This document shows, piece by piece, positions 1 to 64,000 of a stretch of 64,000 nucleotides of DNA. The notes under the pieces were generated by a model, which ran no database searches, was not told where the DNA came from, and worked only from the letters and a program-made list of their open reading frames with translations. Source of the stretch: Pantoea alfalfae (lineage in GTDB: Bacteria; Pseudomonadota; Gammaproteobacteria; Enterobacterales; Enterobacteriaceae); assembly GCF_019880205.1 (NCBI RefSeq), contig NZ_CP082292.1, positions 682,001 through 746,000 on the forward strand. The letters are read 5' to 3'. How positions within the stretch are numbered: the first letter of the stretch is position 1; each line of letters begins with the position of its first letter. Both the position numbers and the translations under genes were made by a program.

Positions 1-43
1 GGGTGGAACTTAGCAGCAGCAACAGAGCGCGCAGTGGCTTCAT
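1..43 (-). CDS. N-terminal signal sequence of a truncated gene, probably a pilus chaperone
   Basis: Only the first 14 codons are inside the window, running off the left edge. They read M-K-P-L-R-A followed by five leucines and two serines, a typical signal-peptide start. An AAGGATAT ribosome-binding stretch lies just upstream. It follows two spore-coat-U pilin-like genes on the same strand by about 25 bp, which is where Csu-type chaperone-usher operons encode the periplasmic chaperone. The chaperone assignment rests on position only; the visible residues do not identify a family. Confidence 0.5.
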   Translation of the reverse strand, partial: MKPLRALLLLLSST

Positions 44-68
44 GATCATATCCTTGTTTTCTATCACC

Positions 69-584
69 TCACCAGCTCAGGGTGACGGTCAGCGTGTCGG
101 TATAAACGCCGGCGCGCGCAGTGCCGGGCAGTTGTAGCTGACCGTAGATCGGCAGCGTAATGTTATTGGCATTGCTATAACTCAACGGCACCGCCTGATT
201 GACCGGGATCACCGTGGTGCGGCTGGCGTTGCTAAAGAGCGTGTAGGGAACGGTATTGCTGAAATTGGGCAGCTTCAGGTTACGGGTCGTGGTGAAATTG
301 TTGCCCTGATTAATGCTCATGCTCAGCGTGGTGCCTGGCGTACAGGCGAGATTAATCGAGGTGCTCTGCAGATAGCTGGCGTTGACGGTATTCGCCGCCA
401 CGCCAGACTGCGTACCGAAATTAAGCGTGCCAAAGACGCCGGTATTGGTACCGGATATCACGCAGCCTGCCACAATCGACGCGGTAACCTGAAAGGTGCT
501 GGTAGGCAGACTCCAGGCGCTGATACTCCCTGTCAGCAGGAGCAGACCGCATGCGATCGTCAGGCAGGATCGCCAGAGAACCAC
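69..584 (-). CDS. Spore coat U domain (SCPU) pilin-like protein, Csu-type fimbriae
   Basis: A 171-residue secreted protein with a hydrophobic N-terminal signal (about residues 1-24) followed by one spore-coat-U domain. Visible family features are the early segment with the first conserved Cys (AGCVISG), the second Cys in INLACTPGT, the GTLNFG motif, and the C-terminal beta strand GVYTDTLTVTLSW that ends in an aromatic residue. Such proteins are subunits of archaic chaperone-usher pili (Csu) used in surface attachment. It starts 22 bp after the stop of a related pilin gene and is followed by a probable chaperone gene, so the three look like one operon. Which Csu subunit it corresponds to cannot be told from sequence alone. 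Confidence 0.85.
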   Translation of the reverse strand: MVLWRSCLTIACGLLLLTGSISAWSLPTSTFQVTASIVAGCVISGTNTGVFGTLNFGTQSGVAANTVNASYLQSTSINLACTPGTTLSMSINQGNNFTTTRNLKLPNFSNTVPYTLFSNASRTTVIPVNQAVPLSYSNANNITLPIYGQLQLPGTARAGVYTDTLTVTLSW

Positions 585-606
585 CCGTATTTACCTGCGA
601 CAGCAG

Positions 607-1176
607 TTAATAGTTCACGGCAACGTTAATCGTGTCGGTATAGGTTCCGGCAGGGATCAGGGGGTTAAAACCGCCGCCGACCACCCGGCCATAGATGGCG
701 TAGTTGGTCCCCAGCGTCGGATCGGTGGTACCGCTGGCGGCGATAGGCGTATTGTTGGCGATCGCCGTGGTAAAGGAGGCGTCACTGTAAAGGGTATAGG
801 CGATGCCCTGCGCATTATTCGATCCCAGTATCAGATAACGCGGCGACGTTGAGGCGGTGCCATAGATAGTGGCTGGCGCAGCATTGCTGCTGGTGACCAC
901 CACGTTGTAGTCCTGACCGGTGGTGCAGCGCACAAAAATACCGTTACCGGCTGCACCGACCAGGGTGGCGTTCAGGGTATCAAAGGTGGCAGCACTGCTA
1001 CCAAAGTTCAGGGTACCGAAGTTAACGCCCGCCGTGGCTGACTGACCATTTACCAGGCAACCGGTAGTTAGCGTTAACGTGGCATTGATGGTTCCCGAGG
1101 TCGTCGCCGCCTGGGTTAATGATGGAACAGCAACTGTTAATCCTGCAGCGGCAAACAGAAAAAGCTTGAGTTTCAT
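607..1176 (-). CDS. Spore coat U domain major pilin-like protein, Csu-type fimbriae
   Basis: A 189-residue exported protein: signal peptide of about 23 residues ending near TQA-A, then an SCPU domain with the GTLNFG motif, paired cysteines (TTGCLVNG and FVRCTTGQ) and the C-terminal strand TYTDTINVAVNY. The last segment is the kind used for donor-strand assembly. It is first of the visible pilin genes and resembles CsuA/B-type major subunits. A good ribosome-binding site (TAAGGAAATATT) precedes the ATG. The downstream paralogue and truncated third gene support a csu-like operon reading off the left edge. Confidence 0.87.
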   Translation of the reverse strand: MKLKLFLFAAAGLTVAVPSLTQAATTSGTINATLTLTTGCLVNGQSATAGVNFGTLNFGSSAATFDTLNATLVGAAGNGIFVRCTTGQDYNVVVTSSNAAPATIYGTASTSPRYLILGSNNAQGIAYTLYSDASFTTAIANNTPIAASGTTDPTLGTNYAIYGRVVGGGFNPLIPAGTYTDTINVAVNY

Positions 1177-1720
1177 AATATTTCCTTACGGATTATCGAG
1201 AGTCAGTGCTTTTTCACCCGGTGTTTATTAACGATTCAACCCAAAGTAAGGAAATAAAAACAATAAGGCGGGCAGCGCCGCAGTCTTAAGAAAAATCTTA
1301 GACTTAAGGATTATGATTTATATCAGTTTTACTTACTATAGATCAGTTAAAGCGTTAGGCGAAGCGCTGCCGTTTAATTTTCGTTAATCAAATGGCCTCT
1401 CTGGCCGATAACCCAGTTACAGCAAGGCATAAAAGCGAGGCGGCAAAACAAACATCTTTGTTTTTTCGGCCTCTGGCCTGCTTTCAGCTTCGGTGATATG
1501 TTCCTGTACCAATCAGACATAATAACGATTTACCCGCAGACTCAGCAGGCGGGAAATAAGATGCAGGTCATTAATGGCCTGCGTTCGTGGGCCTTTTTTG
1601 CCCGGTCTTCAGGGTCAGGAAATACCGGAGTTTATTAACTTTCACCCGTTGGGTGTTTTTAAGATTACTTTTCTGACTTTATACAGCACCTGTTTTTCTG
1701 CGGGTGGTGAGGAGTTGCAC
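1177..1720. promoter_or_regulatory. Divergent regulatory region with candidate RcsAB box (1287-1300)
   Basis: This 544-bp stretch separates the pilin operon (minus) from the first MHYT gene (plus). It contains TAAGAAAAATCTTA at 1287-1300, a near-perfect palindrome close to the published RcsAB box (TAAGAATATTCTTA), about 110 bp upstream of the pilin start codon. A second TAAG/CTTA word (GACTTAAGG) follows. No convincing gene was seen. The reading frame of the following GGDEF-EAL protein can be extended upstream into this region, but the extension has no signal or family similarity and the internal ATG at 1721 has the better ribosome-binding site. Confidence 0.5.
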
Positions 1721-3802
1721 ATGTTGCTTGTCACCTGGAATGGCGTTCTGATCTGCGTTTCGCTGATCGTGGCGTTTATTGCCTCTTTTACAGCGCTGGA
1801 TACCGCCGGACGGGTGGCGGTCTCCCATGGCTGGAGCGCGCGGTTCTGGCTGCTGGTGGGCGGCACGACAATGGGGATTGGCATCTGGGCAATGCATTTT
1901 ATCGGGATGCTGGCGATGATGATGCCGATGACGATGCGCTATGACACGCGGCTGACGATCCTCTCGCTGCTGGTGGCGATCCTGGCGTCAATATGTGCTT
2001 TCAGCCAGACGGTGAGCGGTTTACATCTCACCCGTCAGCGGCTGCTGCGCGGTACGCTGATCCTGGGCGTGGGTGTGGTAGTGATGCACTATCTCGGTAT
2101 GTATGCTCTGCTGATTAATCCCCAACCTGAGTGGAACAGGCTGCTGGTGACGCTCTCTGTGCTGATTGCGTTGGCGGCCTCAGGCGTGGCGCTGTGGCTG
2201 GCGTTTCATCTGCGGCAGGGTGACCATCATCTGCTGCTGATGCGTGGGCTGGCCTCACTGGTGATGGCGATCGCGATTGCGGGCATGCACTATGTGGGAA
2301 TGGCGGCGGCGGTGTTCCGCCACGGCAGCATAATGCAGCCGTATGGCGTCAGTAATCCGGGACTGGCGGTATGGGTCACGCTGATTACGTTAATTATTCT
2401 GGGGATCACTCTGCTGAGTTCGATGCTGGACGCTCAGATGCGTGCCGCGCGGCTGGCAACCCGGCTCAATCGCGCTAACCAGGAGCTGCGTCAGCTGGCG
2501 ATGCATGACAACCTGACCGCGCTGCCCAACCGGGTGATGCTGGAGCAGCAGCTTGATCTCGCCATCAAACAGGCGCTGCTGAATGAAGATCGCTTTGCCG
2601 TGATTTATATGGATCTGGATGGCTTCAAAGCGGTCAATGACACCTGGGGGCATCATGTCGGTGACCGGTTACTGGTGGCGGTGGCGGAACGGCTGCGCAG
2701 TCAGCTCAGTAACACTATGCTGCTGGTGCGGCTGGGCGGGGATGAGTTTGTGCTGATGGCGGAGTGTGACATCAACCCGGCCCGGCAGCTGGCGCAAAAA
2801 CTGGTTAAAGTGATCGGTACGCCGTTTGAACTTGACCGCTATGTACTGCACGTTTCACTTAGTGCAGGTATTGCAATCTTTCCACTGCATGGTCGCAACC
2901 GGCAGGAGCTGCTGTTTAATGCCGACGCGGCGATGTACCACACCAAACACAGTGGACGAAACGGCTGGTGCCTGTTTGAACCTGCTATGAGCGCGGCAAC
3001 GCAGCATCAGCTGGAGCTGGCCAACGATTTATGGGAAGCGATCGATCGCCAGCAGATGCGGCTGTTCTATCAGCCCAAATTCCGTTCCGGCGGCACACGC
3101 CTGATGGGGTTTGAGGCGCTGCTGCGCTGGCAGCATCCGCAGCGCGGTCTGCTGACGCCTGAGCTGTTTCTGCCACGCGCTGAAAAAACCGGCCAGATTG
3201 TAGCGCTGGGAAACTGGGTCATCGGGGAAGCATGCCGTCAGTTAAGGATCTGGCACAGCCAGGGCCACGGCGAGTGGACGGTCTCGGTGAACCTCTCGGC
3301 ATTGCAGTTCCATCAGCGTGATCTGCTCAGCACGCTGAACGAGACGCTGGCGCGTTACCAGCTTTCAGGCAGTGCGCTGATGCTGGAGATTACCGAAGCG
3401 ATTGCCATGCGCGACCCCGCTTTCAGCCAGCAGCGGATTCGTGAGTTGCAACAGGCGGGCGTCAGCGTCGCCATTGATAACTTTGGCATTGGCTATGCCA
3501 ACCTGTTACATCTTAAAGACCTGGATGCCAGTGAACTCAAGATTGATCGCAGCTTTATCAACTGTCTGCGACCTGGCAGTGAAGATGCGACCGTAGTCAG
3601 CGCCATGCTGACACTGGCGCAGAGTCTCAACCTGCGCATGGTGGCTGAAGGGGTTGAGACTGAAGAGCAGCAGCATCTGCTCACCAGCCTGGGCTTTGAT
3701 GCATTGCAGGGGTATCTGCTGGGTAAACCCACACCTCCGGATCGGGTTGAGGCGTTCAGTATTCCTGCACTGCGACAGCCAGTGGTGTCGGTATCTGGCT
3801 GA
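1721..3802 (+). CDS. MHYT-GGDEF-EAL membrane protein with altered EAL catalytic loop
   Basis: About 693 residues. The N-terminal 240 form a seven-helix MHYT sensor with three repeats of the signature (MHFIGM, MHYLGM, MHYVGM), proposed in the family to bind a metal for O2/CO/NO sensing. Then a GGDEF domain with intact RLGGDEF but no obvious RxxD inhibitory site, and an EAL domain with EALLRW, NLS, EITE, KID and AEGVE. The usual DDFGTGY loop is D586-N587-F-G-I-G here, so one metal-binding Asp is replaced; phosphodiesterase activity is doubtful. ATG 1721 was chosen because GGTGAGGAG precedes it and hydrophobic MHYT sequence begins there. A paralogue follows 144 bp downstream. Confidence 0.88.
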   Translation: MLLVTWNGVLICVSLIVAFIASFTALDTAGRVAVSHGWSARFWLLVGGTTMGIGIWAMHFIGMLAMMMPMTMRYDTRLTILSLLVAILASICAFSQTVSGLHLTRQRLLRGTLILGVGVVVMHYLGMYALLINPQPEWNRLLVTLSVLIALAASGVALWLAFHLRQGDHHLLLMRGLASLVMAIAIAGMHYVGMAAAVFRHGSIMQPYGVSNPGLAVWVTLITLIILGITLLSSMLDAQMRAARLATRLNRANQELRQLAMHDNLTALPNRVMLEQQLDLAIKQALLNEDRFAVIYMDLDGFKAVNDTWGHHVGDRLLVAVAERLRSQLSNTMLLVRLGGDEFVLMAECDINPARQLAQKLVKVIGTPFELDRYVLHVSLSAGIAIFPLHGRNRQELLFNADAAMYHTKHSGRNGWCLFEPAMSAATQHQLELANDLWEAIDRQQMRLFYQPKFRSGGTRLMGFEALLRWQHPQRGLLTPELFLPRAEKTGQIVALGNWVIGEACRQLRIWHSQGHGEWTVSVNLSALQFHQRDLLSTLNETLARYQLSGSALMLEITEAIAMRDPAFSQQRIRELQQAGVSVAIDNFGIGYANLLHLKDLDASELKIDRSFINCLRPGSEDATVVSAMLTLAQSLNLRMVAEGVETEEQQHLLTSLGFDALQGYLLGKPTPPDRVEAFSIPALRQPVVSVSG

Positions 3803-3946
3803 GGCTGACGATAGATTTCATCACTCACAATGAGTGGAAAGGATGCAGGGTGCGCGGCTCATTAACTACCGGTCTATGCCGATAACTAATACACATTTTA
3901 AAAAACCTCTGCCCTACCACCAGCACGGCTTTCGCGGGAATGCACA

Positions 3947-6091
3947 ATGTTAGCGACCTCATACGACACTTTTATCGTCATCGTCTCCGTTCTTGTGGCG
4001 ATGCTGGCTTCGTTTACCGCTTTAGATATGGCGGGACGGGTCGTACATTCTACCGGCAAAGTGGCGCTGGTCTGGCTGTTCGGCGGTGGTTTCTCCATGG
4101 GCATTGGCATCTGGGCAATGCACTTTATTGGCATGCTGTCGATGAACATGGAGATGGTCATGAGCTACAACGCCGGACTCACCGCTTTCTCCGCCGCCAT
4201 CGCCGTCTGCGCGTCGATATTTGCACTGTGGCTGGTCTGCAATGGGGATATGCCTTTGCCGCGTCTGGCGGGCGGCGCGCTGATCCTCGGCAGTGGTGTC
4301 GCGGCGATGCACTACACCGGCATGGCGGCGCTGATGTTCTCGCCCGGTATCGTCTGGCAATGGGGCTGGGTGGCGCTGTCGGTGGCGATTGCTCTGGCCG
4401 CTTCGGGCGCGGCGCTGTGGCTGGCGTTTAACCTGCGTGAGGGGCAGACCAGCCGGGTCACGCTACTGCGTATTGGCGCCTCTGTGGTCATGGGCTGTGC
4501 GATTGCAGGCATGCACTATACCGGCATGATGGCGGCAGAGTTTCCCGTCCACAGCCATCCGGTCGGGCAGGGCGTTAACAGCAACTGGCTGGCGATTCTG
4601 GTCACGGTAGTCACCATCTCCATCCTGGGCATTACCCTGCTGGTCTCAATGCTGGATGCGCGGATGCAGGCGCGTACCTCGATTCTCGCCAGTTCGCTGG
4701 CTGATGCGAATCGCGAGCTGGCTCAGCTGGCGCTGCACGACAACCTGACCCGGTTGCCGAACCGCATCCTGCTGGAAGATCGACTGGAGCAGGCGATCAA
4801 TAAAGCGAACCGTGAGCAGGCGCAGTTTGCCCTGATGTTTATGGATCTCGATGGGTTTAAGGCAGTTAACGACGCCTTCGGACATCACATCGGCGACAGT
4901 CTGCTGGTCGGGGTGACCGAGCGGATGAGTCAGCAGATGACCGGCTACTACACGCTGGCACGGCTCGGCGGGGATGAGTTTGTGCTGCTGGTGGAGATCG
5001 ACGATCCCAACGATGCCGCGGCCATTGCTGATAAGCTGGTTAAAGCAACAGGGCGTCCGTTTAATATCTCACGCTACGAACTGGTGGTCTCACTGAGTCT
5101 TGGTATCGCCGTCTATCCCGGCGATGGCGTGGATGAGCGGGAACTGATGTTCAACGCCGATGCAGCGATGTACCACACTAAAAATAATGGCCGTAACGGC
5201 TACACCTTCTTCCAGCCTTCTATGAACATCCAGGCGCAGAGCCAGCTTCAGCTGAATAACGATCTCTGGCATGCGCTGGATAACGACGAACTGCGCCTGT
5301 TCTATCAGCCAAAATATTGTGCGCCGCGCGGCCCGATCCTCGGTTTTGAGGCGTTACTGCGCTGGGAACATCCGAAGCGCGGCCTGCTGTCGCCCGATAA
5401 ATTCCTGCCGATGGCGGAAAAGACCGGCATGATTGTCAACATCGGCAACTGGGTGATCCATGAAGCCTGTCGTCAGCTGCGCCAGTGGCATCTGCAGGGC
5501 CATCCGGACTGGTCGGTAGCGGTGAACCTGTCGGCACTGCAGTTTGAGCAATCGAATCTGGTGGAGACGGTGGTGGATGCGCTGACAAAACATCAGATTC
5601 CGGCCGAACTGCTGACGCTGGAAGTGACCGAGACCACTGCGATGCGCGATCCCGATGAGAGCGTGCGTATTCTCACCGAGCTGACCCAGCTCGGCGTGAA
5701 AGCTTCAATTGATGACTTTGGCACCGGCTACTCCAGCCTGCTCTATCTGAAACGCCTGCCGGCCAGTGAGCTTAAGATTGACCGGGCCTTTGTTAATGAG
5801 CTGCAGCATCAGAAAGAAGATGCCACCATCGTGTCGGCGATTGTGGCGCTGGCGCAGTCGCTGCAGCTGAAAGTGGTGGCTGAAGGTGTTGAAACCGCTG
5901 AGCAGCAGGCCTTTCTGACCAGCCTGGGCTGCAATACGCTACAGGGCTATTTGCTGGGCAAGCCGGTTCCCCCTGAGCGAGTGCCGAATCTGGCTAACTT
6001 TGTGGTGGCGGAAACGGAAGAGGCGATGGCAAACGTGAGCCCGATTGCTGAAGCCGATCAGCCACTGACGCCGCAGTTGGCGGTAATCTGA
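3947..6091 (+). CDS. MHYT-GGDEF-EAL cyclic-di-GMP enzyme (intact paralogue)
   Basis: A 714-residue paralogue of the preceding protein with the same order: seven-helix MHYT sensor (MHFIGM, MHYTGM, MHYTGM), GGDEF domain (RLGGDEF near residue 345) and EAL domain. Here every EAL element looks standard: EALLRW, NLSALQF, EVTE, IDDFGTGYSSL, KIDRAF, AEGVET. It can therefore be expected to hydrolyse c-di-GMP, while the GGDEF half may synthesise it or only bind GTP. The C-terminal 30 residues past the EAL fold are low-complexity. Its start codon has a weak ribosome-binding site. The tandem arrangement points to gene duplication with divergence of the upstream copy. Confidence 0.9.
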   Translation: MLATSYDTFIVIVSVLVAMLASFTALDMAGRVVHSTGKVALVWLFGGGFSMGIGIWAMHFIGMLSMNMEMVMSYNAGLTAFSAAIAVCASIFALWLVCNGDMPLPRLAGGALILGSGVAAMHYTGMAALMFSPGIVWQWGWVALSVAIALAASGAALWLAFNLREGQTSRVTLLRIGASVVMGCAIAGMHYTGMMAAEFPVHSHPVGQGVNSNWLAILVTVVTISILGITLLVSMLDARMQARTSILASSLADANRELAQLALHDNLTRLPNRILLEDRLEQAINKANREQAQFALMFMDLDGFKAVNDAFGHHIGDSLLVGVTERMSQQMTGYYTLARLGGDEFVLLVEIDDPNDAAAIADKLVKATGRPFNISRYELVVSLSLGIAVYPGDGVDERELMFNADAAMYHTKNNGRNGYTFFQPSMNIQAQSQLQLNNDLWHALDNDELRLFYQPKYCAPRGPILGFEALLRWEHPKRGLLSPDKFLPMAEKTGMIVNIGNWVIHEACRQLRQWHLQGHPDWSVAVNLSALQFEQSNLVETVVDALTKHQIPAELLTLEVTETTAMRDPDESVRILTELTQLGVKASIDDFGTGYSSLLYLKRLPASELKIDRAFVNELQHQKEDATIVSAIVALAQSLQLKVVAEGVETAEQQAFLTSLGCNTLQGYLLGKPVPPERVPNLANFVVAETEEAMANVSPIAEADQPLTPQLAVI

Positions 6092-6217
6092 AGCACCTGA
6101 TCAGAGCTGAATCAGCGTAATCAGTACGATAAGCGATGCGCGCCGCCTGTCATTGGCTGCCGTGCGTGGTAAAGTCTCGCGGTCAGACTACTCGCGGTAA
6201 ACAAGGAGAGGCGACCC

Positions 6218-7621
6218 GTGGCGAAATACCAGCGCTTGATGGATGAGATTCAGCAGCAGATCGAGGCCGGCATCTGGCTGCCCGGCACCCGTTTACCGTC
6301 GCTGCGTCAGCAGGTCGCGCAGCAGGGTGTCAGCCTGATGACGGTGCTGCATGCCTATGAACTGCTGGAGAGTCAGGGCTGGATCGTCTCGCGTCCACAG
6401 TCAGGTTACTATGTGGCACCGCGCGCCTTAGTGCCCGCACCGCTCAGCGTGGCGATCAGCGAGCAGGTCGATATCAACGACTTTGTGTTTGATGTACTAC
6501 AGGCCACGCGCGATCCCGCCATCGTGCCGTTTGGCTCCGCGTTCCCCGATCCGGCACTCTTTCCGCAGCGTCAGCTGATGCGTTCACTGGCGAACGTCTC
6601 TCATCATCTGACTCCAACCGATGCGCTGCACAATCTGCCGCCCGGCAACGCCACGCTGCGACAGCTGCTGGCGCAGCGCTATGCGCGTCAGGGCATCACC
6701 CTGTCGCCGGATGAAATTGTCATCACCAGCGGGGCGCTGGAGGCGCTGAACCTCAGCCTGCAATCCCTGACCGAGCCGGGCGACTATGTGGTGATTGAGC
6801 AACCGAGTTTTTATGGCGCGTTACAGGCGATTGAGCGGCTCAAGCTCAAGGCGCTGGCGATTCCGGTCGATGCAAAGCAGGGCATCGATCTCATCCAGCT
6901 GGAGGAGGCGCTGCAACGCTGGCCGGTAAAAGCCTGCTGGTTGATGACAACATTGCAGAATCCGCTGAGCGTAACGTTAACGCCGGAGCGCAAACAGCAA
7001 CTGGTGACGCTGCTGACGCGTTATCAGGTGCCGATGATTGAAGATGATGTCTATGCTGAACTCTGGGCGGGTGAGGCTGCGCCGCTGCCCGCCAAGGCCT
7101 GGGATCGGCAGGGAAACGTGTTGCACTGTGGCTCCTTTTCCAAGTCGCTGGTGGCGGGTTTTCGCGTCGGCTGGGTGGCGGCGGGACAGCATGCGCAGCG
7201 CATTCAGCGCCTGCAGCTGATGAGCACGCTCTCAACCAGCGCACCGATGCAGCTGGCGCTGGCCGATTTTCTTGCCACGCGGCGTTACGACACCCATCTG
7301 AAGCGGTTGCGACAGATACTGGCGAAGCGACAGCAGATGGTGCGTCAGGCACTGCTGAAGATGCTGCCGCCTCAGGCTACGGTCAGCGAAGCGCGCGGCG
7401 GCTATTTTCTCTGGGTGACGTTGCCGGACAGCATCAACACTACCCGGCTCTACCAGCAGGCGCTGGCTCAGGGGATCAGTATTGCACCGGGGCAGTTGTT
7501 TTCGGCAGGAGAGCAGTTCAGTCACTGCTTCAGACTGAATACCGCCTGGCCGTGGGATAGTCGGGCCGAGGCGGCAATAGCGACGCTGGGTCAGTTAATG
7601 GCGGAACCGCAGGCGGATTAG
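6218..7621 (+). CDS. ydcR: MocR-type regulator: GntR helix-turn-helix fused to aminotransferase fold
   Basis: 467 residues starting at GTG with AAGGAGAG upstream. Residues 1-70 are a GntR winged helix (GTRLPSLRQQVAQQGVS), and about 100-460 an aminotransferase class I fold that binds pyridoxal phosphate, including the SFSKSLVAGFRVGW stretch with the Schiff-base lysine. Length and order match E. coli YdcR (468 residues). MocR proteins usually use PLP or an amino acid-PLP adduct as ligand for transcriptional control rather than transamination. The target is not evident: the next gene is convergent (ylaC-like), with stops overlapping by 4 bp, and the upstream gene is unrelated. Confidence 0.82.
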   Translation: MAKYQRLMDEIQQQIEAGIWLPGTRLPSLRQQVAQQGVSLMTVLHAYELLESQGWIVSRPQSGYYVAPRALVPAPLSVAISEQVDINDFVFDVLQATRDPAIVPFGSAFPDPALFPQRQLMRSLANVSHHLTPTDALHNLPPGNATLRQLLAQRYARQGITLSPDEIVITSGALEALNLSLQSLTEPGDYVVIEQPSFYGALQAIERLKLKALAIPVDAKQGIDLIQLEEALQRWPVKACWLMTTLQNPLSVTLTPERKQQLVTLLTRYQVPMIEDDVYAELWAGEAAPLPAKAWDRQGNVLHCGSFSKSLVAGFRVGWVAAGQHAQRIQRLQLMSTLSTSAPMQLALADFLATRRYDTHLKRLRQILAKRQQMVRQALLKMLPPQATVSEARGGYFLWVTLPDSINTTRLYQQALAQGISIAPGQLFSAGEQFSHCFRLNTAWPWDSRAEAAIATLGQLMAEPQAD

Positions 7622-8100
7622 ACGCGCGCCGCTTCCTGGTGGCCCCAGGTCAGGTAGTAGACATCATAAAAGTCCACTTCCCCTTTTTGCGTCAGCAGAC
7701 GCTGGATACCGCTTTTTACCCGTTCCGGTGTTTCAGGCAGCGACAGAATGCGTGAGATAGCCTGTTCGCGCACCGGCTGAACGTAATACCACTCACCGTT
7801 GTAGCAGACACGCAGATCGAGCGCATCAATATCTTCAAAGCGATATTTCGGGTTGATATCGAGCAGCATCAGCACGCTCATTACCAGCACAAATGCGGTG
7901 GCAAACCAGAAGGCGGGCCAGCCGAGCATCTCGGTGGTGAATATCAGCGCCACGCACAGGCCGTAGCAGAGATACATAACTGCCCAGAGGCCGGGATGGT
8001 TCTTCAGAAACGAGAGGCTAAAGCGCGGCAGGTTGTCGCGACGTTCTTCGCGGTTAAGCGTGGCGATCTCGTCAATCAGGATTTGTTTAATAGCGTCCAT
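7618..8100 (-). CDS. ylaC: YlaC-family inner membrane protein
   Basis: 160 residues, close in length to E. coli YlaC (156). The central part carries two membrane helices (about residues 38-58 and 62-82), flanked by a conserved N-terminal segment (REERRDNLPRFSLSF) and a cytoplasmic C-terminal part with YRFEDIDALDLRVCYNGEWY, both recognisable from E. coli YlaC. Function is unknown in the family. It is transcribed toward the MocR gene and its stop overlaps that gene's stop. No operon partner is visible. Confidence 0.85.
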   Translation of the reverse strand: MDAIKQILIDEIATLNREERRDNLPRFSLSFLKNHPGLWAVMYLCYGLCVALIFTTEMLGWPAFWFATAFVLVMSVLMLLDINPKYRFEDIDALDLRVCYNGEWYYVQPVREQAISRILSLPETPERVKSGIQRLLTQKGEVDFYDVYYLTWGHQEAARV

Positions 8101-8431
8101 TGGTTACCTCACTGTCATCTGTTAGCTATTACAACAGATAACAGTCAAGCATATCAGAAACAGATTTGTGCGATTTTTGTATAACAGTTTATCAAAAGAC
8201 TGCCCTGGCATCGGGCTGCCGTATCTGCGTGCCGGGCCGCCTGACATTTTGCAACACTTTACCGCAGTAAGAACCGCTATCTGCCGCCGTACAGGCACGG
8301 TCTCGCCCTATTGTTAGCGACACATTTGGCTTTAGTCAGCAATATCAGTCAATTATCTCAGTTGTGTCGTCCGGCGCACATTGCATTGTGCCGCGGGTTT
8401 GCCACACTTATAAAAAAAGCGGAGAACCTGT
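8101..8431. other. Intergenic region between ylaC and the cupin gene
   Basis: 331 bp of divergent spacer that presumably holds the promoters of both flanking genes. Inverted words around 8204-8221 (CTGGCATCGGGCTGCCG) could form a weak hairpin. No gene or confident operator was recognised. Confidence 0.4.
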
Positions 8432-9043
8432 ATGCGTGCCTCATCCTCCAGTCTGATGTTAATGATGTCCTTTGCCGCAGGTACTTTTTCGGCCGGGGCC
8501 TCTGATAATCCTCAGCATCTGATGCTCGCCATTCCGTCGGGTGGCGTACCTAATAACCCGTTACCTCTGATTATCTGGCCGCGCGTGGTGCCGGAAGAGG
8601 AGGAGATCGCAGCGTGGTTTGAGAAAACGTTCGACGAAAACGGCTGGCCACCCGCCTGGCGCTATCCGATTTTCCCCTATACCCACTTCCATCCCAACAC
8701 CCATGAACTGCTCGGCGTTGCGGAAGGCTGGGCGGAAGTGCTGTTTGGCGGCGACAGTGGCCGGATGGTCACCCTGCGCGCAGGCGATGCGGTGCTAATC
8801 CCGGCGGGTGTCGGTCATCGTCAGGTCAGTGCCAGCGACGATTTTATGGTGATCGGTGCCTATCCGCGTGGCATGTCGCCTGAGACGCTGCGCGACGAAC
8901 CCGCGAAGCTGAAGATGGCGCAAGAGCAGGTGAAAAAAGTGCCGTTGCCGACCCAGGACCCGTTTACCGGCAAAGAGGGCGCGTTAACCGAAATCTGGCA
9001 GCCGATTGCCGCGATGCATTTACAGCAACAGATGGACCTGTAA
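8432..9043 (+). CDS. Cupin-domain protein, YjlB-like
   Basis: 203 residues with a single RmlC-type cupin barrel. Metal-binding motif 1 is seen as HFHPNTHELLGVAEGWAEV and motif 2 as PAGVGHRQV; the family phrase GGVPNNPLPLIIWPRV precedes the barrel. Related proteins (B. subtilis YjlB-type) have no established substrate. The first 24 residues (MRASSSSLMLMMSFAAGTFSAGA) look like a short signal or membrane-insertion sequence, although family members are normally cytoplasmic; if so this copy would be exported. A GCGGAGAA ribosome-binding site supports ATG 8432. Confidence 0.75.
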   Translation: MRASSSSLMLMMSFAAGTFSAGASDNPQHLMLAIPSGGVPNNPLPLIIWPRVVPEEEEIAAWFEKTFDENGWPPAWRYPIFPYTHFHPNTHELLGVAEGWAEVLFGGDSGRMVTLRAGDAVLIPAGVGHRQVSASDDFMVIGAYPRGMSPETLRDEPAKLKMAQEQVKKVPLPTQDPFTGKEGALTEIWQPIAAMHLQQQMDL

Positions 9044-9069
9044 ACGCCGTTTCTCTCGCGAAATGATTA

Positions 9070-9137
9070 AGCGCGAGCCAGCCTCGCGCTCTGACCTTGC
9101 TGACTGTAAAACCTGCCTGAACGCCTGAGCTCAGGCG
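9070..9137. terminator. Two strong hairpins downstream of the cupin gene
   Basis: AGCGCGAG...CTCGCGCT (9070-9090) forms an 8-bp stem, and CGCCTGAGCTCAGGCG (9122-9137) is a perfect 16-bp palindrome. Neither is followed by a long T run, so they may act as mRNA-end stabilisers or weak terminators. Confidence 0.45.
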
Positions 9138-9315
9138 CTTATCCCAATCATTACACCATTGAACATTTGCTCGCCGCTGCCGATATATCCCCTGATAAGA
9201 TTAGTTATTCTTCTTAATACGCTTGTCTTCGCAGACCTTTTCCGCTTTAGTCTCGGCTCGCGATTAAGAACATTCCTAAGCCTTTACCGGGCTCCCGAGC
9301 AGCAGGCAAATAACA

Positions 9316-12165
9316 ATGGATAATAACTCTGATGTCATGTATCGCATGCTGGTACAAAGCGTGATCGACTATGCGATCACCATGCTTAAACCGGACGGAA
9401 CTGTCGCCAGCTGGAACGGCGGGGGTCTGCACGTCCTTGGTTACAGGCCAGACGAAATTATTGGACAGCACGCCGCCCTGTTTTACAACGAAGAGGATCG
9501 CCGTCGCGGTCAGCCGCAGCGCGAACTCGATATCGCCGCCACCACCGGACGTTACGAAAACGAAGGCTGGCGCTGCCGTAAAGATGGCAGCAGCTTCTGG
9601 GCACACGTGGTCATCTATCCCATCCGCGACGAGACCGCTCAGCTGATTGGATTTGCTGCGGTCTGCCGTGACTGCACCCGGCAGCAGGAGCAGCAGCGCA
9701 AAGAGCGGGAGCAGGAGATGCGTTTCCGCCTGCTGGTGGAGGGCGTCACCGATTACGCCATCTACATGCTCGATCAGGACGGTAACGTAGTGAACTGGAA
9801 CGCCGGCGCACAGCGGGCCAAAGGCTATGTGGCGGAAGAGATTGTCGGCCAGCATTTTTCCCGTTTCTACAGCGCACAGGATCGACTCAATCATATCCCC
9901 AGCCAGAACCTGCAAACTGCCTATCGCACCGGCCGTTTTGAAGATGAGGGCTGGCGCTACCGCAAAGATGGCAGCGCGTTCTGGGCACATGTGGTGATCG
10001 ACACGATCCGTGACGATCAGGGCAAGCTGCTGGGCTATGCCAAAATCACCCGTGACTGCACTGAACAGCAGCGTGTCCGCAGCGAGCAGCGCGAGCAGGA
10101 GCAGCGTTTTCGCCTGCTGGTTGAGGGCGTAACGGATTACGCCATCTATATGCTTGATACCGACGGCGTGGTTGTGAACTGGAATGCCGGCGCACAGCGC
10201 GCCAAAGGTTACAAAGCGGAAGAAGTGGTCGGTCAGCACTTCTCGCTGTTTTACAGTGCTCAGGAGCGGCTGAACAGGACACCGGAAGCTAATCTCGGTA
10301 TCGCGCTGAAAACCGGTCGTTTTGAAGATGAGGGCTGGCGCTACCGTAAAGATGGCAGCGCGTTCTGGGCGCATGTGGTTATCGACGCGATCCATGATGA
10401 TGACGGTAAGCTGATCGGTTTCGCCAAGATCACCCGCGACCGCACGGAAGGCCGTGAGCAGGAGCAGCAGATCCTGCGCGCCCGTGATCTGGCCGAAGCG
10501 CAGAGCACGCAGAAAACCGCCTTGTCTAAATTTCTGGACAACATCATTGCCAACATTCCCTCCTGCGTGATTGTTGAAGATGCGATTACCCGCGAGATCC
10601 TGCTGGTGAATGACCGCACCCAGCAGCTGTTTGGCCTGTCGAAAGCACTGATCGTCAACAAGCGTCCGCACGAATGCATGTCGCCTGAGCTTAGTGACTA
10701 TTTTAACAATCTGGCGGACGTTGCACTGCGCAGTGAGGGCATGCATGAGCGTGAGCAGTTACTTATGACTGCCAGCGGCGAACGCATTCTGCATACCCGC
10801 GCCACCGCGATTAATGGCCAGGATGCGCGCCGCAACTACCTGATGCTGCTGGTGGAAGATGTCACCGACCAGCGCGCCGCCGATGCCCGTATTCACCATA
10901 TGGCGCACCACGACAACCTGACCAGCCTGCCGAACCGCATGCTGTTCCGCCAGCGTTTGAGTGAGGCGTTGCGCACTGCGAGCCAGACGCAGCGCCAGAC
11001 CGCCGCGCTGTGCCTTGATCTGGATAACTTCAAAAATGTGAACGATGCGCTGGGCCATCAGATTGGCGATGAGCTGCTGCGCAGCGTGGCTAAGCGTCTG
11101 CGAAACACGCTGCGCGATCAGGATACGCTGGCGCGCATTGGTGGCGATGAGTTCGCTATCGTGCTGCCCTCGGTAGCAAACAGTGAGGAGGCGAGCATTG
11201 TGGCGCAGCGTCTGATCGAGGCGATTCGTCCGCCGGTTAACGTTGAAGGTCATAATCTGTCGGTCGGGCTGAGCGTGGGTATTGCACTCAGCACCACCAT
11301 CACCAATACGCCGGAGCAGCTGTTGCGCTGTGCGGATATGGCGCTGTATGAAGCCAAACGTAATGGCCGCAACCGCTATGAGCACTTTACGCTGGAGATG
11401 GATGATGTGGCACGCAGCCGACGCCTGATTGAAAACGATCTGCGCGATGCGATCAGCGGCGGGCATTTGCGGCTCTACTATCAGCCTATTACCAATGGCG
11501 ATCACCGCACGATTATTGGCTATGAAGCGCTGATGCGCTGGCATCATCCTATCCGCGGGCTGATTATGCCCAACGACTTCATCCCGATTGCGGAAGAGAC
11601 CGGCCTGATTCATATGCTGGGAGCCTTTGCGCTCTATGAAGCCTGTCGTGAAGCGGCGAGCTGGGAAGGGGAGCAGTCAGTCTCGGTCAACCTCTCACCG
11701 CTGCAGTTTAAAAACAGCTCGCTGGTGCCGGTGGTTGAAGGTGCGCTGAAAGAGTCGGGTCTCGATCCGGCGCGACTGGAAGTCGAGATCACCGAATCGG
11801 TGCTGCTGGATGACTCGCTGGGGAATATCCGTACCCTGCAGAATCTCAAGGCGCTGGGCGTACAGATTGCGCTGGATGATTTCGGCACCGGCTATTCGTC
11901 GCTGAGCTATCTGCGTTCCTTCCCATTCGACAAAATCAAAATCGACAAATCGTTTATCAACGATATGGGCGACAGCCGCGAGGCGCTGGCGATAATCCGC
12001 GCGATTACCGGCATGAGCCGCAGTCTGGATATCCAGATTACCGCTGAAGGCGTGGAGAGCGATGAGCAGTTCACGAAGCTGCGCGATGAGGGCTGTACGC
12101 TGTTTCAGGGCTTCCTGTTCGGACGACCTCAGCCGTCGGAGCTGCGGCTGAAAACGCTGGGTTAA
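9316..12165 (+). CDS. Multi-PAS GGDEF-EAL cyclic-di-GMP enzyme with triplicated PAS
   Basis: 949 residues, no membrane helix. Three consecutive PAS/PAC units (about 1-120, 135-255, 260-380) are repeats of one another; units 2 and 3 share long stretches such as RFRLLVEGVTDYAIYMLD and WRYRKDGSAFWAHVVID. A fourth PAS (about 400-515) links by coiled coil to a GGDEF domain (RIGGDEF, with RDQD just upstream fitting the RxxD inhibitory site) and a full EAL domain (GYEALMRW, NLSPLQF, EITESV, LDDFGTGYSSL, KIDKSF, AEGVES). All catalytic motifs look intact, so it could both make and degrade c-di-GMP in response to a soluble or redox cue. It stands alone between divergent or convergent genes. Confidence 0.92.
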   Translation: MDNNSDVMYRMLVQSVIDYAITMLKPDGTVASWNGGGLHVLGYRPDEIIGQHAALFYNEEDRRRGQPQRELDIAATTGRYENEGWRCRKDGSSFWAHVVIYPIRDETAQLIGFAAVCRDCTRQQEQQRKEREQEMRFRLLVEGVTDYAIYMLDQDGNVVNWNAGAQRAKGYVAEEIVGQHFSRFYSAQDRLNHIPSQNLQTAYRTGRFEDEGWRYRKDGSAFWAHVVIDTIRDDQGKLLGYAKITRDCTEQQRVRSEQREQEQRFRLLVEGVTDYAIYMLDTDGVVVNWNAGAQRAKGYKAEEVVGQHFSLFYSAQERLNRTPEANLGIALKTGRFEDEGWRYRKDGSAFWAHVVIDAIHDDDGKLIGFAKITRDRTEGREQEQQILRARDLAEAQSTQKTALSKFLDNIIANIPSCVIVEDAITREILLVNDRTQQLFGLSKALIVNKRPHECMSPELSDYFNNLADVALRSEGMHEREQLLMTASGERILHTRATAINGQDARRNYLMLLVEDVTDQRAADARIHHMAHHDNLTSLPNRMLFRQRLSEALRTASQTQRQTAALCLDLDNFKNVNDALGHQIGDELLRSVAKRLRNTLRDQDTLARIGGDEFAIVLPSVANSEEASIVAQRLIEAIRPPVNVEGHNLSVGLSVGIALSTTITNTPEQLLRCADMALYEAKRNGRNRYEHFTLEMDDVARSRRLIENDLRDAISGGHLRLYYQPITNGDHRTIIGYEALMRWHHPIRGLIMPNDFIPIAEETGLIHMLGAFALYEACREAASWEGEQSVSVNLSPLQFKNSSLVPVVEGALKESGLDPARLEVEITESVLLDDSLGNIRTLQNLKALGVQIALDDFGTGYSSLSYLRSFPFDKIKIDKSFINDMGDSREALAIIRAITGMSRSLDIQITAEGVESDEQFTKLRDEGCTLFQGFLFGRPQPSELRLKTLG

Positions 12166-12176
12166 TCCGCGCCGGG

Positions 12177-13241
12177 TTAATCATAAAGGCCATGCTGCTG
12201 AACCGGCGCATGGCTGAGATTATCGCGGATACGGCGCACCGACTCGCGCACCACCAGCCTGCCGTTCAGCAGCAGGCTGCCGGTGGGGGTGCCGGGATTC
12301 AGCCGCATCTCCTGCAGCATTCTCACTGCCGCTGCGCCCAGCTCATCACGTGGCACCTGCACCGAGGTCAGCGGAATATCGTGGATAGCGGCCAGGTTAA
12401 ACCCATCCATGCTCATCACTGAAATATCCTGTGGCACCCGTAATCCGGCCTGCTCCAGCGCAGTGACGGCCCCAGCGGCGATGTAATCCCCGCTGGCGAG
12501 AATCGCCGTCGGACGCAGTGCGTCAGGGCAGTGGCGCAGATAGTCACCCAGCCGTTCCGCCGCCTCATTGCTGCTGAAGCTGTTCAGGGTCAGCAGGTGC
12601 TGGCGGCTGTCGAAGCGCAGATTCATGGCGTGCCAGGCGTCGCGCACCCCCTGAAGACGCTGCTCCATGGTATAGCGGCGCAGGCAGTGCAGCGACAGGA
12701 TCTGCCGGTGTCCCTGCTCAAACAGATAGCGCGCGGAGAATTCACCAATCAGCTGATGATGCGGCGAAACCGACGGCAGGCGCATCCGGCGATCGCGGGC
12801 GTTGATCAGCACGCAGGGTTTGTTCATCTCCGCCGCCAGCTGATGAATATGCTCATCATCAATGCCGATCAGCAGGGCGGCTTCGGTCTGCTGCATCTTA
12901 TCGATAAACAGCGCGGCATCACTCTCCACCTCTTCCAGCGGACAGTAGCGCAGCCGCACCTCATGTGGCTCTACCGCCTGGCTGATCCCCTGAATCACCT
13001 TGTAGTAGAAAATGTCGCTGCGTACGTCAAAGGCGCGCGGCGGGGCAAAGACCATCAGGTTATTCAGCAGCAGACGACCGCTGTGCAGGTTATCCAGCAC
13101 GCCCTGCTGCTGCGCCACGGCCAGCACTTTGTCCCGCGTCGCGGGCCGGGTATTCGCTTTTCCCGCCAGCACCCGCGAAACCGTACTGATCGAGACCCCG
13201 CTCAGCGCCGCAATCTCACCGATTTTCAGCCTTTGTTTCAT
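12177..13241 (-). CDS. LacI-family transcriptional regulator of the adjacent sugar locus
   Basis: 354 residues. Residues 6-55 form a LacI helix-turn-helix (IGEIAALSGVSISTVSRVLAGKAN) with hinge, followed by a periplasmic-binding-protein-like effector domain to about residue 340. It is divergent from an MFS permease and a GH31 glycosidase, the usual arrangement of a local repressor that responds to the transported sugar. The E. coli yicI/yicJ-type logic (GH31 plus transporter) is similar, but the regulator itself was not matched to a named protein. Confidence 0.85.
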   Translation of the reverse strand: MKQRLKIGEIAALSGVSISTVSRVLAGKANTRPATRDKVLAVAQQQGVLDNLHSGRLLLNNLMVFAPPRAFDVRSDIFYYKVIQGISQAVEPHEVRLRYCPLEEVESDAALFIDKMQQTEAALLIGIDDEHIHQLAAEMNKPCVLINARDRRMRLPSVSPHHQLIGEFSARYLFEQGHRQILSLHCLRRYTMEQRLQGVRDAWHAMNLRFDSRQHLLTLNSFSSNEAAERLGDYLRHCPDALRPTAILASGDYIAAGAVTALEQAGLRVPQDISVMSMDGFNLAAIHDIPLTSVQVPRDELGAAAVRMLQEMRLNPGTPTGSLLLNGRLVVRESVRRIRDNLSHAPVQQHGLYD

Positions 13242-13266
13242 TCTGTGATCGCCTTCAAATCTGCCA

Positions 13267-13359
13267 ATGAAAAATTTTTCATAGCCTGCTGAATCGCGTC
13301 AGATAACCGTTTCAGTGCCATTTTCTGTCGGCATTCAGTCTGCCATGAAAAGCGTTGCA
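13267..13359. promoter_or_regulatory. Candidate LacI-family operators in the divergent promoter region
   Basis: ATGAAAAATTTTTCAT (13267-13282) is a perfect palindrome placed 26 bp upstream of the regulator start. TGAAAAGCGTTGCA (13346-13359) is an imperfect palindrome with a central GC step, closer to the typical LacI-family operator form. Both lie between the regulator and permease genes and could serve autoregulation and control of the transport/hydrolase operon. Confidence 0.4.
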
Positions 13360-13464
13360 AAAAAGTGGCTGTACCCACGTTTCACACTTTTTTAAGTTCG
13401 ATAAAAGGACACGCGGTACGCCAGCAGGCGGTGTGCGTCATCAATGGCAATCAGGAGTGGCACA

Positions 13465-14775
13465 ATGAGCCTCGAATCAACAACCAAACCCATCAGTGCA
13501 TCACGCACGGTGCGCGTGATTAAAAATTTACGCTGGTGGATGCTGGGAATGTTCCTGCTGGGTGTGACCGTCAACTACATCACCCGTAACTCCCTCGGCA
13601 TTCTGGCACCGGAACTGAAAACCAGTCTGAACATGACCACCGAACAGTATTCGTGGGTCGTAGCCGCATTTCAGCTCGCCTATACCCTGTTTCAGCCGAT
13701 TTGCGGCTGGCTGATCGATGTAATCGGACTGAAGATGGGCTTCCTGATCTGCGCGCTGATCTGGTCGGTAACCTGTCTGCTGCACGCCGGTGCGGGAAGC
13801 TGGCTGCATCTGGCGCTGCTGCGTTTTGTCATGGGCGCTTCCGAAGCGGCGGCCACGCCTGCTAACGCCAAAGCGATCGGTGACTGGTTTCCGAAAAAGG
13901 AGCGTCCGGTTGCGGCGGGCTGGGCGGGCGTCGGCTTTTCGATTGGTGCGATGCTGGCGCCACCGATTATCTATTTTGCCCACATTACCTTTGGCTGGCA
14001 GGGCGCATTTCTGCTGACCGGCGGCCTGGGCCTGCTGTGGGTGGGACTCTGGTGGTGGGGCTATCACTCGCCGGAGAGTCATCCCCGTCTTTCCGATGAT
14101 GAACGCGCCTTTATTAACCAGGATAACGAGGCGATTGGTGAAAAGCTGCCGTTCTTCACCGCGCTGAAAGTGATTGGTAAAGAGAAGAAATTCTACGGCA
14201 TCGCCATTCCGGCCTTTCTGGCTGAGCCCGCCTGGGCGGTGCTGAGCTTCTGGGTGCCGCTCTATCTTGCCAACGAGCGCGGCATGGATCTTAAACAGAT
14301 CGTGATGTTCGCCTGGCTGCCATTTCTGGCCGCCGACCTCGGCAGCGTTGCCAGCGGCTATCTGACCCGAATCTATGTGCGCTGGTTTGGCATGACCCGC
14401 GTGAATTCCATTGTTGCAAGTTCGGTGACCGGCGCACTGCTGATGGTCTCACTGGCGCTGATGACGCTGGTAAAAGATCCCTGGCTGGCGATCGCCCTGA
14501 TCTCCGTCGGCGGCTTCGGTCATCAGGTGATCTCCTGCATGCTGAGCGCGCTGGTAGTAGAGCGTTTTGATCGCCGCCAGATGGCTACAGTCAACGGCAT
14601 GCGCGGCTCCTGCGCCTGGATCGCCAGCTTTATCTTCTCGCTGATTATCGGTGTGACCGCCGATACCATCGGCTTTAATCCGCTGTTTGTGGCGATGGGC
14701 TTCTTTGACCTGATCGGTGCCGTTTTCCTGGTGATGCTGATCGCCGAACGCCGCCAGCGCCCTGCTAACCCATAA
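13465..14775 (+). CDS. MFS transporter, anion:cation symporter (hexuronate-permease-like) family
   Basis: 436 residues from ATG 13465, preceded by CAGGAGTGG; an upstream in-frame ATG has a poorer site. Twelve hydrophobic segments; after helix 1 comes the family phrase NYITRNSLGILAPEL, and the loop after helix 3 leads into MGASEAAATPANAKAIGDWFPKKERPVAAG, typical of ExuT/GudP-type symporters. The substrate is unknown, but coupling to a GH31 enzyme 10 bp downstream suggests a glycoside or disaccharide, perhaps acidic. Probably the first gene of a two-gene operon controlled by the divergent LacI protein. Confidence 0.85.
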   Translation: MSLESTTKPISASRTVRVIKNLRWWMLGMFLLGVTVNYITRNSLGILAPELKTSLNMTTEQYSWVVAAFQLAYTLFQPICGWLIDVIGLKMGFLICALIWSVTCLLHAGAGSWLHLALLRFVMGASEAAATPANAKAIGDWFPKKERPVAAGWAGVGFSIGAMLAPPIIYFAHITFGWQGAFLLTGGLGLLWVGLWWWGYHSPESHPRLSDDERAFINQDNEAIGEKLPFFTALKVIGKEKKFYGIAIPAFLAEPAWAVLSFWVPLYLANERGMDLKQIVMFAWLPFLAADLGSVASGYLTRIYVRWFGMTRVNSIVASSVTGALLMVSLALMTLVKDPWLAIALISVGGFGHQVISCMLSALVVERFDRRQMATVNGMRGSCAWIASFIFSLIIGVTADTIGFNPLFVAMGFFDLIGAVFLVMLIAERRQRPANP

Positions 14776-14785
14776 GGATATCGCG

Positions 14786-17149
14786 ATGAAAACCCTGAAG
14801 AACTGGACGCTGCATCAGCAGGCCGATCACTTTGTTGAACTCAAGGTCGACGATCGACATTTCCTGCGACTTTATGTACTGGAAGAGAAGCTGATGCGTG
14901 TGCTGCTGAAGCGCGACGGTGATCTGGCGCTGAACCGCACCTGGAGCATTGCGCCTGAGCATGATGTGCCCTGGCAGGGACGTGACCGCGAGGCGCTGGA
15001 TGGCTTTACGCTGCCCGCATTTCAGGTGGATCACGATGCGCAGCAGCTGCGCATCAGCACACCACAGTTGCGGGTGACGATGCATCAGCCGCTCTGCCTG
15101 AGCTGGGAGCAGTTTGATGGTGTCAGCTGGCAGCCGCTGACCGCCGATCGTCATACCGGTGCCTATCTGCTCAATGCGCACGGCGACGGCGTCGAGCACT
15201 ATCAGCGTCGTCAGCCGCAGGATCGGGTGTATGGTCTGGGCGAGAAGAGTGGCGACCTGAACCGCGTTAACCGGCGGTTTGAGATGCGTAATCTCGATGC
15301 GATGGGCTATAACGCCGCCAGCACCGATCCGCTCTATAAACATATTCCGTTTACCCTGACGCAGCGCGATGGCGTCAGCTTTGGCCTGTTTTATGACAAC
15401 CTCAGCAGCAGCTGGCTCGATCTGGGGAATGAGCTGGATAACTACCATCTGCCTTATCGCCGTTACCGCGCCGAGGCGGGCGATCTCGATTACTACATGA
15501 TGCTCGGGCCGACGCTGCTTGATGTCACCAAAGCCTTTGTGCGCCTGACCGGTCGCACGCTTTTTCAGCCAAAGTGGAGCCTGGGCTACAGCGGTTCTAC
15601 CATGCACTACACCGACGCGCCGGACGCACAGCAGCAGCTGCAATCCTTTATCCGCCTGTGTCGCGAGCATGAAATTCCCTGCGACTCGTTCCAGCTCTCT
15701 TCCGGTTACACCTCGATCAATAACAAACGCTATGTCTTCAACTGGAACTACGACAAAGTTCCGAATCCCAACGCGCTGAGTGATGCCTTTCATCGTGCCG
15801 GAATGAAGCTGGCGGCCAACATCAAGCCCTGTCTGCTGCAGGATCACCCGCGTTACCAGGAAGTGGCGTCAAAGGGGCTATTTATTCGTGACTCGGAACA
15901 GGATCGCCCGGAGCGTTCGGTGTTCTGGGATGATGAGGGATCGCACCTTGATTTCACCCATCCGCAGGCGGTGCGCTGGTGGCAGGAAAATGTCACGCAG
16001 CAGCTGCTGGAGAAGGGCATTGATTCAACCTGGAACGATAACAACGAATATGAGGTGTGGGATGGCGAAGCGCGCTGTCACGGTTTTGGTCAGCCGATCG
16101 CCATCAAGCATATCCGGCCGGTGATGCCGCTGCTGATGATGCGCGCCTCGATGGAAGCGCAGCAGCAGTTTGCGCCAGACAAACGTCCTTATCTGATCTC
16201 CCGCTCCGGCTGCGCCGGGATGCAGCGTTATGTGCAGACCTGGAGCGGCGATAACCGCACCAGCTGGCAGACTCTGCGTTACAACATCCGCATGGGGCTG
16301 GGGATGAGCCTGTCCGGGCTGTTTAATGTCGGACACGATGTCGGCGGCTTCTCAGGCGACAAGCCGGATGCCGAACTATTTGTGCGCTGGGTTCAGAATG
16401 GCGTAATGCATCCGCGCTTTACTATCCATTCGTGGAATGACGATCACACCGTGAACGAGCCGTGGATGTACCCGGAGGTCACGCCAATGATCCGCGAAGC
16501 GATCCGCCTGCGCTATCGTCTGATGCCTTACCTCTATAACCTCGCGTGGCAGGCCAGCGCGGAAGATGAGCCGATGCTGCGTCCGACCTTCCTCGATCAT
16601 GAGCAGGATCCGCTGACGTATGAGGAGTGTGATGATTTTATGCTGGGACGCGATCTGCTGGTCGCCAGCGTCGTGGAGCAGGGCGCGCGCAGCCGTGAAG
16701 TCTATCTGCCACGCAACCAGGGCGGCTGGTATGACTGGCACAGCGGCAGGGCGTTTGCGGGCGGCGAAACGGTTATGCTGGATGCGCCGCTGGATCGGCT
16801 GCCCTTGCTGGTGCGAGCCGGTGCGATCATCCCGCTGGGCGAATGCGAAAGCACCACCGATGCGCGACGCGACAGGGTGCGGCAGTGGCAGTTATGGCCC
16901 GCACCGGAAGGTGTAACCACTCAGGGCGAAATGTTTGACGATGATGGTGAGAGCCATGGCTGGCAGCAGGGCAATGCGTTGTGGCTGGGCTGGACGTTGT
17001 GCAGCAGCGCGAGCCGAATCGACCTGACGGTGGAAAAACGCGGCGACTATCAGCCTGCCTGGCGGGAGATCGCGCTGTTACTGCCTGCGGGTGAACGTCG
17101 TGAGCTGTGGGTGAACGGCGAGAAAGCGGCGAGTTACCGGCTGGAATAG
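14786..17149 (+). CDS. Glycoside hydrolase family 31 (alpha-glycosidase)
   Basis: 787 residues without signal peptide, so cytoplasmic. Architecture is GH31: N-terminal beta-sandwich (about 1-250, with VYGLGEKSGDLNRVNRRFEMRN), (beta/alpha)8 barrel and C-terminal beta domains. The nucleophile aspartate is in STWNDNNE and the acid/base aspartate in TWSGDNRTSW. The family hydrolyses alpha-glucosides, alpha-xylosides and some sulfo-sugars; the exact substrate cannot be read from sequence. It starts 10 bp after the permease, so imported sugar would be cleaved inside the cell. A GC-rich hairpin follows the stop. Confidence 0.88.
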   Translation: MKTLKNWTLHQQADHFVELKVDDRHFLRLYVLEEKLMRVLLKRDGDLALNRTWSIAPEHDVPWQGRDREALDGFTLPAFQVDHDAQQLRISTPQLRVTMHQPLCLSWEQFDGVSWQPLTADRHTGAYLLNAHGDGVEHYQRRQPQDRVYGLGEKSGDLNRVNRRFEMRNLDAMGYNAASTDPLYKHIPFTLTQRDGVSFGLFYDNLSSSWLDLGNELDNYHLPYRRYRAEAGDLDYYMMLGPTLLDVTKAFVRLTGRTLFQPKWSLGYSGSTMHYTDAPDAQQQLQSFIRLCREHEIPCDSFQLSSGYTSINNKRYVFNWNYDKVPNPNALSDAFHRAGMKLAANIKPCLLQDHPRYQEVASKGLFIRDSEQDRPERSVFWDDEGSHLDFTHPQAVRWWQENVTQQLLEKGIDSTWNDNNEYEVWDGEARCHGFGQPIAIKHIRPVMPLLMMRASMEAQQQFAPDKRPYLISRSGCAGMQRYVQTWSGDNRTSWQTLRYNIRMGLGMSLSGLFNVGHDVGGFSGDKPDAELFVRWVQNGVMHPRFTIHSWNDDHTVNEPWMYPEVTPMIREAIRLRYRLMPYLYNLAWQASAEDEPMLRPTFLDHEQDPLTYEECDDFMLGRDLLVASVVEQGARSREVYLPRNQGGWYDWHSGRAFAGGETVMLDAPLDRLPLLVRAGAIIPLGECESTTDARRDRVRQWQLWPAPEGVTTQGEMFDDDGESHGWQQGNALWLGWTLCSSASRIDLTVEKRGDYQPAWREIALLLPAGERRELWVNGEKAASYRLE

Positions 17150-17182
17150 CGGTGGCGTGATGGCCGTTAGACGGAAATAAGT

Positions 17183-17203
17183 TCGGCCCCGGAGAGGGGC
17201 CGA
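17183..17203. terminator. Hairpin between GH31 and ftnA genes
   Basis: TCGGCCCC and GGGGCCGA (8-bp perfect stem, 5-nt loop) follow the GH31 stop by 34 bp. No T run on either side, so it is a weak or factor-assisted terminator at best. Confidence 0.5.
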
Positions 17204-17256
17204 CGAGGAAGCTGGCAAAAGCGGGTCCGCTGCCAAACCGTGCCTGCACAGGAAAT

Positions 17257-17415
17257 ACGGTCAGATCGGAAAGACGCTCAAGCCAGTCCCCGGGCGCTCT
17301 ACCCGCGTGATGACGCACCTCATCCCTGAGGTGCGCCCGTAGCCGGACCAACGCGTTGCGTTGTTCAAAAACGCCTGGCGTTTTTGTCCCTGGCGCGGGA
17401 CGCTTTCCTCCTCTG
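17257..17415. repeat. Dispersed multi-hairpin repeat, copy 1
   Basis: This 159-bp segment is repeated in inverted orientation at 49906-50067. The last 105 bp are nearly identical; the middle (17274-17308) differs. It contains three nested palindromes: GCACCTCA-TCCC-TGAGGTGC, CAAAAACGCC-T-GGCGTTTTTG and GTCCC-TGGCGC-GGGAC. No coding potential is apparent. It lies between two convergent genes. Confidence 0.8.
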
Positions 17416-17510
17416 ACCATATTCCCTGCTATCCTGGCTTTATCATTGCTTCCAGATAACTGATTAGGGAATTGTCAGTGGTCTTAATCGGTTGAGAGGC
17501 CCGAAAAATA

Positions 17511-18017
17511 TTATTCTGCGTGGTTTTCGGTGCTCATGCGGCCCAGATCTTTATCGACCAGGAACAGACCGTTGCCGCTGTTGCTGACCAGCGCCAGTTT
17601 ATCCAGCACGGTTTTGAACAGCTTCTCTTCTTCGTGCTGCTCGGCAACATACCACTGCAGGAAGTTAAAGGTAGAGTAATCCTGTGACGTCATAGCAGCG
17701 TGAGCCAGCTCATTGATTTTGCTGGTGATGAGCTGCTCATGCTCCAGCGCCTGCTGCAGGATTTCATTCAGCGAGGTGAAAGAAACCGGTGGCGCAGCGA
17801 TAGTGCCCAGCACCGGCATCGCGCCGGTATCGCTCAGGTAATCAAACAGACGCTGCATATGCTGCATCTCTTCGCGTGAATGCATCTTCAGGAAGGAAGC
17901 GGCACCCTCAAAGCCTTTGTCGCTGCACCAGGCGCTCATTTGCAGATAAAGATTGGCAGAGAAGAATTCCAGGTTCAGCTGGTCGTTTAAACGCCCAGTC
18001 ATTTCAGCAGTCAGCAT
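17511..18017 (-). CDS. ftnA: Non-haem ferritin
   Basis: 168 residues forming a four-helix ferritin. The ferroxidase residues E17, E50 and H53 are present ([18 protein letters not shown]), along with the later HEQ and AEQHEEEK helices. It oxidises Fe(II) and stores it as mineral in a 24-mer cage. Length and sequence match E. coli FtnA (165 residues). It is monocistronic, convergent with the GH31 gene. Confidence 0.95.
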
Positions 18018-18507
18018 GGCCGAGTCCTTTTAAGAAGATGTTAAATAAACAGGTGGAAGCGGTGAATTATGCATCATACATGTTAGTAAAGTGAAGCCTT
18101 TTCCGCAAAATAAGCTAATTTATCTGATTGATTTAAATAGAATTATTTCGGAAATTGAATGCGAGCAATTCTCATTCTGTATCACGGCTATCAGGCAACA
18201 ACGTCAGGCGAATCAGCACCATGATAGTGCGGGCGATGGTTATTTTGCTGGTGCAATAAGTCGCTGTAACAGACGAAATATTCGCAATCTGATGCCGTCC
18301 CGAAAATATCACCGGGTGGTCTGAAAAATAAATTTCAGAGCGTGATAAGAGGTATAGCGTGGATTAAATGTCCTGCGTGGGGAAATAAGGTGTTAACAAT
18401 CTCTCTCTTAGCGGCTCTGGCATAAATCCTGCTTAGAACTGAGTTCCATATATTGAAACTTGCTACGGCAGGGAACAGGCGGCAGACCATGTTATCAGGA
18501 GAAAGTA
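18018..18507. other. Divergent intergenic region between ftnA and yjiH
   Basis: 490 bp, noticeably more AT-rich than the neighbouring genes near its centre. GAATGCGAG...CTCATTC around 18158-18178 forms an imperfect inverted repeat that could be a weak Fur-type site; the match is poor. An AGGAGA ribosome-binding site for yjiH lies at its right end. No gene recognised. Confidence 0.35.
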
Positions 18508-19176
18508 ATGTCAGATGAGAGTGTGGTTAATCCGGTAAAAATGACGGCGACCAGAGGCAGTTATATCGCATTAATTTTTGCCATTCTGTTTTTCTCAGGG
18601 CTGTTTTATAACGTCGAGGGCCTTAAATGGCTGGGGGCGTTTGACTTCACTACGCTGGGCGGCAGCTTCGGCACCATGAAAGATCCCGCCAGCAACACCT
18701 TTGTCGGCGCAGGCGGACTCAGTGCTAAAGCGGGCTTCCTGTTTGCCCTGTCGCTGACGCCCACGGTAATGCTGGCGCTGGGCGTGCTCGAAATCTTTAC
18801 CCACTATGGTGCGATTCGCGCGGCACATCGCTTGCTGACACCGCTGCTTAAGCCGCTGATGGGCCTGCCGGGCCGTTGCGGTCTGGCGTTAATCACTGAC
18901 CTGCAAAGCACCGACGCGGGCGCGGCATTAACAAAAGAGATGGCTGATCAGAAACTGATTGGTAAAAAAGAGCTGGTGGTGATGAGTGCCTGGCAATATT
19001 CCGGTGCGGGATTAATCAATAATTACTTCGCCATCGGTTCAGCGCTGTTCGCCTCTATGACGCTGCCGATTATTATTCCGCTGTTATTAATGTTCGTGCT
19101 GAAATTTATCGGTGCGGCAATAACGCGCGCTGTGTTAAACAGTGTTTATAAGAAGGATTTTGCCGATGGAAAATAA
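18508..19176 (+). CDS. yjiH: YjiH-like membrane protein with nucleoside-recognition (Gate) domain
   Basis: 222 residues, beginning at the ATG that follows TCAGGAGAAAG. Five or six hydrophobic segments with the Gate-domain pattern (GRCGLALITDLQSTDAGAALTKEM). In E. coli yjiH and yjiG encode paired Gate proteins beside the isoaspartyl dipeptidase gene iadA. Here the same pair precedes a peptidase-family M20 gene, so a role in taking up or releasing a small peptide or amide is a reasonable inference; no substrate is established. The coding region overlaps the next gene by 11 bp, showing translational coupling. Confidence 0.78.
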   Translation: MSDESVVNPVKMTATRGSYIALIFAILFFSGLFYNVEGLKWLGAFDFTTLGGSFGTMKDPASNTFVGAGGLSAKAGFLFALSLTPTVMLALGVLEIFTHYGAIRAAHRLLTPLLKPLMGLPGRCGLALITDLQSTDAGAALTKEMADQKLIGKKELVVMSAWQYSGAGLINNYFAIGSALFASMTLPIIIPLLLMFVLKFIGAAITRAVLNSVYKKDFADGK

Positions 19177-19639
19177 AATTGCGACCTGCAGTAATCCGTT
19201 CGATGTGTTTGTGACTGGCGCACGCAAAGGCTTTCACATCGCCATTCACAACCTGATGCCGAATGTGGTGATGGCCTATGTGCTGGCGGAAGTGCTGAAC
19301 CTGCTCGGTATTATGCAGTTCCTTGGACATGCCTTTGCGCCGGTGATGGGGCTGTTCGGCCTGCCGGGCGAGGCGATTACCGTGCTGCTTACCGCCTGGC
19401 TTTCATCGTCGGCGGGCACTGGCGTTGCGGTAAGCCTGCTGACCAAAGGGCTGCTGACCGGCGCGGATATTACTATTCTGGCACCGGCGATTTTCCTGAT
19501 GGGATCGCAACTGCAATATATGGGGCGGCTGCTGGGTGTGGCCGATGTGCCCAAAAAATACTGGCCGCTGCTGATGCTGGTGAGCATCATCAACGCGCTG
19601 ATCGCGATGTCTGTTATGCGTCTGTTTATTCAGGAGTAA
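19166..19639 (+). CDS. yjiG: YjiG-like membrane protein, partner of YjiH
   Basis: 157 residues with a Gate-type nucleoside-recognition fold (PNVVMAYVLAEVLNLLG, then LPGEAITVLLTAWLSSSAGTGVAVSL). ATG 19166 is chosen over an earlier in-frame codon because AGAAGGA lies upstream and it aligns with the size of E. coli YjiG (about 153). It overlaps the end of yjiH and is followed after 4 bp by the M20 hydrolase, forming a three-gene operon. YjiH and YjiG probably make a two-subunit membrane complex. Confidence 0.78.
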   Translation: MENKIATCSNPFDVFVTGARKGFHIAIHNLMPNVVMAYVLAEVLNLLGIMQFLGHAFAPVMGLFGLPGEAITVLLTAWLSSSAGTGVAVSLLTKGLLTGADITILAPAIFLMGSQLQYMGRLLGVADVPKKYWPLLMLVSIINALIAMSVMRLFIQE

Positions 19640-19643
19640 CGCT

Positions 19644-20747
19644 GTGTCTAAGGTATTAGAGCATTATCACTATCTGCACGAAATTCCGGAGCTGGGCTTT
19701 CAGGAGATAAAGACCTCGGCCTACATCGCCGATCAGCTGGAGAAAGCGGGCCTGAAGGTAACGCGCAACATCAATAACACCACCGGCATCGTGGCGGAGA
19801 TCGACAGCGGGGTGCCGGGACCGGTGCTGGCGCTGCGCGCGGATATGGATGCGCTGGGGCACATCATTGATGGCGTGCCGTGTGCGCGCCACACCTGCGG
19901 TCACGACGGTCACTCTTCGGTCGTGCTGACGACGGCGACGGCTCTGCTGCAGGAGGGCGTGGTGAAACGTGGCCGGCTGAAGATCCTGTTCCAGCCCGCC
20001 GAGGAGCTGGGCGCCGGTGCGCTCTCAATGATCGAAGGCGGCGCACTGGATGATGTGGAGATGATTCTGGGCTTCCATCTGCGTCCGCTGGAGGAGTGCG
20101 TGGTCGGCCAGGCAGTGCCTGCCGTGCTCTACTCCGCCTGCAGCACGCTGGAAGCGACCATCAAAGGCCAGCCCGCCCATGCGGCGCGACCGCATCTTGG
20201 CATCAATGCGCTGGATGCGGCCGCGCAGGCGGTTCAGGCCGTCAATGCCCTCCATCTGTCCCCGGGCCTGACATGGAGCGTCAAAGCGACCCGCTTCCTG
20301 TGCGATGCGGGTGTCACCAACTCGGTACCGGATGAAGCCCGCGTGGTGTGGGATCTGCGTTCGCAGGAGAACGGGCCGATGACGCAGCTGAAAGAGCAGG
20401 TCACGCGCGCCATTACTCACAGCGTCGCGGCACTGGGAGCCACCGCCGAGGTTCGCGTGCTGAAAGAGATGCCGGCTGCCGAGATTGATGATGACGCGAC
20501 GGCGGTGATCCGCGCGGCCATCGTTGAAGTGCTGGGTGAAGAGGGCGCACTGCCGACCCGCACCACGCCAGGCAGCGAGGACTTTTTCTACTATCCCGTG
20601 AAGCGTCCGGGTGTGAAGGCGGGCTTCTGGGGGCTGGGCACCAACCTGACGCCAGGGCTGCATCATCCCGATATGCGTTTTGATCTCAGCTCGCTGGAGA
20701 TTGGTGTGCAGATCTTCAAAGCCTGCGTCAGAAAAGTACTGGGATAA
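19644..20747 (+). CDS. M20D-type amidohydrolase/peptidase
   Basis: 367 residues, start GTG with CAGGAG upstream. Hippurate hydrolase/IAA-amino-acid hydrolase family: ADMDALG and CGHDGHSS supply metal ligands, EELGAGA the catalytic glutamate, and HAARPHLGINA the dimerisation-lid segment. Such enzymes remove N-acyl groups from amino acids or cleave amide conjugates. It ends the yjiHG operon; in E. coli the equivalent position has the unrelated iadA isoaspartyl dipeptidase, so the locus seems to keep a small-peptide theme with a different hydrolase. Confidence 0.85.
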   Translation: MSKVLEHYHYLHEIPELGFQEIKTSAYIADQLEKAGLKVTRNINNTTGIVAEIDSGVPGPVLALRADMDALGHIIDGVPCARHTCGHDGHSSVVLTTATALLQEGVVKRGRLKILFQPAEELGAGALSMIEGGALDDVEMILGFHLRPLEECVVGQAVPAVLYSACSTLEATIKGQPAHAARPHLGINALDAAAQAVQAVNALHLSPGLTWSVKATRFLCDAGVTNSVPDEARVVWDLRSQENGPMTQLKEQVTRAITHSVAALGATAEVRVLKEMPAAEIDDDATAVIRAAIVEVLGEEGALPTRTTPGSEDFFYYPVKRPGVKAGFWGLGTNLTPGLHHPDMRFDLSSLEIGVQIFKACVRKVLG

Positions 20748-20755
20748 CAGAGTGG

Positions 20756-20775
20756 GGGCGGGTGCAGACCCGCCC
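20756..20775 (+). terminator. Hairpin after the M20 gene
   Basis: GGGCGGGT-GCAG-ACCCGCCC, an 8-bp perfect GC-rich stem 9 bp past the stop codon; no T run follows. Confidence 0.5.
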
Positions 20776-21039
20776 GACGCTGTTGCCGCCTCCGCTATTC
20801 TCCGATTCTCCGCTCCTGAAATCCTGCCCCTTCCCTGTAGGCCGCGCGCGCAAAATATTGTATGCTATGCCGCCTTAAAGCTGACCAGGTAACCGGACTT
20901 CACGCCAATGTAACTTCGCGCTGACCCGCCAACGATGAAAGATCGTTTTTGGCACCGTTTACCCGCCGGTAAGGTTCTGCCGGCCACCGTGATTTATCAG
21001 CAGCGCCAGTATGTTGCGCTGCCTATTGAGAAGAATTCC

Positions 21040-22626
21040 ATGTCTAATCCCTTTTTAGAAGAGGTGGCACGCCGCCGCACCTTCGCGATCATTTCGCACC
21101 CGGATGCCGGTAAAACCACCATTACCGAAAAAGTGTTGCTGTTCGGACAGGCTATCCAGACCGCCGGTACCGTAAAAGGCCGTGGCTCTAACCAGCACGC
21201 CAAGTCGGACTGGATGGAGATGGAGAAACAGCGTGGTATCTCTATTACCACCTCGGTGATGCAGTTTCCTTACCGCGATAGCCTGGTAAACCTGCTGGAT
21301 ACCCCAGGTCACGAAGATTTCTCGGAAGATACCTACCGTACGCTGACCGCCGTTGACTGCTGTCTGATGGTGATCGATGCCGCGAAAGGCGTTGAGGATC
21401 GTACCCGCAAGCTGATGGAAGTTACCCGCCTGCGCGATACGCCGATCCTGACTTTTATGAACAAACTTGACCGTGACATCCGTGATCCGATGGAAGTGCT
21501 GGATGAGGTGGAAAGCGAGCTGAAAATTGCCTGCGCACCGATCACCTGGCCAATCGGCTGCGGCAAGCTGTTCAAAGGGGTTTATCACCTCTACAAAGAT
21601 GAGACCTATCTCTACCAGACCGGTAAAGGCCACACCATTCAGGATGTCCGCGTCGTGAAGGGGCTGAACAATCCGGACCTCGACACCGCAGTCGGTGACG
21701 ATCTGGCGGCACAGTTGCGTGAAGAGCTGGAGCTGGTGCAGGGTGCATCGCACGAGTTTGAGCAGGAAGCCTTCCTGAACGGCCAACTGTCGCCGGTCTT
21801 CTTCGGCACCGCGCTGGGTAACTTTGGCGTAGACCATATGCTGGATGGCCTGGTGGCATGGGCGCCACGTCCGATGCCACGCGATACCGACACCCGCACG
21901 GTAGAAGCGAAAGAAGAGAAGTTCACCGGCTTCGTGTTTAAGATCCAGGCCAACATGGACCCGAAACATCGCGACCGTGTGGCCTTTATGCGTGTGGTCT
22001 CCGGTAAATATGAAAAAGGGATGAAGCTGCGTCAGGTACGTACTGGCAAAGATGTGGTGATTTCCGATGCCCTGACCTTTATGGCGGGCGACCGTTCACA
22101 CGTTGAAGAAGCTTATCCTGGCGATATCATCGGTCTGCATAACCACGGCACCATACAGATTGGCGACACCTTTACGCAGGGTGAAAACATGAAGTTCACC
22201 GGTATTCCGAACTTCGCGCCAGAGCTGTTCCGTCGTATTCGTCTGCGCGATCCGCTGAAGCAGAAACAGCTGCTGAAAGGGCTGGTTCAGCTGTCGGAAG
22301 AGGGTGCAGTGCAGGTGTTCCGTCCGGTGCATAACAACGATCTGATCGTGGGCGCGGTCGGGGTACTGCAGTTCGATGTGGTGGTGGCACGTCTGAAAAG
22401 CGAATATAACGTCGAAGCGATCTACGAAGCGATTAACGTCTCAACGGCGCGCTGGGTTGAATGTGACGATGCTAAAAAGTTTGAGGACTTCCAGCGTAAA
22501 AACGAAGTTAACCTGGCGCTCGATGGCGGTGATAATTTGACTTATATCGCGCCAACCATGGTGAATCTTAATATTACCCAGGAACGTTACCCTGACGTCC
22601 GTTTCCGTAAAACACGCGAGCACTAA
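21040..22626 (+). CDS. prfC: Peptide chain release factor 3 (RF3 GTPase)
   Basis: 528 residues from ATG 21040, matching E. coli RF3 (529); an upstream in-frame ATG at 20935 would add 35 residues with no family counterpart. Translational GTPase with P-loop [16 protein letters not shown] and NKLD motifs, followed by beta-barrel domain II and the RF3-specific C-terminal domain. It recycles RF1/RF2 from the ribosome after peptide release. Positioned upstream of osmY as in E. coli. A rho-independent-like hairpin follows. Confidence 0.97.
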
Positions 22627-22638
22627 TCGCCTGTTTCC

Positions 22639-22671
22639 GGGCCATTCCAGCAGGGAGTGGCCCTGATTTTC
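22639..22671 (+). terminator. prfC terminator
   Basis: GGGCCATTCC and GGAGTGGCCC form a 10-bp stem with one G-U pair, followed by TGATTTT. Confidence 0.7.
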
Positions 22672-22883
22672 TCGCTCCAGACTCCTCCTAAAAAACCCTT
22701 TTTTCTTCTGTTTTGACGTGTGATCAACCAGTTAGCCAGGCAAATCGCAAAATGCCGTCTATGATTATTCTATCGGACGGCGGAAGAGACTTCTCTTGTC
22801 CTTACGTCCTGTAACGCAGCGGCATATGTGCCTCTGTTTCGCCCACATTTTTGGGTGAGTTAACTGATAGAAGGAAGATATCG

Positions 22884-23498
22884 ATGAACAAGACTAAGAT
22901 TGCTAAAACCCTGATGGCCGCAATGATTGGCTCAGCACTGATCAGCGGCAGCGCACTGGCTGACGAATCTATGTCGCAGAAAGCGTCACAGACAGCCGAC
23001 AGCGCGGGTTCGAAAATCGATAGTTCTATGAAAAAAGTCGATGGTTATATGGATGACAGCGGCATCACCGCCAAAGCCAAAGCGGCACTGGTGGATGACG
23101 ACGCTATTAAAAGTACGGATATCTCGGTAAAAACGCATAGTGGCGTCGTGACCTTAAGCGGTTTCGTCACCTCACAGGATCAGGCTGAAAAGGCTGTGGC
23201 AGTGGTGCAGAAAATCGAAGGTGTTAAATCCGTCAGCGACAAACTACACGTCAGAGACAGCAAAACCTCTTCAGTGAAAGGTTATGCCGGCGATGCCGCT
23301 ACAACCAGCGAAATTAAAGCTAAGCTGTTAGCAGATGACATTGTTCCGTCGCGCAACGTTAAAGTTGAGACTACCGACGGTGTTGTTCAGCTTTCAGGGC
23401 ATGTTGCTAATCAGGCACAGTCAGATCGTGCAGAAAGCATCGCGAAAGCCATTGAAGGCGTGAAAAGCGTTAAGAATGACCTGACGGTTAAATCTTAA
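22884..23498 (+). CDS. osmY: Periplasmic BON-domain stress protein OsmY
   Basis: 204 residues from ATG 22884 (AGAAGGAAG upstream). Signal peptide of about 28 residues ending SALA-DE; two BON domains (about 58-125 and 137-204), each with the SxxVTLSGxV-like turn ([18 protein letters not shown]). OsmY is a stationary-phase and osmotically induced periplasmic protein thought to aid envelope protein folding. Length matches E. coli (201). The preceding 250 bp should carry the promoter; no sigma-S element was assigned with confidence. Confidence 0.95.
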
Positions 23499-23503
23499 GC
23501 TTG

Positions 23504-23529
23504 CAAGCGGCCACTCTGGTGGTCGCTTG
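23504..23529 (+). terminator. osmY terminator hairpin
   Basis: CAAGCGGCCAC and GTGGTCGCTTG pair (11 bp with one G-U pair), six bases after the stop; only a short mixed A/T tail follows. Confidence 0.6.
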
Positions 23530-23593
23530 TATAAAAACACCCATCCGGGGATTAAATAAGCAGTTCGATTTTAAATAGGGTAAGGAGAGGCTT

Positions 23594-23755
23594 ATGTTTC
23601 GTTGGGGCATTATTTTTCTGGTGATCGCACTGATCGCTGCAGCATTAGGTTTTGGCGGTTTAGCGGGCACAGCAGCATGGGCAGCTAAAGTTGTCTTCGT
23701 CGTTGGTATTATCCTGTTCCTCATCAGCCTGTTTACCGGCCGTAAAAAGCTTTAG
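23594..23755 (+). CDS. ytjA: DUF1328 small membrane protein YtjA
   Basis: A 53-residue protein with two hydrophobic helices ([19 protein letters not shown] and [15 protein letters not shown]) separated by the conserved [12 protein letters not shown], ending in GRKKL. This is the DUF1328/YtjA family, which also follows osmY in E. coli. TAAGGAGAGG gives a strong ribosome-binding site. Function is unknown; expression with osmY under stress is likely. Confidence 0.9.
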
Positions 23756-23976
23756 CCGATGAGTCCTGCAGCGTAATGCAACGCAAAGCATAGAGCGGAG
23801 ACCAGTCATCTGTAGCGACTCACGTGAAGAGAAGGACACCTTCACATCGCTGCGATGGCAAGCCAGTTCAGCTGGCCTGCCGGTTAAAGGAATAGATGAC
23901 TGGTTCTCCGGAATGCTGCTGTCTTTAACGGATCCCTCCTCCAGCATACCCGGAACCCTTTTTTGAGGTTCGCACA

Positions 23977-25029
23977 GTGGGTATACGCATTCCCGTCACG
24001 CTCGGCGCCATTGAACCTCTGGCCCTGACACCCTTCAAAGCTCAGAAAATTGCCCTTGTCTGTGAAGGCGGCGGTCAGCGCGGCATTTTCACCGCAGGCG
24101 TATTAGATGAATTCCAGCGCGCCCGATTCAACCCTTTTCAATTGATGCTCGGCACTTCTGCCGGTGCACAAAATCTCTCTGCCTTTGTCTGTGGTCAGCC
24201 CGGCTACGCCCGTCGCGTGATTACCCGCTATACCACCAGTAAACTCTTTTTTGATCCGCTGCGCTTTGTGCGCGGAGGCAATCTGATCGACCTCGACTGG
24301 CTGATCGATATTACCCGCAGTGAATTTCCGTTGGCGATGAGCAGCGCGGAACAGCTCTTCTCCAGCGGCCGCGAGTTTTATATGTGCGCCTGCCGCAGCG
24401 ACGACTATTCGCCCGGCTACTTTACGCCCACCGCCGAGAACTGGCTGGATCTGATTAAAGCCTCCAGCGCCATTCCCGGTTTTTACCGGCTGGGTGTCAA
24501 TCTGGAAGGGATAAGCTATCTCGATGGCGGCATCAGCGATGCCATTCCGGTGCGTGAAGCTGCCCGGCGCGGGGCCGATACGATTGTGGTGATCCGCACC
24601 GTACCGTCGCAGATGTTCTATACCCCGAAATGGTTTAAACGGATGGAGCGCTGGCTCAGCACCAGCGCGCTGCAGCCGATGATTAACGTGCTGAATAAGC
24701 ATGAGCAGAGCTATCGCGAAATTCAGCAGTTTATCGAGAATCCGCCCGACGATTTGCGCATCATTGAAATCTTCCCACCGCACGTGCTGGCCAGCAGTGC
24801 CCTGGGCAGCCGTGTTGCCGCGCTGAATCAGGATTATCATCTGGGACGGCGCTGTGGTCGCTATTTCCTCGCCACGCTGGGCCAGTGGCTGAGCAATGCT
24901 GAACCTATGATCTCAGCGCGCATTGTCACCCCACCTGCGCCGGTCGCTAATGCACCGGATACCCGACGGATCATTACGCCGCCGCTGGCGGACAATGATG
25001 CGAATTACGACAAAGGATCGCTGGCATGA
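23977..25029 (+). CDS. yjjU: Patatin-like phospholipase YjjU
   Basis: 350 residues, GTG start. Patatin fold with oxyanion loop EGGGQRG (residues 30-36), nucleophile elbow GTSAG and catalytic DGG (YLDGGISDAIPV), giving a Ser-Asp dyad. Matches E. coli YjjU (357), a predicted cytoplasmic lipid acyl hydrolase of unknown substrate. Its last codons overlap the start of yjjV (ATGA-type), as in E. coli, so the two are translationally coupled. Confidence 0.92.
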   Translation: MGIRIPVTLGAIEPLALTPFKAQKIALVCEGGGQRGIFTAGVLDEFQRARFNPFQLMLGTSAGAQNLSAFVCGQPGYARRVITRYTTSKLFFDPLRFVRGGNLIDLDWLIDITRSEFPLAMSSAEQLFSSGREFYMCACRSDDYSPGYFTPTAENWLDLIKASSAIPGFYRLGVNLEGISYLDGGISDAIPVREAARRGADTIVVIRTVPSQMFYTPKWFKRMERWLSTSALQPMINVLNKHEQSYREIQQFIENPPDDLRIIEIFPPHVLASSALGSRVAALNQDYHLGRRCGRYFLATLGQWLSNAEPMISARIVTPPAPVANAPDTRRIITPPLADNDANYDKGSLA

Positions 25030-25823
25030 CGTTTATCGATACGCACTGTCATTTCGACTTTCCGCCTTTTGAAGGGGATGTTCCCGGCAGCCTGGCGCGC
25101 GCCGCTGAGGCGGGTGTAGAGAAGATTATCATCCCGGCAATTGATGCCAGCCGGTTTGAGCGCGTCTGCGCGCTGGCCGCGGAATACCCGCCGCTCTACG
25201 CGGCGCTGGGCCTGCACCCTATCGTCATTGAAAATCACCTTGAGGCGCATCTTGGGCAGCTGGAAACCTTACTGCAACAGCGGCCACGTAAGCTGGTGGC
25301 GATCGGCGAGATCGGGCTGGATCTCTATCGCGACAATCCGCAGTTTGATAAGCAGCAACGCTTTCTTGAGGCGCAGCTGAAGCTGGCGAAACAGTATCAG
25401 CTGCCGGTGATCCTGCATTCGCGGCGCACCCATGACAAGCTGGCGCAGATTCTGCGTCGTCACGATCTGCCGCGCCGTGGCGTGGTGCACGGTTTCGCTG
25501 GCAGCCTGCAACAGGCGCAGGCCTTTATTAAGCTGGGTTATGCGATTGGCATTGGCGGGACCATTACCTATGAACGCGCCAGCAAAACCCGTCAGACCGT
25601 GGCGCAACTGCCGCTCTCGTCGCTGCTGCTGGAAACCGATGCACCCGATATGCCGCTGCAGGGCTTTCAGGGCCAGCCAAACCGCCCGGAACGGGCGCGT
25701 CAGGTGTGGGAGGTGCTCTGCAGCCTGCGAGAGGAGTCACCCGAAGAGATTGCCCATGCGCTGTGGCACAACAGCCAGCAGCTGTTCCGGCTCGATCCCG
25801 CTTTCCCGGCGCTGCGTAACTGA
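25026..25823 (+). CDS. yjjV: TatD-family metal-dependent hydrolase YjjV
   Basis: 265 residues. TIM-barrel TatD nuclease/hydrolase: first metal motif DTHCHFD (residues 5-11), GEIGLD with the bridging Glu, PVILHSRR, VVHGFAG, and the late ETDAPD. Family members act as 3'-5' exonucleases or D-aminoacyl-type hydrolases; YjjV's physiological role is unclear. Start overlaps the stop of yjjU. Confidence 0.92.
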   Translation: MTFIDTHCHFDFPPFEGDVPGSLARAAEAGVEKIIIPAIDASRFERVCALAAEYPPLYAALGLHPIVIENHLEAHLGQLETLLQQRPRKLVAIGEIGLDLYRDNPQFDKQQRFLEAQLKLAKQYQLPVILHSRRTHDKLAQILRRHDLPRRGVVHGFAGSLQQAQAFIKLGYAIGIGGTITYERASKTRQTVAQLPLSSLLLETDAPDMPLQGFQGQPNRPERARQVWEVLCSLREESPEEIAHALWHNSQQLFRLDPAFPALRN

Positions 25824-25849
25824 CCGGATCTGCCTAACCTGCGCTTAAA

Positions 25850-26009
25850 TGTGATAATAGTAACATTCGGCCAGCTGGCGTATAATGGCTACCAGACGCT
25901 GTTATCTGCGATTTTCGTCACAGTGAGTGTGACGAAATTGCACCAATTTCTTATCCCTATGTGACTACTGGCACATATCAGGCCGCTTCTGAGTGTTATT
26001 ATTATAACA
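25850..26009 (+). promoter_or_regulatory. deo promoter/operator region: CRP/CytR sites and DeoR operator
   Basis: Upstream of deoC lie TGTGACTACTGGCACA (25960-25975, good CRP half-sites), a weaker TGTGATAATAGTAACA (25850-25865), an inverted TTCGTCACA/TGTGACGAA pair around 25914-25936, and TGTTATTATTATAACA (25994-26009), which has the arms of the DeoR operator (TGTTAGAATTCTAACA). A TATAAT-like hexamer is at 25881-25886. The arrangement recalls E. coli deoP1/deoP2, where DeoR and CytR repress and CRP activates. Confidence 0.75.
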
Positions 26010-26057
26010 TTCCGCCGGCAAGCCGGTGGGTTGCACCCCGATCCTTTGGAGAGCCTC

Positions 26058-26837
26058 ATGACCGATATTAAACCTCTTGCCCTGCGCGCCCTGAAACTGA
26101 TGGATTTAACCACCCTGAATGACGACGACACCGACGCAAAAGTGATTGCCCTTTGTCATCAGGCTAAATCCCCGGCAGGCAATACCGCCGCCATCTGTAT
26201 CTATCCGCGCTTTATTCCGATTGCGCGTAAAACGCTGCGCGAGCAGGGTACGCCGGAGATCCGCATCGCCACGGTGACCAACTTCCCGCACGGCAATGAC
26301 GACATCGATATTGCACTGGCAGAAACCCGTGCCGCCATCGCCTACGGTGCGGATGAAGTGGATGTGGTGTTCCCGTACCGCGCGCTGATCGCCGGTAACA
26401 GCCAGGTTGGTTTCGATCTGGTAAAAGCCTGTAAAACCGCCTGCGCTGAAGCGGACGTGCTGCTGAAAGTCATCATCGAAACCGGTGAGCTGAAGGAAGA
26501 AGCGCTGATCCGTCAGGCTTCTGAGATTGCCATCGATGCAGGTGCTGACTTCATTAAAACCTCCACCGGTAAAGTACCAGTTAACGCCACGCCGGAAGTG
26601 GCGCAGATCATGATGAATGTGATCCGTGACAAAGGCGTCAGCCAGCATGTTGGTTTTAAACCGGCGGGCGGCGTGCGCACCGCTGAAGATGCCGCGATCT
26701 ATCTGCAGATGGCAGAAGAGACGCTGGGTGCTGACTGGGCTGATGCGCGCCATTTCCGCTTTGGTGCATCAAGCCTGCTGGCGAGCCTGCTCAACACCCT
26801 GGGTCATGACAGCGACACCAGCAAAGCGGGTTACTGA
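26058..26837 (+). CDS. deoC: Deoxyribose-phosphate aldolase
   Basis: 259 residues, the same length as the E. coli enzyme; ATG 26058 has TTTGGAGAG upstream. TIM barrel class I aldolase with the Schiff-base lysine in DFIKTSTGK and the second lysine in [10 protein letters not shown]. It converts 2-deoxyribose 5-phosphate to glyceraldehyde 3-phosphate and acetaldehyde, the last step of deoxyribonucleoside catabolism. First gene of deoCABD, under the operator region above. Confidence 0.97.
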
Positions 26838-26899
26838 TCCCTCAGGCGGTCGCTGACCGCCTGTTCTCCATCCTGATTTCCCTGAACCAGGGGGCTACT

Positions 26900-28228
26900 T
26901 TGTTCCTGCCACAAGAAATTATTCGAAAGAAACGTGACGGCCAGGCGCTGACTGAAGAGGAGATTCGCTTCTTCATTAACGGCGTGCGTGATAACACCGT
27001 CTCGGAAGGTCAGATTGCCGCGCTGGCAATGACCATCTGGTTCCATGATATGACGCTGCCGGAGCGGGTTGCGCTGACGATGGCGATGCGTGATTCCGGT
27101 ACGGTACTTAACTGGAAATCACTCAACCTCAACGGGCCGGTGGTGGATAAGCACTCGACCGGCGGCGTTGGTGATGTGACATCGCTGATGTTAGGGCCGA
27201 TGGTCGCCGCCTGTGGCGGATATGTGCCGATGATCTCCGGTCGTGGCCTGGGTCATACCGGCGGTACGCTGGATAAACTGGAAGCGATCCCGGGCTTCGA
27301 TATCTTCCCGAGTGATGATCGCTTCCGCGAGATCATCAAGCAGGTGGGTGTGGCGATTATCGGCCAGACCAACTCGCTGGCACCGGCGGATAAGCGTTTC
27401 TACGCCACGCGTGACATCACCGCCACCGTCGATTCGATCCCGCTGATTACCGCCTCGATTCTGGCCAAGAAGCTGGCAGAAGGGCTGGATGCACTGGTGA
27501 TGGATGTCAAAGTGGGTTCCGGCGCGTTTATGCCAACCTATGAAGCGTCAGAAAGTCTGGCGCAGTCGATTGTTGGCGTCGCCAATGGCGCAGGCTGCCA
27601 GACCACCGCACTGCTGACGGATATGAATCAGGTACTTGCCTCGTCAGCCGGTAACGCGCTGGAAGTGCGCGAAGCGGTCCGCTTCCTGACCGGTGAACAG
27701 CGGAATCCGCGCCTGTTGGACGTGACGCTGGCGCTCTGTAGCGAAATGCTGATCTCCGGCAAACTCGCCGCCAGCGACACCGACGCGCGTCAGAAACTGA
27801 TGACAGTGCTGGATAACGGCAAAGCAGCCGAGGTGTTTGGTCGCATGGTCGCTGCCCAGCAGGGACCTGCCGATTTCGTTGAACGCTACGACGCTTATCT
27901 GCCCGCGCCAATGCTGAGCAAACCGGTCTATGCCGACCAGCCAGGCATCGTCAGCAGCATGGATACCCGTGCGCTGGGTCTGGCGGTGGTGGCGATGGGC
28001 GGCGGACGTCAGCGCGCCAGCGACAGCATCGATTACAGCGTTGGCTTCAGCGAAATGATCACCCTGGGCGAACGTGCCGATGCACAACGTCCGCTGGCGG
28101 TCATTCACGCCAGCAGCGAAGACAAATGGCAGCAGGCCGCAGCAGCGGTTAAAGCTGCGCTGGTGCTCGGGGATTCCGCCCCGGCTGAGACGCCGGTTGT
28201 CTATCGCCGTGTGAGCGATCTCAGCTAA
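26900..28228 (+). CDS. deoA: Thymidine phosphorylase
   Basis: 442 residues beginning at a TTG codon (F-L-P-Q-E-I-I follows), which aligns with the start of the E. coli enzyme. Nucleoside phosphorylase class [11 protein letters not shown] phosphate loop and [15 protein letters not shown] signature. It splits thymidine to thymine and deoxyribose 1-phosphate. Second gene of the deo operon, 62 bp after deoC. The TTG start lowers initiation relative to its neighbours. Confidence 0.96.
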
Positions 28229-28323
28229 CTGACCAGTAACCGGTGCCAGCCGCGATGCATTCGGGTATACTGATCTGATCGCTTTTTTTTGACTTGTCAC
28301 GCGCCAATGCGCAGGAGACTTGC

Positions 28324-29547
28324 ATGAAACGTGCTTTTATTATGGTTCTCGATTCCTTTGGAATTGGCTCCAGTAAAGATGCCGATAAATTCGGCGACGC
28401 AGGTTCAGATACCCTGGGTCATATCGCCGAAGCCTGTTTTAACGGTAAAGCAGACAAGGGACGTAAAGGTCCATTGCATCTGCCTAATCTCACCGCGCTG
28501 GGGCTGGGTAAAGCCGCCGAGCTATCGACCGGCCGCTTCCCGGCGGGTCTGGATCCTGAGGCAAAAATCACCGGCGCGTACGCTTACGCCAGTGAGCTTT
28601 CGTCAGGTAAAGATACGCCGTCAGGCCACTGGGAGATCGCCGGTGTGCCGGTGCTGTTTGACTGGGGCTACTTCAGCGACAAAGAGAACAGCTTCCCGCA
28701 GGAACTGCTGGACAAGCTGGTAGCGCGCGCCGACCTGCCGGGTTATCTCGGTAACTGCCACTCTTCAGGTACGGTGATCCTTGACCAGCTGGGCGAAGAG
28801 CATATGAAAACCGGCAAGCCGATTTTCTATACCTCTGCGGACTCCGTGTTCCAGATCGCCTGTCACGAAGAGACCTTTGGTCTGGATCGACTCTATGCGC
28901 TGTGCGAAATCGCCCGTGAAGAGCTGACTGAAGGTGGCTACAACATTGGCCGGGTTATTGCCCGTCCGTTTGTGGGTGACAAAGCGGGTCAGTTCGAGCG
29001 CACCGGCAATCGTCACGATCTGGCAGTCGAGCCGCCATCCGCCACCATGCTGAAAAAGCTGGTGGATGAGAAGGGCGGTCACGTGATCTCCGTGGGTAAA
29101 ATCGCCGATATCTATGCTGAGCAGGGCATTACCAAAAAGGTCAAAGCGACCGGTCTGGATGCGCTGTTTGACGCGACGATTCAGGAGATGAAAACTGCGC
29201 CGGATCAGGCGATTGTTTTTACCAACTTCGTTGATTTCGACTCCACCTGGGGACATCGCCGTGATGTCGCCGGTTATGCGGGTGGGCTGGAGCTGTTTGA
29301 CCGTCGTCTGCCTGAGCTGATGGAGTTGGTCGGAGAAGATGACATCCTGATCCTGACCGCTGACCACGGCTGTGATCCGACCTGGGAAGGCACGGAGCAC
29401 ACGCGTGAGCACATTCCGATTCTGATCTACGGACCAAAAGTGGAGCCGGGTTCACTCGGATACCGCGAAACGTTTGCCGATATTGGTCAGACAATTGCAC
29501 ACTATTTTGGCCTGTCCGAGATGGACTATGGCAAGAACATGCTGTAA
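28324..29547 (+). CDS. deoB: Phosphopentomutase
   Basis: 407 residues, identical in length to E. coli DeoB; ATG 28324 follows CGCAGGAGAC. Alkaline-phosphatase-superfamily mutase with metal site VLDSFGIG near the start, the phosphorylated Thr region KDTPSGHWE, and late metal ligands [11 protein letters not shown] and [18 protein letters not shown]. It interconverts (deoxy)ribose 1- and 5-phosphates. Third gene of deoCABD. Confidence 0.97.
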
Positions 29548-29573
29548 ATCAGCAATTTAATAAGGATTAAACA

Positions 29574-30287
29574 ATGGCAACTCCACATATTAATGCTGAA
29601 ATGGGCGATTTTGCAGACGTTGTACTGATGCCTGGCGATCCGCTGCGCGCAAAACACATCGCAGAAACCTTTCTGGAAAACGCGGTTGAAGTGAATAACG
29701 TGCGCGGCATGCTGGGCTACACCGGTACTTACAAAGGCCGTAAAGTCTCTGTGATGGGTCACGGAATGGGTATCCCTTCCTGCTCCATCTACACCAAAGA
29801 GCTGATTACGGACTTCGGCGTGAAAAAAATCATCCGTGTGGGCTCCTGTGGTGCCGTACGTGCCGACGTAAAACTGCGTGATATCGTGATTGGTATGGGT
29901 GCCTGCACCGATTCAAAAGTGAACCGTATGCGTTTCAAAGATCACGACTTCGCGGCGATTGCTGACTTCGACATGGTGCGTAACGCGGTTGATGCGGCGA
30001 AAAACCTGGGTGTTGAAGCGCGCGTGGGTAACATCTTCTCTGCCGATCTCTTCTACACGCCGGATCCGCAGATGTTCGACGTAATGGAAAAATATGGCAT
30101 CCTCGGCGTTGAGATGGAAGCTGCAGGTATCTACGGTGTGGCCGCTGAGTTCGGTGCAAAAGCGCTGACCATCTGTACCGTATCAGACCATATCCGTACG
30201 CACGAGCAGACGACGGCTGCTGAGCGTCAGACAACCTTCAACGACATGATCAAAATTGCGCTGGAGTCTGTCCTGCTGGGTGATTAA
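29574..30287 (+). CDS. deoD: Purine nucleoside phosphorylase
   Basis: 237 residues (E. coli 239). Hexameric PNP fold with [23 protein letters not shown] near the start, GSCGAV phosphate region, [11 protein letters not shown] sugar-binding segment and the base-binding SDHI. It cleaves purine (deoxy)ribonucleosides with phosphate. Last gene of the deo operon, 26 bp after deoB. Confidence 0.97.
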
Positions 30288-30333
30288 TGCACGCGGCGGG
30301 TGACGATTCCCGCCCGCTGGCCAATCGCCTGTT

Positions 30334-30359
30334 CAGATCCTCCCTGACCGGAGGATCTG
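30334..30359 (+). terminator. Hairpin after deoD
   Basis: CAGATCCTCC-CTGACC-GGAGGATCTG, a perfect 10-bp stem with a 6-nt loop, 46 bp past the deoD stop. It lacks a T run. Confidence 0.6.
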
Positions 30360-30507
30360 AGTTCCCGCCTCGCTTTCCCGGTAACATTCACATCAAATGA
30401 CACACTTTTGCTGAGGCTTGTGCATCTTCGCGCTGGCACGCCTGCGATCGCGCTTTATCATGGTGCGCAACAACAGATAATAATTAATCGCCTGATAATG
30501 TCCCCTG

Positions 30508-32385
30508 ATGAACTTTCGTAACTTCGACGCTGAAGAGAAGCTGTTTGCCCGTCGCGCCGCAATCGCCTTTGCCCTGGTCTGTCTCTGTTTCACCCTTCTT
30601 GGCGTAAACCTTTTCCGCTTACAGGTGCGCGACCATGCCTACTACCAGACGCGCTCCAACCAGAACGACATCAAGATGATCCCCATTGCCCCGACGCGCG
30701 GGCTGATTTATGACCGCAACGGTATTCCACTGGTGCGCAACGTCAGCTGGTATGCCATCACGCTAACGCCTTATAAAATCGACGATATGGACGCCACGCT
30801 GCGGGCGCTGACGCCGATCGTAAATCTGACACCCGATGAGATTGACACTTTCCGCCGTGCGCTGAAGCAGACCAGCCGTTACAAGCCGGTCGTGCTGAAA
30901 GAGGAGCTGACCGAAGAGCAGGTCGCCCGCTTTGCGGTCAATCAGTTCCGCTTTACCGGTGCCAGCATTGAGACCTACCAGGATCGTGAATATCCCTATG
31001 GAGCCGATCTGGCCCATGTGATCGGTTATGTCTCGAAAATCAACGATAACGACTACAAACGACTGAATGCGGAAGGTATCGCCGAAAACTATGCGGCTGA
31101 CCACAACATCGGCAAGCAGGGGATTGAGGGCTATTACGAAGCGCAGCTGCATGGCAAGCCGGGCTATCGGGAAGTAGAAGTGGATAACCATGGCCGCATT
31201 GTGCGAGTGCTGAAAGAGGTGCCGCCGGTCGCGGGTAAAAACCTGACGCTGACGCTGGATCTGCATCTGCAACAGTATGTGGAGAGCCTGCTGGCAGGGC
31301 AGCGTGCGGCGCTGCTGATTGAGGATCCGCACGACGGCTCCGTGCTGGCGATGGTCTCCAGTCCCAGCTACGACCCGAATCCGTTTGTGAAAGGCATCAG
31401 CTATCAGGCTTACAAAAAGCTGCTGCAGGATAAAGACCTGCCGCTGATCAACCGCGTCACGCAGGGACTCTATCCGCCCGCCTCGACGGTGAAGCCTTAT
31501 ATGGCGATGTCGGCGCTGCTGACTCATGTGATTACGCCACAGTCGCAGTTCTTTGGTGCGCCGACCTGGACGCTGCCGGGGACGGACCGGCGCTATCGCG
31601 ACTGGAAGAAAACCGGGCACGGCATGCTGGATGTCACTCGCGCGATAGAAGAGTCGGCCGACACCTTCTTTTATCAGGTGGCTTTCATGATGGGCATTGA
31701 CCGGATTCACACCATGCTCAGCCAGTTTGGCTATGGTAAATCGACCGGCATCGACCTCAATGAGGAGTACAACGGTTTGCTGCCAGGCCGTGAATGGAAA
31801 CTGAAGGTGCACAAAAAGGCCTGGTATCAGGGCGATACGGTTTCAGTTGGCATTGGTCAGGGCTACTGGATTGCGACACCGATTCAGATGGTGAAAGCGA
31901 TGGTCGCGCTGATCAATAACGGTCGGGTCATCGCACCGCATCTGCTGGAGAAAACCCAGCGCGGCACGCTGGTGGAGAACTACCATCCACAGCAGCACGA
32001 GGCACAGATTGGCGATCCTCACTCACCCTACTGGTCGCTGGTGCGTCACGCGATGTTTGGCATGGCTAACGCACCAAACGGCACCGGTTATAAATATTTC
32101 CATACGGCGCCTTATGGCATCGCCGCGAAAAGCGGGACGTCGCAGGTGTTCAGCCTGCGTCAGAACCAGACTTATAACGCGAAGATGATCCCGGTGCGGC
32201 TGCGTGACCATATCTTCTATACCGCCTTTGCGCCGTTTGATGACCCGAAAGTGGCTGTGGCGTTGATTCTGGAGAATGGTGGCGGGGAAGGGGTAACGGC
32301 TGCGCCCGTGATGCGGGATATTCTGGACCATATCTTTATCCCGCCAGTACCAGACGCGCCGGTGCAGGGCACACCTGATAAATAG
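30508..32385 (+). CDS. Penicillin-binding protein 2-type transpeptidase, probable second copy
   Basis: 625 residues: short cytoplasmic tail, one membrane anchor (about 17-38), PBP-dimerisation domain (RGLIYDRNGIPLVRN) and transpeptidase domain with all three motifs: PPASTVKP (active Ser), ESADTFFY (SxD, as in E. coli PBP2) and KSGTSQVF. It is clearly MrdA-like but diverges from the E. coli protein in many positions and lacks the usual neighbours rodA, rlpA and dacA; here deoD is upstream and a chemoreceptor convergent downstream. This suggests a paralogue comparable in principle to Salmonella PBP2SAL rather than the housekeeping gene. Without the rest of the genome this stays an inference. 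Confidence 0.85.
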   Translation: MNFRNFDAEEKLFARRAAIAFALVCLCFTLLGVNLFRLQVRDHAYYQTRSNQNDIKMIPIAPTRGLIYDRNGIPLVRNVSWYAITLTPYKIDDMDATLRALTPIVNLTPDEIDTFRRALKQTSRYKPVVLKEELTEEQVARFAVNQFRFTGASIETYQDREYPYGADLAHVIGYVSKINDNDYKRLNAEGIAENYAADHNIGKQGIEGYYEAQLHGKPGYREVEVDNHGRIVRVLKEVPPVAGKNLTLTLDLHLQQYVESLLAGQRAALLIEDPHDGSVLAMVSSPSYDPNPFVKGISYQAYKKLLQDKDLPLINRVTQGLYPPASTVKPYMAMSALLTHVITPQSQFFGAPTWTLPGTDRRYRDWKKTGHGMLDVTRAIEESADTFFYQVAFMMGIDRIHTMLSQFGYGKSTGIDLNEEYNGLLPGREWKLKVHKKAWYQGDTVSVGIGQGYWIATPIQMVKAMVALINNGRVIAPHLLEKTQRGTLVENYHPQQHEAQIGDPHSPYWSLVRHAMFGMANAPNGTGYKYFHTAPYGIAAKSGTSQVFSLRQNQTYNAKMIPVRLRDHIFYTAFAPFDDPKVAVALILENGGGEGVTAAPVMRDILDHIFIPPVPDAPVQGTPDK

Positions 32386-32400
32386 GGGGCGAGCGCCCCC
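32385..32400. terminator. Short GC hairpin between convergent genes
   Basis: GGGGGC-GAGC-GCCCCC overlaps the stop codon of the PBP2-like gene and sits 9 bp before the end of the convergent chemoreceptor gene. Confidence 0.45.
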
Positions 32401-32408
32401 GCAGAGTG

Positions 32409-33728
32409 TCAGATTTTAAGCGTCTTGGTCACCTGGCCGATGGCGCGCACCACGTCCGTTGCGCCTTCACGGATTTCTGCAATCACGCCGCCCGCCTCCT
32501 GAGCCAGCTGTACGCCCTGATCGGCACGTTTCAGGTTCGACTCAATACCTTTCAGCGCCCGGCTGGCCAGCAGATGATTTTGCTGAATCCGGTTTTCGAT
32601 GTCGGTCGTGGCGCGGTTAATGTTGGCTGCCAGCGTGCGGACTTCGTTAGCCACCACCGCAAAGCTACGGCCATGGGTGCCGGCCCTTGCTGCTTCAATG
32701 GCGGCATTCAGCGCCAGCAGGTTAGTCTGATCGGCGATCCGACGGATGCCTTCCACAATTGCGCCGATACGATCGGAGGACTCACTCAGGCCGGTAATAT
32801 CACCGGAGATCCCCTGCAATTCGCCCGCCAGCGCATTCATAGTCTGCACGCTGCTGGCGATAACATCGGCACCCAGCTTTGTGCTTTCATCCGTTTGCAG
32901 CGCGGTGTGATAAGCCCGCTGTGCCGCATCATGCTCCTGCTGATTCTTTTCCACCTGTGCCGTCACATCCGTGGCGAATTTGACGATTTTGTAGAGCCGG
33001 CCCTGCTCGTCAAATACCGGATTGTAGGTGGCGCGCAGCCAGACCGTCTCGCCACGTTTATTCACCCGGGGAAACTGACCCGAGACAAATTCACCCCGGT
33101 TCAGTTGCTGCCAGAACTCGCTATATTCGCGGCTGTCGCGTACAGCCTGCGAACAGAAGTGACGGTGGTGGATCCCTTCTACCTCCTCACGACGGTAGCC
33201 CATGGTTTTCAGGAAGTTGTCGTTGGCTTTAAGCACTTCACCTTTGAGGTTAAAGGCGATCACCGCCATTGACCGTTCAATGGCGGTGGTGATGGCGCGC
33301 TGCTCCTGTGCATCGTTGATATGACCTGTAATGTCGGTGGCCAGTTTGACGATTTTAATTACCCGGCCATGGCGGTTTTGCACCGGCACATAGTTGGCTT
33401 CGAGCCAGATTGGGCGGCTGTTTTTCGCCATACGCAGAAATTTATCGCTGAAACTTTCACCCCGGTTCAGTCGCAGCCAGAAATCCTGATAGTTGCGCGA
33501 CTGAAGCTGTTCCGGCGTACAAAACAGGCTGTGGTGCTGGCCTTCAATCTCTGTCAGCGTGTAGCCCATGCGCGCCAGAAACAGCGCATTGGCGCTGAGA
33601 ATGGTGCCATCCGGGGAGAACTCAACCATGGCGATGGAGCCGTTGAGTGAGCTCAGCGTGGCCGCTGAGTGTGCCCGCTTCTGCCAGCCGTGGCGTGAAG
33701 CGATACCTGATGTAATGGTGGAAAACAT
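32409..33728 (-). CDS. Soluble PAS-PAS methyl-accepting chemotaxis protein, BdlA-like
   Basis: 439 residues, no transmembrane segment. Start ATG at 33728 is preferred to one ten codons upstream since AAGGAT precedes it. Two similar PAS/PAC units (about 25-135 and 148-260: EGQHHSLFC and EGIHHRHFC mark the same position in each) are followed by a signalling domain with the conserved hairpin tip [20 protein letters not shown]. The order matches cytoplasmic receptors such as Pseudomonas BdlA, which links PAS sensing to biofilm dispersal. The C-terminus is short after the tip, lacking a CheR-binding pentapeptide. Confidence 0.87.
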
Positions 33729-33950
33729 GGCGATCCTTATTATTAGTGTTGGTCTCACCTCCTATATCGGCAAAATCGCGGCACAATGGAGCCTTTACCG
33801 CTCTGCTGACTAAAATTTACCCGGTCAGCCACGACATTTTTGCATCAGGTCAAACCCGATATTTGAGTTGATGGAAAAGCCGTCAGTCGATGTGATTTTG
33901 GTGAAAAGCGTTTGACGCTGCCGGGCCGCTTTGGTTTAATGCGCCCCGTT

Positions 33951-34026
33951 GCCCGAATAGCTCAGTCGGTAGAGCAGGGGATTGAAAATCCCCGTGTCCC
34001 TGGTTCGATTCCGGGTTCGGGCACCA
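33951..34026 (+). tRNA. tRNA-Phe (GAA)
   Basis: A 76-nt cloverleaf: acceptor GCCCGAA/TTCGGGC, D arm GCTC-AGTCGGTA-GAGC, anticodon stem GGGGA/TCCCC with loop TTGAAAA (anticodon GAA), T arm with TTCGATT, and encoded CCA. Differs only slightly from E. coli tRNA-Phe. A rho-independent terminator follows directly. Confidence 0.98.
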
Positions 34027-34111
34027 TCTTTAAAGAACCCGCCTCTGGCGGGTTTTTGCGTTCTGAGGCGAACCCGTTATCGACGGTTCGATTCACTTGC
34101 CACATCCTGTG
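34010..34111 (+). repeat. Direct repeat A: tRNA-Phe 3' end plus terminator
   Basis: This 102-bp segment covers the last 17 nt of tRNA-Phe, the AACCCGCC-TCT-GGCGGGTT terminator and 57 bp after it. It recurs at 34167-34268 with three mismatches (offset 157 bp). Confidence 0.9.
34036..34057 (+). terminator. tRNA-Phe terminator
   Basis: AACCCGCC and GGCGGGTT make an 8-bp stem with loop TCT followed by T4; textbook rho-independent form. The same structure recurs at 34193-34214. Confidence 0.88.
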
Positions 34112-34166
34112 ACTCGCCCTTCGGGTCGCGCTGGCACGCGATGCAAAAATGCTCCCGGCATTTTTG

Positions 34167-34268
34167 TCCGGGTTCGGGCACCATCTTTAAAGAACCCGCC
34201 TCTGGCGGGTTTTTGCGTTTTGAGGCGAACCCGTTATCGACGGTTCGATTCACTCGCCACTTCCTGTG
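34167..34268 (+). repeat. Direct repeat B: orphan tRNA-Phe 3' end plus second terminator
   Basis: Second copy of the 102-bp repeat. It retains only the last 16-17 nt of the tRNA, including CCA, and is preceded by a hairpin (GCAAAAATGC...GCATTTTTGT, 34143-34167) instead of the tRNA body. A third terminator-like hairpin, AAACCCTCGC-TTCG-GCGGGGGTTTTT, lies at 34281-34306. The pattern fits an attachment-site remnant or a partly deleted tandem tRNA array. Confidence 0.85.
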
Positions 34269-34521
34269 GCTCCATAAATGAAACCCTCGCTTCGGCGGGG
34301 GTTTTTGCGTTTAAAGACAATACTCAGCGAATGTATGCCTCTGCGCTGATTTCAGCGTTAATCTGCACTTCGCGAGCCAACAGATTCGTCGTAAGCAGAT
34401 AAAGAACGACTGCGCTATGGGGCCGTTTTTCGTACGGCCCGGCCTGGAAGAACCTAATTGATTGTTCGTTTTTTGTTCGATTATTGAAATGAGATACAAG
34501 ATTTATGAATGTTGCTAAGGC

Positions 34522-35334
34522 ATGCTTAAAACGTCTAAGACAAGGCATAAAAGGGTATTTATAAAAATAAGGGAGTTAACTGTTGAACAGATTGAAACAC
34601 AAATTTCTCAGCACATTAATGGATTACCAGAGTCGCTGATCAACTATTTTAAAAACGACTATGAAGACGATTTAATGGTCGTCATTGAGGATCTTCTTCC
34701 CCTGGATCTACAACAGAAGATGGAAGATGAGGCGCGCTCACTGCTTGAGAAAAATGCGCTGCGTCGTGAAGTTATTATCAAACAGAGTGGTAACAAACCA
34801 AGGGCATACGATAGTGTTGGCCGTAATGCTATTCGTGAAGAAGGGAAATATATTCCTGCCTTTTTCGACAGCCCAGGTGTCCTGAAATTTCTTTCCCGAA
34901 TTACCGGTGAAGAAATTTATCGCGTACCTTACGAGCCTGAAGAATTTATCATCAATTCCCAAAATAAAAGTGGCGATACTCATGGCTGGCATTGGGATGA
35001 CTATTCGTATGCTTTAGTATGGGTAATTGATGAGCCTGATGTGCTTTCAGGTGCCCGGGTTGAATTTATCCCGCGCATTCCCTGGAAGAAAGAGAATACA
35101 AGAGAGTGGATTAAAAAGACGCTGGCTGAATATCCGGTTATTAGTCGTCATGTTGCTCGTGGCCAGTGTTACCTGCTAAGGGCCCGGGATGCTCTTCATC
35201 GTATAGCGCCGTTAACACAGGAATCTCGTCGCACAGTTATCGTTTTTACGTATGCAAATGAGCTGGACTTTAACGACGCATCGCTGACACATGATTCAAT
35301 GGAAGAGATTTATCCACAAGATACAGCTCAATAA
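34522..35334 (+). CDS. Fe(II)/2-oxoglutarate enzyme of the HalD/BesD family, hydroxylase-type HxD
   Basis: 270 residues. The iron site reads GWHWDDYSYALVWVID: H157-W158-D159, with the distal ligand H226 in RDALHRIAP and a 2-oxoglutarate-binding arginine in ESRRTVIVFTYA. Amino-acid radical halogenases BesD and HalD carry HxG at the first site to make room for chloride; the Asp here implies hydroxylation, probably of a free amino acid. The start is uncertain: ATG 34522 lacks a well-spaced ribosome-binding site and residues 1-20 look untypical, though no better in-frame start was seen. It heads an AT-rich cluster and is the only gene in it without a disabling mutation. Confidence 0.8.
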   Translation: MLKTSKTRHKRVFIKIRELTVEQIETQISQHINGLPESLINYFKNDYEDDLMVVIEDLLPLDLQQKMEDEARSLLEKNALRREVIIKQSGNKPRAYDSVGRNAIREEGKYIPAFFDSPGVLKFLSRITGEEIYRVPYEPEEFIINSQNKSGDTHGWHWDDYSYALVWVIDEPDVLSGARVEFIPRIPWKKENTREWIKKTLAEYPVISRHVARGQCYLLRARDALHRIAPLTQESRRTVIVFTYANELDFNDASLTHDSMEEIYPQDTAQ

Positions 35335-35361
35335 AAAATAGTAAGAATAATGGAGGGTACA

Positions 35362-36087
35362 ATGTCAGCAGTTGGCATGAACGATAAAACAGGATTTCCT
35401 GTGTTTTTTACAGAAGTGCCCAATAATCTCGGTCGCTATCAGGACTATACTTTCGCATCAGAAAAATTTGCTAATTTGTTCCCTCCATCTGAATACGCGT
35501 CTGTATTAGATATATGCTGCGGCATAGGAAAAATGAGTCATGCTTTATTTCTTCAGGGGTATAAAGTGACTGCCATAGATTTATCTTCTGAACAAATTGA
35601 AATAGCAAAAAAGGATGCCTCAGGCCCAGGTTATTACCAGGCTGATATGAAAGATAATCCCGGTAAAAATTACGACCTGTTAATTAATATATATACAAGT
35701 TTCGGGTACTACACCACTGAGGCAGAAGACCTGTCACTTTTCAGATACTGGTATGGGTTATTACGTCCGGGCGGTGTTCTTGTAATGGAACTTGCTGATA
35801 TGGAAAGAGCAAGAAATCGAATTAATGCAGAGGGCGTTTTAGTCCGGGAAGATAATGGCGTTACGGAATATCTTCATATGGATTGGAATAAGAGACTGCT
35901 TAGGGTTGATTATCATAATCAATCCCAGCACTGGAGTTGCCTCACAAGGCTCTATGAGAAAGAAATGCTCAGAGATGAGTTATTAAATGCAGGCTTTGAA
36001 AGCGTGTCGTTATAGGGTGATTTCTCTTTGAAGAAAAAAGAGAAAGACGACAATCTGGTTATCATTGCACGTAAAGGATTAAAATGA
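35362..36087 (+). pseudogene. Class I SAM-dependent methyltransferase with internal amber codon
   Basis: ATG 35362 follows a strong GGAGGG. The frame is open for 217 residues with SAM motif I VLDICCGIGKMSHAL, motif II-like VTAIDLSSEQIEIAKK, and LLRPGGVLVMELAD, then stops at TAG 36013-36015. The same frame continues for 23 more codons (G-D-F-S-L ... L-V-I-I-A-R-K-G), the usual final strand of such methyltransferases, ending at TGA 36085-36087, which overlaps the next gene's ATG (ATGA). So the ancestral protein was about 241 residues and the amber codon probably replaces a Tyr. The shortened product lacks the last strand and is likely impaired unless the amber is read through. Confidence 0.82.
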
Positions 36088-37342
36088 AAAGATACATCTG
36101 TATTGTTGATGCGTATTCTACAGGTGCTGAGTTAGCGCCTATTTTCAAAAAAGATGGCTGGACTTGCATTCATATTCAATCATCCCCGGAGATTCCACTG
36201 GAATATCAGCAAACATTCAGACATGAAACATTTGATTTCCTGATTTCGCCGGGTGATGAATCTCACAGTGAATTTTTGAGGATAGCCGAAGAACTTAAGC
36301 AACTGTCGCCAGAATATATTATACCTGGAACAGAAACCGGTGTTTATATCGCAGACCTCCTGTCTTCGTTAGTGGGTACCCCCGGGAATTCAATAGACAC
36401 CAGTGCTTTGCGTCGTAATAAATATGCAATGCAGGAGGCCTTAAAATCAGGGGGAATCAGCTCTATACCTCAGTTTTTAACCGACTCTGTTGAACAGGCA
36501 AAGAAATGGGCTGGTGAGCTGAATAAGTGGCCTGTCGTCGTCAAACCCGTGGATAGCGCTGGAGCGGATAGTGTTCGCTTTTGCAACACGGTTGATGAAG
36601 TACAGAATGCCTTTAATAAAATATATGGTAAAAAAATAAATTAGGTTTAAAAAATGGCACTGTTCTTTTGCAGGAACGCCTTATCGGAAGGCAATATATT
36701 GTCAATGCGGTCAGCATCAATGGACAGCATCTGATTACAGAGATATGGTCTGATGACAAAAAGGAAGTTGAGAATGCATCGCTGATTTGTGAAAGGGAAA
36801 TTCTTCTGCCTTACTCGGGTGAAGTACAGGATCAGCTTGTCAGATATATGGAAAAAGCGCTGACTTTTCTCGGTATCGCCAATGGCCCGTCTCATAGTGA
36901 AGTAATGATGACGGAATCCGGGCCTGTGCTTATTGAAACCGCTGCCCGAATGCAGGGAACTATCATGCACAACGCGGTTGTGTCTGCATTGGGATATAGC
37001 CATGTCACACTTACTGCCGAACGTTATGTGAAACCTCAACGTTTTGCTGCCAGGCTTGGAAAGAATTATATGCTCAAAACTCAGCTGCAATGTATTACAC
37101 TGGCTTCAGAATTTGAGGGTGTGGTTAAAGTTAATAATTGCGAAAAATTGCTTAAGTTACTCCCATCCTATTTCGGCATGATGCACACGCCAGATGCAGG
37201 CGAGAATATATACAGGACGACGGATCTTTTTACTAATCCAGGTATTATTTACTTGTGTCATGAAGATGAAAAGCAAATTGACAGTGATCATGCAAAGATC
37301 AGAATTTATGAAAAAGAAGGTAAACTTTTTGATTTAGCCTGA
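36084..37342 (+). pseudogene. ATP-grasp carboxylate-amine ligase, frameshifted at a 7-A run
   Basis: The first part (36084-36644) gives the N-terminal and ATP-binding regions (SALRRNKYAMQEALKSGG, WPVVVKPVDSAGADSV). The remainder (from 36632 in another frame, to 37342) has the metal- and ATP-binding segment QERLIGRQYIVNAVS and ETAARMQGTIMHNAV. The two join cleanly if one A is added to the run at 36630-36636. Intact length would be about 419 residues. Relatives ligate an amino acid to another amino acid or carboxylate, for instance to make dipeptides. Transcriptional slippage or -1 slippage on A-AAA-AAA could restore some product. The start overlaps the methyltransferase stop (ATGA). Confidence 0.8.
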
Positions 37343-37349
37343 GAATAAT

Positions 37350-38307
37350 ATGAATAATAAAAATTATCTTTTTGGTCTATTGATGGTCTTCCTCTATAAT
37401 TTTCTTGATGCTGTAAAGGAGGTTTATTCGGGATTCCTTGTTCAGGATAATCATCCTTTAAGCATCACTTTTATTGTCTTTTCAATTGCAATGCTCTTTT
37501 TTCAGTCTTATGGTGTTATTTTTAACCGAAGGAATTATGTTTCTACGGTGCGATTTTTTGCACCCGTAGTAATTTTAAATATTACTACAGCGGGTTCCTG
37601 GATAACATTTTTCTATTGCATGAAGTGCCTTGAGCCCGCGGTGGCGTCTGCTATTATAACAGGCGTAGCACCGTTAATGATTATTTTCATTGCACCAATG
37701 TTTTTTAAAAATGAATCTCATCAATACAAAGCTATATATATTTCCGGGATTACTGTTTGTTGTCTTTGGCTCGCTCTGATTAGTTTGCATCAGGGCCGGT
37801 TTATCTATAACTATTCTTCATCAGACGTTATGGCTGGCGTGATGATGGCGGTGCTCTGTCTTCAGTATCTTCTCTAATATTTTTAGCAGAAAACTGAGTG
37901 ACAAAGGTTGCTTACCCTCTTCGATCATGGCACATCGCTTTTACATTACAGTATTTATAACAATGAGTTATAGCATGGATTCATTTGGTTATAGTGCGAT
38001 AGGTGAAACCCTGTCACCGGGTATCGTCATCCTTGCTATATGTGGCGTGGTTATACCACTTTGGTGTCTGCAGTACGGCATAAAATCTTTACCACCTGCC
38101 AGAGTTATGGTTTTTATTTCTGTAAATCCGATTTTTACTTTCATTTTTCAGTTATTTGACCCGAGATTATCGCCATCACTTTCCTCACTTGTTGCAATTC
38201 TGTTAATATTTTTCTTCTCTCTTGCATCAGAGATATGGGGCGTAAAGCCGAAAGGAAAGGTTGAATCAGATGGGTATCACGATATATCGGAAGATCGCCG
38301 GAATTGA
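37350..38307 (+). pseudogene. EamA/DMT-family exporter, frameshifted
   Basis: Two open frames, 37350-37877 and from about 37852 to 38307, together encode a ten-helix DMT transporter of about 318 residues. The join is near 37851-37862 and needs one base removed: frame 1 ends VMMAVLC and frame 2 continues with FSNIFSRKLSDKGC. The second half holds the repeat EamA motif region (GVVIPLWCLQYGIKSLPPARVMVFISVNPIF). The family exports amino acids and small metabolites, matching an exporter for the cluster's product. It begins 7 bp after the ATP-grasp stop and overlaps the regulator start by 38 bp. Confidence 0.8.
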
Positions 38308-39058
38308 GGTCACATTATCAGACAGCACCAATCATATTTTTCCAAAGCACTCTCATGATGAGTTCTACATTGGTGCTAATGTCTCGGGAAGAGAAAAGAT
38401 TTAGTTAGATGGAAAAAATGCTGAGGCCAGTATTGATGAGATAACCATTTATAATCCAGGTCAGATTCAGGCTGCTGAGCCTACACCCTATGAATGGTAC
38501 TACTACAGCTTTTATGTTTCCCCCGAGTCAATGATGGAATTTACCGGTCTCCATTGTGATGATCATTTCAAAAAAAACATTATCGCAGCGCCTGATGTGG
38601 CAGCGGAAATACGTCAGGTCGCTGCATTTGCACTCGATCGCCACACGTCAGATTGCGAGATTAACGAACGCGTGGCGAGTGTTCTGCAATCAGTGCTTTC
38701 TCGGTCAGGCGCACATCCGCATATCGCGATAAAAACAACAGATAAAACTGTCGTTGATTATGTGGTAACGAGACTAATGGATGATTTTCATTTTCCTCCT
38801 ACGCTTCAAATGTTGGCAAATGAAACAGGCGTCTCACCCGTCAAACTGGTCAGAATGTTTACTAACGTTAAGGGACTTCCGCCTTTTGCATGGATTAAAG
38901 GAGCACGATTGCGTCAAGGTAAGAATATGATTATTCAGGGGAAAGCTATATCTGACATTTCAGCTCAATTAGGTTTCACCGACCAGGCACATTTCACGCG
39001 AAATTTTAAAAGCATGTTCGGGGTTACGCCTGGTCAACTTTATAAGCTCGCACAATAA
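38270..39058 (+). pseudogene. AraC-family regulator with amber codon 45
   Basis: Frame from ATG 38270 (AAGGAAAGG upstream) gives an AraC cupin-like N-terminus: FPKHSHDEFYIGANVSGREKI, then TAG at 38402-38404, then LDGKNAEASIDEITIYNPGQI. The stop sits where the family has Trp or another residue before LDG, so it is an amber mutation in an otherwise open 262-codon gene. The C-terminal part has two helix-turn-helices (PTLQMLANETGVSPVKLVRMF, AISDISAQLGFTDQAHFTRNFKSMFGVTPGQ). Re-initiation downstream, for example at ATG 38531, could give a 175-residue DNA-binding fragment. It was probably the local activator of the cluster. Confidence 0.82.
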
Positions 39059-39607
39059 AGATGCTGTGAGGGCGTTAACTTAATTAAGCTTTTTAGCATA
39101 GTCAGAATTACGCTGAGCCAGCGTCTGACAGGACACAATCCTGCAGCGCTGCATTACTATCCTTTCTCTTTTGTTTATTTTGCTGTTTCATCTGCTCCTG
39201 ACGTCCTTAATCCGTAAACCTGACTCACCCGGCAAGGCACCGCCACTGTGGGGTTTAACCGCGGCAGGCTGTGACACGTAAGGTAATCGGGTTCCTGGTC
39301 TGGCGTAGCCGCGGGTTATGCACAGCGCCTTGCTGCGGTCAGTGGAATGTAATACCGATGTACTCACTACTGCCTGAAGATTCTGATTTTCACCGCTCTC
39401 CGGCCCATTGCTTGTCTCAATTCTACAACGATACAAACAGATTTCATGGCGAAATCAATTTGCCGCTTCGCCTCTGTGCTGCGTTGCCAGACTGGCACCG
39501 CCTGATATCCTGTCCAGCCTGCAATTGACCGTGGCTAATCGTGTTTTATAAGCCACCCTTTACAGAATCATCCTGACAGGCACAATACCCCTTTTTCCTC
39601 CTCTTAC
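39059..39607. other. Right boundary of the AT-rich island; no gene seen
   Basis: 549 bp between the AraC pseudogene and the next diguanylate cyclase. Composition rises back toward that of the core. Short open frames on both strands have no recognisable similarity. No copy of the tRNA-Phe 3' end was found here, so no right attachment site is evident. Confidence 0.45.
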
Positions 39608-40579
39608 ATGGTTATGTCAGAAGAAGCGCTGCGTCTGCAAATACAGAACCTGAAAAAGCACAATGCGCGTCTGAAGCGTATAGCGCATGATGCCCGCACC
39701 AAACTCAATGCGGCGCTGGATGGCACCGGACTGTTTCTGTGGCAGCTCGATATTCCCAGCGGCAAGCTGGTGATCTTTAACCGGCGCTGGGGCGCGATGC
39801 TCGGCTTCCAGCCAAAAGAGACCGACGCCAACTTCGAATCGTGGAAAGAGAGCCTGCATCCCGATGACGCCGCCGAGGTTTTGCGAGCGTTTAACGATCA
39901 CATTGCCGGAAGAGCGCCTTATTACGAAGCGCTGCATCGCATGATCGCCAAAAATGGCAGTATCACGTGGGTGCTGGATCGCGGTCGGGTCAGTGAGTGG
40001 AACGCGCACGGCGAGCCGGTTAAAGTCATTGGCACTCACATCGACATGACCAAAGAGAAGCAATATGAAGAGCAGCTCGCCCTGCTGGCGCTGCACGATC
40101 CTCTTACGCTGCTCAACAATCGCCATGCTCTGCAAAATGATTTCTGTGAAATGAAAGCGCAGGGGCCGCTCTGCGTTGTTTTTATTGATCTGGATAATTT
40201 CAAAAACGTCAACGACACCCTGGGGCATCGCAGCGGTGATGAAGTGTTAATTCAGTTAAGTCAGCGATTGACTGATCTTTCCCCGGCAGAGGTGATCATC
40301 GGCCGGCTTGGCGGCGATGAATTCGTCCTGCTAATGCCGTTTGCACTAAGCGAGCCGCAGGTCAGACAGCTGGCGCATGCCTGCCTTGACGCGGTACTTA
40401 CCCCTTTTGATTTGGCTAACGGGCAAGCGCACATAGGCGCGTCAGTAGGCGTGTCACAGGTTCGGGTAAAAGATGACTTTGATACCGCCCTGGCACGGGC
40501 TGATGAAGCCATGTACCGCATTAAGAAAAATGGCAAACGCGGTGTGGCCTTTGCGCCCGCTTTCCCGGATCCCTTCTGA
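39608..40579 (+). CDS. PAS-GGDEF diguanylate cyclase
   Basis: 323 residues: an N-terminal coiled coil (about 1-30), a PAS-3 type domain (about 35-150; FLWQLDIPSGKLVIFNRRWGAMLG, then SLHPDD and ITWVLDRGRV), and a GGDEF domain with GRLGGDEF intact and the DLDNFKNVND metal/GTP segment. No RxxD site at the usual place. It should make c-di-GMP from GTP in the cytoplasm in response to a PAS ligand. The start is one of two nearby ATGs (39608 or 39614), neither with a strong ribosome-binding site. It is monocistronic. Confidence 0.9.
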   Translation: MVMSEEALRLQIQNLKKHNARLKRIAHDARTKLNAALDGTGLFLWQLDIPSGKLVIFNRRWGAMLGFQPKETDANFESWKESLHPDDAAEVLRAFNDHIAGRAPYYEALHRMIAKNGSITWVLDRGRVSEWNAHGEPVKVIGTHIDMTKEKQYEEQLALLALHDPLTLLNNRHALQNDFCEMKAQGPLCVVFIDLDNFKNVNDTLGHRSGDEVLIQLSQRLTDLSPAEVIIGRLGGDEFVLLMPFALSEPQVRQLAHACLDAVLTPFDLANGQAHIGASVGVSQVRVKDDFDTALARADEAMYRIKKNGKRGVAFAPAFPDPF

Positions 40580-41328
40580 TACTGCTCTACTGGACCGGAC
40601 AGCAGCCTGGCCTGCTGTTAGTACGTCATCTCATCTCTCGTCCCGGCTACCTTTAATCCATAGTTTTGAGCCTTGCCTTTGGCGCGACGTGCGATAAAGC
40701 AGTAGTAACCGACAAAAAAAGGTTTTTCGTATTATTCTTAATTTTGGTTTTTAGAAGCAAATTGCCTCGCTTTTTCCGCTTCGCTTACCTGGTATTACCA
40801 CTCCAGAATCAGAAGTGTCATTTGAATTAAAACTCTCGTTAAAACAGCATAACTGATCATTTAATGATCAATTTCAGCTATTTTAAGCGGGTGGATTTAA
40901 CTCTTTACGCTTCGCTTATTTATAACGTCATGAAAAACTAAATTAGTGTTATTTGCCGCTTCGCTTAGGGAATTTGATCGTTTGTTGATCATCTTCACTA
41001 ACTGATATTGATGTAGTTTTCTCAGTACCGCTTCGGTTACTATTTTTTCAATTGGACATTTTTCGAAAATGATCGATTAATAGGGCGCGGCGATTTTTGT
41101 AAGCAATCTTTTTTACGCCGTATCCCTTTTTTAAATAGTACAGAGCGATAGTTGAAAGGCGTTACCAATCCGGATGAAGTTTGTACTGTCAATAAGGTGA
41201 TGCTGTAACAGATTTTTATTTGTCTTTCTTGATCGGTCCGATTTTCTGTCTACATTTATGTTGCTGAATCGGCCTGATGAAGCATTAACTGTGCAAATTC
41301 TGATTTCAACTTCAAAGAGGAACACAGA
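40580..41328. repeat. AT-rich intergenic region with repeated CCGCTTCGCTTA words
   Basis: 749 bp without a gene. CCGCTTCGCTTA or a one-base variant occurs at 40776-40787, 40907-40918, 40956-40967 and 41028-41039 (the last as CGGTTA), always on the same strand in AT-rich surroundings. Interspersed are TGATCA/TGATCG words, including TGATCATTTAATGATCA at 40853-40869. The function is unknown; a multi-site binding region or a degenerate repeat family is possible. Confidence 0.6.
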
Positions 41329-41493
41329 ATGACTCAATATCGCGGTGGGGCCGGAAATTTTGCGGCTGATAAGGAGCGTGCTGCGGAAGCAGGACGCAAG
41401 GGCGGTCAGAAAAGCGGCGGGAATTTTAAGAACGATCCCGAACGTGCCATTGAAGCCGGACGCAAGGGAGGTAAGGTAAGCCGCAGAAGCTAA
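41329..41493 (+). CDS. yciG: KGG-motif stress protein YciG
   Basis: 54 residues, two copies of the con-10/KGG repeat: ADKERAAEAGRKGGQKSGGNF and NDPERAIEAGRKGGKVS. Close to E. coli YciG (59), whose family is linked with stress response and, in some bacteria, motility. AAAGAGGA upstream of ATG 41329. It precedes yciF and yciE as in E. coli, but here a terminator and about 500 bp separate them. Confidence 0.93.
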   Translation: MTQYRGGAGNFAADKERAAEAGRKGGQKSGGNFKNDPERAIEAGRKGGKVSRRS

Positions 41494-41630
41494 ACGCTTT
41501 TAAGGTTGCTGTAACAGCAGTTTAATGCGTTTGCCGGGCTGTGCAGATTCTCTTTTCATTAGCCTGCAAGATAATTACCTCCTGAATTATGTCGCTGATT
41601 TATCATCGGCACAGAGAGACACCGTTAATT

Positions 41631-41662
41631 AAACCGGTCGGGATTTCCCTGCCGGTTTTTTA
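41631..41662 (+). terminator. Rho-independent terminator downstream of yciG
   Basis: AAACCGG-TCGGG-ATTT-CCCTG-CCGGTTT followed by TTT. It lies 138 bp past the yciG stop and would split yciG from yciFE. Confidence 0.8.
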
Positions 41663-41917
41663 TTTTCTATCGTTTAAAGTTATACGAATTAATAAAGTCC
41701 TGTACAACTAAGTTTTAAATGGCGCTTTTTTCATGCACATAATCTGAAAAAATTTATGCAGCGATTTATTGCTTTGTACAAATTCAACCTGCCTGGCGAA
41801 GCCGGAGCCATAAAAAATTTATCCGCTAAATCACTGCTGTGAAAAGGAAAATGCATTTTATATGCTACTTCTGTCTTAAATTCAGGCTGATGAAACGTGC
41901 GATATTAAGAATCTCCA

Positions 41918-41924
41918 CTAGACT
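41918..41924 (+). promoter_or_regulatory. Candidate sigma-S type -10 element before yciFE
   Basis: CTAGACT resembles the CTATACT/CTACACT -10 used by sigma-S and lies 72 bp upstream of the yciF start. The genes are stress-associated in relatives. No -35 was assigned. Confidence 0.35.
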
Positions 41925-41995
41925 TTTCAGGTGTCAACGACATGACTGGCGTTGCGTTATTATCGACGCAGCTTTTTAAACAATGAGGCTATCTT

Positions 41996-42478
41996 ATGAC
42001 AGTGAAAACGTTAAACGATCTGTTCATCCATGACCTATCCGATGTATACAGCGCTGAGAAACAGATAACCCGTGCATTGCCTAAAATGGCGCGCGCAGCC
42101 AGTGACGAAAACCTTATCGCTGCGTTCAATCAGCACCTGGAAGAGACCCGTGCTCAGATTGAACGACTTGATGAACTGGTGGAAGTAACACCTGAAGTCA
42201 AAATCAAAAGAATGAAATGCCATGCGCTCGAGGGTCTGGTTGAAGAGGCGCAGGAAATTATCGACTCGGTCGAGAAGGGCGAAATCCGCGATCAGGGGCT
42301 GATCGGTGCAGCGCAGAAAGTGGAGCACTATGAGATTGCGACTTACGGTACGTTGCATGCGCTGGCGCTGAAGCTGGGTTATACCAAAGCGGCAGAGCTG
42401 CTGGCCGCGACTCTGGATGAAGAGAAACAAACCGATGAGAAACTCACCTCGGTAGCCGAAGCTATTACTGTCTCTTAA
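41996..42478 (+). CDS. yciF: DUF892 ferritin-like protein YciF
   Basis: 160 residues, all-helical ferritin-like DUF892 domain. HDLSDVYSAEKQITRALPKMARAA, HLEETRAQIERLDE, and KVEHYEIATYGTL give the helix-borne Glu/His positions of the di-iron-like site. Matches E. coli YciF (166). Expressed under stress in enterics; the biochemical role is unknown. It sits 10 bp before yciE. Confidence 0.93.
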   Translation: MTVKTLNDLFIHDLSDVYSAEKQITRALPKMARAASDENLIAAFNQHLEETRAQIERLDELVEVTPEVKIKRMKCHALEGLVEEAQEIIDSVEKGEIRDQGLIGAAQKVEHYEIATYGTLHALALKLGYTKAAELLAATLDEEKQTDEKLTSVAEAITVS

Positions 42479-42488
42479 GGAGTAACAC

Positions 42489-42995
42489 ATGACAGCGATC
42501 GAACACTATCATGACTGGCTGCGCGATGCGCATGCGATGGAAAAGCAGGCAGAAAGCATGCTGAGCAAGATGTCAGGCCGTCTTGAACACTATCCGGCGC
42601 TGGAACAGCGTCTGGCGCAACATCTGGAAGAGACTAAGCATCAGCTGACCCTGCTGGAACAACTGCTCGACAGCCACGGTATCGATCACTCTGTGATGAA
42701 AGATGCGATGGGTAAAATGGCGGCGACCGGCCAGGCGGTGGGCGGTATGTTTAACTCAGATGAAGTGGTGAAGGGTGCCATCAGTGGCTACGTTTTTGAG
42801 AATGCTGAGATCGCCAGCTACACCAGCCTGATCGCCGCGGCGGAGCAGGTAGGCGATACGCAGGGCGTTCGCATTCTCAACGAGATCCGCGATCAGGAAG
42901 TGGCCATGGCGGAGTGGCTGCTGCAGAACCTGCCTGACGTGACTCAGCAGTTCCTGCAACGTGCATCACAGCCGGGCACTGAAGCGAAGAAGTAA
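42489..42995 (+). CDS. yciE: DUF892 ferritin-like protein YciE
   Basis: 168 residues, the same length as E. coli YciE. Paralogue of YciF with EHYHDWLRDAHAMEKQAESML at the N-terminus, HLEETKHQL and VFENAEIASYTSL. Forms an operon with yciF, probably a heteromeric or paired stress protein system. A bidirectional terminator follows. Confidence 0.94.
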   Translation: MTAIEHYHDWLRDAHAMEKQAESMLSKMSGRLEHYPALEQRLAQHLEETKHQLTLLEQLLDSHGIDHSVMKDAMGKMAATGQAVGGMFNSDEVVKGAISGYVFENAEIASYTSLIAAAEQVGDTQGVRILNEIRDQEVAMAEWLLQNLPDVTQQFLQRASQPGTEAKK

Positions 42996-43013
42996 CGCCT
43001 GACAGCCTGCATG

Positions 43014-43041
43014 AAAAAAGCCGGGAATTGCCCGGCTTTTT
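43014..43041. terminator. Bidirectional terminator between yciE and treF
   Basis: AAAAAAGCCGGG and CCCGGCTTTTT form a stem flanked by A/T runs on both sides, serving the two convergent genes. Confidence 0.88.
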
Positions 43042-43070
43042 GCGTTTTAGTAATTTGCAGGCTGCGACAC

Positions 43071-44729
43071 TCAGTCAGCCATTAAATGCCCATACATCGT
43101 CATCAGCTTACGGGTAACGCCGTTCGTCCAGCCAAAGCCATCCTGTAACGGATATTCACCGCCGCCGCCGGGGCGCGCGCGTTCTCCGCTGATGTCATAC
43201 TTCTCGACCAGCTTGTGGTGCAGCTGATAGAAGTTATTCACCGTATTAAGCCAGTTTACCGCGACTTCACTTGCCAGCGTCTCTTCACCGTAGTTATTCA
43301 GGCCAACAACGGCCATCCACTGCATCGGTGCCCAGCCGTTGGGACGATCCCACTGCTCACCGCTTTCCACCATTGAAGTCAGCAGGCCACCGTTGCTCAG
43401 CAGCAGATGACGCAGTGAGATTGCCTGCAGATGCGCCTGATGCGGCGTCGCCAGACCCACAAATAGCGGAACCACAGAGGCAACGGTAAAAGCACCGAAA
43501 CGTTCACGACGCCAGTCGTAGTCGCGGAACACACCAGCGGTGCTATCCCAGAGGTAACGGGTGATAGCACGTTTCCGCGTTTCCGCTTTTTTCTGCCAGG
43601 CCAGCGCCGTCAGCTCTTCACCTTTGGCGTGCGACAGGGTGGCAATCATCAGCTCCAGCTTGTACAGGAACGCGTTCAGATCGATGGGGATAAACTGCGT
43701 TGTACGGATACTCGACAGCCGTTTCGGGTTACGCAGCCAGCGCGAGGAGTAATCCCAGCCCGACTCTGCACCAGCACGCAGGTCACGATAGACTTCGCTG
43801 GCCGGACGTCTGGATTCGCGCGCGGTTTCGACATCTTCCATCCACGACTCATCACGTGGCGTATCGCGGTCATCCCAGTAACGATTCAGCAGCGAGCCAT
43901 TTGGCATCCGCACGACGTGACGATAAGCCTGGTTTGGCATCAGTGAGCCGGCACCATCCATCCAGAACTGGTACTCCTTCATCAGCTGTTCCTGATAGCG
44001 CTTAGCACCGCGCACGCCATCTTCTTCGAACAGCTCCACCATCAGGGCAAATACCGGCGGCTGGGAACGGCTGAGATAGTAAGTACGGTTGCCGTTTGGC
44101 ACATGACCGTAGTTATCGATCAGCCAGGCAAAGTTATCCGCCATGTGACGCAGCAGGTCATCACGGCCCGACTCCGCCAGGCCCAGCATGGTGAAGTAGG
44201 AGTCCCAGTAGTAAGTTTCGCCAAAGCGTCCGCCCGGAACTACATAAGGTTTTGGTAACGGCAGCAGCGATGAGTGCGGCATATGCTGCTGTGGCATTTT
44301 GGTCAAAACTGGCCACAGGTCATCGATATGCTCATTGAGCGATTTATCCGGGTTGGAGACATAAAAACTTTCGTTTACGCCAGGCAGATAAAAGTGATCG
44401 GCAACAAAACGCGACAGGTCAAAATCACTGCTGCGTTTCTGTCGACGATAGCGCATCAGCACATCCAGCGGATCGTACTTAGGCGAACAGTCGGGGAAGG
44501 TTTTGCTGTCCTCGAAAATCCGCGACATCTGGACATGTTCAAACAGTTCCAGATAACGATCGGCAGGCGTGAGCGCATCCGGCGCCGGTAAGCCTTCAAT
44601 CAGCTCCGGTTCCGGTTCAGAATCCTGCATGCGATCCAGTTTCAGTTCATGGGGATCGTATTGATACTCAACTTCCGCCCCGGCACGAACCTCTTCAAGT
44701 GCATTTTGTTGCTGGCGATGGGTATTAAT
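43071..44729 (-). CDS. treF: Cytoplasmic trehalase, apparent ATT start codon
   Basis: GH37 trehalase, cytoplasmic, hydrolyses trehalose to two glucoses. Signatures [14 protein letters not shown] and [10 protein letters not shown], and the C-terminal [17 protein letters not shown], are present. The first in-frame ATG (44630) would give 519 residues with no ribosome-binding site, yet protein similarity to E. coli TreF (549) continues 33 codons further (YDPHELKLD). That extension begins with ATT at 44729-44727, placed 5 nt after a perfect AGGAGG (44740-44735); no ATG, GTG or TTG lies between. So the native protein is probably 552 residues initiated at ATT. No signal peptide. Confidence 0.87.
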
Positions 44730-45080
44730 AACGGCCTCCTGAGCGGTCGTGGTTGCACAAAGGACAAATTATAGACCTCTCATCCCAGGGAACAACAATG
44801 CAGAATATCTATGAACGTAATAAAAATTGTCGATTAATCGAGCTTTTTTAATAAATTCCAGTCAATTCAACCAAATATAGCGGTGTTCACAAAAAACGCA
44901 TTTCAGATGAATCTCTTAGCGACCCGAATAAAAAAATTTAACCTGAAGAAAACTGGCGTTTATTCACATTTTGTAAAAGAAACCGCAGCTGCAAAGGGTG
45001 CAGAAAATGGCATACGCAACGGAAATCAGGGCAGAAGTGGGAAGTGAGCGGGCCAGGTTGCCCGCTCAGAGAAAGCTGGA
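44730..45080. other. treF upstream region and qorB downstream hairpin
   Basis: 351 bp. The left side is AT-rich and should carry the treF promoter. TGAGCGGGC...GCCCGCTCA at 45045-45068 is a 9-bp hairpin just past the qorB stop and probably ends that transcript. No gene seen. Confidence 0.5.
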
Positions 45081-45938
45081 TTAATGGTTTGCCAATGCTG
45101 CGCGGATCACCGCCTGCCAGCTTGTGGTCGGGCGACCGATCAGTTTGCTCAGCTGACGCGAATCATCAAACAGACCCCCTTTTTCTGCACCAGCATCAGA
45201 ATCTGCCAGCATCTCTGCCAGACCTTCTGGCAGGCCAGCGCCTTTCAGCGCGGCGGCAAAGTCAGCCTGAGACAGGTTGACGTAATCGACCTTCTCCCCA
45301 CTCTGTGTGGCAATCTCCGCAGCAAACTGCGCCAGCGTGTAGCTGTCGTCGCCGGACAGCTCATAGACTTTGCCCGCCTGATCGTCACGGGTCATCACTT
45401 CAGCCGCCGCTTCAGCGTAATCCTGACGGGCAGCTGAGGCGATGCGGCCTTCACCCGCCGCGCCGATAAACGCATGATGCGCCAGCGCCGGAGGAATGCT
45501 GGCGGCATAGTTCTCGGTGTACCAGCCGTTGCGAAGCAGGGCAAACGGGATACCCGAGGCTTTCAGCAGCGCTTCAGTCGCGCGATGTTCAACACCTAAA
45601 CCCAGCGGTGAGGTATCCGCATGCAGCAGACTGGTGTAGGCGATAAAGCCCACGCCTGCCGCCTTTGCAGCGTCGATGACAGCTTTATGCTGCGCCTCAC
45701 GCTGGCCCACTTCACTGCCCGAGATCAGCAGCAGCTTATCCACGCCTGCAAAAGCGGCTTCCAGCGTCTCTGGCTGGCCATAATCGGCCTGGCGCACAAT
45801 CACGCCCAGCGCAGCAAGATCGGCCGCTTTGGCGGGCGTACGCACAGCGGCAACAATTTCTGCCGCCGGCACTTTTTTCAGTAATGCATCGATAACGATT
45901 CGGCCCAGCTGGCCGGTGGCACCTGTAACTGCAATCAT
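45081..45938 (-). CDS. qorB: NAD(P)H:quinone oxidoreductase 2 (QorB)
   Basis: 285 residues of the NmrA-like atypical SDR class: N-terminal NADP loop GATGQLG, then AYTSLLHADTSPLGL and RNGWYTENY as in E. coli QorB/YtfG (286). It reduces quinones with NADPH. Divergent from an HxlR regulator, as ytfG and ytfH are in E. coli. Confidence 0.94.
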   Translation of the reverse strand: MIAVTGATGQLGRIVIDALLKKVPAAEIVAAVRTPAKAADLAALGVIVRQADYGQPETLEAAFAGVDKLLLISGSEVGQREAQHKAVIDAAKAAGVGFIAYTSLLHADTSPLGLGVEHRATEALLKASGIPFALLRNGWYTENYAASIPPALAHHAFIGAAGEGRIASAARQDYAEAAAEVMTRDDQAGKVYELSGDDSYTLAQFAAEIATQSGEKVDYVNLSQADFAAALKGAGLPEGLAEMLADSDAGAEKGGLFDDSRQLSKLIGRPTTSWQAVIRAALANH

Positions 45939-45981
45939 GGGATGACTCCTGTGGCTGTTGGTGAAATCCAGACTAAGATAT

Positions 45982-46020
45982 AAACTAATTTTTAGTAAGT
46001 ACTTACAGAATTGTTAGTTT
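45982..46020. promoter_or_regulatory. Nested palindromic operator between qorB and qorR
   Basis: GTAAGTACTTAC (45995-46006) is a perfect 12-bp palindrome lying inside an outer inverted repeat AAACTAA (45982-45988) / TTAGTTT (46014-46020). The position in the short divergent promoter fits binding of the HxlR-type regulator encoded to the right. Confidence 0.6.
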
Positions 46021-46036
46021 GAGGTGTGCAGATTAA

Positions 46037-46417
46037 ATGTCTGAAAAACTCAGTGAAAAATTTAGTCGTGGTGAACTGCTTAACGTTAACTGTCCGTCGC
46101 GCGACGTACTAAAACGGGTGACCAGCCGCTGGAGCGTACTGATCCTGCTGGCCCTGCAGGATCAGACGCTACGCTTCAGTGCATTGCGCCGTGCGGTCGG
46201 TGGCGTCAGCGAACGGATGCTGGCGCAGAATCTGCGCTATCTGGAGGAAGATGGCTTCGTGCAGCGCATCGCTTACGATGTTGTGCCGCCGCACGTAGAG
46301 TATCGTCTGACCCCGCTTGGCCGTGAAGTCAGTGAACAGGTGGTGGGGCTGGCGGACTGGCTGGAGCTGAATCTGAGCCGGATTCTGGCACAGCGTGAAA
46401 AATCTGCAGCTGAGTAA
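46037..46417 (+). CDS. qorR: HxlR-family redox regulator (QorR/YtfH)
   Basis: 126 residues, equal in length to E. coli YtfH. HxlR winged helix (SRWSVLILLAL..LRFSALRRAVGGVSERMLAQNLRYLEEDGFV) with one cysteine near the N-terminus (NVNCPSRDVL) at the position used as thiol sensor in YodB-like members. Expected to repress qorB and itself until oxidants or quinones modify the Cys. Confidence 0.93.
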   Translation: MSEKLSEKFSRGELLNVNCPSRDVLKRVTSRWSVLILLALQDQTLRFSALRRAVGGVSERMLAQNLRYLEEDGFVQRIAYDVVPPHVEYRLTPLGREVSEQVVGLADWLELNLSRILAQREKSAAE

Positions 46418-47194
46418 AATTCTCAGCCTGTCAGCTATCTCGTCGTGAAGGGGGGATGCTGGCAGAAGATTTCTGATCTGCTCTTCTCTTACTTCACTCC
46501 CTGAAACCGGAATAACGTAACGGCAGCGAAAATAACCCCAGCGGTTTTTACGCCTCTTTGCTGGTTATTAAATCATTTTATCAAGCTCAGGCCCGGAATA
46601 ACTGACTGCTTCGTACGTGCTGTTAATTAATAACGGCTTTTTGACCCATTTTATTAACATCTCTGGTGGCGCTTAACTGCGCTGCTCTGGCTATTTTTCG
46701 CCAGGATCCAGGTCTGGATTAACCCGGGTAAAGCAAAAAATTAAACAAAGCGGTTCAGATAACTATTTACTAATGTAACTCTTTAAGAAATAAGGTTATT
46801 TAAATTATTTACTCTCAATTTTGCCCTTTTTTAAAACCGGATTTATAAAAAAATAGCTTCTGAAAACAGCCGGTTGAAGGCTTTTTTTAGTCAGGTGTTG
46901 CTTTGCCGACGTGAAATTTTAAAGTGACAAATACCGTAACATTAACGACACATAAATACGCTCTGATTAACCTTTAATCCTTATTTTTAAATAAGTAATT
47001 CCCGCTAAAAACAATGATCAAAATCAACAAAGACTGTTATAGTTTTCATTAACCCCACTGTTTCTGTTTCCTCGTCGCGGATAGTTCTAAATTTGCGGCG
47101 GGAATTTCAATAAGCGCAGAGAAGTCAGCGCATCAGGCTTAAGTTGTTAATAATAAGTAAATACATGGTGTTCTATGTGGCAAAGAGGTAAGCA
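46418..47194. promoter_or_regulatory. Long AT-rich region upstream of cioAB with an FNR-like site
   Basis: 777 bp with no gene recognised. ATGATCAAAATCAA at 47014-47027 matches the FNR/ANR consensus TTGAT-N4-ATCAA at 9 of 10 positions, suitable for oxygen-dependent control of the oxidase genes that follow. Numerous poly-A/T tracts suggest a complex promoter. The distance to a start site is not determined. Confidence 0.45.
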
Positions 47195-48607
47195 ATGTTC
47201 GGATTAGATGCCTTTCATCTGGCCAGGATTCAGTTCGCATTTACTGTTTCCTTCCATATTATCTTTCCCGCCATCACCATCGGTCTCGCCAGCTTCCTGG
47301 CTGTACTCGAAGGTATGTGGCTCAAAACCCGCGATCAAACCTATCGCGATCTCTACCATTTCTGGTCCAAAATCTTTGCCGTTAACTTCGGTATGGGTGT
47401 GGTATCAGGACTGGTAATGGCTTATCAGTTCGGTACGAACTGGAGCGGCTTCTCAGAGTTTGCCGGCAGTATCACCGGCCCGCTGCTCACCTATGAAGTG
47501 CTGACGGCGTTCTTCCTGGAAGCGGGCTTCCTGGGCGTGATGCTGTTTGGCTGGAATCGCGTAGGTCCGGGTCTGCACTTCTTTGCCACCTGCATGGTCG
47601 CCCTGGGGACACTGATTTCGACCTTCTGGATCCTGGCCTCTAACAGCTGGATGCATACGCCGCAGGGCTACATCATTCAGAATGGCATCGTGGTTCCGCA
47701 GGATTGGTTCAAAATCGTCTTTAACCCCTCTTTCCCTTACCGGTTGTTCCATATGTCGGTGGCGGCGTTCCTGGCGAGTGCCTTCTTTGTTGGGTCGTCG
47801 GCGGCCTGGCATCTGCTGAAGGGCAACAATAATCCTGCCATCCGCAGGATGTTCTCCATGGCGTTGTGGATGGCGCTGATCGTCGCGCCGATTCAGGCAA
47901 TGATTGGTGATGCTCACGGTCTGAACACACTGGAGCATCAGCCTGCCAAGATCGCGGCAATTGAAGGACACTGGGAAAACCCGCCGGGTGAAGCCACACC
48001 GCTGATTCTGTTTGGTATTCCCGACATGGAGCAGGAGCGCACCAAATATGCGCTGGAAGTGCCTTATCTCGGCAGTCTGATTCTGACGCATAGTCTGGAC
48101 AAGCAGGTTCCGGCGCTGAAGTCGTTCCCGAAAGAGGATCGACCTAATTCAACGGTGATTTTCTGGTCCTTCCGCGTGATGGTGGCGCTGGGCCTGCTGA
48201 TGATCACGCTCGGCGTGGTCAGCCTGTGGCTGCGTTTTAAAGGGCGTCTTTATGAGTCGCGTCCGTTCCTGTGGTTTGCGCTGCTGATGGGACCATCGGG
48301 TCTGATTGCGATTCTGGCTGGCTGGTTTACTACTGAAATCGGTCGTCAGCCGTGGGTGGTTTATGGCGTTCAGCGTACCATCGATGCGGTCTCGGCACAT
48401 GGCGATATGCACATGAGCATCAGCCTGCTGGCCTTTATTCTGGTCTATAGCTCGGTGTTTGGCGTGGGGTATCACTACATGATGCGTCTGATTAAGCAGG
48501 GACCGGTTGTCGGCGAAGGTCATACCACCGAAGAGGGTGGACCGGGTCAGAAGAAAACGCCAGCGCGTCCACTTTCCGCTGCCACCTTTAAGGATGGAGA
48601 CCACTAA
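47195..48607 (+). CDS. cioA: Cytochrome bd-type ubiquinol oxidase subunit I, CIO type (short Q-loop)
   Basis: 470 residues, nine predicted helices. His near the start (SFHIIFPAIT), FRVMVALGLL, and the GRQPWV quinol-oxidase signature are present. The periplasmic Q-loop between about residues 250 and 325 is about 60 residues shorter than in E. coli CydA (522), as in the cyanide-insensitive oxidase CioA of Pseudomonas. It oxidises ubiquinol and reduces O2 in the inner membrane without proton pumping. Overlap-free spacing of 1 bp to subunit II. Confidence 0.92.
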   Translation: MFGLDAFHLARIQFAFTVSFHIIFPAITIGLASFLAVLEGMWLKTRDQTYRDLYHFWSKIFAVNFGMGVVSGLVMAYQFGTNWSGFSEFAGSITGPLLTYEVLTAFFLEAGFLGVMLFGWNRVGPGLHFFATCMVALGTLISTFWILASNSWMHTPQGYIIQNGIVVPQDWFKIVFNPSFPYRLFHMSVAAFLASAFFVGSSAAWHLLKGNNNPAIRRMFSMALWMALIVAPIQAMIGDAHGLNTLEHQPAKIAAIEGHWENPPGEATPLILFGIPDMEQERTKYALEVPYLGSLILTHSLDKQVPALKSFPKEDRPNSTVIFWSFRVMVALGLLMITLGVVSLWLRFKGRLYESRPFLWFALLMGPSGLIAILAGWFTTEIGRQPWVVYGVQRTIDAVSAHGDMHMSISLLAFILVYSSVFGVGYHYMMRLIKQGPVVGEGHTTEEGGPGQKKTPARPLSAATFKDGDH

Positions 48608-48608
48608 G

Positions 48609-49613
48609 ATGATCGATTTTTCCGTTATCTGGTTTGTGATTATCGTCTTCGCAACCCTGATGTATATCGTAATGGATGGTTTCGACCTGGGCATTGGTCT
48701 GCTGTTCCCGTTCAATAAAGATGCTGGCGAGCGCGACATGATGGTTAATACCGTCGCGCCGGTCTGGGATGGTAATGAGACCTGGCTGGTGCTGGGAGGC
48801 GCAGGCCTGTTCGGTGCGTTCCCGCTGGCCTATGCAGTCATCGCCGATGCACTGTCGATTCCGCTGACCGCCATGCTGATTGGTTTGATTTTCCGCGGCG
48901 TTGCCTTCGAGTTCCGCTTTAAAGCGGTGGAAGGCCATCGTGCATTCTGGGACAAGTCGTTTATTGCCGGTTCGATTATCGCCACCTTCAGTCAGGGTGT
49001 GGCGGTCGGTGCATTGCTGGATGGCATTCCTGTTGAGGGGCGCCGCTTTGCCGGTTCCGCAATGGACTGGCTGGCACCGTTCCCGCTGTTCTGCGGTGTG
49101 GGTCTGGTGGTGGCCTATGCGCTGCTGGGCTGTACCTGGCTCATCATGAAGACCGAGAATGAACTACACCGTAAGATGTCTGCGCTGGCGACGCCGCTGG
49201 TGATTGCGCTATTAGTGATTATTGGCATCGTCAGCCTGTGGACGCCGTTTGCGCATGCCGACATTTCTCATCGCTGGTTCAGCACGCCAAATCTGTTCCT
49301 GTTCCTGCCGGTTCCGGTGCTGGTGCTGCTCTGCTCGTGGGGCATTATTCGCGCCATCAAACGCGAGGCACACTATTCACCGTTCCTGCTGACGCTGGCG
49401 CTAATCTTCCTGGGCTTCTCTGGACTGGGCATCAGTATCTGGCCAAACATTATTCCGCCATCCGTGACCATCTGGGCCGCTGCGGCACCTCCGCAGAGTC
49501 AGGCCTTTATGCTGGTGGGTAGCCTGCTGATTATCCCGATGATCCTGGGCTATACCTTCTGGAGCTACTACGTATTCCGTGGAAAAATCAAAGCAGACGC
49601 AGGATATCATTGA
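48609..49613 (+). CDS. cioB: Cytochrome bd-type ubiquinol oxidase subunit II
   Basis: 334 residues from ATG 48609, immediately after the cioA stop. CydB/AppB family: MDGFDLGIGLLFPF near residue 20-33 and WDGNETWLVLGGAGLFGAFPLAYA, eight helices. Forms the heterodimer with subunit I. Confidence 0.94.
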   Translation: MIDFSVIWFVIIVFATLMYIVMDGFDLGIGLLFPFNKDAGERDMMVNTVAPVWDGNETWLVLGGAGLFGAFPLAYAVIADALSIPLTAMLIGLIFRGVAFEFRFKAVEGHRAFWDKSFIAGSIIATFSQGVAVGALLDGIPVEGRRFAGSAMDWLAPFPLFCGVGLVVAYALLGCTWLIMKTENELHRKMSALATPLVIALLVIIGIVSLWTPFAHADISHRWFSTPNLFLFLPVPVLVLLCSWGIIRAIKREAHYSPFLLTLALIFLGFSGLGISIWPNIIPPSVTIWAAAAPPQSQAFMLVGSLLIIPMILGYTFWSYYVFRGKIKADAGYH

Positions 49614-49614
49614 T

Positions 49615-49794
49615 ATGAAAAGCCTTAGCAGCATGAAAGACCACAACCACAGCCACAACGCAGAGATGAAAGCACCGTGGTGGAAGCGGGTGATGTGGCT
49701 GGTGTTTATCTACGCCGCCAGCGTGCTGGCGCTGGGTGTTGTCGCCTCGCTGTTCCGGATGATGATGACTGCGGCGGGTATGCGTAGTCATTAG
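49615..49794 (+). CDS. DUF2474 small membrane protein of the cytochrome bd operon
   Basis: About 59 residues from ATG 49615, 1 bp after the cioB stop; a start at 49633 is also possible. His-rich N-terminus (KDHNHSHN), then KAPWWKRVMWLVFIYAASVLALGVVASLFRMMM with a single helix. This is the DUF2474 family found downstream of CIO-type oxidase genes. By analogy to CydX of E. coli it may stabilise the oxidase; that is inference. Confidence 0.8.
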   Translation: MKSLSSMKDHNHSHNAEMKAPWWKRVMWLVFIYAASVLALGVVASLFRMMMTAAGMRSH

Positions 49795-49905
49795 TTGTCG
49801 CAGGCATGAGTCAGGCTGATGCGGATCTATATTCAGGCAGCTGACAAAGCTCATTCCGGGTGATGCTGGCAGCAACGACTAAGCCCAACGCGCAGGTAAC
49901 ACGGG

Positions 49906-50067
49906 CAGAAGAGGAAAGCGTCCCGCGCCAGGGACAAAAACGCCAGGCGTTTTTGTACAACGCAACGCGTTGGCCCGTTTACGGGCGCACCTCAGGGATG
50001 AGGTGCGTAATCGCGCGGGCCAGGCGTGTCAGGGATGACGGGTTTTGCGACTTTCCGATCTGACCGT
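49906..50067. repeat. Dispersed multi-hairpin repeat, copy 2 (inverted)
   Basis: Reverse complement of the element at 17257-17415, with near identity over the first 105 bp. Includes the CAAAAACGCC/GGCGTTTTTG and GCACCTCA/TGAGGTGC hairpins. It lies in the 495-bp gap between the oxidase operon and the Rob-like gene. Confidence 0.8.
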
Positions 50068-50126
50068 GTTCCCTTCGCAGGCTCCGTCTTGCCGCTATAC
50101 GGCGCAGTTTTTATCAATAATCAGAA

Positions 50127-50150
50127 GGCTGACGTAAGTCAGTCTTTTTT
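50127..50150 (+). terminator. Small rho-independent terminator
   Basis: CTGAC-GTAA-GTCAG followed by TCTTTTTT, downstream of the oxidase operon and repeat copy 2. Confidence 0.65.
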
Positions 50151-50289
50151 AGTTAGTAACCTAAGCAATTAATGCGGAAACGCCCTGAACGGGCGCGCAA
50201 TGCTTACCCATTCCTTACACCGATTTGCGATTTTTGTTATCCTTTTGTAACTGAAATCCCAGTCCTAACCCGCGTCGTAAATCGCCATC

Positions 50290-51159
50290 ATGCTTAGTCA
50301 GGCCATTAAAAAACAGCACATCAACGATCTGGTCGAGTGGATAGAAGCCAACCTCACCGACGATCTCAATATCGATCAAATCACCCTGAAATCAGGTTAT
50401 TCCAAATGGCACATGCAGCGCATGTTCAAGGAGATGACCGGACAGACGCTGGCGGCGTATACCCGCAAACGGCGTCTGACGATGGCGGCCATGGCGCTGC
50501 GTCTGACGCGTATGACGCTGATCGATATCGCCGTACGTTTTGGCTTTGATAACCAGCAAAACTTCACGAGAGTGTTCAAAGGCCACTTTTCACTGACGCC
50601 TGGCGCGTTTCGCCGTATTCCTCATTTGCCGGTTAAAAACTTCCATGGGCGCATTCTGGTGCGCTCGCTGGCAGAGCGTGCGACGCTGGTGGAACGTGAG
50701 GAAGAACTGCACCTGTGCGGAGAGACACTGGAGTGGGAGTGCAGGTTTGGTGAGTATATTGCCGACCACGACCACCGTGTGGCAGAGCAGGCACGGCATC
50801 TGGTCGCGCTGGCGGGCAGCCATACGACGCACGGCTGGTTAGGTTTTCAGTATGGTCCCGGCCATAGCTCTGCTGACCAGCAGAATATCAGCCTGTTTCA
50901 GGCGCTGGCACCACAACATGCCGGGCTGCTGGGTGACAATACCGCCAGCTGGAGCGAGGTGTGTGGCCTTTATGCGTCGATCCGCTGGAGCGGCAGGCCG
51001 GAGCAGCTGACGCGCTTTATCGAGGATATCTACTATCAGCATCTGCCCATGCTGGGCGTGTCACGCCGTCCGGGCAAAGACCTGCTGCGTCTTGATTTTG
51101 CGCACTGTAAGCCCGACTGGCTCAGCGGTGTTTTTTCTATTCCGGTGATGCAAGCGTAG
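50290..51159 (+). CDS. AraC/XylS regulator, Rob/SoxS-like with C-terminal effector domain
   Basis: 289 residues, the same length as E. coli Rob. Two helix-turn-helices at residues 10-110 with the MarA/SoxS/Rob wording LKSGYSKWHMQRMFKEMTGQTLAAYTRKRRL and LIDIAVRFGFDNQQNFTRVFKGHFSLTPGAFRR. The C-terminal 170 residues are a GyrI-like effector domain unlike that of E. coli Rob (they end differently), so it is a Rob-family paralogue rather than certain Rob. Probable regulator of stress or efflux genes. Confidence 0.82.
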   Translation: MLSQAIKKQHINDLVEWIEANLTDDLNIDQITLKSGYSKWHMQRMFKEMTGQTLAAYTRKRRLTMAAMALRLTRMTLIDIAVRFGFDNQQNFTRVFKGHFSLTPGAFRRIPHLPVKNFHGRILVRSLAERATLVEREEELHLCGETLEWECRFGEYIADHDHRVAEQARHLVALAGSHTTHGWLGFQYGPGHSSADQQNISLFQALAPQHAGLLGDNTASWSEVCGLYASIRWSGRPEQLTRFIEDIYYQHLPMLGVSRRPGKDLLRLDFAHCKPDWLSGVFSIPVMQA

Positions 51160-51371
51160 CCGGCAGGGCAGGGGCGATCGCTTCTGCCAATGCATCTTTC
51201 GTGCGATAAACCGTGACAAACCGCACGATTTTATAAAATAAGTCGCTATTCTGGCGTAAAATCCTCCCCCGAAACCCTGCCATATCTGAATCATCGTGCT
51301 TCTGTGGCAGGGCTGGAACATTCATCTGCATTTCAGGCCTTTTCTGGCCAAAACGACAATCGAAGACAACT

Positions 51372-51566
51372 ATGCGACGCTTAATGATTTCCCTGATCCT
51401 GGCATTGCCTGCAATGGCGATGGCGCAGCAGGCTGAGCCTTTCTCACCGCCTGCCGGACTGCATCCACACTCTCAGGTCACCCAGCATGAAATCCTGGGT
51501 GATGGTGAACTGCCGGATCACACCAGCAGTAATGCCTCCCTTTCCGGATTCAACGACACGCTGTAA
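51372..51566 (+). CDS. Small secreted protein of unknown function
   Basis: 64 residues. Signal peptide MRRLMISLILALPAMAMA-QQ, then a 45-residue mature part rich in His, Ser, Pro and acidic residues (LHPHSQVTQHEILGDGELPDH). No cysteine and no family recognised. The ribosome-binding site is weak. The next 386 bp hold no gene. Its validity rests on the clean signal sequence and position. Confidence 0.55.
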   Translation: MRRLMISLILALPAMAMAQQAEPFSPPAGLHPHSQVTQHEILGDGELPDHTSSNASLSGFNDTL

Positions 51567-51865
51567 GTGTTGATGTGCTGCCAGAACCGGCGGCGCGAGA
51601 TGATGCCCGGCTCGTCAGGAGCCGGACAGCTTCCGCCTGATTGACCTGCTCACACTCTGCACCTGCGGCTTCCTCTCTGAGGCCCACTCGCCTGCATCTG
51701 AAACACTCTTTACCTGCATGCTGCATCTCTGATGCTTCTCATTCATGCCGCTTCCCGTCCGTATCTCCTCGCTTACGACACTGCTTAAAATATATCTTAA
51801 GTTGCAGAATCGCATTTTTCGTTCTTGTGCCGAAGATATATCATAGCTAATCTTGTGGCTTCAGA

Positions 51866-51880
51866 TGAGAATGATTGTTA
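51866..51880. promoter_or_regulatory. Candidate Fur box upstream of yqjH
   Basis: TGAGAATGATTGTTA agrees with the 7-1-7 Fur motif (TGATAAT-G-ATTATCA) at 12 of 15 positions. It is 73 bp before the yqjH start, fitting iron-controlled expression known for yqjH of E. coli. The rest of the 51567-51952 gap shows nothing else. Confidence 0.6.
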
Positions 51881-51952
51881 TTCCATTGTTGTTTAATCAG
51901 GGCGGGTATGCCCCTGACTATCGGGCATAGACCCTGTTTCAGGAGAGAGATT

Positions 51953-52735
51953 TTGACTACAACAGCCGAAAAGCGAACGCCGCAGCGCGTCCGCAATGAA
52001 CTGCGTTTTCGCCATATCCAGGTCGAGAGTAAAACGCATATTGCCGGGAAATTCTGGCGCATCCGGTTCAGCGGCAGCGATCTGGCAGGCTTTACGTCGC
52101 CAGGCTTTGATGACCACATCAAGGTGTTTTTCCCTTCTGCTAAAAGTGAAACTCTGGCTCTGCCACAGATTACCGACGCAGGCATTGTCTGGCCTGAAGG
52201 TTTACGTCCGCAGGCGCGTGATTACACGCCGCTGGAATTCGATGGTGAGTCTTCACTGACCCTCGACTTCTATATTCATCAGCAGGGCGTAGCCAGTGAC
52301 TGGGCCGCGCAGGCGCAGGTGGGCGATCAACTGATTGTTGGTGGGCCACGCGGCTCGCTGGTGGTGCCGACCGATTACGCATTTCAGCTTTACGTCTGCG
52401 ACGAAACCGGGCTGCCCGCTTTTGCCCGCCGTCAGCGTGATGCCCGCGCCCAGGCGCTGCATCTCTATGCCTTTACCGATGAAGCGACCGGTCGCGACTA
52501 TTTTACAGATACGACAGGCGTAACGGCAAACTGGCTGGGCAGCGGTCAGATGCAAAAAGCGCAGCTCAGCCAGCTGATTACCCGGCTGGATCAGCTCACG
52601 TTCCCGACGGAAGATTACTTTATCTGGCTGACCGGCGAGGGGGAGTTTGTTAAAGCGCTGTCTGACTACTTTACATCGCAGCGTGGTCTCGACAGCGACT
52701 TCGTGCGGGCGGTGGCCTACTGGCATCAGAAGTAA
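51953..52735 (+). CDS. yqjH: Siderophore-interacting protein / NADPH ferric-chelate reductase
   Basis: 260 residues, initiated at TTG 51953 with CAGGAGAG upstream. SIP family: PQRVRNELRFRHIQV, the FAD-binding RDYTPLEFDG, GPRGSLVVPTDYAFQLYVCDETGLPA and C-terminal FIWLTGEGEFVKAL..RAVAYWHQK. Matches E. coli YqjH (254), which reduces ferric siderophore complexes to release iron. A Fur-like site precedes it and the yqjI-type regulator follows on the same strand. Confidence 0.93.
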   Translation: MTTTAEKRTPQRVRNELRFRHIQVESKTHIAGKFWRIRFSGSDLAGFTSPGFDDHIKVFFPSAKSETLALPQITDAGIVWPEGLRPQARDYTPLEFDGESSLTLDFYIHQQGVASDWAAQAQVGDQLIVGGPRGSLVVPTDYAFQLYVCDETGLPAFARRQRDARAQALHLYAFTDEATGRDYFTDTTGVTANWLGSGQMQKAQLSQLITRLDQLTFPTEDYFIWLTGEGEFVKALSDYFTSQRGLDSDFVRAVAYWHQK

Positions 52736-52806
52736 GCCGCGCTGACAATTGAGTTTTGCCAGATGGCGGACTACCATCACTCTCCTTTTTTTCAGCAGGG
52801 CAGGTC

Positions 52807-53346
52807 ATGAAACAGCATCCGACTTCTACTTCATCTGACGAACAGACTTCGCGCGCAGGCGGCTGCAGCGGACGACGTAAACGACGTGAAAAGATGCTGG
52901 AAGCGGGTGAGATACGCCTGCTGATGCTCCATTTCCTGGCGCAGAATGCGGCGCACGGCTATGAGCTGATCAAGTCCGTTGAGGAGCTGTCAAAGGGAGA
53001 GTATTCGCCCAGTCCGGGGATCATCTATCCCAACCTGACGCTGCTGGAAGAGATGGAGGCGATTCAGGTGGTGGATGCGCAGGCAGCGCGTAAAGCCTAC
53101 CGACTGACGGCGGCTGGTGAGGCGCAGCTGGCGGATAATCGCGAAACGGTAGCCAGCCTGATTACGCGTCTCTCTACGCTGGCAATCGTGGTCAATAACC
53201 GCAGCATTCCTGCTGTGGAGCAGGCAATTCACGGGCTGAAGGTGGCTCTGAATCAACGACTGGCGCAGGAAGATATTTCAGAAGCCGCGCTGCAGACGCT
53301 GATTAGGGCGCTGCACGACGCGGCTGATAAAATCACCCACAGTTAA
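52807..53346 (+). CDS. yqjI: PadR-family regulator, YqjI-like without the metal-rich tail
   Basis: 179 residues. PadR winged helix (GEIRLLMLHFLAQNAAHGYELIKSVEELSKGEYSPSPGIIYPNLTLLEE) and the C-terminal helical dimerisation region match E. coli YqjI (207). The E. coli protein has an N-terminal extension crowded with His and Cys that binds nickel; here it is only about 30 residues with one Cys and one His, so metal sensing may be lost or altered. It follows yqjH on the same strand, while the E. coli pair is divergent. Confidence 0.88.
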   Translation: MKQHPTSTSSDEQTSRAGGCSGRRKRREKMLEAGEIRLLMLHFLAQNAAHGYELIKSVEELSKGEYSPSPGIIYPNLTLLEEMEAIQVVDAQAARKAYRLTAAGEAQLADNRETVASLITRLSTLAIVVNNRSIPAVEQAIHGLKVALNQRLAQEDISEAALQTLIRALHDAADKITHS

Positions 53347-53643
53347 TCAGCTGATTTCACTCTTATTCTTATCGATGTGACCCAGGGTACGATCCGGGAA
53401 ACAGATGTCGCGCACGCGCTGTTTCAGGGTAGTCGCATCCGGGAAACCACAGTCCCGCTTACGTTCCCACAGCAGATGACCATCCAGCGTAATCTCAAAA
53501 ATACCGCCGGTGCCGGGTTTCAGCGTGACCTCTGCCAGATCCTCAGCGAAGGTATGCAACAGTTCCTGTGCCATCCACGCTGACCGCATCAGCCAGTTGC
53601 ATTGCATACAGTAGTGAATAACAACCACAGGTTTTTGCGCCAT
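53347..53643 (-). CDS. SelT/SelW/SelH-family redox protein (Cys form)
   Basis: 98 residues, thioredoxin-like Rdx family. CMQC near residue 12 corresponds to the CxxU/CxxC active site, followed by GTGGIFEITLDGHLLWERK as in bacterial SelT/SelW/SelH-like proteins. Cytoplasmic; role undefined in bacteria. Convergent with yqjI, stop adjacent. Confidence 0.88.
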   Translation of the reverse strand: MAQKPVVVIHYCMQCNWLMRSAWMAQELLHTFAEDLAEVTLKPGTGGIFEITLDGHLLWERKRDCGFPDATTLKQRVRDICFPDRTLGHIDKNKSEIS

Positions 53644-54138
53644 AACTCTCTTCCTTTACGTATTGATAAATGCAGATGCATTCGGGTTAACAATTTGAGC
53701 GCTGTGGTTATTGATGAATTCATAAAGCTTTTGAATCCCATTCTTAAGTGCAATAGATGGGATAAGAGCCTCGCTTGATCAGCCTGCTGTTTTGTTTTTT
53801 TACGGCTTTTATGCAGAACTGTTTTTGTGATGCGAGCGAGCAAGCGAGTGAATACTAACAACTAATCAGGTGATTCGCTCCTGTGTCACTACGTTTTAGG
53901 AGATTGACTAAACGGCATCAGCTTCAACAGACGTTACCCGGCACACTCACAGATTCGTAAAATGCTGACTTACTGCTCTCAGTCTCTGTTGCTGAGGGGG
54001 AAACAGGCTACGTGTAAACCGCCCGATATTGTGCTGTGTATTCTGGCCGTTTCGCTTTAAAAACATTGCTTTGCGTGTTTTTAATCACTGGTTTTGCGCT
54101 ATACCTGGTGTTCAGGACAGAAGATTCAGGAGACCATA
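53644..54138. other. Intergenic region, no gene recognised
   Basis: 495 bp with GC lower than the neighbouring genes. Short frames on both strands lack similarity or ribosome-binding sites. AGGAGACC at its right end is the ribosome-binding site of the CinA-like gene. Confidence 0.4.
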
Positions 54139-54636
54139 ATGGCAAAATCATTAGATCAAACCGCTGAGCAACTGGGTAACATTTTACTCTCCTCCGGACT
54201 TCATCTGACGACCGCCGAATCCTGTACCGCCGGGCTGATCAGCATGACGCTGGCCGCGGTGGAAAGCAGCGGCGACTTCTATACCAGCGGCTTCGTCACC
54301 TACAGCGAAAATGCCAAAATCCGTTTGCTGGGCGTGCATCCTGATACGCTGAAACAGCACACGGCGGTGAGCGAGCAGACGGCACGTGAAATGGTACAGG
54401 GAGCCTGCGCCCGCTCTGGTGAACCGGTGGGGTTATCGATTACCGGCTATGCCGGACCCGATGGTGGCGAAGATGGCACGCCAGCAGGCACTATCTGGTT
54501 TGGCTGGGTATTGCCCGACGGCAGGGACGATGCGGAGTGCCATCAGTTCAGCGGCGATCCGAAGTCCGTGATGGAGCAGGGCACGCAGTTCGCGCTGGAA
54601 GGGTTGATCAAACGACTGCAGCGAACCAGTCGATAA
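54139..54636 (+). CDS. CinA-family nicotinamide-nucleotide amidohydrolase (PncC-like)
   Basis: 165 residues. TTAESCTAGLIS at 26-37 and GYAGPDGGEDGTPAGTIWFG identify the CinA C-terminal domain; E. coli PncC is 165 residues. It deamidates NMN to NaMN. E. coli PncC is encoded next to recA, and a paralogue YdeJ exists; since recA is not nearby this copy could be either, so the symbol is left open. Confidence 0.82.
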   Translation: MAKSLDQTAEQLGNILLSSGLHLTTAESCTAGLISMTLAAVESSGDFYTSGFVTYSENAKIRLLGVHPDTLKQHTAVSEQTAREMVQGACARSGEPVGLSITGYAGPDGGEDGTPAGTIWFGWVLPDGRDDAECHQFSGDPKSVMEQGTQFALEGLIKRLQRTSR

Positions 54637-54660
54637 AGGCGCGCGATACGCGCCTTTAAA
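54635..54660. terminator. Bidirectional terminator between cinA-like gene and acuI
   Basis: AAAGGCGCG-CGATA-CGCGCCTTT, 9-bp stem with A and T ends, in the gap of two convergent genes. Confidence 0.8.
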
Positions 54661-54666
54661 CGCGGG

Positions 54667-55650
54667 TTAGCGACAGTCGACAATCAGACGACCCTGTACG
54701 CTGCCATCCAGCAATGCCTGCGCACCTTCTCTGGCTTCACTCAGCGGGATCACCCGGCTCAGTTTGCGGAGCCGATCGCTATCCAGCAGCTCACCGAGCC
54801 GCTGCCATGCCTGCTGACGAAGCGGCTTCGGACACATCACGCTGTCGACACCCGCCAGCGTGATGCCACGCAAAATAAAAGGTGCGACGCTGGCGGGCAG
54901 GTCGAGTCCCTGCGCCATACCGCAGGCAGCCACCACGCCGTCACGCTGAATGCCGGCCAGCACGTTCGCCAGAGTGTGACTGCCGACGCTGTCTATCGCG
55001 GCGGCCCAGCGCTCTTTTGTCAGCGGCTTGCCGGGATGAGAAAGCTCTTCGCGGTTAATCACCGATGCCGCGCCCAGTGTATCGATAAGATACGCATGGT
55101 CGCTGGCGCGCCCGCTGGAGGCGATCACCTGATAACCCAGACGCGCCAGCAGGCTGACGCTGTAGCTGCCGACGCCGCCACTGGCACCGGTCACCAGCAC
55201 GGGTCCGTGTCCGGGCGTGATGCCCTGTTTTTCCAGCGCCATGACGCAGAGCATAGCGGTCAGCCCTGCTGTGCCGATGGCCATGGTCTGCAGCGGGCTA
55301 AGAGAGGCGGGCACGCGCACCAGCCAGTCGCCGCTGACGCTGGCTTTCTGCGCCAGGCCGCCCCACTGTTTTTCGCCTGCGCCCCAGCCCGTCAGCAGCG
55401 CCACATCATCCTCTTTCCAGTCGGGATGACGGCTGGCCGTCACGCGGCCGACAAAATCGATACCTGGCACCATCGGAAACTGGCGCACAATCGGGCCTTT
55501 GTTGCAGATAGCCAGGGCATCTTTATAGTTCAGGGATGAGTAGCTGACGTCGAGCGTGACATCGTGGTCTGGCAGTTGGGATTCGGTGAGATCTTTCAGC
55601 AGAGAACGGTAACCTTGTTCGTCATTTTCAATGACCAGTGCCTTGAACAT
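54667..55650 (-). CDS. acuI: Acrylyl-CoA reductase (YhdH/AcuI, MDR family)
   Basis: 327 residues (E. coli YhdH/AcuI 324). Zinc-free medium-chain reductase: YSSLNYKDALAICNKGPIVRQFPMVPGIDFVG, NADP loop GASGGVGSYSV, and the quinone-reductase-like C-terminus. It reduces toxic acryloyl-CoA to propionyl-CoA with NADPH. Monocistronic, divergent from the speC leader. Confidence 0.93.
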   Translation of the reverse strand: MFKALVIENDEQGYRSLLKDLTESQLPDHDVTLDVSYSSLNYKDALAICNKGPIVRQFPMVPGIDFVGRVTASRHPDWKEDDVALLTGWGAGEKQWGGLAQKASVSGDWLVRVPASLSPLQTMAIGTAGLTAMLCVMALEKQGITPGHGPVLVTGASGGVGSYSVSLLARLGYQVIASSGRASDHAYLIDTLGAASVINREELSHPGKPLTKERWAAAIDSVGSHTLANVLAGIQRDGVVAACGMAQGLDLPASVAPFILRGITLAGVDSVMCPKPLRQQAWQRLGELLDSDRLRKLSRVIPLSEAREGAQALLDGSVQGRLIVDCR

Positions 55651-56203
55651 GCAGCCTCCGGCAGAGTGGGAATGAGAGGATCAGTTTACGCCTGGCTGCG
55701 GTAATGCGGTAGGGCAATGGCCGAGTCTGCGGATGAAGGCCACTGCAGGAGCGCAAAATTGCGCAGCATGACGTTTGCATAAATCTGCATATAATTCATA
55801 TAATTAGTCGTATTATGAATTTCTTATAATAAATAGACTATAAAAATCATGTTGTTATCTTTTTATTACATGACTGAATAATTCCCTGGGTCGGGTTGTT
55901 CGTGCATAAAAAAGATGACATTATGACCGCCACTTTTTGGCCCTGCTTGTTCACCACAGAGGACGTCGCCATGTCCGGTTCACCGCGCACTTGCCCGGAT
56001 TACCGTTCGCTTTTTCCGGCGCTCACCGGGTTTTCCTCTTTCCCAAACTCTCCATTATTCACCATGCGGTGAGGCCAGCCAGGCAGCGGCTGTGGATCTG
56101 CTCGCCACACTGCAATATGCCTTCTGACGATCAATTATTCGCCGGGGCGCTGTCCCCATAATTGTGCTTCTGGCACGCCCTCCCTGACGTTAGGGATCCT
56201 GTT
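55651..56203 (+). promoter_or_regulatory. speC promoter and long GC-rich leader
   Basis: TTGCAT (55775-55780) and TATAAT (55799-55804) are separated by 18 bp and give a good sigma-70 promoter. The AT-rich promoter is followed by a roughly 270-nt leader of contrasting GC content, including CGCCGGGGCG-CTGTCCCC near 56139. An open frame of 49 codons (ATG 55923 to TGA 56072) sits inside it with a weak ribosome-binding site. The leader may control ornithine decarboxylase synthesis by an upstream peptide, as speFL does for speF in E. coli; that is speculative. Confidence 0.5.
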
Positions 56204-58357
56204 ATGACTCCACTGAAAATTGCTGCCAGCGCTGCTGTCGCACCCAGCCTGACCCTGAACACCGCGCGTGACGTAGTGACGCTGGACAATACCGACTTTA
56301 CGGATGTGGCGGCGGTCGTCGTCTCGCTGGCGGATACCCGCAGCGGTGTGCTGGCGCTGCTGCGTCACACCGGTTTTAATCTGCCGGTGTTTGTCGCGAA
56401 TGCGTTTGAAGAAGAGGTGATGCACCTGCCTGGCGTTAGCGGTGAGCTGAATGGCGAGCCGCAGGAGTGGCTTGCGCTGGAAGCCGCTGCGCAGGCGTAT
56501 GAAGCGGCGCTGCTGCCACCCTTTTTCGAGACGCTGACCCGCTATGTCGATATGCAGAACAGCACCTTTGCCTGCCCCGGACATCAGGGTGGGGCATTCT
56601 TTAAAAAGCATCCGGCGGGCAAACAGTTTTATGACTTCTATGGCGAGAATGTTTTCCGCTCTGACATGTGCAACGCCGACGTCAAACTGGGCGACCTGCT
56701 GATCCACGAAGGTTCGGCTAAAGATGCACAGAAGTATGCGGCAAAGGTGTTTAACGCCGATAAAACCTACTTTGTGCTCAACGGCACCTCAAGCGCTAAT
56801 AAAGTAGTGACCAATGCGCTGCTGACCCGCGGTGATCTGGTGCTGTTTGACCGTAACAATCACAAGTCGAACCATCATGGCGCGCTGATTCAGGCGGGCG
56901 CGACCCCGGTCTATCTTGAAGCAGCACGTAACCCTTTCGGCTTTATTGGCGGCATTGACGCGCACTGCTTTGATGAGGCTTATCTGCGCGAGCAGATCGC
57001 GGTCGTCGCCCCCCAGCGTGCAGAAGAGGCGCGGCCTTTCCGTCTGGCGATTATCCAGCTCGGCACCTACGATGGCACGGTCTACAACGCCCGCCAGGTG
57101 GTGGATCGCATCGGTCATCTGTGTGATTACATCCTGTTTGATTCCGCGTGGCTCGGCTATGAGCAGTTCATTCCGCTGATGGAAGGCTGTTCGCCGCTGA
57201 CCCTGGAGCTGAATGAAAACGATCCTGGCATCTTTGTCACGCAGTCCGTACATAAGCAGCTGGCCGGTTTTTCGCAGACCTCGCAGATTCATAAAAAAGA
57301 TAACCACATTCGCGGACAGCGGCGCTTCTGCCCGCATAAGCGACTGAATAACGCCTTTATGCTGCATGCTTCAACCAGTCCGTTTTATCCGCTGTTTGCC
57401 GCGCTGGATATCAACGCCAGAATGCATCAGGGCGAAGCGGGACGTCGCATGTGGGATGAGTGCGTCACGCTGGGTATTGAGGCGCGTAAAGCGATCCTGG
57501 AACGCTGCGAAATGATCCTGCCGTTTGTGCCGGAGATCGTTGATGGACAGCGCTGGCAGGATGCGCCCACGCAAACGATCGCCCGCGATCTGCGCTACTT
57601 CAGCTTTGAACCGCAGGCGAAGTGGCACGGTTTTGCGGGTTACGCGCGCGATCAGTATCGGGTCGATCCCTGCAAGCTGCTGCTGACCACGGCAGGGATC
57701 GATGCGGCCAGCGGGGAATACAGTGATTTTGGGATCCCGGCCACCATTCTGGCCAACTACCTGCGTGAAAACGGCATCGTGCCGGAGAAGTGCGATCTCA
57801 ACTCGATCCTGTTCCTGCTGACCCCGGCTGAGAGCCCGGAGAAGATGACGAATCTGGTGGCGATGCTGGCGCAGTTTGAGCAGCACGTTAAAGAGGATGC
57901 GCCGCTGGCCGAAGTGCTGCCGACGATTTACCGCAAAAACGCGCAACGTTATGCCGGCTATACCCTGCGTCGCCTCTGTCAGGAGATGCACGACCTTTAC
58001 GTCAGTCATAACGTGAAGGATCTACAGCGCCTGATGTTCCGCGCCGCGGAGTTCCCGCCGGTCAGCGTGAATCCGCAGGATGCACATCAGGCTTATATTC
58101 GCGGCGAAGTGGAGCTGGTGCCTATCGCCGAGGCCGCAGGCCGGGTCGCTGCGGAAGGCGCGCTGCCTTATCCACCGGGCGTGCTGTGCGTCGTGCCGGG
58201 AGAAGTCTGGGGCGGCGCGGTGCAGCGTTACTTCCTGGCGCTAGAGGAGGGGCTGAATCTGCTGCCCGGCTTCTCCCCGGAGCTGCAGGGTGTTTACACC
58301 GAAGAGGATGAGCATGGACGTAAGTATCTGGTGGCCAATATGATGGTGGGGCGCTGA
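56204..58357 (+). CDS. speC: Ornithine decarboxylase, constitutive type
   Basis: 717 residues (E. coli SpeC 711). PLP fold type I group III decarboxylase: N-terminal wing domain, FACPGHQGGAFFKKHPAG, the PLP lysine in VTQSVHKQLAGFSQTSQIHKK, and the C-terminal domain ending LPYPPGVLCVVPGEVWGGAV. It makes putrescine from ornithine in the cytoplasm. It resembles SpeC more than SpeF. In E. coli nupG lies between speC and mltC; here non-coding repeats occupy that place. Confidence 0.96.
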   Translation: MTPLKIAASAAVAPSLTLNTARDVVTLDNTDFTDVAAVVVSLADTRSGVLALLRHTGFNLPVFVANAFEEEVMHLPGVSGELNGEPQEWLALEAAAQAYEAALLPPFFETLTRYVDMQNSTFACPGHQGGAFFKKHPAGKQFYDFYGENVFRSDMCNADVKLGDLLIHEGSAKDAQKYAAKVFNADKTYFVLNGTSSANKVVTNALLTRGDLVLFDRNNHKSNHHGALIQAGATPVYLEAARNPFGFIGGIDAHCFDEAYLREQIAVVAPQRAEEARPFRLAIIQLGTYDGTVYNARQVVDRIGHLCDYILFDSAWLGYEQFIPLMEGCSPLTLELNENDPGIFVTQSVHKQLAGFSQTSQIHKKDNHIRGQRRFCPHKRLNNAFMLHASTSPFYPLFAALDINARMHQGEAGRRMWDECVTLGIEARKAILERCEMILPFVPEIVDGQRWQDAPTQTIARDLRYFSFEPQAKWHGFAGYARDQYRVDPCKLLLTTAGIDAASGEYSDFGIPATILANYLRENGIVPEKCDLNSILFLLTPAESPEKMTNLVAMLAQFEQHVKEDAPLAEVLPTIYRKNAQRYAGYTLRRLCQEMHDLYVSHNVKDLQRLMFRAAEFPPVSVNPQDAHQAYIRGEVELVPIAEAAGRVAAEGALPYPPGVLCVVPGEVWGGAVQRYFLALEEGLNLLPGFSPELQGVYTEEDEHGRKYLVANMMVGR

Positions 58358-58387
58358 TCTGAGGGCGTTTTCGCCTGGCGGCGGGGC

Positions 58388-58451
58388 ACGCTTTGCAGCG
58401 GGCTGGCTATGAGTAGGTTACGCTTTGCAGCGGGCTGGCTATGAGAAGGTT
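58388..58451. repeat. Two tandem 32-bp direct repeats
   Basis: The 32-bp unit at 58388-58419 (beginning ACGCTTTGCAGCGGGCTGG and ending AGTAGGTT) recurs immediately at 58420-58451 with a single base change (GAGTAGG/GAGAAGG). The unit contains the hairpin GCTTTGCAGC. Confidence 0.92.
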
Positions 58452-58471
58452 TCGCCCGCCAGGCGAGGGGG

Positions 58472-59065
58472 AGTTTCAGGGTGCCTGTGCAGGCGGACGC
58501 GTCAAGGGGCGGACGCCCGCCCCTTAACAATCCCGGCGTCCGGCTGCCTGCGCGCCCCGCTTTGCGGGGTACCCTCGTCACGCCCTGCGGCCGACGGACC
58601 GTCCGGACGCGCCCTCCCTGGCGCGAACCGTCCTTTCGCCGACGTCCTGTCGGCTCATCCTGGCCTCCGGTTGTTCCTCAGCGCTCCGGACGCCTCTCAC
58701 CAACCCCCGCCTGTGATTTCTTTGTGTTAACTGTGGTGCTGTGTTGTCTGCTGGACTTAAAGCCACAGTCAAAGCCAGTCCCTAAAAACCCACAGCGATA
58801 AAGTACCCAACACAGAAAGAAGAGATAACAGCAGGGGTTGGGGAGGCCGTCAGAACCGCTGAGCGGATGAGGGATTTCAGGACGAGCGACAGGGATGTCG
58901 CGAAGAGGCGGGTTCGCGCCAGGGATGACGCGTCCTGCCGGTCCGTGAGAAATCCGGAAGAAGCGAAGAGACCGCGAAGCGGCGGTGAAGCAGGCCGGAG
59001 CCGGGGTCAAGGGGCGCGGCGACTGGCGCCCCTTGTCGGTCGCCTGCAGAGGCGTGTCTGAAACT
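58472..59065. repeat. Large head-to-head inverted pair of multi-hairpin elements
   Basis: The left arm (58472 to about 58740) and the reverse complement of the right arm (59065 back to about 58800) carry the same ordered set of words: AGTTTCAG, a GCCTGTGCAGGC-type hairpin, CAAGGGGCG/CGCCCCTT hairpin, CCGCTTTGCGG, CTCCCTGGCGCGAACC, GACGTCCTGTCGGCTC-like, CTCAGCG, CCAACCCCCGC, TTTCTTTGTGTTAACTG. Similarity is imperfect, so these are two diverged copies of one element of about 270-290 nt. Short open frames across it are by-products of the GC-rich pattern. No transposase. Confidence 0.75.
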
Positions 59066-59100
59066 GCCCAACTAATCAGGCGAACGAAACCCCGCTCATA

Positions 59101-59180
59101 GCCCGTTCGCGCAGCGAACAAACCCCGGCTTCAGCGCCGCAAGCCCGTTCGCGCAGCGAACAACCCCCCGCTTCAGCGGC
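59101..59180. repeat. Tandem direct repeats with palindromic TTCGCGCAGCGAA
   Basis: GCCCGTTCGCGCAGCGAACA begins units at 59101 and 59143, each followed by a CCCC-run and a CTTCAGCG hairpin; a third decayed unit may lie at 59081-59100. They stop 6 bp before the mltC stop codon on the opposite strand. Confidence 0.85.
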
Positions 59181-59185
59181 TTCGA

Positions 59186-60265
59186 TCAGAATCCCCGATA
59201 ACTCTTCTGAGCAGTGCTCACCTTATACAGATAACGACGCGACTCCGCCGACGGATGCTGGTTCGCCAGGGTCGAATAGACCTTGCCCGGTGACATGCCG
59301 TTAATCATCGAGAACGCGCGATCTTTATCGCTGGAGAAGACGCGCAGCACGCTGCCTGCACCACCGTTATAGGCGGTGATTACTGCATAGCGGCGTGATA
59401 CCGGATCCTGAATGCCGCCCAGATAGCTGCGTTGCAACAGTGACAGATAAGCCGTACCGGCATCGATATTGTTCTCCGGATCCAGCAGATAGCTGCGGCT
59501 CGGTTTGCCCCATTTACCCTTCATGCGGAATACGTCAACACCGGCGGTATGCTGCACCACCTGCATCAGACCCAGCGCATCAGAATGGCTCACGGCGTAG
59601 GGGTTAAAGCTCGACTCCGTCTGCATAATCGCCAGGATCAACGAAGCGTCGACACCATACTGCTCGGCGGCTTTACGCACCATCGGCAGGTATTTGTGCG
59701 CTCGCTTGTCCAGGTGGTTCGGCACCATCGGAATCGAAATGCTGTAAATCACATGCAGACCCGAGGTGCGGCGCATCAATTTATTCTGAATCAGATAGTC
59801 AGCAAAGGCTTCCGCGCGGCCCTGCCAGCGAATCGGCTGACCGGTGTTATCCAGCACCTGACCATAGAGCAGCGGCTCTTTACTGATCTCGATGTCGTTG
59901 GCGTCAGAGTAGAGATCGACATTGCCCGGATCTTCGCCAATCAACAGCGTGGTCACGATCGCCTGACGCAGACTGGCCATCGGATCGGTACCAGAAATCG
60001 TCTCGATGGTCAGCTTACCGCTTTCAAAGTTGATGTGGCTGCGGGTGTAATAGTTGTCGCTATATTTGACGTAATCTTTAGGTCCGGCGATCAGGACCTC
60101 ATTGATACCCCAGATATTCTCAATATTGTGAGCAAACTGGCCCATTAGAATATCAAAGCCGTTGGTGTCTTTAACCCATTCCTCGTGGGATTGCTGATTC
60201 TTTGACCCGGAACAGGAAACCAAAAGTGGGGCTATCACCAGCAGGGCGATTAATTTTTTATTCAT
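59186..60265 (-). CDS. mltC: Membrane-bound lytic murein transglycosylase C
   Basis: 359 residues, identical in length to E. coli MltC. Lipoprotein signal with lipobox LLVSC (Cys18), an N-terminal DUF3393 domain, and an SLT domain with catalytic Glu in [21 protein letters not shown]. It cleaves glycan strands of peptidoglycan at the outer membrane. Follows yggX in the conserved mutY-yggX-mltC order. Confidence 0.96.
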
Positions 60266-60319
60266 TGGGAATGCAAGCCTGACCTGGATAACCGGCCTCA
60301 GCGATGAGGCCCGGAATGT

Positions 60320-60592
60320 TTACGCTTCTGGCGGTGTATAGCCTTCGATATGAACGTCTTTGCCTTCGAACAGGAAATTGATCATCTCCTTCTCCAGCAC
60401 TTTACGATCTTCGGGATTCATCATGTTGAGCTTCTTCTCATTGATCAACATGGTCTGTTTCGCCATCCACTTCTGCCAGGCTTCTTTGGAGATGTCGTTG
60501 TAAATGCGTTTACCCAGGTCGCCCGGATAGAGCTGAAAATCCTGACCTTCCGCGTCGCGCTGTAAAAAAGTACAAAAAATGGTGCGGCTCAT
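60320..60592 (-). CDS. yggX: Fe(2+)-trafficking/oxidative damage protein YggX
   Basis: 90 residues (E. coli 91), with the key Cys7 in [11 protein letters not shown] and the family segment [21 protein letters not shown]. Protects Fe-S clusters from superoxide. Its ATG overlaps the mutY stop by one base (TAATG), so the two are coupled. Confidence 0.97.
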
Positions 60593-61674
60593 TACTCTTC
60601 CTCATTAATCTCACAACTGTCCAAAGCCAGTTGTCGGGGATGGCGCAGCTCGTGTAACAGGCGCTCAACGGGTGCAGCTAATCCCACAGATGGTGGCAGC
60701 GCTAAGTTATACCAGAGACCGCCTGCTTCATCCATCGCCGCCCCGGCAGAAGGCCACGACAGCCACATCGGCACGATATCGAGATGGAAATGGCTGAAGG
60801 TGTGACGAAACGCAGTAAGCTGCTGTGGTTTTGCATGGATGCCACGCGCTGCCAGCCAGTCATTCAGCGCCGCTTCGGTGGTGAACTGCGGAAAGCAGAA
60901 CAGACCGCCCCACAGACCCACAGGCGGGCGCTGCTCCAGCCAGACATCATCGCCATCCTGAATCATCAGGAACCAGCCGCTGCGCTCTGGCAGCACCTGC
61001 TTAGGCTTCTTGCCGGGATAGCTCGCCCAGCTGTTGCTGGCGTACGCCTCACACCCGCTGTTCAGCGGGCAGATTTCACACTTCGGCTTAGAGCGGGTGC
61101 AGACAATCGCACCCAGATCCATCATAGCCTGATTAAACTGGCTGACGCCCTCGGCGGGTGTGACCTCTTCGCTGATCTGCCAGAGCCGTTTCTCGACCTC
61201 TTTTTTACCCGGCCAGCCGCTGACGGCATAGCAGCGGGCCAGCACGCGCTTGACGTTGCCATCCAGAATCGGGAAATGCTGACCCAGCGACAGCGACAGG
61301 ATCGCGCCCGCCGTAGAGCGGCCAACGCCGGGCAGGGCTGAGACATCATCGAAATTACGTGGGAATTCGCCCCGATGAACCTCAACAATCTGCTTTGCGG
61401 CTTTATGGAGATTACGCGCCCGGGCGTAGTAGCCGAGGCCGGTCCAGAGATGCAGTACCTCATCCAGCGGCGCCGCAGCGAGATCGGTGACCGTAGGGAA
61501 GCGCGCCATAAAGCGTTCAAAATAGGGAATAACCGTGGCAACCTGGGTTTGCTGTAGCATCACTTCGGAGAGCCACACCTTATAAGGTGTTTTCTCCAGC
61601 TGCCACGGCAGGGTTTTGCGACCAAAGCGCTGATACCAGTCCAGCACCTGTTGCGCGAACTGCGGCGCTTGCAT
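60592..61674 (-). CDS. mutY: Adenine DNA glycosylase MutY
   Basis: 360 residues from the ATG at 61674 (a neighbouring ATG at 61677 is equally possible), aligning with E. coli MQASQF; an upstream extension of the frame has no counterpart. Helix-hairpin-helix [16 protein letters not shown], catalytic Asp in [11 protein letters not shown], 4Fe-4S cysteines spaced C-x6-C-x2-C-x5-C ([17 protein letters not shown]), and a NUDIX-like C-terminal domain for 8-oxoG recognition. Removes adenine opposite 8-oxoguanine. Divergent from trmB. Confidence 0.96.
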
Positions 61675-61831
61675 CATAAGAAGGAAATTTTCCGTGTTTA
61701 CTCTACACTCAGGCAGGAATTCCAGCACATGCGCACCTGGGTGTAAACCGGAAGATTGCAAAGGCTTGCTTCTGCTTATGAACTTTGCATAATGCCCGTT
61801 TCCCGGAACAGGCTAACCAGCAGGCTTTTAC

Positions 61832-62551
61832 ATGATTAATGACGTCATCACCCCAGAATTTGATGAGAACGGGCGGCCATTGCGCCGGATCCGCAGCTTT
61901 GTGCGCCGCCAGGGTCGCTTAACGAAAGGCCAACAGCAGGCGCTGGACACCCTGTGGCCGGTCATGGGGGTGGAATATCAGCCGGAGCCTGTCGATCTGC
62001 CCGCACTGTTTGGCCGCGAAGCTCCGGTCACGCTGGAGATTGGCTTTGGTATGGGCGCGTCCCTGGTGACCATGGCGCAGAACACACCGCATCAGAACTT
62101 CCTGGGTATTGAAGTGCACGCGCCGGGCGTGGGTGCCTGTCTCGCCGCCGCCAAAGAAGCCGATGTACAGAACCTGCGGGTGATGTGTCACGATGCGGTA
62201 GAAGTGCTGGAGAAGATGATTCCGGATAACTCACTGCGCATGGTTCAGCTTTTCTTCCCCGATCCATGGCATAAAGCGCGTCACAATAAACGCCGTATCG
62301 TTCAGGTACCTTTCGCCGAGCTGGTGATGCGTAAACTGAAGCCGGGCGGCGTTTTCCATATGGCGACCGACTGGGAAGCCTACGCGGAGCATATGCTTGA
62401 AGTGATGAACAGCATCGATGGCTACCGCAACCAGTCAGAGCAACAGAATTACGTGCCGCGTCCTGAGACGCGTCCACTGACCAAGTTTGAGCAGCGCGGG
62501 CAGCGTTTAGGCCACGGCGTATGGGATTTAATGTTTGAGAGGGTGAAATAA
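61832..62551 (+). CDS. trmB: tRNA (guanine-N7)-methyltransferase
   Basis: 239 residues, same as E. coli TrmB. SAM motif [10 protein letters not shown] and the [13 protein letters not shown] signature. It methylates G46 in the variable loop of many tRNAs. Its TAA overlaps the ATG of yggL by one base. Confidence 0.97.
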
Positions 62552-62877
62552 TGGCCACACAACGCAGCCGCCGTTTACGTAAAAAACTGCACATCGACGA
62601 GTTTCAGGAACTGGGCTTCTCCGTTGCCTGGCGCTTTCCGGAAGGCACCAGCGAAAGCGAAATCGATGAGACGCTGAACCAGTTCATCAATGAAGCGATC
62701 GATCCTAACGGCCTTGCCTTTGATGGCAGCGGCTACCTGGTGTGGGAAGGTCTGGTTTGCCTGCAGAAAACCGGCAAATGCACCGATGAGCATCGTGCGC
62801 TGGTCCGCAAATGGCTGGAAGACCGCAAGCTGCAGGATGTGCAGATGACGGAACTCTTTGACGTCTGGTGGGACTAA
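62551..62877 (+). CDS. yggL: DUF469 (YggL) ribosome-associated protein
   Basis: 108 residues (E. coli 108). Begins with a basic stretch (RSRRLRKKLHIDEFQELGFSV), family signature LAFDGSGYLVWEGLVCLQK. Reported to bind 50S subunits in E. coli. Coupled to trmB by an overlapping start. Confidence 0.95.
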   Translation: MATQRSRRLRKKLHIDEFQELGFSVAWRFPEGTSESEIDETLNQFINEAIDPNGLAFDGSGYLVWEGLVCLQKTGKCTDEHRALVRKWLEDRKLQDVQMTELFDVWWD

Positions 62878-62942
62878 GTCGTCACACAGTGTCGGGCTGC
62901 GGCCCGATCGGAGGGTTTCAGACCCGATCTTAGGGAGTAGAT

Positions 62943-63659
62943 ATGATGCGTAAAGCGCTTCTTGCTGTGCTGCTGGTGGCAGCAACTCAGGCTCAGGCAG
63001 CCTACGAATGCAGCGTTAAGCCACAGGACGATGTGGTGATTAAACCGCAGAGCGTGCAGGTGGTCGGTGCCAGTGGCAATATGGAAATCTCGCCGCAGGG
63101 CGACGTGCAGTTCAACGGCCAGAAAGTTTCGCTGGATATCGCTGAACGTCAGAAAGCGATCGACTATCAGAACGCGCTGCGTCGCGATCTTCCGTGGATC
63201 GATAGCGGAGCGACATCCCGTCTGGAAAAAGGACGTGCGGCACTGGATCGGGTCATCGTTGAAAAACTGGGCACCGACAGCAACGTGCGTAATCGCCTGA
63301 CCACGCTGAATGGTCAGCTGAAACAGCAGATGAACCGCATCATTGAACATCGGGAAGACGGTCTGACGTTCCACCATCAGGCGATTGATGAGGTGCGCGC
63401 CGAAGGCGAACGGCTGGTGCAGTCAACGCTGGGCGGCGTGATGCAGGATAGTCTGAATGAGATGGGCAGTAAGCAGGGCAGCGGCGGCAGTAATCCGCTG
63501 CAGGCAATTATGGGCAATCTGGGCGGTCTGCAACAGTCGATTCAGGCTGAGTGGAGCAAGCAGGAGCAGGATTTCCAGAACTTCGGACACGAAGTATGTA
63601 ATCGCGTTATTTCGCTGGAAGATCAGCGTAAACAGCTTACCCGCGCACTGAAAAAATAA
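62943..63659 (+). CDS. yggN: DUF2884 periplasmic protein YggN
   Basis: 238 residues; the start is ATG 62943 or the adjacent 62946, with AGGGAG upstream. Signal peptide ends TQAQA-AYEC. The DUF2884 family has no defined function; E. coli YggN is 239 residues. Follows yggL in the conserved order. In E. coli yggM and ansB lie between yggN and hemW; they are absent here. Confidence 0.93.
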   Translation: MMRKALLAVLLVAATQAQAAYECSVKPQDDVVIKPQSVQVVGASGNMEISPQGDVQFNGQKVSLDIAERQKAIDYQNALRRDLPWIDSGATSRLEKGRAALDRVIVEKLGTDSNVRNRLTTLNGQLKQQMNRIIEHREDGLTFHHQAIDEVRAEGERLVQSTLGGVMQDSLNEMGSKQGSGGSNPLQAIMGNLGGLQQSIQAEWSKQEQDFQNFGHEVCNRVISLEDQRKQLTRALKK

Positions 63660-63664
63660 GTTAA

Positions 63665-63695
63665 CGCCTCAGCCTGCCGGGCTGAGGCGCTTTTG
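63665..63695. terminator. Bidirectional terminator yggN/hemW
   Basis: CGCCTCAGCC-TGCCG-GGCTGAGGCG, 10-bp stem, followed by CTTTT on the plus strand. Confidence 0.82.
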
Positions 63696-64000
63696 CTACT
63701 CTTCCGCTAAAAACAGCTCCAGCAGCGAATTCAGGAACAGCTTCCCTTTCTCCGTAATCTGCCACTGATCAGCGGTTTCCGTCACATAACCGGCGGCAAT
63801 CGCGGCATCCATCTGCGGACGGATCACCTGCTCTGACAAACCGGTGTAGCGGCTGAACTCGTCGCGCGGCGCGGCCTCCAGCAGGCGAAAGCGGTTCATG
63901 AAATATTCAAACGGCTTGTCGCTATCGGCAACCTCATACTGCTTTTCGCGGTAGTTACCCTGCATGAAGCCACGCGGATGACGGGTTTTCACCGTGCGGA
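63696..64000 (-). CDS. hemW: C-terminal part of haem chaperone HemW (runs off window)
   Basis: The last 101 residues of HemW, open to the right edge (RTVKTRHPRGFMQGNY upstream). Family C-terminus FEYFMNRFRLLEAAPRDEFSRYTGLSEQVIRPQ and GKLFLNSLLELFL match E. coli HemW. The radical-SAM domain lies outside the window. Confidence 0.94.
   Translation of the reverse strand, partial: RTVKTRHPRGFMQGNYREKQYEVADSDKPFEYFMNRFRLLEAAPRDEFSRYTGLSEQVIRPQMDAAIAAGYVTETADQWQITEKGKLFLNSLLELFLAEE

Follow-up and report, generated by a model that had tools for sequence, protein, structure and literature searches.

Enzymes of the BesD type, which hydroxylate or halogenate free amino acids at carbons that are not activated, are in demand as biocatalysts. 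In a 64,000-nucleotide stretch of Pantoea DNA (hereafter the window), positions 34,522–39,058 hold five collinear genes on one strand, encoding a BesD/HalD-family Fe(II)/2-oxoglutarate (2OG) enzyme, a methyltransferase, an ATP-grasp ligase, an EamA transporter and an AraC regulator. The locus raises the question of whether this row is a true unit, how it came to be there, what it could have made, and whether it can still make it. A first-pass annotation, made from the letters alone, had read it as a decaying amino-acid modification cluster of horizontal origin, and its coordinates and all five gene identities proved correct. The features are as follows.

33951–34026, plus strand: tRNA-Phe (gaa), found with ARAGORN; marks the upstream border of the insertion and likewise stands at the empty sites in L152–L158
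34273–39369, no strand: acquired segment absent from the relatives examined (blastn); edges approximate, ±200 bases
34485–34501, plus strand: element TGAAATNNNNTACAAGA, candidate AraC operator or promoter element
34522–35334, plus strand: Fe(II)/2OG oxygenase, BesD/HalD family, hydroxylase type; open frame, native start probably lost
35350–36081, plus strand: class I SAM-dependent methyltransferase (Methyltransf_25, 1.1e-12); in-frame TAG at 36013–36015
36084–37342, plus strand: ATP-grasp ligase, PRK07206 (L-amino acid ligase/DdaF-like) subfamily; frameshift near 36,630
37350–38307, plus strand: EamA-family transporter; frameshift near 37,851
38261–39058, plus strand: AraC-family regulator (HTH_18, 4.2e-19); in-frame TAG at 38402–38404

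The oxygenase frame matches the Pfam HalD family PF23169 at 4.4e-81 (272 bits against a cut-off of 26) and HalB in the PDB at 2.2e-40. Its AlphaFold model (pLDDT 95.6) shares the fold of the best chains of HalB (Z 36.5), HalD (35.1), the lysine hydroxylase Hydrox (PDB 7jsd; 33.6), HalA (33.6) and BesD (32.4), while a second Hydrox entry, 9oet, scores 28.4. The next 2OG oxygenase outside the family reaches Z 18.7, and the matches below the family (6n1f, SnoN and PHD2) reflect the common 2OG-oxygenase fold and nothing more. On its sequence and predicted structure we confidently assign the enzyme to the BesD/HalD family, as had been proposed; a fold outside that family, named beforehand as grounds for abandoning the proposal, was not seen.

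The iron site comprises H157, D159 and H226, exactly where it had been placed. R94, H154, E140 and D160, the equivalents of the substrate-holding residues R77, H137, E123 and D143 of BesD (PMC13244439, available text), are identical in 88 of 88 aligned sequences. The window enzyme thus shares with the BesD family the two iron-binding histidines and the Arg/His/Glu/Asp clamp, and carries both the HxD...H triad and the amino-acid clamp of the family's free amino acid hydroxylases. The HxD motif had been contrasted with the HxG of the halogenases; it is present, but it is the family norm, since 87 of the 88 sequences have the carboxylate, BesD being the exception, in an alignment whose scan patterns favoured HxD and which includes two duplicate pairs, takes proteins of up to 330 aa and omits the broken L149 oxygenase. 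Alignment A1 comprises the window oxygenase and 53 of 60 references. Because D159 stands where halogenases have the glycine of HxG, membership of the halogenases is ruled out. Identity to BesD, the Hal enzymes and Hydrox is 28–30%, the halide-binding glycine is missing, and the score against the L-lysine 4-chlorinase BesD equivalog NF042920 (145.1 bits) falls below its cut-off of 450. Hydrox likewise has HxD, and its V223 corresponds to a valine of the window enzyme at the position of BesD N222 (PMC13244439, available text). We assign no specific substrate, because the clamp residues are uniform in the sample while the substrates of the family vary, its members taking lysine, ornithine or hydrophobic amino acids (PMC8407142, in the part available).

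The remaining four genes are recognizable in spite of their lesions. The methyltransferase, which has only weak matches to named families, aligns over its full length, through the in-frame TAG, with a 243-aa protein of the sister copy in genome G028; the AraC gene does so with a 265-aa G028 protein, and the 320-aa EamA protein of G028 aligns to the window in two frames. The two EamA halves score 25.3 and 28.7 bits against PF00892 (cut-off 28.2). The halves of the broken ATP-grasp gene match NF005543 with 161.8 and 226 bits, and the intact homologue in L003 reaches 412.7 bits, above the 302-bit cut-off of the PRK07206 subfamily. Its nearest solved relative, PDB 30vh, an "L-amino acid ligase", matches at 3.3e-79 over the whole length, and 30vh/30vq belong to the same subfamily. 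Against the dapdiamide A synthase DdaF, the L003 homologue scores 224 of 840 bits and is therefore not a DdaF equivalog.

All five genes look damaged, with two premature stops, two frameshifts and a probable loss of the oxygenase start. The native start of the oxygenase is probably at 34582, some 60 bases into the listed frame and right after AAGGGAGTTAACT. The equivalent codon is GTG or ATG in four of five related clusters, and in L151 the start falls one codon later; in L150 and L149 the frame extends further upstream, so the start there is our own reading. The window has a start codon at neither position and has probably lost its native one, although the upstream ATG at 34522 might still yield some oxygenase. 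From the start-codon comparison, the oxygenase is likely, though not proven, to be damaged too, and we reject the idea of it as the lone intact survivor.

Could these lesions be sequencing errors in a cluster that is intact in this strain? One of them (near 36,630) does sit in an A homopolymer, a typical site of such errors. However, none of the 10 flanking genes compared (126–519 aa, one cut at the locus edge; matches above 75% identity shown) has a stop or frame break, and among the lesions are two TAG codons in frame, a difference in the start codon and another of 5 bases. With the flanking genes unbroken we reject error as the cause of decay, and consider an intact cluster in this strain very improbable. 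The lesions are of mixed kinds, and none is common to G028. Against G028, six of seven segments yield a dN/dS ratio, which ranges from 0.02 to 0.13; dS is saturated for the N-terminal half of the EamA gene, as it is for all five genes between L003 and L004. The low ratios point to a gene set that was functional until recently. The decay is real and recent, and here the first-pass reading was borne out: between intact flanks lie four disrupted genes and a fifth that is probably without its native start.

The row also arrived from elsewhere, as its low G+C had suggested (40.8% against 55.5% in the flanks). When the window is compared by blastn with the seven relatives that best match its upstream flank (L152–L158), the matches end at 34065–34272 and restart at 39370–39433, and in all seven relatives at most 84 bases separate the two flank matches, at an empty site that adjoins tRNA-Phe. 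Intact flanks and an empty site at tRNA-Phe therefore identify an acquired segment of ~5.1 kb, now decaying. Its position at a tRNA gene and its absence from relatives are as in a tRNA-associated genomic island. Such islands are also recognized by an integrase and by a far edge that directly repeats the end of the tRNA, and neither was found in the window: none of the seven fragments searched in Pfam encodes an integrase, and between 30000 and 46000, at the mismatches allowed, no copy of the tRNA end lies beyond 34183. G028 does have a second copy of the end of tRNA-Phe, 52 bases long and with 4 mismatches to the tRNA of the window, ~33.7 kb from a complete tRNA-Phe, with the cluster in between.

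Searches for syntenic clusters in other genomes, one of them listing AraC matches at E-values of up to 1e-15, confirmed that the five genes form a unit. Unbroken orthologues (at least 74% identity) occur in four other genomes, Candidatus Pantoea deserta (L003), P. ananatis LMG 2665 (L004), L150 and L151, all with an intact row of the same five genes in identical order and strand. The row in L149 (80% DNA identity) has the same order, and there the oxygenase alone is broken. Because intact collinear clusters exist in other genomes and the site is empty in relatives, the five-gene row is more than chance. Each of the six five-gene clusters, whether its genes are intact or broken, has an exact match to the element TGAAATNNNNTACAAGA 5' of the oxygenase, and the 184 loci examined hold no further copy; its chance expectation in the window is 0.07 (at most one mismatch).

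Beyond these orthologues the family is arranged more loosely. In a scan of genome contigs, 55 of 80 loci had none of the five sought partner proteins within 6 kb at the thresholds used, and the five-gene unit is therefore a minority arrangement in the family. A search of a plasmid collection gave 39 oxygenase records, all at 26–45% identity. A triad of oxygenase, methyltransferase and ATP-grasp ligase is present at 10 loci, each on a different genome or plasmid (L149 included), among them Paenibacillus, Variovorax, Streptomyces, P. allii and a Yersinia plasmid. The divergence of the three proteins is correlated (Mantel r 0.92–0.96, 0 of 5000 permutations), a correlation that also includes shared species history. 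In P. allii (L030) and on the Yersinia frederiksenii plasmid (L161), oxygenase, methyltransferase, ATP-grasp ligase and EamA follow the order of the window; however, the oxygenase is merely 34–36% identical to that of the window, no AraC was found within 6 kb, and there are additionally a 225-aa protein between oxygenase and methyltransferase, a LysA-like decarboxylase and a DapC-like aminotransferase. We considered and rejected an identity of the P. allii locus (16.7 kb) with the Halophos phosphonate cluster, which we take from the available description in PMC12873547: Pfam or NCBIfam searches of 13 ORFs, one of them unmatched and EamA and ATP-grasp among them, from a locus with 21 ORFs of at least 110 aa (several overlapping), revealed no phosphonate enzyme.

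The proposed likeness to bes clusters holds for the oxygenase and fails for its partners. Among the ORFs of at least 100 aa in the 14.6-kb besD locus (L162), the ATP-grasp, methyltransferase and EamA profiles found no match at E-values up to 1, and the gene partners at besD are unlike those of the window cluster. Low G+C and patchy distribution are shared with the Pantoea antibiotic clusters (dapdiamide, pantocin A and B, PNP-1 to PNP-5 and others), of which PNP-3 has frameshifts in some copies (PMC11350110, available text). The row may be identical with a described Pantoea antibiotic cluster; the main text of PMC11350110, as available, sets it apart, the words ATP-grasp, dioxygenase and EamA being absent from it, with the gene tables in the supplements. 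No oxygenase–methyltransferase–ATP-grasp–EamA–AraC cluster is described in the accessible parts of the literature surveyed, a survey of text passages outside supplements and subscription papers.

What, then, would the intact genes have done? We consider it probable that the locus is a horizontally acquired operon beside tRNA-Phe, now reduced to pseudogenes, whose intact form carried out hydroxylation, methylation, ligation to a dipeptide and export. The BesD-fold hydroxylase, to judge from its fold and clamp residues, would add a hydroxyl group to a free amino acid gripped by its carboxylate and ammonium groups; the methyltransferase would methylate the hydroxylated amino acid or product on N or O; the ATP-grasp enzyme, as its family suggests, could couple it, by way of an acyl phosphate, to another amino acid; EamA would export the product, presumably an amino acid or dipeptide that is both hydroxylated and methylated; and the AraC protein may act at the conserved element 5' of the operon. 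With four genes broken and the native start of the oxygenase probably gone, it is very probable that this genome has no working pathway.

The claim of a unit had been staked on relatives not occurring without the other genes. None of the orthologues at 74% identity or more does so, but oxygenases at 40–62% identity do occur without methyltransferase and ligase, and therefore the order of the later steps, and the need for them, are guesses. Some of these oxygenases lie in AraC–oxygenase–LysE rows, in Alphaproteobacteria and in Aureimonas (62% identity), and on a Peribacillus plasmid an oxygenase is flanked by an aminotransferase on one side and an amino acid permease on the other. Such loci would suit an oxygenase that is the working core and alone makes an exported hydroxy amino acid, next to a separate unit of methyltransferase and ligase. 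We regard this as unlikely, given that all four partners are kept in the same order in the four intact clusters and in broken L149, that a single upstream element serves the row, and that the triad recurs in distant phyla. Less likely still is a catabolic or detoxifying role, in which a foreign amino acid or dipeptide would be inactivated by the first two enzymes, oxygenase and methyltransferase, and expelled by EamA: an AraC regulator with an exporter would suit a substrate-induced efflux operon, and oxygenase relatives do adjoin transport genes, but an ATP-grasp enzyme of the L-amino acid ligase type is typical of small peptide antimetabolite clusters. The mangotoxin cluster, for example, has two ATP-grasp ligases (PMC13185094, in the part available).

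Returning to the biosynthetic operon, we tentatively suggest that the triad of oxygenase, methyltransferase and ligase could mark an undescribed family of natural products: small dipeptides, hydroxylated, methylated and exported, that Enterobacterales, Betaproteobacteria, Bacillota and Actinomycetota build from free amino acids. The five-gene row would then be its minimal mobile form, gained at tRNA-Phe and quickly lost. A BesD-type enzyme, a methyltransferase and a stand-alone ligase within five genes make a system small enough for a single experiment to rebuild it, and the intact copies identified in other genomes provide the source for doing so. The two sister copies, broken independently in different genes, offer a clean case of an operon acquired and then abandoned.

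The cluster comprises five collinear genes on the plus strand (window 34,522-39,058) and has a G+C content of 40.8%, compared with 55.5% in its flanks. The product of the first gene matches Pfam family HalD (4.4e-81, 272 bits), and its best solved relatives are HalB, HalD, the lysine halogenases including BesD, and a BesD-like lysine hydroxylase; the other four products were assigned by family search.

Genes of the window cluster, in order
34522-35334, plus strand: gene 1, BesD/HalD-family Fe(II)/2-oxoglutarate oxygenase
Plus strand: gene 2, class I methyltransferase
Plus strand: gene 3, ATP-grasp protein, subfamily PRK07206
Plus strand: gene 4, EamA transporter
Plus strand: gene 5, AraC regulator

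The AlphaFold model of the oxygenase (54-sequence alignment, pLDDT 95.6) is matched by HalB (Z 36.5, rmsd 1.4 over 245) and also by HalD, HalA, Hydrox, and BesD (Z 32.4 for the latter), and the nearest fold outside the family members has a Z of 18.7. The iron ligands are H157, D159, and H226; since the homologue scan used peptides including HGWHWDDY, our sample is biased towards HxD sites. In BesD, as described in an excerpt of PMC13244439, R77, H137, E123, and D143 hold the carboxylate and ammonium groups of lysine. Their equivalents R94, H154, E140, and D160 are identical in all 88 aligned sequences, a set that includes BesD, the window sequence and its identical counterpart L001, and the duplicates L030 and L032 from Pantoea allii. 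However, two residues named in the same excerpt, BesD D239 and W241, are not kept, the window having E261 and I263 in a less certain part of the alignment. The clamp thus points to a free amino acid as the substrate, without specifying which one, because family members accept substrates as varied as lysine, ornithine, leucine, isoleucine, and norleucine (excerpts of PMC8407142 and PMC8359417).

An intact cluster with the gene order kept is present in Candidatus Pantoea deserta (L003), in P. ananatis LMG 2665 (L004), and in two further genomes belonging to other genera of the family (L150 and L151). Together they account for every unbroken ortholog of at least 74% returned when 61 genomes of the genus, 392 sampled genomes of the family, and the genome_contigs collection (by scan) were searched. 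The element TGAAATNNNNTACAAGA lies upstream of the oxygenase in all six clusters, i.e., these four, the window, and the closest copy (L149, in genome G028), and is absent elsewhere in a search of 184 loci, where the 17 matching loci correspond to the six clusters, some represented repeatedly. Two results speak against the overall interpretation: oxygenases at 40–62% identity occur without the methyltransferase and ligase, and the besD locus has no detectable partner in common with the window cluster. Among 80 loci of the genome_contigs scan, with partners sought within 6 kb of the oxygenase, methyltransferase and ATP-grasp are both present in seven (L003, L004, L008, L017, L021, L030, and L032, the last two being one organism), and ATP-grasp without methyltransferase in nine further loci, some at just 24–28% identity. 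Five have AraC plus LysE, four a single other partner, and 55 none of the sought proteins at the thresholds used. Across ten loci carrying oxygenase, methyltransferase, and ATP-grasp, the pairwise identities of the three proteins correlate (Mantel r 0.92, 0.93, and 0.96), which stems partly from shared ancestry. Genome G205 combines the methyltransferase/ATP-grasp pair with a TauD-family oxygenase and gave no BesD/HalD-type oxygenase match in the search of sampled family genomes, which supports the pair being a module that would work with an amino-acid oxygenase.

In G205, the pair and the TauD oxygenase (L181:335-9199, minus strand) are accompanied by a LysA-like decarboxylase, a DapC-like aminotransferase, a second methyltransferase-like protein, and a NodU-like carbamoyltransferase; of the proteins other than the pair, three have relatives in the P. 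allii cluster. On a Peribacillus plasmid (L160:1-488 and 5440-9460), the oxygenase is flanked by an aminotransferase on one side and an amino acid permease on the other; a gene with the annotation guanitoxin L-arginine gamma-hydroxylase is ~6.5 kb away.

The window copy is decayed. Called against the G028 copy (80% DNA identity across ~4.6 kb), the methyltransferase and AraC genes each carry one in-frame TAG, and the ATP-grasp and EamA genes one frameshift each. The oxygenase reading frame is open, and its native start is probably ~60 bases into the listed ORF: the codon aligned with window 34582 is ATG or GTG in four of the five related clusters (L003, L004, L149, and L150, although the open frames of L149 and L150 extend further upstream and their start is our reading), L151 has a GTG one codon downstream, and a ribosome-binding-like stretch precedes codon 34582 in the window. 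Compared with these five clusters, the window has a start codon neither at 34582 nor at the next codon. Loss of function of the oxygenase gene is therefore likely, but not certain, because the upstream ATG at 34522 could still yield some product. In G028, the oxygenase alone is broken and the remaining four proteins are full length. The two copies have no lesion in common and therefore decayed independently. Sequencing error as the source of the lesions is argued against by the flanking genes, as all ten flank places matching ORFs of the empty-site relative L152 at >75% identity (one cut by the locus edge) are covered end to end and free of stops. Between the two copies, dN/dS is 0.02–0.13 in six segments, with dS at least 0.77 and in one segment 5.2, near saturation; in a seventh, the N-terminal half of EamA, dS is saturated. 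These ratios indicate that both copies have mostly been under purifying selection since their divergence, and that the decay is recent.

The site comparison covered the seven genomes that rank highest for the upstream flank when the genus (60 further genomes) is searched: G019, G059, G015, G001, G013, G057, and G050. All seven lack the segment; there, the tRNA-Phe flank is followed by at most 84 bases and then the downstream flank. Oxygenase orthologs of at least 74% occur only in G000, G004, G014, and G028 among all 61 genus genomes. In G028, a complete tRNA-Phe bounds the cluster on one side and, ~33.7 kb from that tRNA, a 52-base repeat of the tRNA 3' end bounds it on the other; next to the repeat are a ParA-like gene and a DnaB/DUF4400 remnant. 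This arrangement suggests that the cluster moves with tRNA-Phe islands. No tRNA was found within the 15.8–19 kb read at L003, L004, L150, and L151, so other insertion sites are in use as well. Neither an integrase nor a far-edge repeat was found at the segment in the window. In the window (34007-34270), as in relatives, the tRNA-Phe is followed by partial repeats, in tandem, of its 3' end and terminator, which suggests repeated insertions at this site.

The analysis documents the enzyme families and the oxygenase fold, the five-gene unit, its upstream element, the insertion, and the decay. In the pathway that we propose, the oxygenase would hydroxylate a free amino acid, the methyltransferase would methylate it on N or O, the ATP-grasp enzyme would ligate it to a second amino acid, and the product would be exported, under putative AraC control. 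By analogy, the likeliest kind of product is an antimetabolite dipeptide, because pairing an ATP-grasp ligase with a neighbouring amino-acid oxidase is an established route to small peptide antimetabolites such as mangotoxin (excerpt of PMC13185094).

Genome G000 encodes a second, distant HalD-family protein (contig C5, L184:6184-6969, plus strand), which scores 69.7 bits and has an HxD site. Its neighbours are a LysR gene, a DUF1989 protein, and a biotin-dependent carboxylase of 1201 residues. Comparably weak matches (E up to 0.001) were obtained in 41 of the 61 genus genomes, and this gene type looks widespread in the genus and may have a connection to urea or amidine metabolism. On contig C2 (L183:2540-11480, minus strand), three consecutive ATP-grasp proteins, an MFS transporter, an aminotransferase-fold enzyme, a luciferase-like oxidase, and a TauD-type oxygenase likely form another biosynthetic cluster.
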